Shown in pieces: positions 1-64,000 of a DNA stretch of 64,000 bases. The position numbers were made by a program, and so were the translations under genes. This DNA comes from Erinaceus europaeus. Taxonomy: Eukaryota > Chordata > Mammalia > Eulipotyphla > Erinaceidae. The notes under the pieces are model-generated. The model had not been told where the DNA came from and ran no database searches. It saw only the letters and a list, made by a program, of their open reading frames with translations. The stretch covers positions 90,455,016-90,519,015 of the forward strand of contig NC_080171.1 of NCBI RefSeq assembly GCF_950295315.1. The letters run 5' to 3'. The first letter of the stretch is position 1. Each line of letters starts with the position of its first letter.

Positions 1-1130
1 TGTTAATGCTTATGAGAATTCAATGAAGCAGCTTTTACTATTACCCCATGTTACAAATTGATACACTTGAGACTTAGAGAAGTCGGATGATTTGTCTGAG
101 GTCTTACAAGTAATATATGATGAATTCTGGATTTTCCTCCATAGTTCAAACTTTTAACCACTATTTATACTCCCTCAGAATCATAGTAGTCCTCATCAAT
201 TCCCAAAGCCTTAAAGGGAATTCAAAGCAAAGACAGCAAGCCTCCTTAGCCTACTTCCCAGTTTCTTGGAAGACAGCCACCCCTGGCTTGCTTTTTAAAC
301 TGTGTACCCACTGTCCCACCTTCCTGTAATCCCAAGAGAGATTCAGCCAGAAAGTGCCTGGGCCAACCTGAGCTTAGACAGGAGGGCTAGAGCAAGAACA
401 ATAAGAATGATGATGCTATAGTGAAATTTCCCTGCTATTTTGTCCTCACAGTAGAACATTAAGACACTGCAGGGACAGTAAAACAGTTCCCATTGCCCGT
501 TTTTCTCTCTCTCTGTAATGTAGCCAGAGACTTAAATACGATTGAGTTAATCTTTGAAGAAAACAGAAAATACTGTAACAATAAAGGCCCTAACATGGTT
601 ACAAATGAGAACTACTGCTCCCTTCTGCATTCTAAATTCTGAGGATAATTCTGCAGAGCTTCATTACCAGAGTATAATTGTGTTATAGAACTCTAAATCA
701 CCCTGCTACACTTAACTGGCAATAACATTAAGATAGCGCAGATATTCATTTTAATTAAAACATAGCCTCAAACTATTTCCCTACTCTAAGAGGCAAAACT
801 TTCTTTCCCCATTCCAAAAGAAGGGTTCATTTGTTAGCACATCTGTGTCCAGCAGTAGATAGGATATTGAAGCACAATTAGGAAATACCACTTGCAAGCC
901 AAGACCAGTGAGGGTTTTACTGAGGAAGAAGCACACCAGGAAACCTGGTTTGGTTCGGTTTTCTTTTTTCTTTTTTTTTTTTTTTACTGATATCTGAAGC
1001 ACTGACAGTAGTAGTTAAAGAGAAAACTGAATCCCAATAATCAGTTCAAGAGTTATGAAAGTAAAAATTGGGATGTACTAACCCAGAGAGTAACAGAAAT
1101 TTTGGTAGCCCAGCAGTCTGCAAGAACTTT
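1..1130. other. No gene seen; poly-T tract
   Basis: AT-rich single-copy-looking DNA. Only short chance reading frames are present. A T-rich tract lies at about 961-985, possibly the tail of a decayed antisense retroposon, but no body can be recognised. Confidence 0.6.
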
Positions 1131-1139
1131 TCACTACCT

Positions 1140-1700
1140 ATCATTCACTTAGCAAGTATTTAAAAGCACCATTGTGCTGTGCACTGAGAATGCAGTCATA
1201 TGTAGTATGTGATTCCTTCTTCAAATGGATTATAATTGAAAGAGGGAAGTTGACATGTAAATAATTAATTGCTTTACAAAATCCCCCATAGGAGAGATGG
1301 TGTGATATACATATCTTCTGTCAGGAGAGGACATTTGGGGGAAAATGTTGGAGTGCATGCAGGAGTTTTATAGACAGACAAGTGAATGGCATGCAGAGAA
1401 ATGATATGCTCATAGAACAGGCTTCTATGAAAGAGTCTAGCTTATCAGGGAAATTCTAAGTGGGTCAGTATTGTTGGAGTGTGATGTGTGAAACTTAGGG
1501 GGATAATACTGGTGAGACCCAAGATGTGAAGAATTTTTGGTGCATTGTCAAGGAGTTCAAATTTCATTCTACAGGGGAAGGAGAGTTTGGAAGATTTTTC
1601 TGAGAAGAATGAGAGTGATAGCAACATAACAACTGAGGTTGCGGTACAGATTTTGAAGCTTGGTCTTCAAGACTTAAAGTTACATTTTTAGTCATAAGAA
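1140..1700. repeat. Ancient L2-like LINE relic
   Basis: Phrases such as 'cttagcaagtatttaaaagcacc' (1150 region, shortened here) and the stretch near 1540-1620 resemble the diverged L2 3' end found across mammals (tissue of 'ageing' copies with many substitutions). Recognition is by memory of the consensus only, and orientation is left open. Confidence 0.35.
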
Positions 1701-1739
1701 AATATGAATAAAATAACAAGAACAGCAATGCTAACATCT

Positions 1740-1960
1740 TTCTATTTGTGCATGTGTGATTCGGCAACAGTATTGTACTTAATTCTTAGGTGCTGCAGGA
1801 TTAGCATTCGCCCTTTTGCATCTGTGGAAACAGAGGCAGTGATAGGTTGAGGAAGTTGCTTACCACAATTACCCAGGTATGGTTAGGATTCAGATTTTGG
1901 CCTGTCTGATTTCCAGTCCTCTGTTCAGAACTGCAGCCATTCAGCAGATTTCTTCAGTGT
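1740..1960 (+). repeat. Ancient MIR SINE relic
   Basis: The order 'tctgtggaaacagaggc', 'gaggaagttgcttacc', 'ggattcagattttgg' follows the MIR core (gaggaaactgaggc, aagtaacttgccc, ggattcgaacccagg) with heavy divergence. Confidence 0.5.
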
Positions 1961-2019
1961 TGCTTATCAGTAGTCACTCTCTTCAGCATCCTATTTTTCC
2001 ATCTCTAACTTAAAAGATG

Positions 2020-2560
2020 ACTATGTTGAGATGGCAATCGTTGCTTTGGTTAGGTTGTGATCGGCGGATGCAATATTATTTGGTATGGATTGGAAGAAGC
2101 ATACGGGAAAGTGAGCCCTATCCAAGGGTGCCAGGACTGGGGGAAGTAGGGGCTCTATAGTGAAGATGTGAGGTTCCTGCTGTCTTAGGGTTCAAAAAGA
2201 CAATCAATAGTTAATATTATCATCACATTATTTGTTAATTGGGTTAACTTTGAAAAGTCCCTTTGTTATGGTTTGCTGTACAGTACCCAGTATCTTGTAT
2301 ATAGCTGTGCTATTGGAAGCTTCTAATCTACTTGGTCTAGGCTTTTGAGAGAGTCCGCATATCAAACACGTAGCCTATCTATTAAAAAGATTCAGTTTGT
2401 CTTTTGAGAACCTTTGAGACATACAATTGATTTCCCCCTCTCATATTAATTAACTACTGATTTATATGTCTACATTTTGCTAGGAGTGTACTTAATCATA
2501 TCCACCACCACCCTGCCCTAATTCTGAATTCTTCATGAACCCCCTTTAAGGCACTTCATA
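2020..2560 (-). repeat. L1 3'UTR internal fragment (antisense)
   Basis: This shares a long collinear stretch with 23200-23460, 25004-25130, 30340-30780 and 33890-34200 (for example 'gcaatattatttggtatg', 'gtttgctgta', 'tatagctgtgc', 'ctcatattaattaa'). The segment belongs to the upstream half of this lineage's long L1 3'UTR. It has no poly-A end of its own, so it is an internal fragment. Confidence 0.75.
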
Positions 2561-4030
2561 GAGCCTTGTACATGTAGATATACAATAAAAGACTTGAGTC
2601 AACATTCACTTTAAAGAGCCAGAATAAACAGAACAATTACAATTCCAGTGACCACTGCTGGGATATTTTTGAGTCAATCTTTATAAATTGGACATTGCCC
2701 CACAAAAGTTTCTGCTACCATATTCCTTGCTTAGTTACAATACTGAAGGTTTTTTGGTCAACCATCCCATTTAGTTACATTTACATTGTTTTTTAATGAT
2801 TAACAAAGTACTTCTAAACCATTATATTTACACAACTACACTGCAAAATTAAAATAACAGAAATTCTTAGAACACTGCAGCAATGCATACAATAGCCTGT
2901 CCAGGGAAGAACTATTAGTAAATGACGTAGCTGACTTTCTGAGTCTAAGATCAAGACATCTTTGTATCACATTGTGATGATTTTACAAAGATTTCCTTGT
3001 TAAAATATTGCGTCTTCTCATAATTTCCATAGTGCTGCACTTATGTACTTATATTAACTTCTCCATGGGCATTTTCTTGTGGGCATCTTCTTATAAAGTA
3101 GGACTCATAATGACTGGGAATTTGTGTTCGACCCTTGGGCAGTTCAAACTATTGTTTTTACTCTTTCTTGATTGCTTTGCTAAATCTAACTTCTAAAGTA
3201 CTGATAAGGTTTGAAACCCTTTCCTTGTGAGTAAAAGGTATTTGCTGGCTTCCCAGAACTTGATGGCAAATACTCTGAGATGAGAATAGACAGGGTTACA
3301 ATGCCTCCAGGCTCCTAACTAGAGATTTCAAATATTTCTAATTTCTTCAATTTAGCTTCATTTAAATTTTACTGAGAGGTAATTGCACTGAATTAATATA
3401 GTTACAATTATGCTGAAATCAATCCATTAACATCTTGAAAATTCTTATTAATCTGGCAAGCAATGTTATGGATAAAAACAGAAATACATCCTCTATTTGG
3501 AGTGTAGATTAATATAATAAGAATGCTAGAGTTAATTTCTTCAGGATATGAATTTCTTGAGACAAGAGGCTATGACTTATATTTCTGTTTTTCTGGTTCT
3601 AAAATGCTGCTTTTAGTACATGGAGATAATATTTGCATGTAAAAATACCTGGAACCACTTGTCCCCATTTCCACCTCATCAAAGACATCCTCATTAAAAG
3701 TCCAAATCACAGAGCTTTTTTCTGCATTTACTTGTTTGCCTTTTCATGTACCTCTACCTTTCATCCCACAAAGATACTTGAGACAAAGAGTATGTCACTG
3801 TTCTGACTTTCAACTATGCACTTAGTACAGTTCTTTGAATTCAGTTAATATCTTCAACAAACTGCTAGGATTGTGATAGCATCCATGACATGCAGTGGTA
3901 ATGGTTATTCTAAACATCACTATTTGTTTGTTTATTGTATAAGATGGCTCAGAAGTAGGCTTTATTTGAAGTGTGTTTTGAAGTTACCCAGAGTCTAGTA
4001 TAATTACTGATTTATTTTAAATTTATCATT
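2560..4030. other. No gene or clear repeat
   Basis: AT-rich sequence without long reading frames, splice-like structure or a recognisable repeat. Confidence 0.55.
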
Positions 4031-4330
4031 GGTTCCACATATTATAGAAATACAGAGGCACAACTTACCCCACCTCTGAACTTAAAGTGTCATCAGTCCC
4101 ATTTCCCAGTTGACAACCACCATAGTTTTCACTGAGTCTAAAAGTTAGTTTTATTTTTTATCCAGTTTCTCTGATTTAGTTATTTATATCCTGTAAATGA
4201 GTAAAATGATCTAGTGTTATCTTTCACTTTTTAACTTATTTCAATTAGCAAAATAACCTGGAGTTTCATCTGGTTTGTTCCAAAGAGCACAACATCATCT
4301 TTTTAATGTTGATTCTTATATATATATAGC
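4030..4330 (-). repeat. Old L1 3' end (antisense)
   Basis: The sequence around 4225-4300 ('cttatttcaattagcaaaat', 'gagtttcatctgg') mirrors the antisense end of mammalian L1 ORF2/3'UTR ('cttagcataatgtcctccagg' type). It is strongly diverged and ends in a short (TA)n run at about 4318-4328. Confidence 0.4.
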
Positions 4331-4845
4331 ATTTAGATTCTTATCAAAATTTAGTATTCAGTAGCTATTTGTAAAGCATTGAGAGTACGTATAGTGATAT
4401 ATGTTAATCATTTAAGCACATTTAACCTCCAATGTCATAAAGCTTGCAGTTTAGTGAAATAAAAATAATAAGGTCACATACACATGTATAATTTAAAGCC
4501 GCAACTTGTGGGGCAGAAAATCATTCAGTAGGCAGAGAATATGTTATATCGTGATGGATGCTCTGAGCTCCACAAATAGTTAATAGGTATGTCAATGTCT
4601 CTTTCTGTTTCTCCCACTCTTACTTCCTCTCTGTCTCTCTTCAAACATACAGAAAAAAAATGTCCTAGGAATGCTGTCAGACAGTATCTATCTTGTATAT
4701 TCAAATAAACACATTCATATCCCCCACCATCCCACAAAAAAGAAAGTATAATGTCTAAATAGATAGATAACAAAGATAGACATAGTTTGTAAAAGGTAAT
4801 AATAGAACGATTCTCTGCTACCAGGTATACCATGAACATTTATTA
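4330..4845. other. No gene seen
   Basis: AT-rich DNA. The pyrimidine-rich part at 4590-4645 may be the tail of a SINE but lacks a recognisable head. Confidence 0.45.
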
Positions 4846-4847
4846 GG

Positions 4848-4985
4848 GGACCCAGCCCTATATATAAGACTCAGGTTCCCCATTTGCAGGTGGAGAGCTT
4901 CACAAGTAGCAGGTGTCTCTCTATCTACTCCATCCCTATCTCCCCACTCCTCTCAACTTCTCTCTTTCTCTACCCAGTAATAAGT
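4848..4985 (+). repeat. tRNA-derived SINE, family B (sense, shortened)
   Basis: The order 'gacccagcc', 'cccatttgcaggtgg', 'agcttcacaagtagc', 'aggtgtctctct', then C/T-rich sequence is the sense form of the SINE seen antisense at 5202-5400. The central part is deleted. Its tail runs into the AT-rich palindrome. Confidence 0.65.
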
Positions 4986-5230
4986 AAATACATATATTTA
5001 CTTATTATATTTAATAATATAATAATATTATATATATTATATAAAATATATATTATATATCATATAGTATAATATATATATGTATTTACTTATACTGGGT
5101 AGAGAAAGAGAGAAAATATATATTTACTTATTACATTTAATAATATAATAATATAATATAATATTATATTATATTATATTATGTAATATATTATATATAT
5201 ATTTACTTATTACTGGGTAGAGAAAGAGAA
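4962..5230. repeat. Palindromic AT-rich repeat
   Basis: The left arm 4962-4996 (begins ctctttctctacccagt) is repeated in reverse complement at 5077-5110 with about one indel. The right arm is present again at 5197-5230. The DNA between the arms is almost pure A/T and itself dyad-rich. The two arms are the tails of two family B SINEs lying tail to tail. Confidence 0.85.
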
Positions 5231-5400
5231 AAATTGAAAGGAGTGGGGAAATAGGGATGGAGACAGAGAGACACCTGCAACCCTACTTGTGAAGCTCTTC
5301 CCCTGTAGGTGGGGATCAGGGGAGTGAACCTGAGTCTTTGTACACTGTAATGTGTGCACTTAAGCATATGCACCACCACCTGACTCCTAATCCAGCCCAT
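5202..5400 (-). repeat. tRNA-derived SINE, family B (antisense)
   Basis: It contains 'gagagacacctgcaaccc', 'gtgaagctcttcccctg', 'caggtgggga', 'acactgtaatgtgtgcac' and 'caccacctgac', the reverse complement of the family B head (acattacagtgcac) and body. Confidence 0.85.
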
Positions 5401-5492
5401 TCGCTGCAGTCCTGAAGTAGGAATCAGCATAAAATAATGTTGATCAGTAGGGATTTGATTATATAGTCTACAGACTGAGATCTACTTTATTC

Positions 5493-5835
5493 ATTTTTTT
5501 TTTTTTTGCGTTCAGGGTTATTGCTGGGGCTCAGTGCCAGCACCATGAATCCACTGCTCCTGGAGTCCATTTTTCCCCCTTTTGTTGCCCTTGTTGTGGT
5601 TATTATCGTTGTTGATGATGTCATTCATTGTTAGATAGGACAGAGAGATATGGAGAGAGGAAGGGAAGACAGAGATGGGGAGAGAAATATAGACACCTGC
5701 AGACCTGCTTCACTGCCTGTGAAGTGACTACCCTGCAGGTGGGGAGCTGGGGGCTCAAACTAGATTCCTCAAGCCGGTCCTTGCGCTTTATGCCAAGTGT
5801 GCCCAAATTGCTGCGCTACGGCATGACACCCCCAT
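5493..5835 (-). repeat. ERI-like SINE, family A, long-tail form (antisense)
   Basis: A poly-T start is followed by 'cagggttattgctgggg', 'tccactgctcctggag', 'ttgttgcccttgttg', 'agacacctgcagacctgc', 'cctgcaggtggggagc' and a degraded tRNA head (box B region near 5755-5765, box A near 5810). It is a full-length long-tail copy. Confidence 0.9.
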
Positions 5836-5839
5836 TTTT

Positions 5840-6055
5840 AATTTTTAATATTTATTTATTTATTGTGTGTAGACAGCCAGAAATCAAGAGGAAGGGGGAG
5901 ATGGAGAGGGAGAGAGACAGAGAGACACTTGCAGGACTGCTTCACCACTTGTGAAGCTTTCCTCCTGCAGGTGGGGACGAGGGGCTTGAATCCAGGTCCT
6001 TCCACACTGTAATGTACGCACTCTACTAGGTTGCCACAACCCAGCTCCTTTTATA
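5840..6055 (-). repeat. tRNA-derived SINE, family B (antisense)
   Basis: It starts with 'tatttatttatttattg' (A-rich tail reversed), then the G/A-rich segment, 'cttcaccacttgtgaagc', 'caggtggggac' and 'acactgtaatgtacgcac'. It abuts the preceding SINE directly. Confidence 0.88.
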
Positions 6056-6355
6056 TTTATTTATTTATTTATAATTATTTTATTGCCATCAAGATTATAG
6101 CTCGAGATTAGCATCTGCACAATAAATTCACTGCTCCTGGTGGTCATGTAGTACACCCTCCTCTTTATTCCATCTGAGAGAACAGAGAGAAACTTAAAGG
6201 GAAGGAGGAACTAGAAAAGGAGAGAGAAAGAAACAACCTGTAACAATGCTTCACCTCTTGTCAATCTTCCTTCCTTCAGGTGTGAATCAGGAACTTGAGA
6301 CCAGGTCATTGCACATGATCATCTTTGTGCTCCAGTAGATGTTCCTGGCCCACTG
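6055..6355 (-). repeat. Older ERI-like SINE, family A relative (antisense)
   Basis: A diverged copy: 'tcactgctcctggtggtc' matches the long-tail segment, followed by 'cttcacctcttgtcaat' and a decayed head. The A-rich tail lies at 6055-6080. Confidence 0.65.
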
Positions 6356-6506
6356 AGATTTATTTTGGTATAAAGAGAAGCCACTGGTGCACTTAAATCA
6401 GAAAAATTATGATTTATATAACTAGATGTATTATTTTTGTCTCTAAATCATTCCTCTGGCTTTTCTCTGTAAAGTGAACTAGTGAACTTAAGAGTAGAAG
6501 AGTTAG

Positions 6507-6690
6507 GGCTGGGGGAAACAGTATCATGGTTATGCAAAAATAATTTTTGTACCTGAGGCTTTCAGGTCCCAGCTTCAATCTCCAGATCACCATATACCAG
6601 AGTTGAGCAGTACTCTGATCTTGCACAAGGTATCTCTCTCTCTGTGTGTCTCTCTCTCTCTTCAAACAAATATTTTTTTTTTCTTAAAAA
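6507..6690 (+). repeat. SINE, family C (sense)
   Basis: 'gggctgggggaaacagtatcatggttatgc' (split over 6507-6537), then 'ggtcccagcttcaatctcc', then 'gagcagtactctgat', then a (CT)n run and an A-rich tail. The layout (head, B-box-like 'ttcaatctcc', CT tract) recurs at 14957, 38620 and, antisense, at 44205, 46850 and 56200. Confidence 0.7.
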
Positions 6691-6699
6691 AAGACTAGA

Positions 6700-8340
6700 G
6701 GGGGGTTCCCGGAAGATGGCAGACTGAGAAGCTGCTAGTGGCTTGAGCTCTGACCACATCTTCTGGAAACAGTAGGATTTTCTGCCTTTAGTAGGCCAGT
6801 CAATAAGGGGTCCTAGCGGTGACACCAAGGGAGTGACTATAACTTAATTTGGGTAAAAATATAGAGTAGGAAAAAAGGGAAAAAATTTTTTTTCTTTCTT
6901 TTAAGCACACCTCCTCCCCCTTGCTCTCCCCCATAACCAATTCCTGGGGACCAGCTCCTAGCAGGCTCCCCTGCTGAGCCCCTTTCTTTACCAAAATTCC
7001 TGTCCCACCAGGGAGTATCATTCATTCTAAGTCTATACCCTTCTTAAACCTCTAGCCTTTTTTCTTTCTAAGTAGCCAACCCCCCCACCTCACCCCCATA
7101 GCTAATTAAATAATTAAAAATAAATAAATAAAAAAAACCTCTTTCCTTTCACCACTCTTTTATGACTGTTCTTTTTCTTATCTTTTTCTTTTTTATCTCT
7201 CTTCCTTTTTTTTTCTTTTTCTCATTCTTGCCATCCTTTCTTCCTTAATCCTACATCTTCCAAAGCCACAGGTCCCATCCCCCACACCACCAAACAGTGT
7301 GCTTTTTTGAATTCACTGATACACATTTGGCATTTATTTTGGGGAAGAATTCTGACTCAGAGTTGGACTCTCACTGGGAGTATCTCTGATCAACATCCCT
7401 TCCTCCTTTAGCTACCCCTAGAATATACAGTGGATAGTAGATCTACAGAACTGTCTATTTCAGCTATCCTTGTCTAGTCCTGAGGTTTTTTTTTTGTTTG
7501 TTTGTTTGTTTTTCTCTTTCTTAACAATCAGCAGCCTCTGATCACGAGATTTGAGGTAATCTGGGACAGGGTTTTTTTTTACCCTGCTCTATTTTATTAT
7601 TAATATTATATAAAGGCATATATCTTACCCCACCCCTTTAGGTTGATCAGAATTAACTCTTAGGATATCTTTCATTGATAGGGTAGTGGGCATCTTATCT
7701 ATTATGGGAGGAACTTGTCTCATTACTCCTACCTCCTCTACAGACTCTCCCCTACCTCATCCTCCTAGCTAAATAAAAAAATTAAATTAAATTAAATTAA
7801 AAATAAAGTAATAAACAAACCCTTTCCTTTCACTGATTTTTAATTAAAGCTCTTTTTCTTATCTTTTCTCTTTTCTCTCTCTTGTCTCTTTTTTCTTTTC
7901 TTTTTTTTATCTTGTCATACACTTCTTCCTTCCTTCTTCTTTGCCTTTCTTAATTTGTGAATTATTTTGGGCAAGAAATCTGATTCAGAGTGGATTCTCT
8001 ATGTGTGTATCTCTGCTCTAGTTACCTTTGCCCTCTTGTTACCCCTAGAATATACAGTGGATAGTAGATTCACATAACTATGTATTCTTGCTATCCCTTC
8101 TTTCTTTCCTCCTTCTTCTTTACTGGGATTTGGTTACTATTTTTTTCACGGACTGGAGACATTGTTTGGCTAACTGGTAGTGATTAAACTGCTTCAATAC
8201 TTGCTTCAGTTGCTACTGTAATTCCTGAGGTTGGTGAGTGCAATTGTCATAAAGGTATTTAGTACAGGGTTACTTGTACTCAAGACACAACAACTGAGGA
8301 ACAACAGAGCATAAAAAAGAGAAACACATAAATCAAAAAA
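6700..8340 (+). promoter_or_regulatory. L1 5'UTR with two tandem modules
   Basis: Two related modules lie in tandem, about 7075-7735 and 7740-8120. Both have the order 'agctaa(t/a)taa', 'ctctttttcttatctttt'-type pyrimidine tract, 'tctga(c/t)tcagagt', then 'ccctagaatatacagtgg' (7416 and 8042). The offset is 627-667 bp depending on the point compared. The L1 5'UTR is known to hold an internal Pol II promoter, so the modules are presumed promoter units (inference). It has long pyrimidine tracts and a (gttt)n stretch near 7493-7512. Confidence 0.7.
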
Positions 8341-9259
8341 ATGGGTAGATCAAAAACAAATAAAACTGCTACTCCAATGAATGAAGACAAAGGCCCAGAA
8401 GAAACTACAAATCAGCCAGAAGTAACCATAGATAAGAAAAGTATGCAAGCAATAATAAACTTATTAATCACAGAAATGAAAACAACATTGGAGGAAAGGA
8501 ATGGCAGCATTAGGGAAACAACAGTTGAGACCCCCAAGGAAAATACTGATTATCTTGAGGCAATTAGAGAACTGAAAGCTGAAATAGCTGTAATGAAGAA
8601 AGAAGCTGAGGCAAGGGAAAGCAGCCTAACAGAAACAGAAAACAGAATTAGTCACACAGAGGATGAGTTAGAGAAAACTAAGAAAGATGTGAAAGAGCTT
8701 AAAAAGAGATTGAAAGACATTGAAAACAACAACAGAGACATATGGGATGATCTCAAAAGAAGTAACATTCACATAATTGGCCTGCCAGAGGAAGAAAGAG
8801 AGGAAGGGGAAGCAAACATTCTAGAGGAGATAATAGAAGAAAACTTCTCAGACCTGAATAACAGAAAGGATATCAAGATTCAAGAGTCCCAGAGAGTACC
8901 AAACAGAATCAACCCAGACCTGAAGACACCAAGACACATCATAGTCACAATGAGAAGAAGTAAGGATAAAGAAAGGATCCTAAAGGCTGCAAGAGAGAAA
9001 CAAAAAGTCACATACAAGGGAAAACTCATAAGATTATCTGCAAACTTCTCCACTCAAACTCTAAAAGCCAGAAGAGAATGGCAAGATATCTATCAAGCCC
9101 TGAATGAAAAAGGGTTTCAAAAAAGGATAATAAATATATCCTGCTAGACTTTCATTCAAACTAAATGGAGGGATCAAAATCTTCTTAGACAAACAACAGT
9201 TAAAGGAGGCAACCATCACCAAACCGGCCCTGAAAGAGGTTCTAAAAGACCTCTTATAA
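8341..9259 (+). pseudogene. L1 ORF1 (RNA-binding trimer protein), frameshifted near C-terminus
   Basis: ORF1p is the nucleic-acid chaperone that coats L1 RNA in the ribonucleoprotein. The frame from ATG 8341 gives 268 residues. Residues ~65-135 form a heptad-rich coiled coil (ELKAEIAVMKKEAEARESS). Then comes the RRM-like region with 'NIHIIGLPEEE' (~141-151), and the C-terminal domain with 'TPRHIIVTMRRSKDKERIL' and 'FSTQTLKARREW'. The stop at 9145-9147 is premature. Compared with the antisense copy near 29530, there is a 4-nt insertion (an extra 'aaat'-like step) at about 9127-9138. In the next frame the normal C-terminus continues ('GGIKIFLDKQQLKEA', 'KPALKEVLKDLL') to a TAA at 9257-9259. The unbroken form would be about 305 residues, in the family range. 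The ATG sits in an A-rich context that fits L1 ORF1 starts. Confidence 0.93.
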
Positions 9260-9323
9260 ACAAGAACATCACTAGAATACTGGCAATATATCAGAGCAAA
9301 CAAAAAAAAATTTTTTTTGTACA

Positions 9324-9949
9324 ATGGCACTACAATACATTAAATCCATAATATCAATAAATGTCAATGGCTTAAACTCACTCATCAAAAGGCACAGAGT
9401 TGGGGGATGGATCAGTAAACATAATCCAACCATATGCTGCTTGCAAGAATCCCATCTGTCACAACAAGATAAACACAGACTTAAAGTGAAAGGATGGAAA
9501 ACTATCATACAGGCTAACAGACCACAAAAAAGGGCAGGAACAGTCATTCTCATCTCAGACACAATAGATTTTAAATTAAATAAAGTAATAAAAGATAGGC
9601 AAGGACATTACATAATGATTAGAGGATCAATCAGCCAAGAAGACTTAATAATCATTAACATCTATGCACCCAATGAGGGACCATCTAAATAAGTCAAGCA
9701 CTTACTGAAAGAATTTCAGAAATACATCAATAGTGATACAATAATAGTGGGAGACTTCAATACCCCACTCTCACACTTAGACAGATCAACAAAGCAGAAA
9801 ACCAACAAAGATAAAAGAGAATTCAATGAAGAGATTGGCATACTAGACCTCTTGGACATTTTCAGGGTCCTTCACCCCAAAAAACTGGAATACACCTTCT
9901 TTTCAAATCCACATAAAACATACTCAAGGATAGACCACATGTTAGGCCA
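9324..9949 (+). pseudogene. L1 ORF2, endonuclease N-terminus only
   Basis: ORF2p supplies the apurinic-type endonuclease and reverse transcriptase for target-primed reverse transcription. ATG 9324 begins 'MALQYIKSIISINVNGLNS'. Endonuclease motifs are visible: Asn in 'NVNGLN', catalytic Glu in 'CCLQESHL', 'NIYAPN', 'GDFNTPLS' and 'SRIDHMLG'. An in-frame TAA at 9690-9692 interrupts it once, and the frame is otherwise maintained to 9949. There the ERV LTR cuts it at about codon 208. The RT and Cys-rich domains are absent. Confidence 0.93.
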
Positions 9950-10229
9950 TGTTGTTTTAACCGAGCTGGCTTCACGGGTGGGTAACAGAGACAACCAGAG
10001 ACACGCAGCTGGGCCGGGAAGCTGTATTTCTTTATTCACAAACAACGATTCATAAACTAACCCAAACTAAGAACTCTCCTGCATCCTTCTCACATGGCAG
10101 CACCAAGAAGTCTCGAAATCTGTTGGGGTTCTTTGGGGCAGGGCCAAGCGGGCCCACGAAAATAGCAGGACTAAACCAATTTTCCTGGCAGGGGGAGAGC
10201 TAGACCAAACCAATGTAAAGCATACAACA
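9950..10229 (-). repeat. ERV 3' LTR (type 1)
   Basis: On the minus strand it runs from TGTTGTATGC (10229) to GTTAAAACAACA (9950). A poly-A signal AATAAA (minus) lies at 10031-10036. It directly follows the polypurine tract at 10230. It is about 280 bp long, shorter than the 392-bp LTR at 14350-14741, and different in sequence. Confidence 0.8.
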
Positions 10230-10243
10230 ATTCCCCCTTTTCT
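10230..10243 (-). promoter_or_regulatory. ERV polypurine tract
   Basis: The minus-strand read AAAAGGGGGAAT directly abuts the LTR start TGTT. This is the usual plus-strand primer for retroviral DNA synthesis. Confidence 0.8.
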
Positions 10244-10382
10244 TTTTAACTAAATGACTACAGTATCAGGGGTGTGGGGTGAACAGAAACCTATATCATA
10301 CAGGCATTTTCAAAAAAGAAACTGGCACAAACATGGAGAAACATGTAAGCGAGTAACAAGAACCAGTGTGCTGCCAAGAGAA
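10244..10382 (-). other. ERV 3' internal sequence without ORF
   Basis: Retroviral 3' internal DNA next to the polypurine tract. No env reading frame can be recognised. Confidence 0.5.
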
Positions 10383-10468
10383 GGCCTGAGGGGGCCATTT
10401 TTTGCCTCTGTGGGCAAAACTTTATCAGCTTAAAAAAAACATTTCCTTCCTCTGGGGAGCGTACTTGC
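10383..10468. repeat. 86-bp direct repeat, copy 1
   Basis: 'ggcctgagggggccatttttt' (given here split) through 'cagctt', an A-run and 'gtacttgc' is repeated at 11296-11381 with the same length. Only the part after the A-run is diverged. Confidence 0.9.
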
Positions 10469-11295
10469 CTCGACGGGCATTTTTTAGCATGGGGGCGGGG
10501 AACTGCCTAGAGTCCCAAAGGCAGCTGGCTGCAGTCAGCGTTTTTTGTCTTGATGGGGGATGTCAGCCATTGGAATTCTGCTTTTTTGAAGAGAACGTGA
10601 CAGCTGCAATTTACTTACTATGAAACAAAACTTGTCATTAGCATAACCATAGTGCAATCTAACGTTTCTAATTGAGAAGGAATTTGAGAGTTTTACATAT
10701 CAACAACGTCTATTTAACCTTTTGTTACACCCATTTAAGATGGAGACATACCCTAGGTGTGCGCAGGTTTTGTTTAGACCAACTTAGTTAAAATATATTG
10801 ATTGTTAATTTTACGTCAGACTTTAAATGTAACTTAATTTTATCTTTATGAGAATTACCTTGAAAACCTTTTTCATTTAACTTTGTCTGGTAAGAATTTA
10901 GCCTTAATGTTATATTCTTAACCTTAAAGTTAATGTTACCAAACTTTAAACACACACATACACAAGGTCTTCAATACACAAGGAGAGAAACTTTTGTTAC
11001 AAAGACATGTCATTTTAAACATGAATTTAGATCTATACTGTCTTAGCCGTTCTTGGCGTGTGTTGTCCAGCGGTGGCCTCTTGGGCAGCTCCACTTCTAG
11101 GAATTGTAGGTTGCGATCTCTGCATGAATCTTTGCGTATTCTAGCTCCTCTGCCTTCAGACCCAAGCTGGAGATCTTGGCCAGGGGGCCCAGATTTGGCA
11201 GGGATTCCAAGGACTCCGGGGGGCTCCGGGATCTGTCCAGACTTTATAGCATGAGGGCGCGTGGCCAGAAGGCGCAGGCCGAGGTGCCCTGGGGT
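10469..11295 (-). other. ERV 3' internal region, non-coding
   Basis: No env frame is seen. Degenerate short repeats centred on 'g(c)cattttttg' / 'gcattttttagc' / 'gcgttttttgtc' occur near 10395, 10480 and 10538. The 10620-11000 part is A/T-rich, and 11040-11290 is G/C-rich with several weak frames. What it encoded, if anything, cannot be told. Confidence 0.5.
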
Positions 11296-11381
11296 GGCCT
11301 GAGGGGGCCATTTTTTGCCTCTGTGGGCAAAACTTTATCAGCTTAAAAAAAAAATTCTTGCCTCTTGGGGGCCGTACTTGC
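11296..11381. repeat. 86-bp direct repeat, copy 2 (at pol breakpoint)
   Basis: This is the second copy of the repeat at 10383-10468, 913 bp away. Pol homology stops exactly at its edge (11382), so this repeat marks the deletion or template-switch junction. Confidence 0.9.
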
Positions 11382-12085
11382 ATTAGGTTTTAAGGGACGA
11401 ATTTGCATTAGAGAAATCTCTGAACCTAGGAAGGATATTGGAGGGATTAGCTGTATCTTCTCAGGGGCTACATTAAGGACACTTTTCTTTAATGCAGGAA
11501 TGAGAAAATCACGTAAGGCATAGAGATCTGTATCTGATTTTCCCCATATTAAAATATCATCTGTATAATGAAAAATATTAAGGCCCTTATGAATATATGG
11601 GACAAGGGCAGATTTAACAGCCTCCTGACAAATTGTAGGACTATTGGCCGTACCCTGGGGCAGCACCACCCATTCAAATCTATCAGCAGGGCTGGCGTTA
11701 TTAATAGATGGAACAGAGAAGGCAAAACGTTTACAATCTCGCGGATGCAAGGGGATAGAGAAAAAACAATCTTGTATATCAATAGCTATGATTGGAATTC
11801 CTGTGGGAATTGCAGAAGCAAGAGGCAAACCCCTTTGGGGGGAGCCCCAGACCTGCATGGTTTTATTTACTGCACGGAGATCTTGAAGGAGGCACCATTT
11901 TCCCGAGCGCTTTTTAATCACAAAGACAGGAGTATTCCATGGGCTTCGAAAATGACGAATGTGTCCTAAGGACAACTGCTCTCGGACGAGCTCTTTTAAA
12001 ATTTTTAGCTTATCCCTAGGTAAAGGCCACTGTTCCACCCAGACAGGCTCATTAGAAAGCCAGCTTAAGCGGGGTGTTTGGCTAC
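11382..12085 (-). pseudogene. pol: ERV pol: reverse transcriptase fragment
   Basis: The longest frame starts at 12038, but the RT homology begins slightly upstream. Fingers and palm motifs are in order: 'SPWNTPVFVIKK', 'LLQDLRAVNK', 'AIDIQDCFFSIPL', 'LPQGTANSPTICQ' and the active site YTDD (11556-11567). Betaretroviral RTs normally have YMDD or YVDD. Homology ends after 'LGSEI' where the 86-bp repeat starts, so the RT thumb/connection, RNase H and integrase are missing. Upstream of it lies protease in the usual pro-pol order. It cannot encode a working polymerase. Confidence 0.92.
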
Positions 12086-12097
12086 GAACAGTGGCAT

Positions 12098-12445
12098 TTA
12101 GTATTGGGGGTGCTGAATAGACCTGGTATCGCGGGAACGAGTTTTACACTCTGCAGAGGCATCTGTGGATATCCTAACATCAAGACATTCCAGAAGATCC
12201 CTGCCCAGTAAGTTGGTGCTAATATTAGCTACCAAAGGGCGGAAGTGTCCGGTAGAACCTTCTGGGTCTTCCCACATGAGCGAGTCTCGTGTGCAAAATG
12301 CTCTGGTCATCCCTCCTATTCCATGTAAACTGGGTCCAGGGATAAGTTCCCAATCTTGGGGAACCTCTTCTTGCCTTAAAATCGTCCTTGCTGCCCCCTT
12401 ATCAATCAAAAATTTAAAAGGAATATTGCCAATCTTTACTGTCAT
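12098..12445 (-). pseudogene. pro: ERV aspartic protease, active-site variant
   Basis: Retroviral protease cleaves Gag and Pol precursors. The frame shows 'KFLIDKGAARTIL', where the conserved triad should be D-T/S-G. Here it is D-K-G (codons near 12389-12405), which should inactivate the enzyme. The flap-side region and the C-terminal 'LLGRDLLE' (G-R-D/N motif) are retained. It lies between NC and RT, as in betaretroviruses, where pro has its own frame. The tail after 'GRDLLE' is degraded. Confidence 0.88.
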
Positions 12446-12509
12446 AGAAGGGTGGCCCTGTTCTAAAACAGGAGTGGTCCAAAAATCTCAGGCCCCGAAT
12501 TTGTACCAT

Positions 12510-13148
12510 TCAGGGGTGAACCATCTTTATGAAATTGGGACCAACAATCTCTCTTCCAATGAACCCCTTATGACATTTTGGACAAACAGTACGTGGTCTC
12601 TGGCTCCCTGACTGAAAGCGGGGTTGCTCTAGCTGGAGGCGTGGTTTCCCTGACTGGAGGCGTGGTCGCAACTTATCAGGACATTGGTTACGCCAATGTC
12701 CTTGGCGACCGCACTGAAAGCAGGCCCCATTTTGCTTACGTGGGGCAACTGCATAGACCTGCGTCATAGCGGGTGCCCCATAATTGCCTGATGTAAGTTC
12801 CTGTGTCGCTAGAATCCAATTATCAGGGTGTAGGTGTTTAAGATTAAGGCATACCTGACGGAATTGTGGTGTCATGCCTTCCCAGACAATAGAGTGCAGG
12901 AGTAGTTTGCGGACGTCAGGATTATAAACCTTTCTCTCTAAGCTTCTCTTCACCCTTGAGATGAAGCTCGCCAATGATTCATCAGAGCCTTGGTGAAAAG
13001 AGTTAATGGGAGCTGACGGATCTACATCAGGTGTGGTCACCCTTTCCCATGCTTGTGTTGCACAGATGCGTACCTGTTCAAAATAACCGGTTGGAAACCT
13101 GGCTTCTGCCTGCTGAGCTCCAGATTCATAAGCTCCTGCTCCAAACAA
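12510..13148 (-). pseudogene. gag: ERV gag: capsid C-terminal part and nucleocapsid
   Basis: Capsid has the major-homology-region-like stretch 'INSFHQGSDESLASFISRVK' at residues ~48-67, followed by the C-terminal domain. Nucleocapsid has one perfect CCHC zinc knuckle, 'CFQCGRQGHWRNQC' (about 12680-12723). A second knuckle begins 'CPKCHKGF' but loses its His/Cys after a frameshift. The frame opens in the middle of capsid, so the ATG at 13148 is not a real start. Upstream capsid sequence continues with breaks to ~13370. Confidence 0.9.
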
Positions 13149-13373
13149 AGCATCAGAATTCCATTCTACCTGTTTGTTACAATTTTCCTGCGATTGCCTA
13201 GAGCACTCGTCACAGAAGCATGCCTGCCACTGAAGATAGAGTGGGTCTGGGAGTGCAGCACCAGCCAGATCTTTCCAGTCTTGTGGTGTATTTAAATGCT
13301 GGTAAAAAACTCCTCAAGATGGACTTGGTCCGTGGAGAATGCATTCCGTCCTCCCTGACTGCTTGTCTGAGTG

Positions 13374-13634
13374 TTAAAACTTTTTAGAGGAATATGGCTG
13401 CCACGGCTGAGGGTTTTGTTTAGAAGGGGCCACGTTTACCGGGAATGTGTGGATTTGGTCTGATGGCGTGGGAGAGGGAGCTACAGAAGTGGAAAGTGCC
13501 GTAGAAACTGCTGTAGTGGCTGCAGGGGAGACTAAACGCATATCTACAGGGATGGAGCTCCCAGAGTGGACTGCACATGGTTTAAAATCCTTAAATGCTG
13601 AAAAAATATCCTTTAGCTCTTGTATCTCATCCAC
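13374..13634 (-). pseudogene. gag: ERV gag: linker before capsid
   Basis: An 86-codon open stretch with a Ser/Thr/Ala/Pro-rich middle ('AATTAVSTALSTSVAPSPT') typical of the variable Gag segment between matrix and capsid. The order on the minus strand (after the repeat region, before capsid) supports this. No catalytic role is known for this part. Confidence 0.65.
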
Positions 13635-13689
13635 TAGATCCCTTAATGGTGACGTATCAGCAGGGGGCAGGGTCAGGGACGAGGAAGCC

Positions 13690-13930
13690 TCAGGCGGAGC
13701 TGAAACTGTGGCGGTAGGGGCCAGGGGGCGGAGCTGAAACCAGGGCGGCAGGGGCCTGGGGTGGGGTCAGGAATGCAGAAGCTGCAGGCGGAGCTGAAAC
13801 CGGGGAGGCAGGGGCAGGGGGGGGTTCAGGGTCGCAGAAACCTCAGTTGGAGCTGAAACCGGGGAGGCAGGGGCCGGGGGCAGGTTCAGGGACGCAGAAA
13901 CCTCAGGTGGAGCTGAAACCGGGGTGGAAG
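13690..13930 (-). repeat. ~60-bp tandem repeat inside gag
   Basis: The marker 'gagctgaaac' recurs at 13697, 13731, 13791, 13850 and 13910, giving spacings 34, 60, 59 and 60. It encodes a Pro/Ala/Ser/Val-rich repeat (for example 'PVSAP.EVSA.LN'). The 59- and 34-bp units shift the frame. Confidence 0.9.
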
Positions 13931-14234
13931 GGGGCGGGGTCAGAGGAGGAGCGTCTAAACACGTGTGCGTGTCTATGGGAACGGAATTCTTGGGTTTAGC
14001 CGCTGATTGCTTAGGACGTCTAAGTCTTAAGCACATGTGATTTAACTCTCGTACCTCAGCCTCAAGGTCACTTATCTTTATGGCATACCACGTTTTACAT
14101 ATCTTGAAAGTGGCGACCACAGTTAAAAAAATCCAAGGGGTAGCGAAAATTAAACCGTTTATGACAGCGCGAATCTGTCCTAGGTCAAGAGATAATGACT
14201 GGGACACCTCCTCATAAAACGAGAAATTTCCCAT
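13767..14234 (-). pseudogene. gag: ERV gag N-terminus with myristoylation signal and hydrophobic segment
   Basis: The longest frame opens at 14276, but the second ATG at 14234 is the likely start. It has a near-perfect Kozak context (ccaccATGg) and encodes 'MGNFSFYEEV', a possible N-myristoylation signal. A hydrophobic stretch follows ('LIFATPWIFLTVVATF', residues ~24-40), then a short charged coiled coil ('ISDLEAEVRELN'). A membrane segment so close to the N-terminus recalls ER-targeted IAP-type Gag rather than a plain matrix domain (inference). The C-terminal part consists of the Pro-rich tandem repeats, and the frame is lost in them. Confidence 0.85.
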
Positions 14235-14329
14235 GGTGGAGGGAAACGCAGAGCCACAGAAGTGGGCGGATGCCACTTACCTGTGTCTGGGCGGTTTCGG
14301 AGACCTCAGGCCGGGCATGGTGTGGGTAC

Positions 14330-14347
14330 GGAACACGATGGGTGCCA
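14330..14347 (-). promoter_or_regulatory. ERV primer binding site (tRNA-Lys-like)
   Basis: The minus-strand read TGGCACCCATCGTGTTCC begins 2 nt after the LTR end. It resembles the Lys-type PBS (TGGCGCCCAACGTGGGGC) with several changes, which fits a class II ERV. Confidence 0.8.
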
Positions 14348-14349
14348 GA

Positions 14350-14741
14350 TGTTGTTGAGGTGGTCTGGTGTCAGGAGAAGAGAGCGGACGTCCAGAGCAA
14401 AGGGGTACACAAATCTTTATTATAGGATGGGGGGGTTTGGTTCAGACCACGTGGAGCCAGCCGGCAATGGCCATCCCCACTACCTGACCACGTGGGGAGA
14501 GCAGGGAGCGAGACCTCAGAGAGGGAGAGCTGAGAGCCCAGAGAGGGGGGGTGAGGGGGCTTTTTATTGGGCAACAACCACGGGTGACGTGTAGGGCCAG
14601 GATTGGTTGAAGGGGGCAATGCTAGGGTTTCGCGCCGCGTAGTAAAACCTGGGGGCGGAGACTGCATCAGAATAACTCCTCAGCAACACCTGCTGTGGTA
14701 CCGCCCAACTCCCTGTACTTCTAGTTCTTAAGAATAAGACA
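14350..14741 (-). repeat. ERV 5' LTR (type 2)
   Basis: On the minus strand it runs from TGTCTTATTC (14741) to CTCAACAACA (14350), 392 bp. A TATA-like AATAAAAAG lies near 14562-14568 and a poly-A signal AATAAA at 14416-14421. It is G/C-richer than its surroundings. It does not match the LTR at 9950-10229. Confidence 0.87.
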
Positions 14742-14956
14742 TTCAAAGCTTAAAGACCAATGTCATCATCATGCATGGATATTATTTATGGTGTCTATTG
14801 TTTTTTAAAGTTTATTAAGAGTAGAAATTATTATTCTAAATATTTAAATAACATTTATAGTTACTTATAAAGTTACTTTGAATTTTCATTCCTGAATCTT
14901 GGTATCCTCTTTCAAAAAGTAAAAATACCACCCAAGATAAAAATACTACTCATCAC

Positions 14957-15062
14957 ACTGGAGAGATAGTGCAGTGTTGTGTACCAAGTTTCATGTGTGA
15001 GGCCTAGAGGTCTCATATTCAATCCTTGGCAACACAATAAACAAGAGCCAAAAACATATTTA
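14957..15062 (+). repeat. SINE, family C (sense, partial)
   Basis: 'ctggagagatagtgcagtg', 'gaggcctagaggtctc', then 'ttcaatccttggcaacac' and an A-rich end. Same layout as 6507-6690. Confidence 0.55.
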
Positions 15063-15063
15063 A

Positions 15064-15262
15064 TAAAAATATATTATTGGATACAGACTGAGAGAAACTG
15101 AGCAGGGAGAAGGAGATAGAGAAGGAGACATATAGAGAGACACCTGCAGACCTGCCTCACCATTCACGTAGCTTTCTCCCTGCCTGTGGAGACCAGGAGC
15201 TTGAACCTGGGCCCTTGTGCACTGTAATATGTATGCTTAACCAAGTGTGCCACTGTTAGCCT
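15064..15262 (-). repeat. tRNA-derived SINE, family B (antisense)
   Basis: 'gagacacctgcagacctgcc', 'cttgaacctgggccc', 'gcactgtaatatgtatgc' and 'aaccaagtgtgccac' reading as the reversed family B SINE. Confidence 0.85.
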
Positions 15263-15289
15263 CCAAGATAGATTTATTTAAAAAATACC

Positions 15290-15638
15290 AACTGACAGGG
15301 GGCCTGGCGGTAGCGAAGCAGGTTGGACGCACGTGGTGCAAAATGCAAGGACTGGCAGAAAGATCCTGGTTGAGCCCTTGGCTACCCACCTGCAGGGCAG
15401 TTGCTTCACAGGCTGTGAGGCAGGTCTGCAGGTGTCTTCCTTTCCGTGCCTCTGTCTTCCCCTCCTCTCTCAATTTTTCTCTGTCCTGTCCAAAAATGAC
15501 GACAATAACAGTAGTAACAACAACACCAATAAACAACAAGGGCAACAGAAATGGAAAAAAATGGCCTTTAGGAGCAGTGGATTTATAGGGCAGGCACTGA
15601 GCCCCAGCAATAACCCTGGAGGCAAAAAAAAAAAAAAT
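15290..15638 (+). repeat. ERI-like SINE, family A, long-tail form (sense)
   Basis: A tRNA-like head with box A 'tagcgaagcaggttgg' and a weakened box B 'ggttgagccc', then 'cacctgcagggcagttgc', C/T-rich body, CAA-rich linker, long-tail segment 'ggagcagtggattta' to 'ccctggaggc', and poly-A. Confidence 0.92.
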
Positions 15639-15659
15639 CTATCATAAGATTCCCACAAA

Positions 15660-16560
15660 AGCATATGTTCAAACAGATGCATAAACCAGGTAAAAATATA
15701 TACCTGAAAGCAGAAGTACACAAAATCTGCAGAGAGTACCCCCCCCAACACTTCATCTGCACTATTCCAGCCTTTAGGTTCATGATTGTTGAACAATTTG
15801 TTTGGCTTTGTATGTTAACTCTCTTTTCAGCCACCAGGTTCCAGATGCCAGCATGATGCCAACCAGACTTACCTGGACTGATGACCCCACCAAAGTGTCC
15901 TGGAGCTTTGCTTCCCCAGACCTCCACCCTACTAGGGAAAGAGAGAGGCAGACTGGATTGACCACTCAATGCCCATGTTAAGCAGGGAATCAATTACAGA
16001 AGCCAGACCTTCCACCTTCTGCAACCCACAACAACCTTGGGTCCATACTCCCAGAGAGATAGAAAATGGGAAAGCTATCAGAAGGGGGGATGGGATATGG
16101 AGACCAGGTGGTGGGAACTGTGTGGGGTACCCTCCTTTTTTTTTTTCCTCCTCCAGGGTTATTGCTGGGCTCGGTGCCTGCACCATGAATCCACCACTCC
16201 TGGAGGCCATTTTATTTTTGCCCCCTTTTGTTGCCCTTGTTGTAGCTTCGTTGTGGTTATTATTATTGCTCTTGTTGATGCAATTTGTTGTTGGATAGGA
16301 CAGAGAAAAATGGAGAGAGGAGGGGAAGACAGAGAAGGGGAGAGAAAGGTAGACACCTGCAGACCTGCTTCACTGCCTGTGAAGCAACTCCCCTGCAGGT
16401 GGGGAGCCGGGGGCTCGAACCGGGATCCTTACGCCAGTCCCTGCGCTTTGCGCCACATGCGCTTAACCCACTGTGCCACCGCCCGACCCCCTGTGGGGTA
16501 CCCTCCTATCCTATGGTTTTGTTAATGTCTCCTTTCTTAAATAAATAAATTAATGAAAAA
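15660..16560 (+). mobile_element. L1 3' end (sense), split by a SINE
   Basis: A 5'-truncated L1 made only of 3'UTR: 'accccccccaacacttcatc', 'gccaccaggttccagatgcc', 'agggaaagagagaggcag', 'cttgggtccatactccc', then (after the SINE) 'tcctatggttttgttaatg' and the AATAAA-rich end at 16540-16560. Confidence 0.9.
16137..16491 (-). repeat. ERI-like SINE, family A, long-tail form (antisense), with exact TSD
   Basis: Flanked by identical 16-bp copies of tgtggggtaccctcct at 16121-16136 and 16492-16507, which prove insertion into the L1 3'UTR. It has an intact box B (reverse of ggttcgagccc near 16417) and a full long tail. It is among the least diverged copies in the window. Confidence 0.96.
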
Positions 16561-16769
16561 AAGATTCCTACAAAAGTCAAGAAGTAATATTTGACAAAAT
16601 CACATTAGAAATACCACACTGATAATATTTACTATCAATCTTCTCTATTTCGAGTGTTCCCTAACATTGGGAAATTGTGCAGATGTGGTTGAACATTGGC
16701 AGGGCCCACAACCACTATATTTCCATGTAAGTATTATTTACAGATCCCCATCATGTTATCCCCTCAGGG

Positions 16770-17155
16770 TATTGCTAATTCAGTTAAAGCCATTGCAACA
16801 GTTGCTAAGGATGCTTCCACCTTCCCAACATGCCTTTTGCCTCTCTCCACCCCCTTTCTTAGCCAAACGATCCCAACTTGCCACTTCCAGAATTCTCCTA
16901 TAAAAGTTGCTCCTGTTTGTTCTCTTTCTCTCTTTCCCCTTCTTTTTCCCTCTCTCTTTCTCTTTCTCTTCCATGTCCTGACCTGGAAAAGGGCTGGTGG
17001 GCATAGCAGGAGGTGGCCATTTTGCTAGCTCCAGGTGGCCTAAACCTCCTGTGCTCACATACAACTCTGGGGCGTCCACATGAATAAAGATTTGTGTTCC
17101 TCTTCTGCCACGTCTCTAGTCTCTTCCTTCTCCTGCAACGCAACCAGACAACCTA
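16770..17155 (+). repeat. Solo ERV LTR
   Basis: 'gcaacagttgctaaggatgc', a pyrimidine-rich U3-like part, 'cctataaaagttgctcc' (TATA box at ~16899), 'ggtggccattttgctagc', then poly-A signal in 'tgaataaagatttgtgttcc' and an end near 'accagaca'. It shares the first phrase and the poly-A block with 47790-48145. Confidence 0.75.
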
Positions 17156-17159
17156 AGGC

Positions 17160-17740
17160 AGGAACTCTCTTTTCCTATTTTTCTTACAGATAAGTTATCC
17201 ATGCTTGTGTTTCTAACAGTAGTTGATATGTAAGCTAAATGTCATCTCCTCTCCATTTACATTCTTATGTAAGGTGAGATACTATGGGACATAGAATCTA
17301 AAAACCTTTCTCTGAGAAATGGCTCCTTCTTTATCTACTGTTAAGTGTCCCTAAACCAACTTTACTCTATGTGATCATATTATGTGGGAATGGGAATGTT
17401 ATAGATAATTTGATAGATCTTTCCAGCACAAAGATGCATTGTGTTGAGCTATCCTATGGAGGCTACAAAGATAAAATTCCACTCTTTAAAACACACACAG
17501 TTTGAACAGCCATCAGAAAGTAGAATAGCTTCTTTCTCTGAAAATACAACTCCAAGTTAACCTTTGTCTCCTCTTTCATTGCAGCCCACCCTTATCTTCT
17601 TTGTTTGTAAATGAACCAGGCAATCATTCTGTCCTGACTCAACAGCACCCTCCATTTGTTATTGTAGATTCACAGAGTTAAGGTTTTCCAAGAATAGACC
17701 TGTGGTTGATGAAAAATACTATACCAGTAGGGTTCTTGAA
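17160..17740. other. No gene or clear repeat
   Basis: Ordinary AT-rich DNA, no supported feature. Confidence 0.55.
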
Positions 17741-17749
17741 TCCACCTCT

Positions 17750-18305
17750 GTATTATATTTTAGGCTCAGGAAAAAAAAAACACTAGTATAGCCACAGGCC
17801 CATTGGAATATAACTAAAATAAACCTACTAGCTATCTACAAAATGGAGACCCTCCAACTCTTCATCTGCACTACTCCAGCCTTCAAGTTCATGACTGTTC
17901 AACAATTTGTTTGGCTTTATATGTTAACTCTCTTTTCAGCCACCAGGTTCCAGATGCTAGAATGATAATAAATAGACTTCCCTGGACAGACAACCCCACC
18001 AATGTGTCCTGAAGCTCTGATTCCCCAGAACCCCACCCACTAGGGAAATAGAGAGGCAGGCTGAGAGTATGGATCAACCTTTCAATGCCCATGTTCAGTG
18101 AGGAAGCAATTACAGAAGCCAGGCCTTCCACATTCTGCATCCCACAATGACCTTGGGTCCATACTCCCAGAGGGTTAAAGAATGGGAAAGTTATAAAGGG
18201 AGGGATGGGATAAAGAGTACTGGTGTTGGGAATTGTGTGGAATTGTACCCATCTCATCTTATGGTTTTGTCAGTGTTTCCTTTTTATAAATAAAATAAAA
18301 TAAAA
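17750..18305 (+). mobile_element. L1 3' end (sense)
   Basis: 3'UTR only: 'gccacaggcccattgg', 'ctacaaaatggagaccc', 'gccaccaggttccagatgc', 'cttgggtccatactccc', 'ttatggttttgtcagtg', ending in (aataa)n at 18285-18311. Confidence 0.9.
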
Positions 18306-19334
18306 TAAAATCAACACACTGGCAGTGCTCATACAAGCATGTGATAAGTGTTTCAGTTTTCAGTGTTTATTTGGTTTGAGTGTCCAACTATGTAGGTTCA
18401 CATTCTGGTACAATCATTTAGTTACAATTGGCATTGGCTTAGTTGATGATGCCTGTGCTTTCATATTTACCAAGTTGGTAAATAATAGTAGGATTGTTGT
18501 AAGAATCGTTTGTGTTACTAATACTTCCAGATTCTTTGTTCTGTTGCCTGCACATTTACTGCTCTAATAAATGTTAACTACAATTGTTGCTCTTCAGTGG
18601 ATCTCCTCCTTCTCTCCCCAAAGAAGGACTCACAGCTCATTTAAAATTTCACCATCACAAAAGAACAGTGCATAATGTGTAAACTAAGTCCAATCAGCAG
18701 AAAAGTAGATAAAAAGTGGTGTGGTATAAAACTACCCAAAAGAAATTCAAAGAAAACTACTCTATGAATCCAGATAATTATACAAGAAGTAGACAGCTGT
18801 CCCAAGTGGAACCTTTCTTCTCCAGGAATTTACTGTCTTCTCCAGGAATCCTGGCTGAACGAAAGTCTTTAGTGAGTCTTATCCAGGCTTGAAATAGTTG
18901 CATTTTCCTGAACCAATCATTACAACACTCTGAGCCCCAAACCATAAAATTAGGAGATTGAACTAGATTGTTCTCAGTGATCACCTCCACTCCAACACTC
19001 TGTAATCCCTTGCTTAGTGCTCTGTTGTGCAGTGATACAATATGGAAATTGCCAGTGCAGGTAAGTGAAACCTCGACATGAACTGAGCAGATAGCTGGTG
19101 ATTACACAATGGGAAATGTTGAGAAAATAACCTTATGAAGTGGAAAGTATTGGATTGTCTGATTATGACTTACTCTCCAATATAAAGATATTACCATGCT
19201 TGGCTGCTCGAGGGTGAAAATGTGGTAATGTGTTAAAATGCTAATGAAATTGGAATCCTATAATAGATGTTTAGAACAGCTTAGGTTACCAAGACATGGG
19301 AAGTTAGAGAGTATACCTCATAAATCTTGATGAT
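18306..19334. other. Mostly unique; MIR3/CORE-SINE-like end at 18940-19016
   Basis: No gene. 'attaggagattgaactag' and 'acactctgtaatccc' resemble the shared 3' segment of ancient CORE-SINEs ('ggattggactagatg', 'cattctatgattc'). Confidence 0.4.
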
Positions 19335-19990
19335 AAGGTCAAACTCCTTAGAACATTCAAAGATTCAAGGCTCATTGCAGTCTGATTTCAGCTTACCTTT
19401 TAAACTCAGTCTCTTCCTATACATTTTCATGTGCCCTGTGCTCAATTCATAAATGGGCCATTTGACATTCTCCACATACAGCAGGCTCCTCTGTTTCATA
19501 TACACACAAATTCTGTTGCTTCCATCTCCATAGTTCATCCCACTGTTACGTAGTCCAGATCACCATCTATCACCACATAAGATTAGTCAAAGGATTTATT
19601 GACTGTTCTACTTTCTTTGTATGTTTGTTCTCTCTTACACATTGTCCTTATATCTGCCAGAGTAGTTTTCTTAACTGTGTAGCCAGTCATGCCTTTCTTG
19701 CTTTAAATTCTTTTGTTGACAAGTTAAAATTTAAAATCTTTAATATGTGTTGCAAGATCTTTTATGCACTGTCAGTCAGCTACTGTTCCCAGGTCATCCT
19801 GTATCATCTGCTTCCTTGCATGGCATATTCTAACCTTGCTACCAGAACTTCTATCCCCAGACATGATCATATCTCTCTTATCCCTGGACCTCCACATGAG
19901 GACCCATCTTCATACAATCTCATTCTTACCATCATTGAACTGTTTTAATTCTCTAATGGGAGGCCTTCCCTCATTACTAAGATCAGATTA
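19335..19990. repeat. Ancient L2-like LINE relic
   Basis: 'aaactccttagaacattcaa', 'tgcagtctgatttcagc', 'gtgccctgtgctcaattc', and again 'ctgccagagtagttttc' to 'tctatccccagac' follow the L2 3' region (for example 'ctccttagcatggcattcaa', 'atctggcccc'), strongly diverged. Confidence 0.45.
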
Positions 19991-21685
19991 AGTTCCCCAA
20001 CTCTTACCTTATGGTTTTTGTTTTCTTTATGTCAGAATATTTGCACATCATTGTATCTGTTTAATGGATTGGTACTATTTACTACCCTTCAATTCATTTT
20101 AGTTCTGATTCATTGGCTTTATTTACTTGTTTGTATGTTTATTTGTTTATCTATATATGTGCTTTGCTTCTGACCAAAATCCAGTTTAAAAGTTATCACC
20201 TAAGGAAAAGAATTTCTCATCCCCAAGTTGTTCCTTACTTCTTCAGTGTTTTCATGCAAATTCATGTTTGGAACAATGAATTCTGTTATTAGAAATTTGA
20301 ATGTTGCTCCAGAGAAGAAAATGCACTACATTATGAGTGATGTGGAAAGTAATGCCAAAATTCATATTCTAAAATATTTGGGTAATAATAAAGATCTAGG
20401 TTTGTAAAATGGCAGAATAGAACTAGATATTTTACATACACATGCATGTACATACCCCCAACATCCCTCCCCCACCAGCACACATATGTTGGGCAATCAA
20501 AAAAGTCATAATGAATGTTTTATATTTTTATGCAAATATGTGTCATGACATTCCCCAAAACATAATACTAGCACTTTACTGAAATTCCAGATTTTAATTA
20601 ATTAATTAATTTTTGTAAACCACAGCATGGCTCAGTTCTGACTTATGACAGTGCTAAAGACTGAACCTGGGACCTCAGAACCTTCACCATGGAAGACTTT
20701 TTTGTATAAGCTCTAAGCTACTTTCCCAATCCCTGGAGAGTTATTTTTTGGAGATGACAATTTACTATTACCAAATTTTATCTCACACTTTTTTTTCTCT
20801 TGCCAAGTAGCAATAATTCCATACCTTCCATATTTAATCACTTCAGTAAGATGTGAGTGGGCATAAACATAAATGTCACTTTCTTTCATAATGTAATGAT
20901 CTTTATGTTGTAATATTAATCAATAACTAATTTCATAGTTGGACAACTGTTTTTAATGACCTAGTATGTTGGAGGCATTGTTACTTACACAAGTTTTCAG
21001 ATCATTCTCTGAAGGACCAATCACTAAAACAGCAAATTCATTTCCTTGTCATAAAGTAGGAGCCAAGATACTCATTCCATTAATTAAGGAAAAGTGCATT
21101 TGGGTCTTTCTGGGTTAAGAGATAAAAGGTCTCAGGTCTAGACCTATGAGGAGAATCAAGTGAGAGCCATCTATTCAAAGACAACTGAATATGCTAAAAT
21201 GGAACTCAGATATGTTAATTATGAAGCTGTAGCATTTTATATATCTATTTCAGATTGGTTATATATCTTAACGTATGTATACCTATGACAACAATAGTCT
21301 TGCAAATCAGAATTTTCCCAATAAAGTGAATTAATTAAATCTGTTGGTAGATATAGAGCCAAGGATTACCCAGGACTTCTTTGCATATAATGTTACTTGC
21401 TACCAAAATTCTATATTCCTTTAGCTTATCCCCTCACAGAGTATCTTGAGTTCCTGAAGAATTAAGCTCAGTACCCACTATATTTCAATTAGTTTTCAAG
21501 GAATAGATAAAATGAATTAAATGGTAGGTATATTTGTATAATTTTTATTAGTTCTGATATCCTCAATACATAAGTTTTGATTATCTGATAGCTGTACTGA
21601 GATGAAGCAAAACTTATCTACTATGTTATAGGTTTAGTTTTCCAATACAGCAAAATTCCCAGAATAACTCTGAGATATTTTTTAT
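19991..21685. other. Mostly unique; old SINE and possible mariner scrap
   Basis: No gene. A decayed antisense family C SINE lies at ~20595-20735 ('gactgaacctgggacctcag'). 'ttgggcaatcaaaaaagtc' at ~20488-20507 recalls a mariner inverted-repeat start ('ttgggtgwtccaaaaagt' type), with a possible facing 'cattccccaa' at 20550. This is weak. Confidence 0.4.
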
Positions 21686-21689
21686 TCAT

Positions 21690-23466
21690 TTATTTATTTA
21701 TAAAAAGGAAACACTGACAAAACCATAGGATAAGAGGGGTACAACTTCACACAATTCCCACACCAGAACTCCATATTCCATCCCCTCCCTTGATAGCTTT
21801 CCTATTCTTCAACCTTCTGGGACTATGGACCCAAGGTCATTGTAGGATGAAAAAGTGGAAGGTCTGGCTTTTGTAATTGCTTCCCTTCTGAACATGGACA
21901 TTGACAGGTAAATCCATACTCCCAGCCTATCTCTTTCTTTCCTAGTGGGGCAGGTTCTGGGGAATAATACCTCCAGGACATATTGGTGGGACTGTCTGTC
22001 CAGGGAAGTCTGGTTGGCATCATGCTAGCATCTGGAACCTGGTGGCTGAAAAGAGAGTTAACATATAAAGTCAAACAAGTTGTTGACTAATCATGAACCT
22101 CAAATTCTGCAGTAGTGCAGTTAAAGAGTTGGGTGGGGTGGGGGGGTCTCCATTTTGCAGATAGCTAGTAGGCATATTTTAGTTATATTCCAAAGGGCCT
22201 ATGGATATAGTAGTGTGTTTTTTTTTTTTTTCCTCTGAACCTGAAATCTTATATGCAGGTGGAAACAAGTTATTGTCTGGGGAGATAACGTCATGGCTGG
22301 AAAAAAGGACCAGAAAACTGGATCATGGAAGAGAGTAGCTCCCTAATATGAGAAAGGGGTATAAATATTGTTGATTGTAAACTCCATTGATTTGATGTGA
22401 TCTGGGGTCCATAGTTAGCTTAGGAGCCTGTGTGACCTCTGTGTCCCTGTAGACCAGAGCTCACATTCTGTGGTTATGAATAGGAACATTCCATATTGCC
22501 CCAGTAAAGACCTATCTTGCTCAGGTATAGGATAAAGTATGTTGTCCATCCTCCCTTGGGAGTATGGAACATTCTCTACCATTGCTGATCCAAGTTGAGG
22601 GCAAGGTCCTATGGAGGCCCACAAAGGGTTCTGTTTTGTTGTTCCTGATAGAAATGACCAGTAAAAATGGACAGAGGGATTTATTCAAGTTCTAGGCCCA
22701 TCAAGTATGTTTAGGAATCTCAGGACTCCCAAATTAGGGCCCCAGCTGATGGAATGGCCTGATAGTGACTAAAGAGTCATTGATAAAGTATGCCCGTCTC
22801 TTGCCTTTATTCAGCTTTAGCAGTCCTTGCTTTGATAAGGTTAGCTTTGAAGTATGTGAGAGAATATAATAAGAAGTAGGTGAGTATGGTATCTAAGTCT
22901 AAGTAGACACTATTTCATTATCAACTTTATGCTGACTCACTCCAGACTATTGTGTACTTTTGCTTTCAGGTATATATTTTGCCCTAATTTATGGATACAT
23001 GTGAACATGTACCCTATCTTATGGGACCTGGTTTATATCTAGGTTTTGGGACTTTGTTATGAAGTGAACCCACCTGGAATGGAATTAGAGAATCCTATGA
23101 AAGGAAAGGTCTCACCTGAATAATGAGGCTGAAGGGTTGACATTCCATGTCATACATCTCTGGACAGTCTGAAGTGAACCATGTTGATGTGGTACTCATG
23201 CGTTGATCAGGTTGGGATCAGCAGATGCAATATTATTTGGTATGAGTTGAGAGAAGCATGCAGGAAAGTGAGACCCACCCTAGAGGTTCCAGTACTAGGG
23301 AAAATAAAGGCTTTATAGAGGAAGTGGGAGTTTCCATCTATATTAGGTTTTAAGAAGGCAATAGACAGTTAAAGCTATAATTACATTACTTGGCAATTGA
23401 AATATCCCATTGTTAGGATTTGCTGTATCATACACAACATCACCATAATTAATGTCCTTTAACATT
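21690..23466 (-). repeat. Long L1 3'UTR (distal part)
   Basis: This is the fullest 3'UTR copy in the window and the reference for the many tails listed elsewhere: 'aaaaccataggataagagg', 'ttgggactatggacccaagg'-type text (21818-21840), 'aggttgggatcagcag'. With 25004-25380 the 3'UTR is over 2 kb, very long for L1. It is non-coding. Confidence 0.8.
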
Positions 23467-23477
23467 ACTTGTATATA
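23467..23477 (+). repeat. Target-site duplication, left (acttgtatata)
   Basis: An 11-bp sequence identical to 24993-25003, flanking the CR1/Jockey-group LINE fragment. In the paralogous L1 copies (30570-30590, 33960-33975) only one copy of this site is present. Confidence 0.93.
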
Positions 23478-24992
23478 TGTGGCTGACCATCTCATTGCCT
23501 CCCTGGATGCAGCACGATCCTCCCTGGATCCCACTGGCAACAACTCATGGAAAGTCTGAACTTCACCCACTCAAGTAGGAAGGCCTGGAAGCTTCTTCAT
23601 AGTCTGGGTGCTGGTAGCCAACCCTCTCCCGTCTCCCATCCTCCCGTATCTCCAAACTCAGTGGCCAGTCACCTAACTCAAGTTGGTCGTGCTAAGATCG
23701 ACCCAGTCTGGAAAAGAGAAATTTCCCATGAGTGGTCATCCCACTTCCGTTTATCTTGTCCATCTCCAAAACTCTCTTCCTTTACACTGTCTGAACTGGA
23801 AGACGCTTTGAAGAGGGTTAAACCGGGAACGGCTTCTGGCTACAACAACATCACCCCAGAACTCATTCTTAACATGGGCCCCGTGGCAAAGAAGTGGCTC
23901 ACTACATTCCTGTCCCACATCTTGGAATCCGAATCTATGCCCAAAATTTGGCGTTGTGTGAAGATAATAGCAGTTTTGAAACCAAAGAAAGACCCAACAC
24001 TGGCCGCCAGCTATAGACCAATTTCTCTCCTCTCCATGTGTTACAAACTCCTTGAGAGGCTGCTTCTGTCACTTATTTCTCATCTTACAGAGAAATTCCT
24101 ATCACCCGCCCAAGCTGGTTTCCACCCAGGAAGATCTACCTGCGAACAAGCCCTGGCCCTCTCAACTTACATTGAAAATGGATTCCAGAAGAATTTAAAG
24201 ATGGGTGCTGTCTTTGTTGATCTCACAGCAGCCTATGACATGGTCTGGCACCATGGTCTCCTAGTCAAGATCTCAAGATGCCTGCCTCCATGGGTGGCCA
24301 ACAGAATCTTCTGTTTCTTCTCCAAAACAGAAGATTCCGGGTGCATCTGGGTGACAAGTCTAGCAGATGGAGACTTGTCTCAAATGGCCTCCCCCAGGGC
24401 TCTGTTCTGGCTCCTACACTATTTAATATTTACATCAATGACCTTCCAGAAACTTCTTCAAGGAAGTTCATCTACGCCGATGACATCTGCTGTGCAACTC
24501 AGGCATCCAAGTTTGACATCCTCGAGGAAACACTCATGAAAGACATGTCTCTGATATCTGATTAGTGTAAAAAATGGTGACTAATCCCTAGCACTGCAAA
24601 AACGGTATCATCTGTTTTCCATCTACACCATGCCTCGGCCTCGCGTGAGCTTAATGTGCAGTTTGACGATACAAGAATGCGGCATGAAGCCCAGCCAGTC
24701 TATCTTGGCGTTACTCTTGATCACACCCTGTCATTTCATGAACATCTCATAAAAACTGCAGCAAAGGTGGGCACAAGGAATAACATCATTGCAAGACTGG
24801 CCAGCTCCTCATGGGGTGCGAACACTTCCACACTACGATCATCATCTCTGGCATTATGCTATTCCAACCATGACCCACATAGTCAACGACTGCCACCTCT
24901 CCAGATTCAAAGGAGGTCTCGAAACTTTACATCAGGCTCAACCTGATGCTGTTGACTGGCTACGGAAGAAGGGCAAATGCTAGAAGAAGAAG
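23478..24992 (+). pseudogene. CR1/Jockey-group LINE fragment (reverse transcriptase), 5'-truncated and broken
   Basis: A non-L1 LINE polymerase inserted in the antisense L1 3'UTR. The open frame at 23547-24539 (its ATG is internal, not a real start) begins in the linker before RT ('NFTHSSRKAWKLLHSLGA'). It continues with RT motifs 'VKPGTASGYNNITPE', 'YRPISLLSMCYKLLERLL', 'AQAGFHPGRST' and 'VFVDLTAAYD' (catalytic Asp region). A frameshift near 24305-24315 moves the homology to the second frame, with 'LPQGSVLAPTLF' and the intact catalytic FIYADD (YADD at 24473-24484). Stops follow at 24563 and 24581, then 'VYLGVTLDHTLSFHEHL' and 'LALCYS'. Near 24867-24873 a deletion joins directly to the C-terminal end 'THIVNDCHLSRF...AVDWL'. 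The 3' end is (gaa)n-like at 24981-24992. The endonuclease domain is absent. The Y-R-P-I-S-L-L and F-V-D-L motif style is that of CR1/Jockey-group elements of invertebrates, not L1 or BovB (family knowledge). Clade assignment needs a tree. Confidence 0.9.
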
Positions 24993-25003
24993 ACTTGTAT
25001 ATA
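24993..25003 (+). repeat. Target-site duplication, right (acttgtatata)
   Basis: The exact partner of 23467-23477. L1 3'UTR sequence resumes at once with 'gctgtaccaccggttgc'. Confidence 0.93.
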
Positions 25004-25379
25004 GCTGTACCACCGGTTGCTTCTGTTCTCTAAGCTTTTAAGAGAGTCAACATATCAAAAACTCAGCATATGTGCATTAAGAAGTTTGAAACATTCAATC
25101 AATTTCCCCCTATAGTAATTAAATAGAGATTTATATGACTTTAATTAATATGAATGTACATAAACATCGTACCTACAAACAAAAGACTGTGCACATTCCA
25201 CTCCACCCACTCCCACCAGTGAAGCTGAACATCCACCCTCACACTCAACCCAGGGTTTTCACTTTGGTGTCCTACTCTAGATTTAGTCAGATCCTGCTTT
25301 TATTCTTTCTCAAATTCTGTTGATGAATGGGATCATCTCATTCTCATCTTTATCTTTCTGACTTAGCTCACTTAACATA
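25004..25379 (-). repeat. L1 3'UTR (proximal part)
   Basis: Continues the host L1 after the insertion: 'atagctgtaccaccgg', 'ggttttcactttggtg', 'cagatcctgctttta', up to the start of the ORF2 coding end. Confidence 0.8.
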
Positions 25380-28200
25380 ATCCCTTCTAGCTCTGTCCAA
25401 GATGGCTCAGAGAAGCTGGATTCATTATTCTTAATAGCAGCGTAATATTCCATTGTGTATATATACCACAGCTTTCTCAGTCAGTCATCTGTTGTTGGGC
25501 ACCTGGGTTGATTACAGGTTTTAGCTATTACAAATTGTACTGCTATGAACATAGATGTACAAATACACATATTTTTTGGTTAGGTATTATGGAGTCCCTT
25601 GGAGGGGCATTATTGGGTCATATGGAAGATCCATGTTTAGCCTTGTGAGAGTTCTCCAGACTGCTCTCCAAAGAGGTTGGACACATTTAGATTCCCACAA
25701 GCAGTGAAGAATGGTTCCTCTGTCCCCACAACCTCTTCAGGATTTGTTGCTACTGTCCTTTTTGATGTATGCCATTCTCACAGGGTTGAGGTGGTATCTC
25801 AGTGTTGTCTTTATTGCATATCTCTTATAATCAATGACCTGGAGCAATTTTTAATTTGTTTGTCAGGCTTTTGCATCTCTTATGTAGCAAATGTTCTGTT
25901 CATATCCTCTGCTAATTTTGCTTTTTTGTTGCTAAGATTGCTGAGCTCTTTGTATATTTGATTACTAGTTTCTTGTCTGAAGTATGGCATGTGAAGATCT
26001 TCTCCCATTCTGTGAGGGGTCTCTTTGTTTTTGTGATAGTTTCTTTGGCTGTGCAGAAGCTTTTAAAACTGATGAAGTCCCATTGATTTGTTTTTGCTTT
26101 AGTCTTCCTTGCAATTGGGTTTGTTTCATCAAAGATGTCCTTGAGGTTTAGGTGGGAAAGTGTTTTACCAATGTTTTCCTCTAAGTATTTGATCATTTCT
26201 GGTCTAACATACAAGTCCTTGATCCATTTGGAGTTATTTTTGTTTCTGGTGAGATAAAGTGGTACAGTTTCATTCTTCTGCATGTTTCAATCCAGTTTTC
26301 CCAGCACCATTTATTGAAGAGAGCCTCCTTCCTTCATTTAATACTTTGGGCCTCCTTATCAAAGATTAGATGTCCATAGGTGTGGGGCTTCTGTTATGGG
26401 CTTTCAATTCAATTTCAATGGTCTGTATGCATATTTTTATTCCAGTACCAGGCTGTTTTGATGATGATGGCCTTATAATATAGTTGAGATCTGGGAGTGT
26501 GATGCCTCCATTTCTGTTTCTTTTCCTCAAGATAGTTTTGGAGATTCTAGGTGTTTCCTGGTTCCCGATTAATGATTTTAGTTTTTGTTCTATTCTCTTA
26601 AAGAAGTTTGGTGGAACTTTGATTAGTATTGTCTTAAAGTTGTATATGACTCTGAGAAGAATATTCATTTTGATGGTATTAATTCTTCCATGAACATGGG
26701 TTGTCTTTCCACTTCTTGGTGTCATTTTCTATTTCCTTGAAAAGAAAATGACTCATACTTTTCAGTATACAAATTTTTCACTTCTTTGGCCCAGTTTATT
26801 CCAAGGTATTTTGTTTATAATGCTGCAACAGTGAATGGGAGTGATTTCTGTATGTTTTCTTCGGATTTATTATTTTCATAAAGAAATGCCACTGATTTTT
26901 GTACATTCATTTTGTAGCCTGACACCTTGCTATATTGCCTAATAACTTCCAGTAGCTTTCTGCTGGATTCTTTAGGTTTTTCTATGTATACTATCACAAC
27001 ATTTGCAAATAGTGAGAACCTGACTTCTTCCTTTCCCATCTGCATTCCTCCTTTGACTTCTTTCTTTTATCTGATTGCTATGTCAAGAACTTTCAATACT
27101 GTTTTGAAGAGTAATGGTGATAGTGGACAGCCCTGTCTCATCCCTGATCTGAGGGGGAATGCTTTCAGGTTCTTTTTGTTGAGTATGATCTTGGTTGTAT
27201 GTTTGCTATATATGGACTTCATTATCTTGAGGAATTTCCCATCTAGTCCCATTTTTTGCAGTGTTTTGAACATAAATGTGTGTTGGATATTGTCAAGGGC
27301 TTTCTGTGAATCTATTGAGAAGATAATCACGTGGTTTTTGGTTTTGCTTTTATTGATGTGGTGAATGACATTGATTGACTTAGGTATGTTGAACCATCCT
27401 TGCATTCCTGTGATAAATTCTATGTGGTCATGATGAATAATTTTTTTTGATATTCTGCTGTATCCTGTTGGCTAGGAACTTGTTTACTATTTTTTTTCTT
27501 GTTTACTATTATGGCATACTATCTATGTTCATCAGAGACATTGGTCTGTAGTTTTCATTTTTTGTTGTGTTTCTATCTACTTTTGGTATCAGGGTAATGT
27601 TGACCTCATAGAAGGTGGAAGGTTGTGTTCCTGTTTGTTCAATCTTGTGGAACAGCTTTAGATATTTAATTATTAACTGTTTCCTGAAGGTTTTGCAGAA
27701 TTCGTTTGTAAAGCCATCTGTTCCAGGACTTTTGTTTTTGGGAAGACTCTTAATAACTGTTTCAATTTCTTTGTCTGTGATTGATGTATTTATGTTTTGT
27801 CATGTTTCTGGAATTCTTCCATTTCATAGATGTTTTGCATGATTTTCTGTATTTCTGTGGTGTCAGTTGTGATATCTTCTCTATCATTTACAATTCTATT
27901 TATTTGAGTCTTATCCCCCCCTTTTTTTTTAGAGAATCTGCCTAGGGGTTTGTCAGTATTGTTTAATTTTTCAAAGAACAAACATTTGGCTTCATTGATC
28001 TTTTGTAGTTATTTTTGTTCAGTTTTGGAAGAGCATATGTTTCTAGGAATTCTTCCATTTCTTCCAGATTCTCTAGCTTGATGGCCTATAGTTCTTCAGA
28101 GAATTTTTGAGTGATTTTCTGGATTTCTGTGGTATCTGATGTGATATCTCCTCTATTGTTTACAATTCTATTAATTCGAGTCTTCTACCCCCATCTTTTC

Positions 28201-28242
<42 letters not shown>

Positions 28243-29359
28243 TTTCTTTCTTTCTTTCTTTCTTTTTTTTTTTAGTGAGTCTGGCTAGGGGTTTTTCAAT
28301 CTTCAAAGAACCAACACTTGGCTTCACTGGTTTTTTTGTATGTTTCCTTATTTTTGATGTTGTTTATTTCTGCTCTAGTTTTAGTGATTTCTGTCCTTCT
28401 GGTTGCTTTAGGGTTCCTTTGTTCCTTAAGATGTGCAGTAGAGTCAGTTATTTGAGCTTTTTCTTGTTCTCCAATGTGTGATTGTATGACTATGAGTGGG
28501 CCTCTCAGTACTGCTTTAGTTGTGTCCCAAATATTTTGATGGCTTGTGTCTTTGTTTTCATGTGTTTCCAGAGAGTGCCTCTCTGACCCAGAATTTCTTA
28601 AGCAGCATGTTGTTAAATTTCCAAATTTTGTGACTTTTAGTAATTTTATCTTTGTTGTTGAATGTTATCTTTTCTCCACTGTGCTCTGAGAAGATACTTG
28701 GGATGATTTCATTGCTCTTGAATTTGTTGATACTGTCTTTGTGGCCTAACATATGGTCTATCCTTGAGGATGTGCTGTGTGGATTTTAAAAGAATGTGTA
28801 TTCCAGTTTTGTAGGGTGAAGAAATCTGAAAATGCCCAGGATGTATAGTCTGTCCATCTCTTCATTTAATTCTCTTGTTTCTTTGTTGATTCTTTATTCA
28901 TTGATCTAAGTGTGACAGTGGGATATTGAAGTCTCCCAATATTATTGTATTATTATTGATGTATTTTTGTAGTTATTTCAGTAGTGTTTGATGTATTTAG
29001 ATGGTCCTTAATTGGTTTCATAGATGTTATTAATTGTTAAATCTTCTTGGTTGATTTATTATCTGATAATTATGGAATGTCTTTCCCTATTTTTTATTAC
29101 TTTATTTAATTTAAAGTCTATGGTGTCAGAGATAAGAATGGCTGTTCCTGCATTTTTGTGTTCCATTAGCCTGTATGATACTTTTCCATCCTTTCACTTT
29201 AAGTCTCTGTTTGTTTTGTTGGATCAGGTGAAAATCTTGCTCACAGCATATGGCTCGGTTGTGTTTTCTTATCCATCCTCCCACTCCTTGTCTCTTAATG
29301 GATGAGTTTAAGTCATTGGTGTTTATTGACATTATGGATTTGATGTATTGTAATACCAT
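25380..29359 (-). pseudogene. L1 ORF2 (endonuclease-RT), degenerate
   Basis: The N-terminus at 29359 ('MVLQYIKSIMSINTNDLN') shows the endonuclease start. The catalytic Glu motif QE(S/T)H reads 'EQDFHL', so Glu is replaced by Asp. RT pieces: 27405-27067 ('[18 protein letters not shown]', '[18 protein letters not shown]') and 27045-26815, where the F-A-D-D box reads '[11 protein letters not shown]', losing both catalytic aspartates. C-terminal pieces lie at 26725-26366 and 26283-25912 ('LNLKDIFDETNPIARK', 'TEWEKIFTCHTSDK'). Many stops and frameshifts are present, so it cannot be active. The order and the ~4-kb span fit a complete ORF2. Confidence 0.93.
27795..28345 (-). repeat. Tandem duplication within L1 ORF2, with (CTTT)n
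   Basis: 'ggaattcttccatttc' (27808 and 28046), 'gatttctgtggt'-type text, 'gatatct(t/c)ctct', 'tttacaattctatt' and 'ctaggggtttt(t/g)' occur twice in order. The unit is ~240-300 bp. The second copy contains a (CTTT)n run at 28196-28268. Confidence 0.82.
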
Positions 29360-29519
29360 TATTCAATATTTTTTTATTTTCTCTGATATTTGGCAAGTAC
29401 TATGGTGATGTTCTTGTTTATAAGAGGTCATTTACAACCTCTTTCAGGGCAGGCTTGGTGATGGTTGCCTCCTTTAACTGTTGTATATCTGAGAAGGTTT
29501 TGATCCCTTAATCTAGTTT

Positions 29520-31432
29520 GAATGAAAGTCTAGTGGGATATATTATCCTTGTTTGAAACCCTTTTTCATTGAGGGCTCGATAGATATCTTGACATTCTCT
29601 TCTGGGTTTTAGAATTTGAGTGAAGAAGTCTGCTGATAGTCTTATGGGTTTTCCCCTGTATGTGACTTTTTGATTTTTCTCTTGCAGCCTTTAGGATCCT
29701 TTCTTTATCCTTATTTTTTTTTCTTTTTTTTTAATGTTGTTTTAAAATTTTTATTTATAAAATGGAAATGTTAACAAAACCATAGGATAAGAGGGGTTAG
29801 AATTCCACACAATTCCCACCATCAATACTTATATCCCACCCATTCCCCTGATAAATTTCCTATTCTTTAACCTTCTAGAAGTATGGACCCAAGATCATTG
29901 TGGGATACAAAAGGTGGAAAATCTGGCTTCTATAATTCCTTCCAGCTGAACATGGGCGTTGACATGTCTATGCATACTCCCAATATTCTCTCTCTTTCCC
30001 TAGTTTAGCTCCAGGATACATTGGTGGGGTTGTCTTTCCCGGGAAGTCTGGTTGGCATTATGCTAGTATCTGGAACATGGCTGCTGAAAATAGAGTTAAC
30101 ATACAAAGCCAAACAAATTGTTAACCAATCATCAACCTAAAGGCTGGAATAGTGCAGATGAACAGTTATATCCAGGTTTTGAGACTTTGTTAGGAAATGA
30201 ACCACCTGGAATGGAATTAGAGAATTCTATGGAAGGAAAGGTGTCATCAGACTAATGAGGCTAAGGGTTGACATTCCATGCCTGACTTATCTGGACACAG
30301 TCTAAAGTGAAGCATGTTGCGGTGGTACTCATTTCATTAACCAGGGTTGGATTGGTGGATGCAATATCATTTGGTATGAACTGAGAGAAACATGCAGGAT
30401 AGTAAGTACAACACTAGAGTTTCAAGGACAGGGGGAAATATAGGGCTTAATGAGACAATAGATATTTATTGCTATAATAACATTATTTTGCAATTGGGTT
30501 ATATTTGAAATACCCCCTTTTGATAGAATTTGCTGTATCATACACAACATCACCATAATTTATATCCTTTGACATTATTTTTATATAGCTGTGCCACCAA
30601 TTGTTTCTGTTCTCCATGGTCTAAGCTTTTAAGATAGTCAGCATCTCAAAGAATCAGCCTATGGTCTGTGCACTAAAAAGTTTGAGACATTCAATCATTT
30701 TCCCCCTCTCATATTAATTAAATAGTGATTTATATGACTACAAATTAATAGTAGTCTACATAAATAAATAGGAGTGTACAAACTTCTTATCATTGTAACT
30801 ATGATATGTCTTAGTGCCTTAAGGTCTGAATTGATTATTTTTGGGACTCTCTGGGCCTCTTAAATCTTATGTCCTTTCTGTTGTTTAAGTGTGGGAAGTT
30901 TTCTTCTATTATTTCCTTTAGATTGTTTACCTCCCCTTCCTCTTTTTCTTCTTTTTGTAGGCCAAGTATATGAACGTTATTTCTTTTCAGATCATCCCAT
31001 AGGTCTCTGTTGTTGTTTTCAGAGTCTCTCAATCTCTTTTTGAGCTCTTTTTCCTTTTTCTTAGTTTTCTCAAGTTCATCCTCTATCTAGCTAATTCTGT
31101 TCTCTGCTTCTGTTAATCTGCTTTCCCTTCCCTCTGCTTCTTTCTTCAGTTCAGTTATACTATTGACTTTTTCTGCAAATTGACCTTTTACCTCAGACAT
31201 TTCATCTTTCAGTTCTCAAGGTAACTAGTATTTTCCTGAGGGTCTCACCTGTTGTTCCCCTGATTCTGATAGCCCTTTCCTCCATGGTTGTGTTCATTTC
31301 TGTGATTATTAGGTTTACTATTGCTTGCACAATTTTCTTATCTATGGTTACTTCTGACTAATTTGGAGTTTCTTCTTGGCTTTTGTCCTAACTAATTGTG
31401 ATAGCAGATTTATGTGCTCTTGATTTAACCAT
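29520..31432 (-). pseudogene. L1 ORF1, split by another L1 tail
   Basis: The start region lies at 31432-31430 (plus-strand cat). The piece 31032-30835 reads 'NNNRDLWDDLKRNNVHILGL' and 'EEGEVNNLKEIIEENF', clearly the ORF1 middle. The C-terminal part (29710-29530) is recognised by alignment to 8950-9145. Between them lies a foreign L1 tail (29716-30781). The coiled-coil part at 31040-31330 has stops. This copy lacks the 4-nt insertion seen in the sense L1. Confidence 0.9.
29716..30781 (-). mobile_element. L1 3'UTR insertion (antisense) inside L1 ORF1
   Basis: It starts at a T-rich tract (A-tail reversed, 29716-29742), then 'aaaaccataggataagagg', 'aagtatggacccaagatc', 'gaatggaattagagaattc', 'atgcaatatcatttgg' and 'ctcatattaattaaatag'. 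It is 5'-truncated and shorter than the host 3'UTR, with an internal gap. ORF1 homology resumes at ~30782. Confidence 0.88.
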
Positions 31433-32640
31433 GTTTTTAAATTGATATGGTATATATGTTTCTGTTCTGTTGTTCTTCAGTTGTTGTGTTTTGAGTACAA
31501 GCTAAGCTATACTAAAGACCTTTCACAAATGGAGTCACTAACCTCAGAAATAGCAATAGCAATTGAAGCAAGGGTTGATGTAATTTAACCAACACTAGTT
31601 AGTCAAACAACAAATCCAGTCTGAGAAAAAATAGCAACCAAAACCAAAAGGAAAAAAAAAGAGAAAGAATAAAAGGGAGTGCAAGAACAGAGAATTATGC
31701 AAATATAATATCCAGTATAAATTATAGGGATAGCATGAGGAGAAAGGGAAGTAGAAAAAAGAGACATGCACTCACACATAGAGTCCACTCTGAGTCAGAT
31801 TTCTTCCACAAAATAATTCACAGACAAGTGTCAGTGAATTAAAAAAGAAAAAGAAGAAATGAAAAACAATAGAGCAGTGAAAGGAAAGATTTTTTTTTGC
31901 TTTGTTATTTTGTTATTTATTTATTTGAATTAGCTAGGAGGAGAGAAAAAGGAGAGTGGAGGGAAGAGGGAGAGAGAAACAAGTTCCTCTCACAATGGAT
32001 ATGTCACCCAGTCACCTAACAATGGAAAAAAACAACAACAGTTATATTTGGTCAACCTGAAGGAGGAGGGAAAAGAGACAAGTATATTAATAATTGTGAT
32101 AATAAAATAAAATAGAGCAAAAAAAAAAAACCTGTCTATCCATTGAGCAATGACAGTCAATTATAAGAAGTATCAAAAAAAAACAAAACAACAGCAACAA
32201 AAGAAAACACCACAAGGTAGACTTTCCCAGGCATGGAAAAAAAAAAAGAGGCAGGAATTTTGGAATAGAAAATCAAACACTTGAGGAGACCACCTGGGAC
32301 CAAATAAGACAGAACTAGAACGACTTCAGGAATCCACCAAATCACTGGTGAGTGCAAACACGTGTGGCTTGTGGACAGAGAGTAGCCTGGAGAGATATTA
32401 AGTGGTTGGCAACAGTCTGGAAATTTACCAGTTAGACACCACCTCCAGTCTGTTTCACCAATGAAAAGATGGCTGTAGGAAGGAGAGGACACCCCTAAAA
32501 CTCACCAAATGAAACTGTGAGTCTGCATTGCTACTGCCCTCAGAATCTGTATAAAGGCAGGAGGCTCTGTGCTGACATCAGGGGACAGAGAAGTAATGAG
32601 GAAACTCAGAAGAAGATCTATACCACTGTGGCCTAGTAGT
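31433..32640 (-). promoter_or_regulatory. L1 5'UTR (antisense)
   Basis: Matches the sense 5'UTR in reverse: 'caacaactg' near the ORF1 start, 'ctctgagtcagatttctt' (31787-31804), 'gaattagctaggagg' (31927). Only one copy of the module is obvious. The far end (32160-32640) is more diverged and its limit uncertain. Confidence 0.6.
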
Positions 32641-32879
32641 CGGTCTGTGAGAGCCTCTTTACATAACCACTGGGTTATCTCTGCCCGATGCTAGGTTATC
32701 TCTTGGCCAGTAGACAATGATTAAGCTAAGATGCCTACATATAATTTAAAATCCCTCAGGCTCCCATATCCTACAGGGAAGAAAAAGAAACTTTTAATTA
32801 CCTTACTCAGACTAAAGTCAATTCAGGCAAGAGTGATCAGTAATGTGTACTGAGAGAGGGACCTCATAACATACTATAT

Positions 32880-33230
32880 AAAATGGTTAAACCAACAGGA
32901 AGAAATATAGGAAAAATTATCAGGATAAGAGTCCAACTAAAAGTCCCCCAAAGCTTGAACCACAAAATAATGAGGTAAACATCCAAATATCATTTAAGAA
33001 AATAGTCACAAGAGTGAGTAAGTATTTTGAAAGTATTATAATCAGAAATGCTGAAACAACAAATGAGACTTTAGAAGAAAACACCAATTATCTCAAGGTT
33101 ATTAGAGAGCTGAAAGCTGAAATAGCTTATCTAAGAACACAACTAGCTAAACAAGAAAAAACAGTATCAGAAGAGGGTAACAAAATAGATGAACTCCAGA
33201 AAACAGTATGATCCAACACCAACTCGTTAT
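32880..33230 (+). pseudogene. L1/HAL1-like ORF1 fragment
   Basis: A possible start at 32884 ('MVKPTGRNIGK') is followed by breaks. A clean stretch at 33014-33211 reads 'ETLEENTNYLKVIRELKAEI', nearly the same as the L1 ORF1 coiled coil at 8545-8590 ('LEAIRELKAEI'), then 'KQEKTVSEEGNKIDELQKTV'. The coiled-coil part differs from the younger ORF1 after that point. No ORF2 follows, so it is either a truncated L1 of another subfamily or a HAL1 (half-L1). Confidence 0.7.
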
Positions 33231-33424
33231 ATTGAAAAAGAAAAAGTCAATTAGAAAAGCTTCTGTTCTCTTCAACATGTATTTTATGCAGAATTCAGTT
33301 ATCCAAATGAACTTTCTAATACATTTAATACCCTCTGAATTTGGTTCATTAGCCTATACTATATCTATTTACCATTTGTGAGTGATTTGAATTCCCCTTT
33401 AGCCTGCTTTTTAAGAAAGATTTT

Positions 33425-33640
33425 TGAGTTTTATTTATTTAATTTGTAAGGACAGAGAGAAATTGAGAGGGAAGGGCAATAGAGAGGGAGAAAGAGTGGA
33501 GAGATAGATTATTGCAGTACTGCTTCATTGCTAATGATGCTTTCCCCCTGTAGGTGGGGACAAGTGCTTGAATCGCCATTTTTCAGCCCAGTAATATGTA
33601 CACTTAACCAAGTGAACTATCACCCAGCCCTCCCCTTTAA
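33425..33640 (-). repeat. tRNA-derived SINE, family B (antisense)
   Basis: A-rich tail reversed, G/A-rich segment, 'tgcttcattgctaatgatgc', 'taggtggggac', 'taatatgtacacttaacc'. Moderately diverged. Confidence 0.82.
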
Positions 33641-33869
33641 TATTCTAAAATAATTCAAATTGTGTGTCTCTCTTAAATCTTTACCTCTACTCTCTCTCTC
33701 TCTGTCTCTCTTTCTCAAATTCAGTTTCCTTCTCTTTTTCTGATAATCTTCTTAGTTTGATATTTCATTTTATATTATGATTACTATTTTTTCCTAGCTT
33801 TGTTTATATGTGGGCCTGGACTCAGAGATGAGCTTTAACTATTACAATAGTGATAATACCTGGACAATT

Positions 33870-34388
33870 TCTTTTTGAATTTTAAACTACTTAATTATTT
33901 GGTAATTGGGTTAACTTTGAAAAGTACTTTTGTTAGGGTTTGCTGTATAATACCCAGTATCTTGTATGTAGCTGTGCCATTGGTTGCTTCTGATCTACTT
34001 GGTATAGGCTTTTGAGAGTCCGTGTATCAAATGCACAGCCTATATATTAAAAAGACTCAGTCTGTGTTTTAAAAACTTCAAGATATACAATTAATTTTCA
34101 CCCTCTCATATTAATTAACTAGTGATTTATATGACTACACTGTGCTAGGAGTGTACATAAACACCATTCCCACCACCAAAAGACTGTGTCCCATCCCACC
34201 CACCCAACCCCACCCCCCACCGGCCCAGGAAACTGCATGTCTACCACTCGCCACAGGAATTTTACTTTGGTGCCCTACATTCAATTTAGTCAGATCCTGC
34301 TTTTAGTTTCCCTTTCAGATCTTCTTTCTCAACTTCTGTTGATGAGTGGGATCATCCCATACTCATCTTTATCTGTCTGACTTAAATT
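33870..34388 (-). mobile_element. L1 3'UTR, inverted 5' segment
   Basis: 'ggtaattgggttaacttt' through 'ctcatattaattaactag' to 'ttttactttggtgcccta', the antisense form of the proximal 3'UTR. It meets the sense segment head to head at ~34388. See the twin-priming finding. Confidence 0.85.
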
Positions 34389-35325
34389 ATTGTGATGTTG
34401 GTTATACAGCAAATACTAACAAAGGGAATACTAACTAATCAATGTTAACCCAATTACCAAACAATGTGATTATAACAATAACTACCTATTGTCTTCTTGA
34501 ACCCTAAGATAGCAGGAACCTCACATTTCCCCTATAAAGCCTATATTTCCCACAGTCCTGGAACCTTAGGGTAGGGAACACTTTCTGGCATGCTTCTCTT
34601 AATTCATACCAAATAATATTGCATCTGCCAATCCCAATCTAATCAACACAATGAGTACCACCTCAGCATGCTTCACTTCAGACTGTGTCCAGAGATTTCA
34701 GGTATGGAATGACAACCATTACTTGGGTGAGACCTTTCCTTTCATAGTAGTCTCTAATTCCATTCCAGGTGGTTTACTTCCTAACAAAGTCCCAATACCT
34801 AGATATAGACCAGCCTTGTGAGATAGAGCATGTGTTCACACGTATCCATAAACTAGGGCAAAATATATACCTGAAAGCAAAAGTACACAGTAGTCTGCAG
34901 TGAGTACCCCCCAACACTTCATCTACACTATTCCAGCCTTTAGGTCCATGATTGTTCAACAGTTTGTTTTGCTTTGTATATTAACTCTTTTTTCAGCCAC
35001 CAGGTTCCAGATGCCAGTATGATGCCTACCAGACTTCCCTGGACAGATGACCCCACCAATGTGTCCTGGAGCTCTGCTTCCCCAGAGCCCCACCCTACTA
35101 GGGAAAGAGAGAGGCAGGCTGTGAGTATAGATTGACCTTCCACCTTCTGCATCCCACGATGACTTTGGGTCTATACTTTCAGAGGGATAAAGAATAGGAA
35201 GGCTATCAGGGGAGGGGATGGGATATGGAGATCTGGTGGTGGGAATTGTGTGGAGTTGTACCCCTCTTGTCCTATGATTTTGCTAATGTCTCCTTTTTAA
35301 ATAAATAAAAAAATATTAAAAAAGC
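34389..35325 (+). mobile_element. L1 3' end (sense), partner of the inverted segment
   Basis: It begins with 'acagcaaatactaac' and 'aacccaattaccaaac' (reverse complement of the start of 33870-34388) and runs through the whole distal 3'UTR to 'cctatgattttgctaatg' and the A-rich tail at 35300-35325. Confidence 0.88.
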
Positions 35326-35838
35326 TAATTCTGCCACGAATGGGGAAATAGCTTATAATATTATGTAATGGGATAAATTAAACTATGAGCTACACATAAT
35401 AAATCAGATTTTAGGGATCATATAACAGAACCATGTAACATAACCCCAAAACAACCCCTTTTGTAAATTTACCCAATCAAGCTCAATGTTCCTTTTCTTT
35501 TTGTATAAAGGTAAATGCTTTCATCAGGATTCATTAGGGAAAACCATCAAGTTCTTTTAAAAAATCAATAGGACTGCTATATGCCATGTACCATATTAGG
35601 CTCTAGAGACATAAATAATAATAATAATAGTAATAATAATAATAATAGATCCACAGTATTTTTCCTGGAAGAACTTTCATCTAAGGGGGATGGCAGACAA
35701 GTAAAATATTTCAATCTTATGTGATGAAAAATAATAGATGCAGAACTAATATAGAGCTGGCAGACACTAGTATGGTTATACAAGTTGATAAAACTGTTGA
35801 AATGCTCTGGGACTATAAACACGACTTACTGGATAGGT
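35326..35838. other. No gene; (TAA)n microsatellite
   Basis: Unique-looking DNA. A (taa)n run with one interruption lies at about 35612-35647. Confidence 0.6.
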
Positions 35839-35839
35839 G

Positions 35840-36215
35840 TTTCTGGGCGTCCTCTGGCCAGCTAAGAAACAGCAGTGACTCCTCCCCCTCTCGGGACTTA
35901 CCTTTATTCAGGTTACCTTTGAGTAGAGGCATCCAACTCCAGGGCCTCTAGCTTCAAATCCAAGGACTTAACCTCTGGATCACAGCCATCAGCCATGTCG
36001 GGGAAAGGTTTCTAGTAATCAGCTTCTATCCAGAATCATGAAAACCTGACAGGACCCACTTCCTACCAATCACACCTTTCAAGTGTTTTCCCTTCTCCAG
36101 CTTAATCTGGCCCTTTTTCTTCCCTTTCCATGCCATATCTCCACAAAGACCAAACCATCCCTATGTACCCCACTTTTTCAAACCATCCCTAAGTACTCCA
36201 TCATTTCTCCTCTTT
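35840..36215 (-). repeat. Repeat D, LTR-like with tRNA-like core (antisense)
   Basis: Minus-strand order: 'gggccagatt', 'ctggagaagggaaaacac', 'gtgtgattgg', 'gaagtgggtcctg', 'ttctggatagaagct', 'aacctttccccgacatggc', then a tRNA-like part ('gaggttaagtccttggat'), then 'aataaagg' and a G/C-rich end near 35840. The poly-A-like signal suggests an LTR. Confidence 0.65.
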
Positions 36216-36224
36216 TTCCTTATT

Positions 36225-36335
36225 AATGCTTTTTTATCTTTTTTGGGGGGATGCGGAACTCTGGTGATGGGAATTCTGTGAAATTGTGCCCCTCTTGCCC
36301 TATGGTCTAGTCGATTATTATTAAATCAAAAAAAT
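36225..36335 (+). repeat. L1 3' terminus (sense, older form)
   Basis: 'ggaactctggtgatggg', 'cccctcttgccctatgg', then an A-rich tail. Only the last ~110 bp of the L1 are present. Confidence 0.75.
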
Positions 36336-36354
36336 AAAAAACAGAGCTAATGGG

Positions 36355-36625
36355 GTAGCTAATATGGATTGCATCATATGCTCCCCACTAAATATGATGA
36401 AATCTTATTTTCTGATGTGACTTTTAGAGGGTGGTTATAATCAAATACTTTGACAAAAGTGAAGTCTTAATATGCTAGGGTCAGTGACCTATTAAGAAGA
36501 AGAGACACTTTTCTTTTGTCTTTCTCTTCTCTCAGAAAGAAGGTGACCTCTATGAGCAAAGAAAAGTCTCGCCAGAACCCAGTCAGGCAAGCACCCACAT
36601 CTCAGAGATGTGTGTATGTGATGTG
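36355..36625 (+). repeat. MaLR-type LTR (sense)
   Basis: 'ctccccactaaatatgatg', 'aaatcttattttctgatg', 'gaagaagagacac', 'ctcgccagaacccagtc' follow the MST/MLT LTR layout ('cccaaaattcatatg', 'gaagaggaa', 'ctcaccagaaaccaac'), old and diverged. Confidence 0.55.
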
Positions 36626-36774
36626 TGTGTGTAGTTGATAGAAGAGAGGAAAAATAGAAGGAGTAATATTAAAAATACTGATAATTTTTCTGAACACAAT
36701 CAATAATTGACAATTTTGTGTGGCACAGAGCCTCTGCAGATGTTTGATTCAACTGCTTTTTAAAAATCTTTATA

Positions 36775-36815
36775 TTTAAATTTTTGATAGAGAAGTCAAT
36801 GGACAGAGATGGAAA

Positions 36816-36850
<35 letters not shown>

Positions 36851-36965
36851 CAGAGAGGAGACATCACAGCAAGATTCACCATCTGTAGATCTTCCCCACA
36901 GCCACCCATGATAATCTCATGTGATGCTGAGGCTCAAACACAGATACTCTTTCAGATAAGGCATT
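36775..36965 (-). repeat. Old SINE, family B-like (antisense) with (GA)n
   Basis: A-rich tail reversed, (GA)n at 36815-36850, 'catctgtagatcttcccc', 'gaggctcaaac'. The head is strongly decayed. Confidence 0.5.
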
Positions 36966-37026
36966 GCCAGGCATTCAATTAATATTTAGTGTTTATAAAT
37001 ATAAATGCATTATAAATTATAAATAC

Positions 37027-37215
37027 ATCTGAAAGGTGTGATTGGAAGCAGGTGATTGGGTCCTTGTAGGTTTTCTTGATTATGGAAAGAAGCTAAGGTT
37101 ACTAGAAACCTTTCCCCAGCGTGGCTGACAGCAGTGGTTGAATGGTTAAGTCACTGGATGTGGAGCTAGAGGCCTGTGATTGAATCCCTTGAGTCGGACG
37201 TCTTTACACTCAGGT
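37027..37215 (+). repeat. Repeat D (sense), left arm of inverted pair
   Basis: 'catctgaaaggtgtgattgg', 'gtaggttttcttgattatgg', 'aaggttactagaaacc', tRNA-like core 'tggttgaatggttaagtc' and 'tgattgaatccc'. Closely matches the reverse complement of 37805-38000. Confidence 0.8.
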
Positions 37216-37619
37216 GAGTTGCAAGATGAAGAAACTCTTTAATTTGATGTCCCAGTACCATTTCCCAGTACAAGGAGCAGGTATTCTTGAAAAATAAGTG
37301 CTTCTATGAATAGATCAGGAACTATGTAAGATGAAACTGCATTATCTTAAAATGCAGAAATCAAGAAAAATTCTCAAAATAAAACAGAACAATCTGTATC
37401 AGTGAAGTTCTGTCAATAGAGCAAAACATCAGCTGAAAGAATTCCAAATGGCTGAAGCAGAGTCAAGTAGAACATCAAAAATAAATTAGTATCCGATGAG
37501 TAATATTCACTTAGTGTGTACTGTATGTTAAAAAATATATTTAATTCAGAAACATCAACCATTTGATGTAGATATTATGGAAGTTCTTGAGTGAGATGAA
37601 TTGCTGTAATCATTTCACA

Positions 37620-37715
37620 ATGATATTATGCATATAAAATATTCATATTATGTGCACCTTAAATATATGCAATTTACTTGTGAATTATCTGTAAAGCTGA
37701 TAAAAACATTAATTT
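37620..37715 (+). repeat. Local direct repeat, copy 1
   Basis: 'catattatgtgcaccttaa' then 'tatgcaatttac' then 'tgaattatc' and 'gctgataaaa' are repeated at 38048-38145. Confidence 0.85.
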
Positions 37716-37804
37716 AAAAGATTAGTGATTGACTGACATTTTAGTGGTCAAGAGTGCTTTCTTTTGAATACCTACGCAAGATCTAAAGATGAAAAAGCTT
37801 GAGT

Positions 37805-38045
37805 AGTGATGTCTGACTCAAGGAATTCGATCACAGGCTCTAGCTCCACATCCAGTGACTTAACCACTCAACCACTACTGTCAGCCATGCTGAGGGAAGG
37901 TTTCTAGTAACCTTAGCTGCTTTCCATAATCAAGAAAACCTGCAAGGACCCACTTCCTGCTTACAATCACACTTTTCAGATGTTTTCCCTTCTTCAGCTC
38001 ACTCTTGCCCTCTTTTTTTCCCTTTCCACAACACATCTCAACAGA
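37805..38045 (-). repeat. Repeat D (antisense), right arm of inverted pair
   Basis: Plus-strand text 'ctagctccacatccagtgac', 'ttaaccactcaaccac', 'ggtttctagtaaccttagc', 'ccataatcaagaaaacc' is the reverse complement of 37027-37215. It lies between the two direct repeats at 37620 and 38048. Confidence 0.85.
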
Positions 38046-38047
38046 AA

Positions 38048-38145
38048 GTAATATGCATATCAAATATGCATATTATGTGCACCTTAAATATATGCAATTT
38101 ACCTGTGAATTATCAGCAGAGCTGATAAAACCTTTAACTGTGATT
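38048..38145 (+). repeat. Local direct repeat, copy 2
   Basis: Partner of 37620-37715: same order of phrases, a few substitutions ('tcagcagagctgataaaa'). Confidence 0.85.
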
Positions 38146-38267
38146 AGTATGTGACATCTCTACCACTTAATTTTCTATTGTGTTGGATTTCTGAATTAAA
38201 TAAACAAATTCATTTTGAATTCTGAAAAAATAAGGTTTTAATTTAAAAAATATTCAAAAAGTGAAGA

Positions 38268-38490
38268 AAGGGCTGGGTGGTGGTGCACCCAGCTGTGCAC
38301 TGACATTGTCATGCTCAAGGGCCTAGGCCTGAGCCCCCAGTTTCCACCATCAGAGGGGAAGCTTCATAAACGGTGGTGAGGCAGAGCTGCAGGTATCTCT
38401 CTGCTTTTCTATCTCCAACTTGTCTCTCCATGCCTCTCTGTACTATCACGTAGTAAAAAAAAAGGACATTATTAAAAAGTGAACAATAAA
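38268..38490 (+). repeat. tRNA-derived SINE, family B relative (sense)
   Basis: 'gggctgggtggtggtgcacc', 'cctgagcccccag', 'agcttcataaacggtgg', 'tgcaggtatctctctgc', then C/T-rich body and A tail at 38452-38464. Confidence 0.8.
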
Positions 38491-38619
38491 ACTAACAAAA
38501 GTGCATGAATATTTAGAACATGAGTGGTCTTCTACTATTTATATTTTCCACTAGTTTCTAATTAGTCATGGGGAGACTTACTTTTATAAGTTAAAATTAT
38601 GTTTTAAAAACCTTTTGGA

Positions 38620-38755
38620 ATGAAAAAAGCCTCCTATGCTTTCTGCATAAAAGCCTAAAGGTCCAGAGTTCAGTCTCCAGCACTACCATATGCCAAAGCT
38701 GAGCAGTGCTTTGGGGGAAAAAAATATCCATACAGAGAAAATGACCAGTATTTGT
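38620..38755 (+). repeat. SINE, family C (sense)
   Basis: 'ggtccagagttcagtctcc', 'agcactaccatatgcc', 'gctgagcagtgcttt' and an A-rich end. Confidence 0.7.
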
Positions 38756-39257
38756 CATATCCTATTTGCCTTCCCCTTTCTTTCAACCACTAAGAATAGG
38801 CTGAAACTATTGGAGCTTTAAGTGCTTAATGTGTCCAAGGACTCACAGCTACAGGCAGTCAAGAAGCTACAAATCAGATACAACATATATTCTAGTTTAC
38901 TAACCATTCTGGATCATGAGATTACTTTTAGAAACTGGTAAAAACCAAAGCCTTTCTCTCTTGAAAAATTCATCATCTGATCACATGTACAATTTTAGGG
39001 TATTTCCATATCTCTTTATCCAGAGAATGAAGATTTGAAGAATTGACCCCAAAAGTAGCCTCTCAATGTGAGACATCTCATCTCTCAAGGTAAAAGTGGA
39101 TAGACATGACAAGAGGGAAAAAATGGAATGGTACTGCCTCTCTTCTAACTACCTTGTAGTCTGATTAATGTTAAAGATTTGGTTTTGAAAGTTTCCTCAC
39201 AATTCATTAAAATGACTTAGTAGTGCATTTCTGAATATAATCACATTTTGAAAAGAG
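38756..39257. other. No gene or clear repeat
   Basis: Ordinary AT-rich DNA without supported features. Confidence 0.55.
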
Positions 39258-39670
39258 TAAGGGATTAGTCATTGACTGACATTTTAGTGGTCAAGAGTGC
39301 TTTCTTTCTAATGCCTAGGCAAGATCTCAAGTTGAAAAAGATTTTTAAAAAAGTGGGGTACATAGGGATGGTTTTGTCTTTGTGAAGATATGACATGTAA
39401 AGGAAGAAAGAGGGCCAGATTGCGCTGGAGAAGGGAAAACACCTGAAATTGTGATTGGAAGCAGGAAGTGGGTCCTGGCAGGTTTTCATGATTCTGGATA
39501 GAAGCTAAGATAACTAGAAACCTTCTCCCAACATGGCTGACAGCTATGGTTGAGAGGATAAGTCCTTGGATGTGAAGCTGGAGCCCTGTGATCGAATCCC
39601 TGGAGTTGGATGGCTCTACTCAAAGGTAAGCCTGAGTAAAGGGGAGAGAAAAGGAGAAAAGAGAAGAAGA
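39258..39670 (+). repeat. Repeat D (sense), longest copy
   Basis: 'attttagtggtcaagagtgc' (39280; also at 37741), 'aagagggccagattgc', 'ctggagaagggaaaacacc', 'gaagcaggaagtgggtcc', 'gataactagaaacc', tRNA-like core with 'tggttgagaggataagtcc' and a good B-box 'gatcgaatccc', then 'ctactcaaaggtaagc', 'gagtaaagg' and a G/A-rich end. Confidence 0.75.
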
Positions 39671-40649
39671 GAGAAGAAATAAAAATGGTTTTGCCAAAGA
39701 CAGTCCAGACTTCTGGGCACAGAGTAGAGATGAAAAAAATATAGACTGCCTAGAAGCTCATAGATTGTGCAGACTTAATTATCAGACTATTTCTGGAGAA
39801 GAAAATGCATATTGTCTGATACTGGCTTATAAGCTGATAAATATTTAATGGACAAATAATGAATCTTGGTATAAATATTTAATGAAACAGCATCAAGGTA
39901 TACATGTAGTGGGGACTGTGTGAATAAAGAAGACTCTATGAAGTAAGATAGTTGAGTTGGAACAGGAGTGCAGATACATCCAAAAAAGTGTCTATCTCTC
40001 TGTGGGGTTACTGGGTTTCCTATAAGTCCAGGTTGAGAATAGATTAACTTCTTTTCAAAATTTGGACTGCTATGGAAATGACAAGAGGCAGTATATCACT
40101 TGCACTGTTTATCTGAAAAATAGCATTAGACTACCTGAAGGTGGTAGCCACTGAGGGAGTTAGCAGAAGCAAAGTAAAAATCTAAGCTGAATGAGAAGAG
40201 AAATCCCTTGAGAGGTTACAACTGTTTTTACAGGTGTATGAATTGGGAATGTGAAATCTCTATTCAGTTAGGAAAGAAGCAGGTGGTGCAACTCTCAGAA
40301 GACAGCAAAGAATAGCTTCTATTTATCTTGAACCCATTATATATTCAATTCTATATTAATCCTAGGACCATAGGATGAACAAAGATATACAGATTAGCAT
40401 AGCTCTAAAATTAGAGAGCTTACTATTGGTCAGTGGATATTGTAACTCAGAAATTATCATCAAACAAGGACAAGTACTTATCTTGGGAGCACCAGGATAA
40501 ATTAGAAAATACTCAATACCTTCTGTATCTACAGCTTTCAGGTCATGCTGTAATGAGTATTTCACCTTCATTGAAATCACTTATTTGCTTATCTGGTTCT
40601 TCGTGTTCTCAATTCTCCCAGACATTACTTTTAGCCCACTCACACATAA
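39671..40649. other. No gene or clear repeat
   Basis: Single-copy-looking DNA. The short reading frames show no protein character. Confidence 0.55.
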
Positions 40650-41180
40650 GCTTTCTGGCCCAGGCAAAAATTAGTAAAGTCACAGGCCCATCAGAATATA
40701 GCTAAAATAGACTTCCTAGCTTCTTCTGACATGAAGAGCATAATCCCATTTGCTATACTCTTACCTTCAGGTTCCTGATTATTGAACAACTTGTTCTGCT
40801 TTATATCTTAAATCTTTTCAGCCACCAAGTTGCAGATGCTACCATGATATCAACCTGATTTCTCTAGGCAGATTACCTCATCACTGTGTCCTGGAACCCC
40901 ACCTCCCTAAAACCCTACCTCACTAGGGAAGGATAAAAACAAGCTGGGTGAAATCTTCATTTGCAATATTCTTGCCTTTATATTCATGATTAATCAACAA
41001 TTTGTTCTGCTTTATATTTTAACTCTCTTTCAGCCACCAGATTCCAGATGCTACCATGATGCCAACCTGAATTCCCTGAGCAGTTGACCCCACCAATGCC
41101 CCACCAGAGCCTTCCCAGAGCTCTGCCCCACTAGAGAAAAAGAGAGACAGGCTAGGAGTATGGATTGACCTGGAATTTGG
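40650..41180 (+). repeat. Older L1 3'UTR segment, internally duplicated
   Basis: 'cacaggcccatcagaatata', then two tandem versions of the same ~220-bp block, 40740-40945 and 40950-41180. Each has 'gattatt(c)aacaa', 'ttgttctgctttatat', 'cagccacca', 'agatgctaccatgat' and 'cactag'. Confidence 0.7.
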
Positions 41181-41920
41181 GAGTTCTCTTTGCTGCCTGG
41201 ACCTCTATGTCCTAATCATAGCCAATATTGGAAAATTTTCTATTATTTCCTTGAATTTTTCTATTATTTCTGCTCCTGTATTTCTCTCCTATATTTGATT
41301 TTCTAAATGATTTTTCAATCACTTGAAGAGTTGTCTCATTTTTTTCTATACCTTTTTCCTACTTTGAAGTCTAAGTGTATGGTCATTTTGTTTTTTAATT
41401 TTTATGCTCTCTTTTCTACATGCATAAGTTCATGTCCTAGAATTTCTATTTGAGAGTGCAATATATTAAGTGTCCTTCATATATTTTTCCATCTTATTAT
41501 CAAAATAATCTTAAAAGTCATGGTTTTATTTCTTAATCTATTTCTCCATATTAAGCTGAGAGCTTTGTATTTCTTCAAGTTTCCTGACAATGTGTTTCCT
41601 AAGTTCTTTCTCTGAGAGCTCTTTTGGATTTGCATCATTAAATTCCAGCCTATAGTCTTGGTTTTGCAAAACTAAGATTTCCCTAGATTTACACATCTCT
41701 TTTGGTTTCTGTTGTTGGCCACAGATGGTGCTGGGTTCTGCTTTGTATAATGGGAGGAGCTTTGAAGAAGTGATGTAGTATTATGGTGGCTGATGTTCTT
41801 TAAATAATGCCCTATTCTGGGAGGGGGGTGAAAATCCATTCTAGATCTCTCCCTAGAATATTGAGAAACAATGAGTTTTGACCCTCTCACTTGACAAATA
41901 TTGTTCCAAAGAGGTTGATC
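41181..41920 (-). repeat. Probable old L1 ORF1/5' region (antisense)
   Basis: 'gggagttctctttgctgcc', 'ttttctattatttccttg' and similar text correspond to the reversed ORF1 coiled-coil and linker region ('gggactctctgggcc', 'ctattatttccttt' at 30842-30920). Strongly diverged, no open frame. Confidence 0.45.
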
Positions 41921-42799
41921 AGATTATCCAATTTTACCCAAACCCTTCATAAGTAGAGATAGAACCAGATTCCTGGGGCTTTATGAAATTCTTTACAACT
42001 ACTTCCAATAATAAACTTAATTTTTTCCCAAGTTTCTTCTTTTAAAGGGATGGAGTGGTGAGTGTTTTAGACAGATGAACTAAGAGAAACCTCTGTGATG
42101 GTTTTTCCCAGCTTAATTGTTAAATAAGTATGTCTGACCTTCCTACCGAGAAATAAACCACAGTCCTCATATGAACTCAGCGTATGCTGTTTGCTTCAAG
42201 CAACACAATCCTTCAACCCCCTAATAGGACATTGAACATTGAACTTTTCATCTTCTGAGCCATAGGACCCAAGGGGGCAAGAATACAGATGGATGCCCTG
42301 TCTAATTCTCTGGAATACTGTTCTCAACTAATTTCTTTCATTCTGACTAGAACATGAGAGGAAATAGGAACCAGTACCTTCCTTAAAGGACTAGCAACAT
42401 CACCATTAATATCTGGTTTCCTACTCGTCCTTCACTTGGTGAGAATAGAGCTGAACAACTTGTTTCTCCCTTAATGCTGTTTGACTTAACACCAACCTGA
42501 CAGTCACCAACCACCAATTTAAAGACAATACTCCATGACTTTTTGATATTGTGTTGAATCCAAATACACTTGAAGGACTTCAGTCTAAGAGAAGACTCAT
42601 ACACCAGGACATAATCCCTCCATTTTCAGCTTCAGCATCACTTTATTGATGGAATGTTGATATACGGAATCGCTATCAAGATGGTATATTTCCACATAGT
42701 CCCAAGGTTGGTGTCAAAACATTTCACTCTCCATCAAACCATCATCTTGCTCCACCAACATCCCCTTAGTTCTTTATTTTCATTCTCTGCCCCATTCCA
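41921..42799. other. No gene or clear repeat
   Basis: No supported feature. The short frames at 42383-42604 and 42654-42938 are chance or SINE-derived. Confidence 0.5.
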
Positions 42800-43068
42800 C
42801 TTTTTTCTTTTGTCTCCAGAGTTATCTCTGGGGCTCAGTGACTGCAATATGAATCTACTGCTACTGGAGGCCATTTTGTTTTCCATTTTATTGGATGACG
42901 CAGAGAACTTGAGAGAGGAGGAGACTATAGGGAGATAGAAAGATAGACACCTGTAGACCTGATGTGACCACCCTGAAGGTAAGGAGCTGGGGGCTCGAAC
43001 ATGGATCCTTGTGTGGGTTCTTTCACTTAGTATTACAAGCACTTAACCAGGTGCTGCCCTACACAGGT
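42800..43068 (-). repeat. ERI-like SINE, family A, long-tail form (antisense)
   Basis: 'ctccagagttatctctgggg', 'ctactgctactggaggcc', 'agacacctgtagacctg', 'gagctgggggctcgaac', 'cttaaccaggtgctgcc'. Part of the body is deleted. Confidence 0.82.
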
Positions 43069-43074
43069 TTCAGT

Positions 43075-43312
43075 CTGTATTGTTCTTTATTTTGTTTCTT
43101 AAATCCCATATAAATGATAGCAGCTGGAATTTGTTCTTCTGTCTTCTTTATGACTTCTTTTGCTCAATGTAATTCTCTCCAGTTCCATTCATATAACAAA
43201 AGAGACAATTTTGTTGTTTCTTCCAGCTGCATAGTCTTCTATTGTGTATATATAGCACAACTTCCTAAAGTCATTTTTTGTTGGGCACTTGGGCTTACCC
43301 CTTCAAATTACC
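43075..43312 (-). repeat. Old L1 ORF2/3' end (antisense)
   Basis: 'ttttgctcaatgtaattctc', 'cagttccattcatataac', 'tctattgtgtatatatag', 'cacttgggctta' matches the reversed L1 ORF2 terminal region, like 25370-25530. Confidence 0.7.
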
Positions 43313-43317
43313 AGAGT

Positions 43318-43745
43318 ACACAATAAATGTCCAGCCTTTAGGTTCATGATTAGTCAACAATTTTTTAACTTTCTTTTTATCCACCAGGCTCCAGATGCTA
43401 GCATGATGCCAACCAGATTTCCCTGGACAGAAGACCCCACCAATGTGTCCTGGAGTCCTGCTCTAGAGCTCCATCTCACTAGGGAAAGAGACAGGCTGGG
43501 AGTATGCATTGACCTGCCAATAACCGTGTTCAGCAGGGAAGCAATTACAGAAGCCAGACCTTCCAACTTCTGCACCCTCTAATGATCCTGGGTCCATACT
43601 CCCAGTAGGATAAAGAATAGGAAAGATATCAAGGGAGGAGATGGGATATGGAGTTCTGGTGGTGTAAATTGTGTAGAGTTGCACCCCTCTTATCCTATGG
43701 TTTTTGTCAGTGTTTCCTTTAATAAATAAAATTTTAAAAAGAAGG
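43318..43745 (+). mobile_element. L1 3' end (sense)
   Basis: 'gtccagcctttaggttc', 'caccaggctccagatgc', 'tagggaaagagacaggc', 'tgggtccatactccc', 'gttctggtggtgtaaattg', 'cctatggtttttgtcag' and an AATAAA-rich tail. Confidence 0.9.
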
Positions 43746-44204
43746 GGAAGACATTAAATGAAATCATTAGAGATAATAATTAAACATGATGTAATTAAAA
43801 CATAGACAACACAAAGCTATTAGTACCCATGAATAATTTTGCAACAGAGTAAAAACTGAGACCTATTATTTGTATCTGCCCCTGAAAGCTTCAGAAAGAA
43901 CAGCTGTGATAACATAATCTGTTCCCTTTACCCCAACCCCAAGAACTCTCCAAGTCCAGTCTTAATCTCCCTATAGTAATCTAGCATGATAAAATTCAAA
44001 ATTCACTCTCATGAGTGCTGACTACTCTTTCAATAATGAGAGCTCAGGGAATAGGTTTCCCTCCCTGTTGTTTGTCATAGTGGGGCAAGGACTCAGGTAG
44101 TAAGCCCTGATGGACTCACTCAAGGAATTTCAGTGGGTTTAGCAGCTAGTTGTAGCATTGTATCCTTTTCTTTGACTATCAGCAACCTAGTTCCCAACAG
44201 AAGT
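43746..44204. other. No gene or clear repeat
   Basis: No supported feature. Confidence 0.5.
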
Positions 44205-44362
44205 CTTAAAAAAAAAGATTTTATTTACTTATTAATGAGGAAGATAGGAGGAGAGAGAGAAAGAACCAGATATCACTCTGGTACATGTGTTTCCAGGGAC
44301 TGAACTCAGGACCTCATGCTTGATAATCCAGTGTTTTATCAATTGCACCACCTGTGTATACA
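44205..44362 (-). repeat. SINE, family C (antisense)
   Basis: 'aaagattttatttacttatt' tail, 'agagagaaagaaccagat', 'actgaactcaggacctc', 'cagtgttttatcaattgc' and 'accacctg'. Confidence 0.82.
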
Positions 44363-44699
44363 AAACACCGATGTATACAATTTACTAAGTTGAGTTCCAC
44401 GATCATAATTTGCATATAAGAAGTCAAAAGTTTTGTTACTTCCATCTCCTTGTCCTGGGACAATTGTAAGGAATTTCAGAACCTGAGGATAACATTCTGT
44501 AAATCACTTATCCAATGTAACCACCTATTTTATACTATTCATGCAACTGTGCTTTATGTTTGGATATGTCTTCTTGAAAATGGTTTATAGATTTATCTGT
44601 GGAATCAGAATAGATATGTTGATACTATTCTACAGAATTCTTGTCAAAGATATGATAAAATCACAAATATCAAAGCACTATGCAAACTTCTATGGTAGT

Positions 44700-44925
44700 G
44701 CTCAAACTCTAGTGGGGGAGGGAACTGAGTGGTAGAGAAATCAGTAAAGAACAAAATTTACCATGCTTGAGGTCTTTGGTTTGAGCTCCTAGTCTCCACC
44801 TGCTGGGGATGGGTGGGTGCTTCTCTATTGTTGGAGAAAGCTGCAGATATTTTTCTTTTTTTTTTTTTTTTCTCTTCCTCTCTCTTCCCCTCTCTTATTT
44901 CTCTTTGATTATTTAAAAAAAATGG
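44700..44925 (+). repeat. SINE, family B/C relative (sense)
   Basis: 'gggaactgagtggtagag', 'ttggtttgagctcctag', 'ctccacctgctgggg', C/T-rich body with a T-run at 44860-44872 and an A-rich tail at 44912-44923. Confidence 0.6.
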
Positions 44926-46645
44926 CCATCACTATCCCTGGTAGCAATTAAAAAAAATTCCAGTTTCATCACTCTGTAACTGAATGAACAAGCATCTTTA
45001 GATCAGCATATATGAAACAATAATGTATCCACTTCATATTCTTGTTGTGAATTGAAAATGAAATAACCAGTTGCTGAACTGAAGGAAGTGCTCAAAAATG
45101 TCTTTCAAACTCTTCTCCTTCATTATAATCTTTATTTCAATTGTTTCTTGCTTTTAGAAAACTGACTTGGTTCTTGTCCTTTCTGCATGAATCTATAGTG
45201 ACTTAGCCCAAAATGTTATAAAAGTTATCTTGACTACAATGGCACATTGAATATGAGTGAGATCAATACAAAATAGTCCTAGTTGAGAGACTGAGAATAT
45301 GATCACATTCTTTAATAAATTCTTATTTTCCAGGATTTTCAATTAGTGTTCCTCCAAATTTTGCTTGCTTTAACATAGATGCACACAGATCCTCTCCCTC
45401 TCCCTCTCCTTTTCCCTCTCCCCCCCCCCCCATACACAAAAACATTGTGTGTGTCTTTCTATAGTTCCACAGTTGACTGGATAATTTTGCTGGCCTGATT
45501 TTTAGTGATTTTTTTTGTTTTTTTTTCTTCTGTCTCACAGAAGGCAGTCTACATATAGACTTTACCTTTCTTACTTCCACTCAAAGAAGCCAGGGATCAC
45601 TTGTGCAGCTATTTGTTCTCCTTCCAAACCCAATGCATGTAAACAATTTCATGTGAATGTGCCTTGGCAAGGAGAATGGTCCAATTATTGATTTAATGTT
45701 TCAATTTTCCTCACATCTTCCCCATAAAGGCATGTGTGGCCCCAGCACTCCCTAAGCCATGCTCAGATGATAGCAGAGGGATGGAGAAAGAGCCCTGTTC
45801 AGCAGTTCAAACCTACTAACTATACAGGCTGGAAAATGAAATGAATGATACCTTGTAATTAGGCCTTAATTATTTATCATTTTTGGTTAATTACTGCCAC
45901 TTGCAAGTTAACAGGTTGTAAAACTCTTGGGCTGCGTTTATTAAATGTTAAGCAATCATTAACAAGAAAGTACCATCTCCTAGTGTTAGTGAAATATTTG
46001 TAAAAATCCATGTCCATGAGAGATGGATAACTTAGGGCCATCTGGGAGATATGGATTCATGGCTAATTGTATATCTTTTAGATTATCTGTTTTTCCACTT
46101 TAGAGAAGATACACAAAAGGTGATGGATCCCTCTGTAGATTCCCTCACCTTCCCTGTAATACACAAGAAATGGAACATTTGTGAGTGGTAGAGGTTGGGG
46201 TGGAAGAGAAGAGAGGAGAAAGAATAGTATCAACAACTACTCTCACAATGTTCACCTCTCCTCAGGGTCAATATGCATAAATGCCTGCCATTGGAAAACC
46301 ATTCATTGTATTTTACTGTTATCCAAACTGTGAAAATGCACCATAGAAAGAAACCATCCCAGGGAGAAGTTCTGTATTACTAAAGAGAAGATATGACTTT
46401 GTGTTGACTGTTACAGATAAGCACCTAAGTTGGCAATGAGAGGATTTTGCAAACACCTATCACAGGGACCTGAAAAATTGTATGTATGTGTCATCCCCTG
46501 TACCATAATCCATTAGTTCTCCAATAAAATAATACAAAAACTATATGCAAGAAGTGAGTTGGTCATCCTTTAAAGATACTGTGGAGAATTCCTTTCATTA
46601 GATAGATGTCTTAACAAAAGTTTTACATATTTAAATTTCTGTTGA
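44926..46645. other. Repeat-poor DNA; candidate conserved regulatory block 45600-46130
   Basis: No gene. Apart from a pyrimidine-rich (CCTCTC)n stretch at 45390-45432, no repeats are seen. 45850-45960 holds several TAATTA-type sites ('gtaattaggccttaattatt', 'ggttaattactgcc', 'aatcattaac'), a feature of developmental enhancers (inference). Confidence 0.45.
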
Positions 46646-46649
46646 ATTT

Positions 46650-47440
46650 TATTTTATTTTTATTAGTAAGTATTGATTTATAAAGTTATAAGATAACAGG
46701 GGTATAATTCTGAACCATTACCATCACCAGAGTTCTATGTCATCATTCCTTTCATTGGAGGCTACAGTAGTTCTCCCAAGGTTGTAGATATGGGATGACT
46801 ATTATTTCTATTACTATCTGTCTATATTTATTTATTTACTTTTCCTTTTTTTAACAAGACTTTATTTATTTACTAATGAGAAAGATAGGAAGAGAGAGAA
46901 AGAACCAGACATCACTCTGATACATGTGCTTCCAGGGATTGAACTCAGGACCTCACACTTGAGAGATCCATGCTTTTTTGTTTTTTGGCTATGGTACTGA
47001 TCCCTCTTCCTTTCCAAGTTGTACCCACATTAACATTCACTACTACTTCTGAATGTCCTTATTTTTTTAATCCTCTCTCTGGATCTTGATGGAGTCAGAG
47101 TTTAGAGCCCCCTAGTCATCTTTTCCTATCATTTCTCTCCCTCTGGGACTATGGACCAAAATTAGTTACGGGGTATGGGAAGTGGAAAGTCTGGCTTCTA
47201 ATTAGTTCTCCACTGGACATTGGTGTTGGCAGGTTGAACTATACCCACTGCCTGTTTCTTTCTTTCCCTAGTGGGGTAGAGCTATGGAGAGATGAGGTTC
47301 TAGGGCATACTGGTAAGGTCATCTGCTCAGGGAAATCAGGATGAAATCCTGACATCCTGATAGTATCTGCAACTTGATGACTAAAAGACAGTAAGATATA
47401 AAGCAGGACAAAATGATTAATAGAGGGGAACCAAAAAGGA
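46650..47440 (-). repeat. Older L1 3'UTR (antisense), interrupted by a SINE
   Basis: 'agttataagataacagggg', 'accatcaccagagttctatg', then after the SINE 'ctctgggactatggacc', 'aagtggaaagtctggc', 'ctttccctagtggggtag' and 'gcaacttgatgac', parallel to 21700-22060 but diverged. Confidence 0.75.
46850..46985 (-). repeat. SINE, family C (antisense)
   Basis: 'aagactttatttatttact', 'gagagaaagaaccagac', 'attgaactcaggacctc', inserted in the L1 tail. It is clearly the same family as 44205-44362. Confidence 0.8.
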
Positions 47441-47789
47441 GGAATAGAGCAGATAAGTGTAGGGAAATTGTGAGGATGTGGTAGAGCCTGGCAGGGCTTA
47501 ACCTGAGGGGTGTGTCTGTCTTGTTAGTCTCTGCAGAAAGGTTGAGCGAGGGGGGCATGGGAACCCCAAAGGATTGCCACATCATATCAGACTCTCTGCC
47601 TCACAAAGCACCCTGCATTTTTCTGCCTCCAGGAGCCCGGTATTCCTTAAAACATTAAGCCAGCTACCCCTACTCCACTCTACATTCCTTGATACTATGG
47701 CTCGTCCTTTTATTATCTACATATCAATCTTCTGCTTTGTCTTACAAATGACTAAAAGTCTCCTTCCTAATTTCCCACAGGGTATAATA
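47441..47789. other. No clear gene; possibly ERV-linked flank
   Basis: Somewhat G/C-richer DNA before the LTR. It may be internal or U3 sequence of the same ERV, but nothing decisive is visible. Confidence 0.35.
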
Positions 47790-48145
47790 AATCTTACCAG
47801 TTAACCCCCTAGCAACAGTTGCTAAGGAAGCCCCTACCATTCCCAGCCCCTTACACCTTTCTCTGCCCCTTTCATAACCATGTATGGTATTGTCATGCAA
47901 CTTCCATTTCTGACTTGTGTCTTCCCTTTTTCAGCCTGGAGAGGCAGGGGGCAGACCAGGAGGCTGACACCGGCCATTGCGGTGGCCATTGCGGTTTGTG
48001 CTAAGTGACTTAACCAGGTGTGCTACCACCTGACTCTGCAGCATTTGAATGAATAAAGATTTGAATTGCCTTGCTGCCACAAGCATGGTACCTGGGTCAT
48101 CTCTCTCATGTGCACTGCTAGCCTGACAGATAAGAATAAGGGTCT
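47790..48145 (+). repeat. Solo ERV LTR
   Basis: 'agcaacagttgctaaggaag', 'ctttttcagcctggagagg', 'ggccattgcggtggcc', poly-A signal in 'tgaataaagatttgaattgc', end near 'agcctgacag'. Related to 16770-17155. The stretch 48003-48035 ('gtgacttaaccaggtgtgc') may be SINE-derived. Confidence 0.7.
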
Positions 48146-48149
48146 TAAG

Positions 48150-48365
48150 GTGAAAAGGAAGCCTAATTTAGGTATGTTCCTAGGGGTCAATGACTTTTGT
48201 AGTTTTTGCTTGAGTTTGATAGCTAACATGAAGATGGACAAAAACATTGTCTGGGAAGATTATGTCAGAGTTAAGAATAGAAATAGAAAATTAGATCAGA
48301 GTAGATATAGAAAATTAGATCAGAGTAGAGAGTAGCTTCCAAACCTGAAGAAAAATTTGTGGAAA
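48150..48365 (-). repeat. L1 3'UTR fragment (antisense) with short tandem repeat
   Basis: 'acattgtctgggaagattat' parallels 22270-22290, and 'gagtagcttccaaacc' parallels 22331-22348. A 24-bp unit ('agatatagaaaattagatca' and on) occurs twice at ~48282-48330. Confidence 0.6.
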
Positions 48366-48559
48366 AATTAACTGTTTACCCCATCAACCTGTTCCAGCGA
48401 AATAGAAGTTTGATTAAAGCCTGATAAATCTACCTTTGTAACTTCTTCCCTTCCCTGGCACCCTGCAAGTTTTTATTGTCACCAAATTTTGATAGTTTTT
48501 CAGTGACGTGTCTTGGTGTTTGCTGTTTTGCATTAACATACCTGGTGTGTACAAAGTAC
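48366..48559. other. No clear feature
   Basis: A short gap between L1-like segments. May belong to them. Confidence 0.4.
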
Positions 48560-50050
48560 ATTTGCCTATTGCATGAGTATGTTTTGAGGATTGCCTAATT
48601 GAGGAAAATTCTCAGATAAAAATTACTTGAACATTGTCTCTCTCTTCCTTTAACTTGGTCCTCTCCCTCAGGAATGCCTGTCATTCTTATATTTAACCTT
48701 TTGTTGGAGTGTGAGATTTACTTTTCTTTCCCACATCATTAAAGTGGAAGGGTGAGCTAATCATATGTTCTAGATTAGATATTCTTTCTTCTGCATGATT
48801 GAGTATCCTTCCTAAGCCTTCTACTTGAGCTTGTATTTTATTCAAAGTATCTGTCATTCCCAGCAACTCTGAAGCTTTTCTTTCATGTTTCCTAACTGCT
48901 TAGTGAACTCTGATTAAAATCATTTTAGTGTTTTCTAGTTTCTTAGATAACTCTGTTTGAAGCTCTTCTTTTGTGTTTTCTAACTCCTTAGTGAAATAAC
49001 CTTACAATTTTTGAATATGCTTCTCCATGCTATGCTTAGATTCTTGAAGAATCCTCATAATGAGATTTCTGTAGTTTTTTCCTGATATTTCCTCTATATC
49101 TGTTTTTTCTTGGAGTCCTTCTGTTTCATTTCTGACTTTTTTATTATTTTCATTTATTTATTGGATAGAGACAGTCAAAAATACAGAGGGAGAGACACCT
49201 GCAGCCCTGCTTTACCACTTGCAAAGTTTTCTCCTGAAGGTGGGTATTGACTTGAAGATGGGTCCTTGTGCATTGTAACATATGTGCTCAATCAGGTGCA
49301 CCATCATCCAGTCCCTCTGTTTTATTTCTACCTTTCTGATTTGGCATATTTTTTTTGCAATATTTCTGTTTACACATCTGTTGTGCTGGCCAGCAGGTGG
49401 TGGTATTGTTGTGGTCTCTGGGCTTTGCTTTGTTTATATGTTGCATGGTGGAGAGGTAGGGGTTGGGGTTAGTCTTTTCTTGTTTTTTCTTTGAGCTGTT
49501 TTATGCTCAGTGTGTCATACATGAAGATTTTCTCTCAGTAAGATTTCAATCTGAAACCAAACCTCAGGGTTTTGCTGCTGGTCTGCTGCTGTGTTCATAG
49601 AAGCAGGGTTCCAGGGTTCACTTTACCACTTAGCCTCCACCAGCTGCCACAGATAGACTTTATTTCTGGGGGACAGACCAGACTTCCTTTGATCATAAAT
49701 GCTCCCTTCCTTTTTGGTTTTATCTTGCCTGTAATGTAGTAGTCTAATGCCCCTGAGGTCAAGGCTTAAGAGGTATTAAATTCCCTTCTCTTACAGTCAC
49801 CACTGTGTGTTGTCTTAATTACTTGCTGCACAGAGAGGGAAGATGGCACTGTGCTATGCTACTCTAAATTATTTGTGTTTGTCACCCTATCACACATTCA
49901 AGAAGCACCCACCTGAGGCTCTGGTGTTTCTGAGGATGTCTCAGTTGTAGTTGGTGCATTTTGTTAAGCTTAATAGTTGTAGATATTTGTTGTTTTGTTC
50001 TAGTCATTGATACTCCATGGCCATGTCTCCCAGTAATCTCCTAAATTTCT
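48560..50050 (-). repeat. Old L1 or HAL1 ORF1/5' region (antisense)
   Basis: 'ttctgcatgattgagtatcc', 'cttagtgaactctgattaa', 'gagatttctgtagtttttt' and the later 'ctgccacagatagacttt' / 'gagagggaagatggcac' resemble the reversed coiled-coil ORF1 and 5'UTR of an old L1/HAL1. No frame survives. Interrupted by a SINE at 49138-49315. Confidence 0.45.
49138..49315 (-). repeat. tRNA-derived SINE, family B (antisense)
   Basis: 'tttcatttatttattggatag', 'gagacacctgcagccctgc', 'aaggtgggtattgac', 'gcattgtaacatatgtgc', 'aatcaggtgcacc'. Confidence 0.82.
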
Positions 50051-52034
50051 GTGAATTTTAGGCCATCAGTGTCTAATATCAACTTCTTAATACAAGATCT
50101 TACCATGTTATGTAGATTTAGGGAACTGTAGGAAAGTTCTTGGGAAGTGTGAGTGGAGCAAACATAACAAACAAACAAACAAAAATAGGACTGCCAAAAT
50201 AGTTCTCTTGGGTAGTGTGTTGTTTTGCCATGTGAATGATCGAGGATTGTTCATAGTCCCCACTCTATCCCACTGAGGGAAACTCTAATGTTATGATTTC
50301 ACCCTCTACCTTGCCCCCTTGTCTCTCTGTTTCTTTCTGAAAAACTAAGCCTAGAATCATAAATCCCAGGGAATGAGTAAGTGAATGAGTGGATAAATGA
50401 ACAAATGAATATATAGGGAGTAGATATATACATGGCTAAAGTTAATGTAATTATGGGCAAATTGCTTTAATTGAGAAAAAGAATTTGCTATAGTGGAATT
50501 TACTGAGTGGATACAGTGAAGTCATATTTTATTATTTATTATGGAAGATATATTCTGAGGCCTAACTACTCTGAGTTATATACTCATCCCAGGTGTCTTA
50601 GTTTCCTCCATCTATAAATTAGAGACTCCGTTTAAAGGAATATATAAATAAATATATACATATTCCCTGTGTTCTAACATCAGGGTACTTCTCTACCCAC
50701 AGATCTTCCACAAAATTTTTCTGGGTTTATATTTATTCACTTAAAGAGCATAGAAAATGATGCCTGTATTTAAGCTGCTTATATGACACATAAAGAATAA
50801 TGAGGTCATTTATTGCTCTTCTGAGTTTGGTGTTGAAAGTTCAATCACTATTGAGAGATGTTTGTAGTCAGACATTTCAGGTATATAATATAATATTATA
50901 GACATAAAAAAGCATAAAACATTTCTAATTAAGATGAAGAATCAATCAACTTACTCTTTTTTTTTTTTAAGCTCAACCCAAGCAAGTAGCAATTGGCTGT
51001 GTTCAAGGTCATTGAATATACATCTTTAATGTGAAAAAAAAAGTATTTGACATGCAAAAAATGTTTCTGTCAATATGGTCAAGATATAAAAAGTTGCTTC
51101 TGTGTACAAGGTACCAGGAAGCATAGAGATTGGAGGTATATTCATGTTCTTCAAAGATGTAGTCTTGTGAGAGGACTTGCAGCTGTGGGAAAAAAAAGGT
51201 TCTATAAATCAATAGAGGCTGGCCACTTAATTCTTGTACTCCTTCATCTAACACAGTATCATTCACACAGTAGGCACTCACTAAATGTTTTATAAATCTT
51301 TGAGCAAATATTTTCTAATACTAGGAAAAGATGCTCAATTAAAGCACAAAGAGGAAAATTATCCATGCCAGATGAGAGTTTCAGAAATTTTTTTGTGGAG
51401 AGGATTAACTTATGGAGTGTTGAATGTAAAACAAAATGATGACATACATTTGATAGTAGTTTCAGCAAATCCAGTGTTGAAGAGTCAGGAGAATGCTGGA
51501 AAAGTACATAGAACTCAATTTGATACCTCAAACCTCTCTTTTCTTCCCTAGTTACCTAGGTTATCCTGACTCCTTTCTACCTTGTTTATCCCCACTGTAG
51601 CTGTATATTCATAAACTACAATTATATTTCTACCATTGCCTTTTTCAGAAGCAAAGATTGACTCCCTACAACTCAATAAAGATTAAGTCCCTAAGTCTCT
51701 GTGAGCTGGCCTGTATTTCTGAGTGAAATTGTCATTTCTCTGTCCCATTTCTTGTTAGATACACTTCCTTGATACCTATCATGAATTGCCTTTGTTGGTT
51801 CCATGTCCCAGGTTCAGCATAAACAGCATAAACATATATATATATGTGTTTATGTGTATGTATACATATACATACATATATATGTACTCTTTCTCTTAAT
51901 ATTTTCAAGTTCAAATTCTATTCATGCATAAAGGTCTAAATATGGTAACACATCTTTATGAACAACCTGTGAAAGTTATTGGTTTCCTAAAATTTGTAGT
52001 TAGACATATATTTTGTCTCTTCAATTACAAAAAT
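50051..52034. other. Mostly unique; MIR/L2 end at 51230-51300; small microsatellites
   Basis: No gene. 'cacacagtaggcactcac' followed by 'taaatgtttt' (51264-51291) is the common MIR/L2 3' ending. Microsatellites: (aaac)n at 50168-50184 and (TA/CATA)n at 51834-51884. Confidence 0.5.
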
Positions 52035-52043
52035 TAATGTTTC

Positions 52044-52398
52044 AGAGCCAGGCCATAGCGCAGTGGGTTAAGTGCACATGGTGCAAAGTGCAAGGACCAG
52101 CATAGGGATGCCAGTTTGAGCCCCCAGCTCCCCACATGCAAGGGGTTCACTTCACAAGCAGTGAAGCAGGTCTGCAGGTGTCTATCTTTCTGTCCCCCTC
52201 TCTGCCTTCCCCTCCTCTCTCCATTTCTCTCTGTCCTATCTAAAAACAATGGCAGCAAAAACAAAAATAATAGTAACAACCACAATGATAAACAACAAGG
52301 GCAACAAAAGGGGAAAAAATAGCTTGCAGGAGCAGTGGATTCACCATGCAGGCACCAGGCCCCAACAATAACCCTGGAGGCAAAAAGAAAAAAAAAAG
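52044..52398 (+). repeat. ERI-like SINE, family A, long-tail form (sense), with TSD
   Basis: Flanked by taatgtttc at 52035-52043 and 52399-52407. Box A 'tagcgcagtgggttaag', box B weakened to 'gtttgagcccc', full body, CAA linker and long tail ending 'ccctggaggc' plus A-rich end. Confidence 0.94.
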
Positions 52399-52407
52399 TA
52401 ATGTTTC

Positions 52408-52769
52408 CTTTGTATGGTTTTCCCAGAACATAGCTGAGGGTTGAGACCAAGGGAATATACCCCCCTCCCCCACCGATGCCTAAATTTTCTGCGTTTCTCC
52501 AATGACTGTATGTGACACTCCAATATTTTCTGGTCAAACCTGACTAATATTAAAGCAAAGACTGCATGAAACCTGACTGCATATGGGTACACTAGAAATC
52601 AGAATGGAGATAGAGTGATTGAAACTACTGGAACTGAGTCCTCTAGTAATGAGCTCTACCAAGAAAATTACAGAGGTCTAATTGCTGCAATCTTGGGAAT
52701 TGACCTATTTTATTTGTGGATGTTTTTTGCTTGATTTTGTTTATTCTTGTATCACTAGGTCATTTACTA
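52408..52769. other. No gene or clear repeat
   Basis: No supported feature. Confidence 0.5.
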
Positions 52770-53115
52770 GACTTATAATAACAAAATACCACAAACTCAG
52801 TGATTTAACCAGCCAAAAAACATTTTCTTACAGTTCAAGAGGTTAGAAATCCAAAATAAATGTTTCAACAGGACTGGTTCCTTCTGAAGTTTGATTGTAG
52901 CAAATATTCCAGTCATCTATCTGTTTAGATTATGAATGTCAGTCTTCTTCCTGTATCTCTTCTTATTTTATTTTCTCCAAAATGTGTATGTCTCTGAGTT
53001 CAAATGTATCGTTTACTAAGAACACCAGTCATATTTGGATTAAGGGCCCAGTATAACCTCAGCTTAACTAATGATAGTACATCTTCAACCATCTAATTTA
53101 TATATAAGATAATTG
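52770..53115 (-). repeat. MaLR-type LTR (antisense)
   Basis: 'aacaaaataccacaaactc', 'cagttcaagaggttagaa', 'ggactggttccttctgaag', 'aacaccagtcatatttgg', 'attaagggcccag' follow the reversed MST/MLT LTR ('ccacagactgggtggc', 'ctggaggctagaagtcc', 'gggcccaccct'). Confidence 0.65.
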
Positions 53116-54016
53116 AATTAAGGAGGCAACATTACTGAACTACTAACAAATAATTTAATTCTTGGGCAATGAAGATTGCCATTCATTTAAAGCCTCACTA
53201 TTAATTTGTTTTAATATTTACAGATTACATGTAACCAGAGAATTTTGACAGCTAAGAGTTGAGTGAATGGATAGGTGACTTTATATGGGTGTGTGGGTGT
53301 ACAGGCAGGTGAGTGATCTCAACCTGACTTGTCTCCCCGTCCATCCTCTTGACCTTATATCCTCTCTTTAACTAGCAGTTGTAGTACTAAAATTTCAGGG
53401 CTAGGCAAACAAAGGTGTACTAGGATCCTATATGAATCCTATTTTTATGTTATTAAGCAAGGGATATTTCCTTAGAGCTAGTATCATTCAAGTAAGATAC
53501 TGTATCCTTTGCTTACATCTATATCACTTCAGGGGATGAGACAGAACATCAATTACTTAGGAGAAAAGTGACATTATTTTTCAGTCAGGTCACACAATGG
53601 GAGAGGGGATTTGGTCAGAGGGTTGATGGTAAATATACACTTTCCATGGTCTTTATTGGGAAAAAGAAGGCTGTCTACCAGCTAATTTTAACAATCGCCA
53701 TCAAATAGTGATGGTTCCGCTGAAGACCTGTGTCTTTTCCCTCTTCCTAGTATATTAATTGCAAACTGGAACCATTGTTGGAGATAATTAGTGTCTCTAA
53801 CTTCAGTACTTTGATGATGGGATGTAGAATCCCAAATAAGGAAGAAGCAAAAAAAAACAAAGCTTGACCTATTCCTCTCTCTTTTGATAAAACCATTTGT
53901 CACTAGAGTACCTATGTTCCCATAACCTATCTAGGAGGACACTACCTAGGGAGTCACATTGGAAACCTTTCCTACAATTCCAGGCTTACCCTGTATCACA
54001 TAGTTACTCTGCTGCA
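53116..54016. other. No gene or clear repeat
   Basis: No supported feature. Confidence 0.5.
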
Positions 54017-54025
54017 GAAACATAT

Positions 54026-54276
54026 ATATATATTCCCTTTTATTGCCCTGTTGTTTTATTGTTGTTGTTACTGGTGTCATTGCTGTTGGATAGGACAGAG
54101 AGAAATGGAGAAAGGAAGGGAAGACAGAGAGGGGGAGAGAAGACAGACCCCTGCAGACCAGCTTCACCACCTGTGAAGTGACTCCCATGCAGATGGGGAG
54201 CCAGGGGCCCTTATGCTGATCCTTGCACTTTGCACCACCTGTGCTTAACCCACTGTGCTACCACCCAACTCCCCCC
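54026..54276 (-). repeat. ERI-like SINE, family A, short-tail form (antisense), with TSD
   Basis: Flanked by gaaacatat at 54017-54025 and 54277-54285. 'ttattgttgttgttactgg', 'ggataggacagagag', 'ccatgcagatggggagcc' and a decayed head 'cttaacccactgtgc'. Lacks the long-tail segment. Confidence 0.9.
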
Positions 54277-54309
54277 GAAACATATTTTATAGAGTCAGAA
54301 ACAGGATGT

Positions 54310-54880
54310 AGTTGCTTAACAATATCCTCTCTCAGATACCTTTAGTAAGTGTGGGACAAGCTCTGGAAAGGCCTGCCCTGTGCACCCCATGTCCACCACT
54401 TTGCTGGCCATCAGAAAGATGTCTTAGAGGAGGAGGAGAACAGGCTGCAGTGGGGATGAGTGAGCAGAGTGACTCTGGACACATAGTGACTCTGGACACT
54501 ATGGCAGGGGATAGTGCGTTTATTGAAGAAAAAGGCAGAGTTTATGTGGGGTAAAAAGAAGCCAGGTGCTGGGGCAGGGTGCCGGGGCAACACACTGAAT
54601 AGGGGCAAATTCTTGACAGCAAGAACCAATCTAGATTCCTTCTAAGGACTTGGGCTCTTGACTTCCCCTTACCTGGGGCATGGGACTTAAGAATGAGTAA
54701 GGGGCTCTTCTGGTTTATCCACATTCCATTGAGCAAATCAGGTTTCTCCAGACCAGGTAGAGGGGCAACAGTTACAGCTTCTGGGTCTAACAAGATGGAG
54801 GTCAGGGAGGGGAGGGGAGGCTTATAGGTGAACGCCTTCCATCCTCATGGAGAAGTATCTGGGGCTCAACCCATGGTGTC
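54310..54880 (-). repeat. Probable ERV LTR (antisense)
   Basis: A G/C-rich island against AT-rich flanks, with 'agtgcgtttattgaag' (AATAA on the minus strand, poly-A-like) near 54516 and a short tandem 'agtgactctggacac' (54468 and 54486). LTR-like, but the ends were not found. Confidence 0.45.
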
Positions 54881-55124
54881 CCCACACAAGGTCAGTGCTT
54901 GTTTTCTTTCATTCCCTTTTCTTTAGTTTCTTCCTTCTGCTACTATTGTTTTCCTTCCCTTGTTAACTCAGAACATAATAACATAATGTACTCTGTATCA
55001 CAAATTTAATTTGAAAGTCCATCTTGGCTCCTGAAATTTCCTGAAACTTTGTGAATATTATTTTTCATTAAGCAGGTAAGGAAATATAGAATATAGTAAA
55101 CAGACCTTTCTGAACATTCTCAAA
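54881..55124. other. No clear feature
   Basis: Short AT-rich stretch. Confidence 0.45.
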
Positions 55125-55935
55125 ATATTCTTTTTAAATATAATTTTATTTAAAAAATGGAAATTCTGACAAGACCATAGGATAAGAAGGATACAATTAC
55201 ACACAGTCTCCACCACCAGAACTCCATATTCCATCCCTTCCACTGATAGCTTTCCTATTATTTATCCCTCTTGGGGTATGGACCCAGGATCATTATAGAG
55301 TGCAGAAGGTGGAAGGTCTGGTTTCTGTAATTGCTTTCTCACTGAATATGGGTATTGACAGTTTGATCCATACTTTCAGCCTATCTCTCTCTTTCCCTAG
55401 TGGGACAGAGCTCCAGGGAGGCAGGGCTCCAGGACACATTGCTGGGGTCATCTACCCTGGGAAGTCTGGTTGGCATCATCTGGAACTTGGTGGTGAGTAA
55501 TGAGGCTGAAGGATTGACATTCCATGCCTGACGTCTCTTGACACAGTCTGAAGTGAAGCATGTCGAAGTGGTACTGGTTGCACTGATTAGGTTGGGGTCA
55601 GCAGATTCCTTATCAGTTGGTATAAATTGAGAGAAGCATACAGGAAAGTGAGCCCCACTCTAGAGGTCTCAGGACTGAGAGACATATGGGCTTCATAGAG
55701 AAAGTGTGATGTTCCTGATATCTTAGGGTTTAAGGAGGCAATAAATAGTTACTGCTATAATCAAGTCACTTGACAGCTGGGTTAATTTTGAGAATCCCAT
55801 TGTTATGATTTGCTGTATCATACACAACCTCACCAAAATTTATAGCCTTTAATGTTATTTATGTATAGCTGTATCTTATAAAGTTATATCACTGGTTGCT
55901 TTTATTCTCCTTAGTCTAAGCTTTTGGGTCAAAGA
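55125..55935 (-). mobile_element. L1 3' end (antisense)
   Basis: An A-tail reversed at 55133-55155, 'agaccataggataagaagg', 'ggtatggacccaggatc', 'tctttccctagtgggac', 'gaagtgaagcatgtcg', 'atttgctgtatcatacac' and 'tagtctaagcttttggg'. Has an internal deletion near 55495-55500 relative to 21690-23466. Confidence 0.9.
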
Positions 55936-55979
55936 GGAACTCAAGCAAGAAACTGAAATGTTTCTAGAAGCAAAATATT

Positions 55980-56195
55980 CTTTTTTATAAATATTTATTT
56001 ACTTATTGAGTAGAGAGAAACCAAAAGAGAAGGGGAAATAGAGAAAGAAAGAGAGAGATAAGTGTAGCAATGCTTCACTGTTCTTGAGGTGTCCCTTTCA
56101 CCTGCAGGTGCAGGCTGGGGCTTGAGCACCCAGGTCTCTGTGCACTGTAACATAAACACCCAAGTGGATATACCACCAGCCAGTCTCTTTCAAAA
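55980..56195 (-). repeat. tRNA-derived SINE, family B (antisense)
   Basis: A-rich tail reversed, G/A-rich segment, 'gcaatgcttcactgttc', 'cctgcaggtgcaggctgg', 'gcactgtaacataaacac'. Confidence 0.85.
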
Positions 56196-56199
56196 TATT

Positions 56200-56390
56200 A
56201 TTTTTTAAAAAGTATTTTATTTACTTCATTTTAATGAGAGAGATACAATAAAAAAAAGAGAGAGAGAGAGAGAGAGAGATTGACCAGAACACTGCTCTGA
56301 TTTATGGTAGTGCTGGGGACTGAACCTGAAACCTCATAGTTTCAGGTATGAGAGTCTTTTATATAGCCATTATGCTATCTCCCAGCCCCT
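56200..56390 (-). repeat. SINE, family C (antisense) with (GA)n
   Basis: 'aaagtattttatttactt' tail, (ga)n at 56258-56278, 'tggggactgaacctgaaacc', 'tatgctatctcccagcccc'. Confidence 0.82.
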
Positions 56391-56429
56391 TCTCAAAGTA
56401 TTCTTTCAAATAATTTTGTGTCTGTGCAT

Positions 56430-56760
56430 TTTTTATTAGTAATTTACAAATTTACAAAATGGCACAATTCTACACCACTACGAGTTCTGTGTCCCCATTC
56501 CCTCCACTGGAAAACTGCCATGATTCTTCCAAGGTCACATATATGGGTTGAGTATAATCTATCATCTATCTGTGTATATATATCAACTATTTATCTATCT
56601 ATCTATCATTTATCATCTTTGTATAAATCATCATCTATATTTTTTTCTCATTTGTTCTATGGTCCTGCCTTCTCTTCCATTTTAAGTCATAGCTATACCT
56701 TTTTTCCTCTTCTCTTTCTGGGTCCTGATGAAATTTGGTTTTAGAGTACTATCTTTTCAC
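56430..56760 (-). repeat. Older L1 3'UTR (antisense)
   Basis: 'acaaaatggcacaattctac', 'ttccctccactggaaaac', 'ttctgggtcctgatgaaat' parallels 46660-47110. Contains a (TATC)n stretch at 56590-56608. Confidence 0.65.
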
Positions 56761-57065
56761 TTGATACCATGAAAGCTTAAATGGCTTAGAATATGCTGGG
56801 AAGTAAAATGGGATCAACTGAAATATATCTAGTAAATTGAAAGAGAGTCCATTAGACCACAATTAAAAAAGACTAGGTTCTAACTCTAGCTTGACCTTGC
56901 ATAAAGTCTGTGGCCATATAGAAAAATTTAGGACTCATGGGACCACAATCCTCATTACTCACATAGAATTCAGTGAACTGTCTCTAAAATTTGGTTTTAC
57001 TGCCATTCCATCCCCCTCCCATTCCAATGAATGCTTCATTATCCAACAAGAGCCAGCGTGAAACT
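56761..57065. other. No gene or clear repeat
   Basis: No supported feature. Confidence 0.5.
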
Positions 57066-57067
57066 TT

Positions 57068-57215
57068 TAAAAACTTGAAGAAGGTTAAAGAGTAAGAAAG
57101 CTATCAAGGGAGGAGATGGGATATGGAGTTCTGGTGGTGGGATTTGTGTGGCATTGTACCCCTCTTATCCTATGGTTTTGTCAGTGTTTCTTTTATATAT
57201 ATATAAACTTGAAGC
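57068..57215 (+). repeat. L1 3' terminus (sense)
   Basis: 'gaaagctatcaagggagg', 'gatatggagttctggtgg', 'cccctcttatcctatgg', then '(ta)n' in place of a clear poly-A. Only the last ~150 bp are present. Confidence 0.85.
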
Positions 57216-58070
57216 CAGTCATGTTATATTCCATTCTCAAATCCTTCCAATTGTATCTCATCAACTTAAGACAATGTCACAGTTTTTACCCTTATTCCTT
57301 CTCCATTATATATTTGGATTCTACCATACTGACCTTGATGTTCTTAGACTATGTCAAGCATATACTTACTTCAGGATATTATTATTCACTCAGCTGGAAA
57401 GCTCCACTATGTATACCTCATTTTTCATTTTCACTCATCTGTGCTAAAAATTACCCTTGGTGTTGAATAAAATAAAATAACTTTATTTTACAGTGTTGGA
57501 ACAAACATATATTCACCCTCATTTTGCCAATATTTGAATGTTTATTGATGATTGAATTAGGGCTAAAACAGGTATAATTCTTGGGAAATCCAGTCTTCTT
57601 TCTGCTGCCTCCAGTGAACTTATATGCATTTTTCACCTAGTAAGTGAGTACAATATATACACTCTGCCTCCCCTGAAAAGTGTTTATATGAATAATGAGA
57701 AAGATTCTTGTAAGTGGCTGTGTAAGAATTTGAAAATGCAATGATTGGATGGGTTTAATGGATGAACTAGAAGGATGATTTCATTTAGTTCCTAAGGGGG
57801 AGAGATTCTAGGCATTTTACTCTCCAAATGAATCCAGAGTCCCTGAGACTGTGATATATCTATCAAGAAACCTCCAATGGAACAGTTAACTAGGCCACTG
57901 ATTGTGGAAACTAGAATAAATCCAATTTGAATGAAACATACAGCACAGTTTGGGAAACATATCAAGAATAGTTCTCAAGTGGGATGACCAGCTGTTCTCC
58001 CTCTCTGCTCAGGAAGAAGGGACAGTGATTTAGGTGCTATTGGTAGAAGAGATTATGCTGATTCCAGAGA
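57216..58070. other. No gene or clear repeat
   Basis: No supported feature. The 57116-57466 and 57148-57447 frames are partly L1-derived and lack protein character. Confidence 0.5.
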
Positions 58071-58074
58071 AATG

Positions 58075-58357
58075 TGACTTTTTTCTTTTTTTTTTTTTTG
58101 CCTCCAGTGTTATCGCTGAAACTCGGTGCCCACTGTTCCTGGAGGCTATTTTTCCCCTTTTGTTGTTTATCATTGTTGTTGCTGTTATTCTTGTTGTTGT
58201 TATTAAATAGGACAGAGAGAAATCAAGAGAAGAGGGTTAAGACAGAGAGGGGGAGAGAAAGATTGACACCTGCCGGGGGCTCGAACCGGAAAGCTTGTGC
58301 CGGTCTTTGCGCTTCACAACGTGTATGTGCTTAATCATGTGCCACCACCCAGCCCCT
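58075..58357 (-). repeat. ERI-like SINE, family A, long-tail form (antisense, internally deleted)
   Basis: A T-run, 'gcctccagtgttatcgctg', 'cccactgttcctggaggc', CAA linker reversed, 'gacacctgccgggggctcg' (a deletion joins body to head), box B region 'ggggctcgaaccgg', 'cttaatcatgtgccacc'. Confidence 0.9.
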
Positions 58358-59924
58358 CGATATGTGGTTTTTAAGTGCCAGAAAAATGACCAAGAGACAT
58401 AGACTTAGCAAGAGGCTTTCTCTGTAGTTACCTTTATAAAACAAATGTGATCCCAGTGCTTTAACCTTCCAGTAGTTTTTTTTTTTTTCCTACCACGGGA
58501 ACAACTTTCAAACTAATTAGCTTGACTAGCCTGACTTTTCACCAGGTTTTGATCCCTTGGATTGCACTGTACTATTCAAAATTACACTTATCATTGTGTT
58601 TTAAACATACAAACACACACACATCACTCACTTTTAGCTCTGTATTTTTTTCTTTTATACTTCAAAGGGAAACATTTATCTCCTCTTAACCTAAATAACT
58701 TGTTTGCTGAGATTCCACTTTGCCTTAATTTGCCAGCAAAATGCCCCTGAAATATGTAATGTACAGAAAAAGGACATGTATTAACAATGCCCAGTGATGA
58801 CCAATAATTGTTATAAATGCATTGTATTTTAATCAAAAATTTTTACTGCTTCTCGTCTTTATAATTAATGATGGAAACTAGGTATCTTTGGCTTTGAGTT
58901 CTCTGTAGAGTCTTGTAACAGAAAATGATCTACATGTATTAGTATTCCTAGCTATCACTCATCACTTCATAAACCCTTAAAATGCTTAATCTTTTAATTA
59001 TAACTAGAAACACTTTGGGGTCCCAATTCATGACCAGGGTCTGATCATTCTATTAGACCATATGGTCATGGGTAACATCATGGCCACTACAGCAAACCAT
59101 GATTCAGATACCATATCTGTCATTTTACAGATTCCTTTTTTCCTATATCTTTCATTGTCACTCAAGTGATAGTGTTGACGTTGTCAATGATGAAGTTACA
59201 ACTTGATGGGCAGAACAGGATGCCCACATGTATTTTCAGTGTCTGAACACAATGAGTGTGGGATGATAACAATATGAGCAAGCAACTGGTAATGGAAGTT
59301 TCATGTCTGAAAAGTCAAGGTTATAGAATATTTACTAGACTTCAGGAGAAATAATTCTATTTCTTGGTGTAAAAATTTATATGAAACCAATACTTGATCT
59401 CACAAGGAAACTTGGGCTGTAAGAATAAAAACAATGAGTGCATATCAATGAACAAGGTTCTAGAAGTAAAAAAAAAATGGCTATAAACATTCATTAAAGA
59501 TCATCAGGTTCCCAATCCTGATATTGACTCCTCAGTCTAAGATAGCACATATGTGAGTCTAAACTCGCATAGCATTCTCTGCTCTGTACCTGAGGAATTG
59601 GCAGGTACATGCTATCCTCCCTTTATTGTGTCTCTATAGCATCACCTATTATATTTTTAAAATTATTGTTTATATTCTGACTTTCTCACTATATGTAAAC
59701 TCACTGATACATGTGAACTCATGATATATGTAAACTCATGATAGAATATCATGAAAACAATCCACCTAGCTTCCAAATAGTCAAAACACTTACCAGCTGA
59801 AAGTATGGTACTCATGCTTATAACTGGTAAATGCTATACTCAAGTATAATATGTATGTTTCATTAATTGTACTGCATATGAGAATAGGCATATAAGCAGT
59901 CTAGGGAACTCTCAGAGGGCTAGA
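58358..59924. other. No gene or clear repeat
   Basis: AT-rich single-copy-looking DNA. The 58600-58900 part has no repeats and could be checked for conservation. Confidence 0.5.
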
Positions 59925-60482
59925 AATGGACCTACTATGACCCTGCAATTCCTCTCCTGGAGACATATCCTAAAGAACCAAACACACCCATCCAAAAAGA
60001 TTTGTGTGTACCTATGTGCATGGTAGCACAATTTATAATAGCCCAAACCCGGAAGCAACCCAGTTGTCCAAAAACAGATGAGTGACTGATAAAGTTGTGG
60101 TAATTATACATAATGGAATACTACTCAGCTATTGTAAATGGTGAATTAACCTTCTTTACTTCATCTTGGATAGATCTTGAAGGAGTCATGTTAAGTGAGA
60201 TTAGTCAGGAACATAAGGATGAATATGGGATGATCTCACTCATAGACAGAAGTTGAAAAACAGGAACAAAAGGGAAAACACTAATCAGAACTTGGACTGG
60301 AGTTGTTGTACTGCACCAAAGTCTATGGAGTAGGTGGGAAGGGTTCCAGTCGGTGGGAAGGGTTCCAGAGGAGGACCTAGTGGGAGTTGAATTGTTATGT
60401 GGAAAACTGAGAAATGTTATGCATGTACAAACTATTGTATTTTACTGCTGACTGTAAACCATTAATACCCTAATAAAGAATT
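59925..60482 (+). mobile_element. L1 3' end of another subfamily (sense)
   Basis: ORF2-end-like text 'atggacctactatgaccctg' (near 59925), 'cctctcctggagacatatcc', 'tggtagcacaatttataat', 'agcaacccagttgtcc', 'aatactactcagctattg', then its own 3'UTR ending 'ctaataaagaa'. The 3'UTR differs from the long one in other copies. A 15-bp phrase tgggaagggttccag is doubled at ~60337-60369. Confidence 0.85.
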
Positions 60483-60819
60483 TAAAAAAGAGAATGGACA
60501 CATGGATTTCAGAAAATATATATTCCTAGAATGCTTATTTTACTATCTTCTTACTAGGGCAGAAATAAAAAATATAGGTTGTATGGTGCAACTTTACTCT
60601 AGAAGGTGGATACAACTAAAGCATCTTTGAAGAATAAGCTAATTACTCTTAGAGTAGTAGACAGTGAATAAATTAAAAAGGTTTCATGAATTCCTTCATA
60701 ATTAAGTCATTTGGTTTCAGTATACTAAATTTGTAGCACACGAAAGTGGTGAAAAATGAGGTACAAGTCCCTTGCAGAATAGTTTTGTTTGAATCTACAA
60801 AACAAAGTTGTTATACCAT
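60483..60819. other. No gene or clear repeat
   Basis: No supported feature. Confidence 0.5.
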
Positions 60820-60835
60820 AGAAATTACAAAGGTC

Positions 60836-61108
60836 GTGGGAGTCGGGTGGTGGCGCAGCTGGTTAAGCGGCAAAGACCGGCATAAGGATCCCGGTTCGAG
60901 CCCCCAGATCCCCACCTGCAGGGGAGTCGCTTCACAGGTGATGAAGCAGGTCTGAAGGTGTCTTTCTTTCTCTCCCCCCTCTCTGTCTTCCCCTCCTCTC
61001 TCCATTTCTGTCTTATCCAACAACAACTACATCAATAACCACAACAATGTTAAACAACAAGGGAAACACAAGGGAAAATAACAAATATTAAAAAAATCTT
61101 TTAAAAAA
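60836..61108 (+). repeat. ERI-like SINE, family A, short-tail form (sense), young, with TSD
   Basis: TSD at 60820-60835 and 61109-61124 (15 of 16 identical). Intact Pol III boxes: A 'tggcgcagctggttaag' (60850) and B 'ggttcgagccc' (60893). Body 'cacctgcaggggagtcgc', CT tract, CAA-rich tail. It lacks part of the anticodon-arm region, the usual 'gcacgtggcgcaaag'. Confidence 0.96.
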
Positions 61109-61124
61109 AGAAATTATAAAGGTC

Positions 61125-62695
61125 TTAAAATATCCTAAGTTTTGAAGTTAGATATAAATACATTACTTTAATGTTCATTTCTGGTATAGTCCGGGACCAA
61201 CATATCATACAGAACAGATGCCCTATTGGCAGAAAATATTATTCAATAAAACTGTTTCTCAAACCTTTAACTACCTAAAGCTCCATGATAGGTACCCTGG
61301 AGGAGAGAGTTAAATAAGAGTGACTTTATATAAGGACTTCATTGTCCTCTAATGGCAGAATTTTGAGTAACAAATTACACATGTTCAGGTTGAATGGAAT
61401 AAGAGGGAAATAGTAAGGAAAACTATTTCCTACTAGAGTAACTAAGAATGCTTTTCAGTGAACACATGACATTTTCCTGGCTCTCTCATGTAGAATTTTG
61501 ATAGACTGAAAGGGTAAGGTCAATGCAATGGAGGTCATTCTCGGCAGATGAAATTAGGTTTGCATAGGGATATGGTTGAAAACACAAAGGGCACATGTTA
61601 GTGTACAGAAAGAGTCTAATTTGACGATGATATAGTAAGTGAAAGTGAAAGTTAAAGGCAAAAATATTGGTAGAAAAAATTGCTGTCAGACATGCTTAGT
61701 AGCTCAGGATTTATTCTCTGGAGTAATGAAGGAGCATCTATATGTCTTTAAAGTATAGCACTAAGGGTGGTGATACAGTGAAAATTCCTCTATATCTCTC
61801 TCTAGAAGTCTGATGCTATTGATTCTGAGAAAGAAGGTCTTACAAACACTTGATACCAGCTTCATTTCATGGAGAGAACTTGACTGGAAGGGGAAAGAGT
61901 TCCATCTATTTCTCCCTGTTCATCATCCAGACAGTCATAGCACCCAATGGGCTCTTAGTTCATTACAGAGGAACCAACACATCAAATGAACCACTGTCTC
62001 CTAATTGCTCTAGCTGCATCTGGAGTCAGCCTATCAAGAAATTAATGAGCAGTTGCAGCAAGTTTCTGATTTTGCTCCCTTACACATTTAGACAACAGAT
62101 CCATAGTGGTAGCAGTTAGAAACCAAAGAATCCAGAGTAAAGATGTTGGTGACAAGAGAGGAAAAGTCCCCAAGGGAAATATTCTGCAGAGTTTATGATG
62201 TGGCAGGTTTTCTGCAAAGTAGGAAGCAAAGGGAAGGAGATAAGAACATTTGATATGCTTCCAGGCCTCAACTTGCATTTGGAATAATCTATACTAGTTA
62301 TGGATAGAATCACAAAGTCTCAGTTGAACTAGAGTGACCTGGACGTTCAACTGGGAACAGTTATCTTTAAAATAAAGACTCATGGTAGGTGCTGTTTATT
62401 ATTCTTACTTCTCTAACTCTACTTCTTCTTCCAAAGAGAAAAAAGTACAAATACATTACAACTGATCACTCTTTCAGAGACTAGTTCAGAACTTGGGAAA
62501 CACTACCTATATACAGATTGTTTCTCTGAAGCCTCAAGATGGGATGCAAATTCAGGAATGAAAAACAGTCCCATCTAAAAGGAATAGAATTCCAATCTTG
62601 CTAAAGCTCCACTGAATTTCAACTAATAGTTTTATTTTTGAACTCAGTTATCTTCCAGGGACCACACTAAATTTCACCACATACTTTTTCTCATG
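61125..62695. other. No gene or clear repeat
   Basis: Single-copy-looking DNA with short chance frames (61850-62119; 62042-62313). No supported feature. Confidence 0.5.
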
Positions 62696-62699
62696 TGAA

Positions 62700-63110
62700 C
62701 AGGATGTATGATTATTAAACAACTTATTCTGCTTTATATATATGTATAAAAATATTATAGTGCCATTCAGCAACCAAGTTGCAGATGCTACCATGATATT
62801 ATGACTTCCCATGGAAGATAACCTCACTAATGTATCCTGGAACTCCACCTTTCCAAAGCACTAGGGAAAGATAGAAACAGGCTGGCAGTATGAACTGACC
62901 TGCAAATACCATGTCCAGTGGAGAAGAAATTACAGAAGTCAGACCGTCCACCTTCTGCACCCTATCATAATCCTGCATCCACACTCCCAGAGGGATAAAG
63001 AATGGGAAAGCTTCTAGTGAAGGGGATGGGATATGGCACTCTGATGTGGGACTGTACCCCTCTTATTGTACAGTTTTGTTGATCTTTATTAAATCAATCA
63101 ATAAAAAAGA
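62700..63110 (+). mobile_element. L1 3' end (sense, older form)
   Basis: 'acaacttattctgctttat', 'gcaaccaagttgcagatgc', 'gcactagggaaagatag', 'gcatccacactcccagagg', 'gggatatggcactctg', 'cccctcttattgtac', A-rich tail at 63090-63110. Same older form as 40650-41180. Confidence 0.88.
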
Positions 63111-63776
63111 GAACAGAATATAATAAAGTCTTGGTCAAATATATATATAGCTTAGAAAGAAAGTGATCTAACAGTACAATAACTAATCCTACAATTAACT
63201 CATATAAAATAAATAAATTGTCCAGATTGTTCAAATAAAATTCCACTTCTAGGACATATTAATGGGAAAGGATGGAAACAACTTTTAGATACTAATAGAC
63301 TCTGTGAAAGTATTGGGATGCATTTCAGTCTTATTTTAGTAGGTATATTGGGGCTATTTCTAATTAATTACACAAGAACCTAGTCTTCTTTATTCTATAT
63401 ATGGCAAGAGCTGGTGATTTAACTGAAACAAAGATAGGTCAAGAGATTATAACATTTTGTAACAGGTGGTAATACATTTTCCAGTGGTACAGTATATAGA
63501 GTAAGCATTGAAAACCAATAACTTCTATCAATTTACCACTCCTATAAAAATCTCTAACATCATATTAGAGGCCAATGTTGTGCTTCTTTGGATTCCATTA
63601 TACTTTCAGCCCATAACACAACTCTTTATTTGTGGTAGTAAAGTGATATGGAGGAAGTGGGTCTTACAACCTCTCTGGGATACTTTACTGTGCTTTAGAA
63701 TAATTTGAAAATTCTGTGAATAATACAAGCCTGGGACCATGCTCCTGAAATTACAAGAGATTAGGAAGTTGGTAGC
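63111..63776. other. No gene or clear repeat
   Basis: No supported feature. Confidence 0.5.
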
Positions 63777-64000
63777 AGGGAGTCGGGCTATAGCGCAGCG
63801 GGTTAAGTGCAGGTGGCGCAAAGTGCAAGGACCTGCTAAAGGTTCAAGCCCCGGCTCCCCACCTGCAGGGGAGTCGCTTCACAAGTCGTGAAGCGGGTCT
63901 GCAGGTGTCTATCTTTCTCTCCCTCTCTCTGTCTTCTCCTCTCTCCATTTCTCTCTGTCCGATCCAACAGCAACGGCATCAATGATGACTACAACAATAA
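63777..64000 (+). repeat. ERI-like SINE, family A (sense), cut by window end
   Basis: 'gggagtcgggctatagcgc', box A 'tagcgcagcgggttaag', weakened box B 'ggttcaagccc', 'cacctgcaggggagtcgc', C/T-rich body, then 'aacggcatcaatgatgac' linker. The 3' end lies beyond the window. Confidence 0.95.

Follow-up and report, generated by a model that had tools for sequence, protein, structure and literature searches.

How did a piece of a LINE that resembles neither L1 nor BovB come to lie within an L1 element of the hedgehog genome, and to what kind of element does it belong? The locus is part of a 64 kb stretch of Erinaceus europaeus DNA on contig NC_080171.1 (the window, that is, the whole 64,000 nucleotides that were analysed). 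The evidence points, with a probability of about 0.92, to an unremarkable dead copy from a young LINE family, most likely the Vingi-1 of hedgehogs, inserted by target-primed reverse transcription (TPRT). Among placental mammals, young LINE families other than L1 and BovB are unusual, and the first-pass annotation of this DNA was right to flag the element, which is real and, for placentals, out of the ordinary.

The inserted copy and its site

The LINE fragment measures 1,515 bp (23478-24992) and is set in the 3'UTR of an antisense L1. The features of the locus are given below, together with the L1 copies of the window in which the same site is empty; P0001 is the closest protein to the element, P0242 another protein relative, and L019 a copy of the family elsewhere in the hedgehog genome.

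22935..28664 (approximate limits), minus strand: host L1, antisense (flank paralogues; RVT_1; ORF2-like pieces by eye)
23467..23477, plus strand: left target-site duplication ACTTGTATATA, an exact 11-bp repeat adjoining the element end
23478..24992, plus strand: 5'-truncated, internally deleted LINE copy, probably of Vingi type (family matches in its own genome; tblastn to P0001 and P0242)
23478..23804, plus strand: remnant of the linker between endonuclease (EN) and reverse transcriptase (RT) (tblastn to P0242 from residue 340 on; mapping to L019)
23805..24865, plus strand: RT region and downstream part (RVT_1 in two frames; tblastn to P0001, 90-91% identity)
24866..24867, plus strand: junction of a 515-bp internal deletion (alignment to family copies)
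24867..24983, plus strand: C-terminal end of the reading frame, with the motif TMTHIVNDC and a stop codon (identical at all 33 residues to P0001 545-577)
24982..24992, plus strand: 3' tail of AAG repeats, without poly(A) (from the sequence; an ending common to the family)
24993..25003, plus strand: right target-site duplication ACTTGTATATA, an exact 11-bp repeat adjoining the element end
30166-30764: paralogous L1 3'UTR with empty site, the cleanest of three
55494-55873: paralogous L1 3'UTR with empty site, the match extending only six bases beyond the site
2020-2499: paralogous L1 3'UTR with empty site, immediately preceded by a distinct gap of about 25 bases

The 3'UTR of the host L1 lies on both sides of the insertion and its ORF2 pieces lie at higher coordinates, with an RVT_1 match (Pfam) at 27070-27471 on the minus strand. 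The first-pass annotation had placed the LINE in the 3'UTR of an antisense L1 with an exact 11-bp target-site duplication (TSD), had stated that paralogous L1 tails lack the insert, and had named four RT motifs. The repeat does stand at both ends of the element, and ACTTGTATATA has just two exact occurrences on the plus strand of the 64 kb window, starting at 23467 and 24993. The insertion site is uninterrupted in all three paralogous 3'UTR copies of the window listed above. All four motifs are located in the copy, YRPISLL (24012-24032) and FVDLTAAYD (24213-24239) in one frame and LPQGS (24389-24403) and YADD (24473-24484) in the next, with coordinates taken from the tblastn alignment. Motifs, duplication and empty paralogues together mean that the earlier description of the insertion, and its coordinates, were right. 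Pfam RVT_1 matches both RT pieces of the copy (E 1.1e-14 and 9.5e-10).

The copy is truncated at its 5' end at about base 1,063-1,064 of the 3,082-bp L019, inside the linker before the RT. Alignment to family copies places a frameshift near 23.52 kb in what remains of this linker, and the RT region contains a second one near 24.31 kb as well as two in-frame stops near 24.57 kb. Truncated, frameshifted, twice stopped and carrying the 515-bp deletion, the window copy is dead. The 5' end of another copy, L012, falls at reference base 1,065, within about two bases of the truncation point of the window copy, probably by chance.

Other elements are scattered through the window. Remains of an endogenous retrovirus lie on the minus strand at 11346-13313, with Gag p24, zinc knuckle, protease and RT in separate stretches, and a partial L1 in the opposite orientation to the host L1 lies on the plus strand at 8332-10052, with a 271-codon ORF1 (Transposase_22) followed by ORF2 endonuclease pieces. 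Matches covering more than 90% of this ORF1 are 36-46% identical to it, among the best 120 of 1,579; the named species in these 120 include bats, pig, horse, musk deer and narwhal, and a hedgehog does not occur in them. A TCTT tandem repeat of 18 units (28201-28273) falls within the antisense L1 region. Searches of the window for Rfam families (at gathering score) and for tRNA genes found neither.

The way in which the copy has decayed bears on its age and on its belonging to this genome. It differs from P0001 at 31 of 390 residues, two of the differences being stops. In a test based on the window codons only, CpG loss in the window copy would account for 16 of these differences and loss on the P0001 side for none. 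There are still 31 CpG sites in the copy, an observed/expected ratio of 0.37, as against 0.05 and 0.06 in the 1.5 kb of flanking sequence on each side. Because this ratio is above that of the flanks and the changes show the CpG-loss pattern, we infer that the copy is of more recent date than the sequence around it and has undergone the decay usual for DNA in a methylated vertebrate germline. Its non-CpG divergence from the family majority is 1.58%, and 23% of its CpG positions have changed. At a mammalian neutral rate of some 2-3 changes per site in 10^9 years, a divergence of 1.6% would stand, very roughly, for 5-8 million years.

CpG decay typical of the methylated vertebrate germline also speaks against a foreign sequence that found its way into the assembly, or a misassembly that joined unrelated pieces. 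Family matches occur on many contigs of the assembly and the TSD lies in L1 sequence of the same genome; the chance of contamination or misassembly is negligible.

The family in the hedgehog genome

The element was used as a query against its own genome (2,720,570,532 bases), and scoring covered 40 of 7,890 first-look candidates. This gave 41 match rows: apart from the window's own row there are 39 places with 94-96% identity, one of which has a short piece at 92% next to it. Twenty matching loci were fetched and 19 copies aligned; the one left out, L026, is rearranged, and its main piece is without the common 3' end. Four of the 20 fetched loci (L017, L019, L023 and L028) match the 3,082 bp of L019 over their whole length, starting at base 1 or 2, and most of the others have varied start points and a common 3' end, L022, L025 and L027 being interrupted or gapped. 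A search via the 3' end gave a second set of 30 loci, in which L029 is the window copy, and in 25 of the 29 further copies the 5' end lies within the fetched stretch, at varying positions. AAG repeats terminate the family copies, at times with extra units past the end of the alignment. Two copies have a structure of their own: L032 has its 5' part inverted, as in twin priming, and L053 has an internal jump of about 1.5 kb with its 5' end kept.

The family is young. Median non-CpG divergence from the majority is 1.25% (n=45 copies) and the median share of CpG positions changed is 10%, in samples that are biased by having been chosen for similarity to the window copy. The divergence figures for L032 (24.4%) and L053 (8.1%), both kept in the median of 45, are inflated, probably because of the inversion in the one and the internal jump in the other. 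Recent activity in this lineage, which the first reading of the DNA had suggested, is borne out by this median and by the 39 other places at 94-96%; the check that it had proposed, of copy number and divergence in the hedgehog's own genome, turned up many young copies.

Full-length members are about 3.08 kb long and have one endonuclease-RT frame. The majority of the 19 aligned copies forms a single stop-free stretch of 995 codons, and single copies have stretches of 288-839. Pfam finds Exo_endo_phos, Exo_endo_phos_2 and RVT_1 in L019, in two pieces, L019 itself being frameshifted. An independent relative, P0262, was also used as a query, with 46 of 68,348 first-look candidates scored by a ranking that favours well-kept copies; all 46 scored loci cover nearly the whole of P0262, at 52-54% identity. 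Their matched frames run across EN and RT for 981-1,054 aa with stops read through. Such stops, counted within the matched frame and exclusive of frameshifts, occur in 45 of the 46 loci and are mostly TGA, and one locus has none. An APE-type endonuclease and an RT in a single reading frame are therefore found both in the 19-copy majority and in the 46 scored loci. No RNase H match at E values up to 0.1 came from a Pfam scan of six sequences, these being the two pieces of L019, which take in all but its last 240 bases or so, and the relatives P0242, P0251, P0262 and P0270 (981-1,003 aa, scanned whole), which likewise have EN and RT domains.

These features leave almost no room for another origin that had been put forward, in which a host gene descended from an element of this kind gave rise to a processed copy. 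Nothing was found in its favour, and it is rejected because the copies are many, with a common 3' end and varied 5' ends, because EN and RT domains are present in the family in one frame, and because the tail is of AAG repeats instead of poly(A); its probability is minute.

The mode of insertion is indicated by the ends of the copies. A TSD of at least 9 bp is found in 19 of 45 copies, the window copy included, and in 2 of 1,980 swapped flank pairs under one scoring; because own pairs reach 9 bp so much more often than swapped ones, the TSDs are above chance. The remaining 26 copies are without a TSD of at least 9 bp under the scoring used. The count leaves out L026, L029 (counted once, as the window copy) and L036, L041, L047 and L054, whose 5' ends lie outside the fetched stretch. 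The hallmarks of TPRT are thus all present: a TSD, a common 3' end, variable 5' truncation and an empty site. Of 20 listed duplications of at least 8 bp, 18 have A as their first base, and AG, AC or AAG is a frequent start, although the scoring lets tail bases into the repeat. Duplications starting in this way resemble the AAG tail, and priming could involve pairing with the tail.

For the window copy, a nick in the 3'UTR of an L1 already in place would have served as the site where the RNA of a 3.1-kb EN and RT element was reverse transcribed. An early stop of reverse transcription would have left the 5' truncation, and a staggered cut would have given the 11-bp duplication. The copy has since decayed, largely by CpG changes, and the 515 bp were lost either during or after insertion.

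The 515 missing internal bases could also be taken as the sign of a different kind of element, a non-autonomous Vingi family made by internal deletion of which the window copy is a member. L053 shows that internally deleted copies exist in the same genome, and eleven non-autonomous hedgehog Vingi families were reportedly described by Kojima, Kapitonov and Jurka (2011). For Vingi-1N3_EE, one article gives 311 hedgehog copies at less than 1% divergence (PMC3183009). However, a 227-base query spanning the junction was fully matched by the window only, among the 40 of 2,602 first-look candidates that were scored. The junction is spanned by the window's own row alone out of 41, the other 40 being one-sided in 39 cases and overlapping the junction by three bases in one. 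A copy with the same junction should have outranked the 40 candidates scored. The deletion is therefore private to the window copy as far as scored, and its use as the mark of a non-autonomous family is not supported; membership of such a family is highly improbable.

Protein relatives and the origin of the family

P0001, from an ENA contig of 2,072 bp, is 90-91% identical to the window copy in the two RT pieces. Among the matches listed (the best 120 of 1,936 and the best 120 of 2,384), the nearest relatives apart from P0001 have about 60-63% protein identity, with P0002 at 61%, and those relatives of P0001 in which the three domains all occur measure 948-1,019 aa. The named relatives in these lists come from a sand fly, psyllids, an aphid, a planthopper, a moth, a pseudoscorpion and one eel, at 42-49% identity. 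Relatives of P0001 were confirmed neither in viral contigs (2 pattern hits) nor in prokaryote genome contigs (32 pattern hits). The nearest matches bear out the claim that this LINE is unlike L1 or BovB; by sequence, the RT has weak similarity to R2 and L1 proteins of solved structure (best E 1.9e-8 for R2 and 2.4e-5 for L1).

A tree of 40 rows, in which the relatives carry no clade labels and the root is a midpoint root only, joins the window copy to P0001 (100/100), then to P0002 and P0067 (99/97), within a set of 20 rows (96/96). A wider group of 23 rows takes in this set and, as a deeper branch, the eel, but none of the rows from insects or the pseudoscorpion. Fewer than half of the columns are filled in five rows, which include the eel and the window copy.

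The youth of the family, and the fact that its named protein relatives among the matches listed are arthropods and one eel, lend some colour to a CR1/Jockey-group LINE recently brought in by horizontal transfer, distinct from the published Vingi family. However, the named relatives in those lists are only 42-49% identical, the arthropod rows fall outside the group of the window copy and the eel branches deeply within it, and therefore no recent donor is seen. Vingi, moreover, is already reported in hedgehogs, and in reptiles (PMC5753468). A recent arrival of a separate CR1/Jockey element is accordingly very unlikely.

For a Vingi family, descent by inheritance is possible, because Vingi is known in hedgehogs and ancient Vingi traces are known in the human genome: X12_LINE is described as such a trace in PMC5753468, and PMC9004415 has one pre-amniote Vingi fossil. 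Hedgehog Vingi elements are named among older likely horizontal transfers in mammals in PMC3183009. Horizontal entry into the lineage combined with members that are still live is an unlikely proposition, the basis for live members being the young copies and the one of 46 scored full-length loci that is stop-free within its matched frame. If it were true, it would provide an active non-L1 LINE in a placental mammal. More eulipotyphlan genomes could decide between inheritance and horizontal transfer, and a chromosome-scale genome lets copy number, age, TSDs and non-autonomous families be measured properly.

Vingi and other LINE groups

Vingi elements are of compact length, have no RNase H and stand, as a clade, on the Ingi side, Ingi itself carrying an RNase H domain. 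Kojima, Kapitonov and Jurka are said to have described Vingi in 2011 as a sister clade of Ingi without RNase H, found in hedgehogs alone among the mammals then sequenced, and to have suggested horizontal transfer. The hedgehog element family was very probably described at that time, and the phenomenon is already known. Like the Ingi/I group, the family of the window copy combines an APE-type endonuclease with an RT; unlike Ingi, it has no RNase H that could be found.

The L1s of the host genome are likewise EN and RT LINEs, and in this case one of them is the target. An L1 of the window differs in having a separate ORF1 (Pfam Transposase_22, 8332-9144). When five relatives were run against the window by tblastn, the family gave no second piece and the L1s gave only weak matches: the endonuclease of a window L1 is matched at 25-26% by P0242 and P0262, and its RT at 21% by P0241.

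Structure and literature fit the Vingi clade instead of CR1/Jockey, the tree having had no clade labels. They suggest the name Vingi for the family, which is set beside Vingi-1_EE by description. The title of the 2011 paper, as cited in PMC5753468, states the relatedness of Vingi to Ingi, and PMC3183009 cites the paper too. Two other articles record Vingi in the locust (PMC3391268) and a Vingi in Anolis (PMC3747384).

In the African hedgehog Atelerix albiventris, 4,476 LINE copies making up 2.232 Mb are labelled 'I-Jockey' in PMC12026660, in which the name Vingi has no occurrence. These are also of a non-L1 LINE class, and the broad label may cover the family described here. From Vingi-1_EE and its non-autonomous derivatives the window copy differs in its internal deletion, seen in no other scored match. 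Its family is, like Vingi-1_EE, a young multi-copy non-LTR element of a hedgehog, compact, with EN and RT in one frame and no RNase H.
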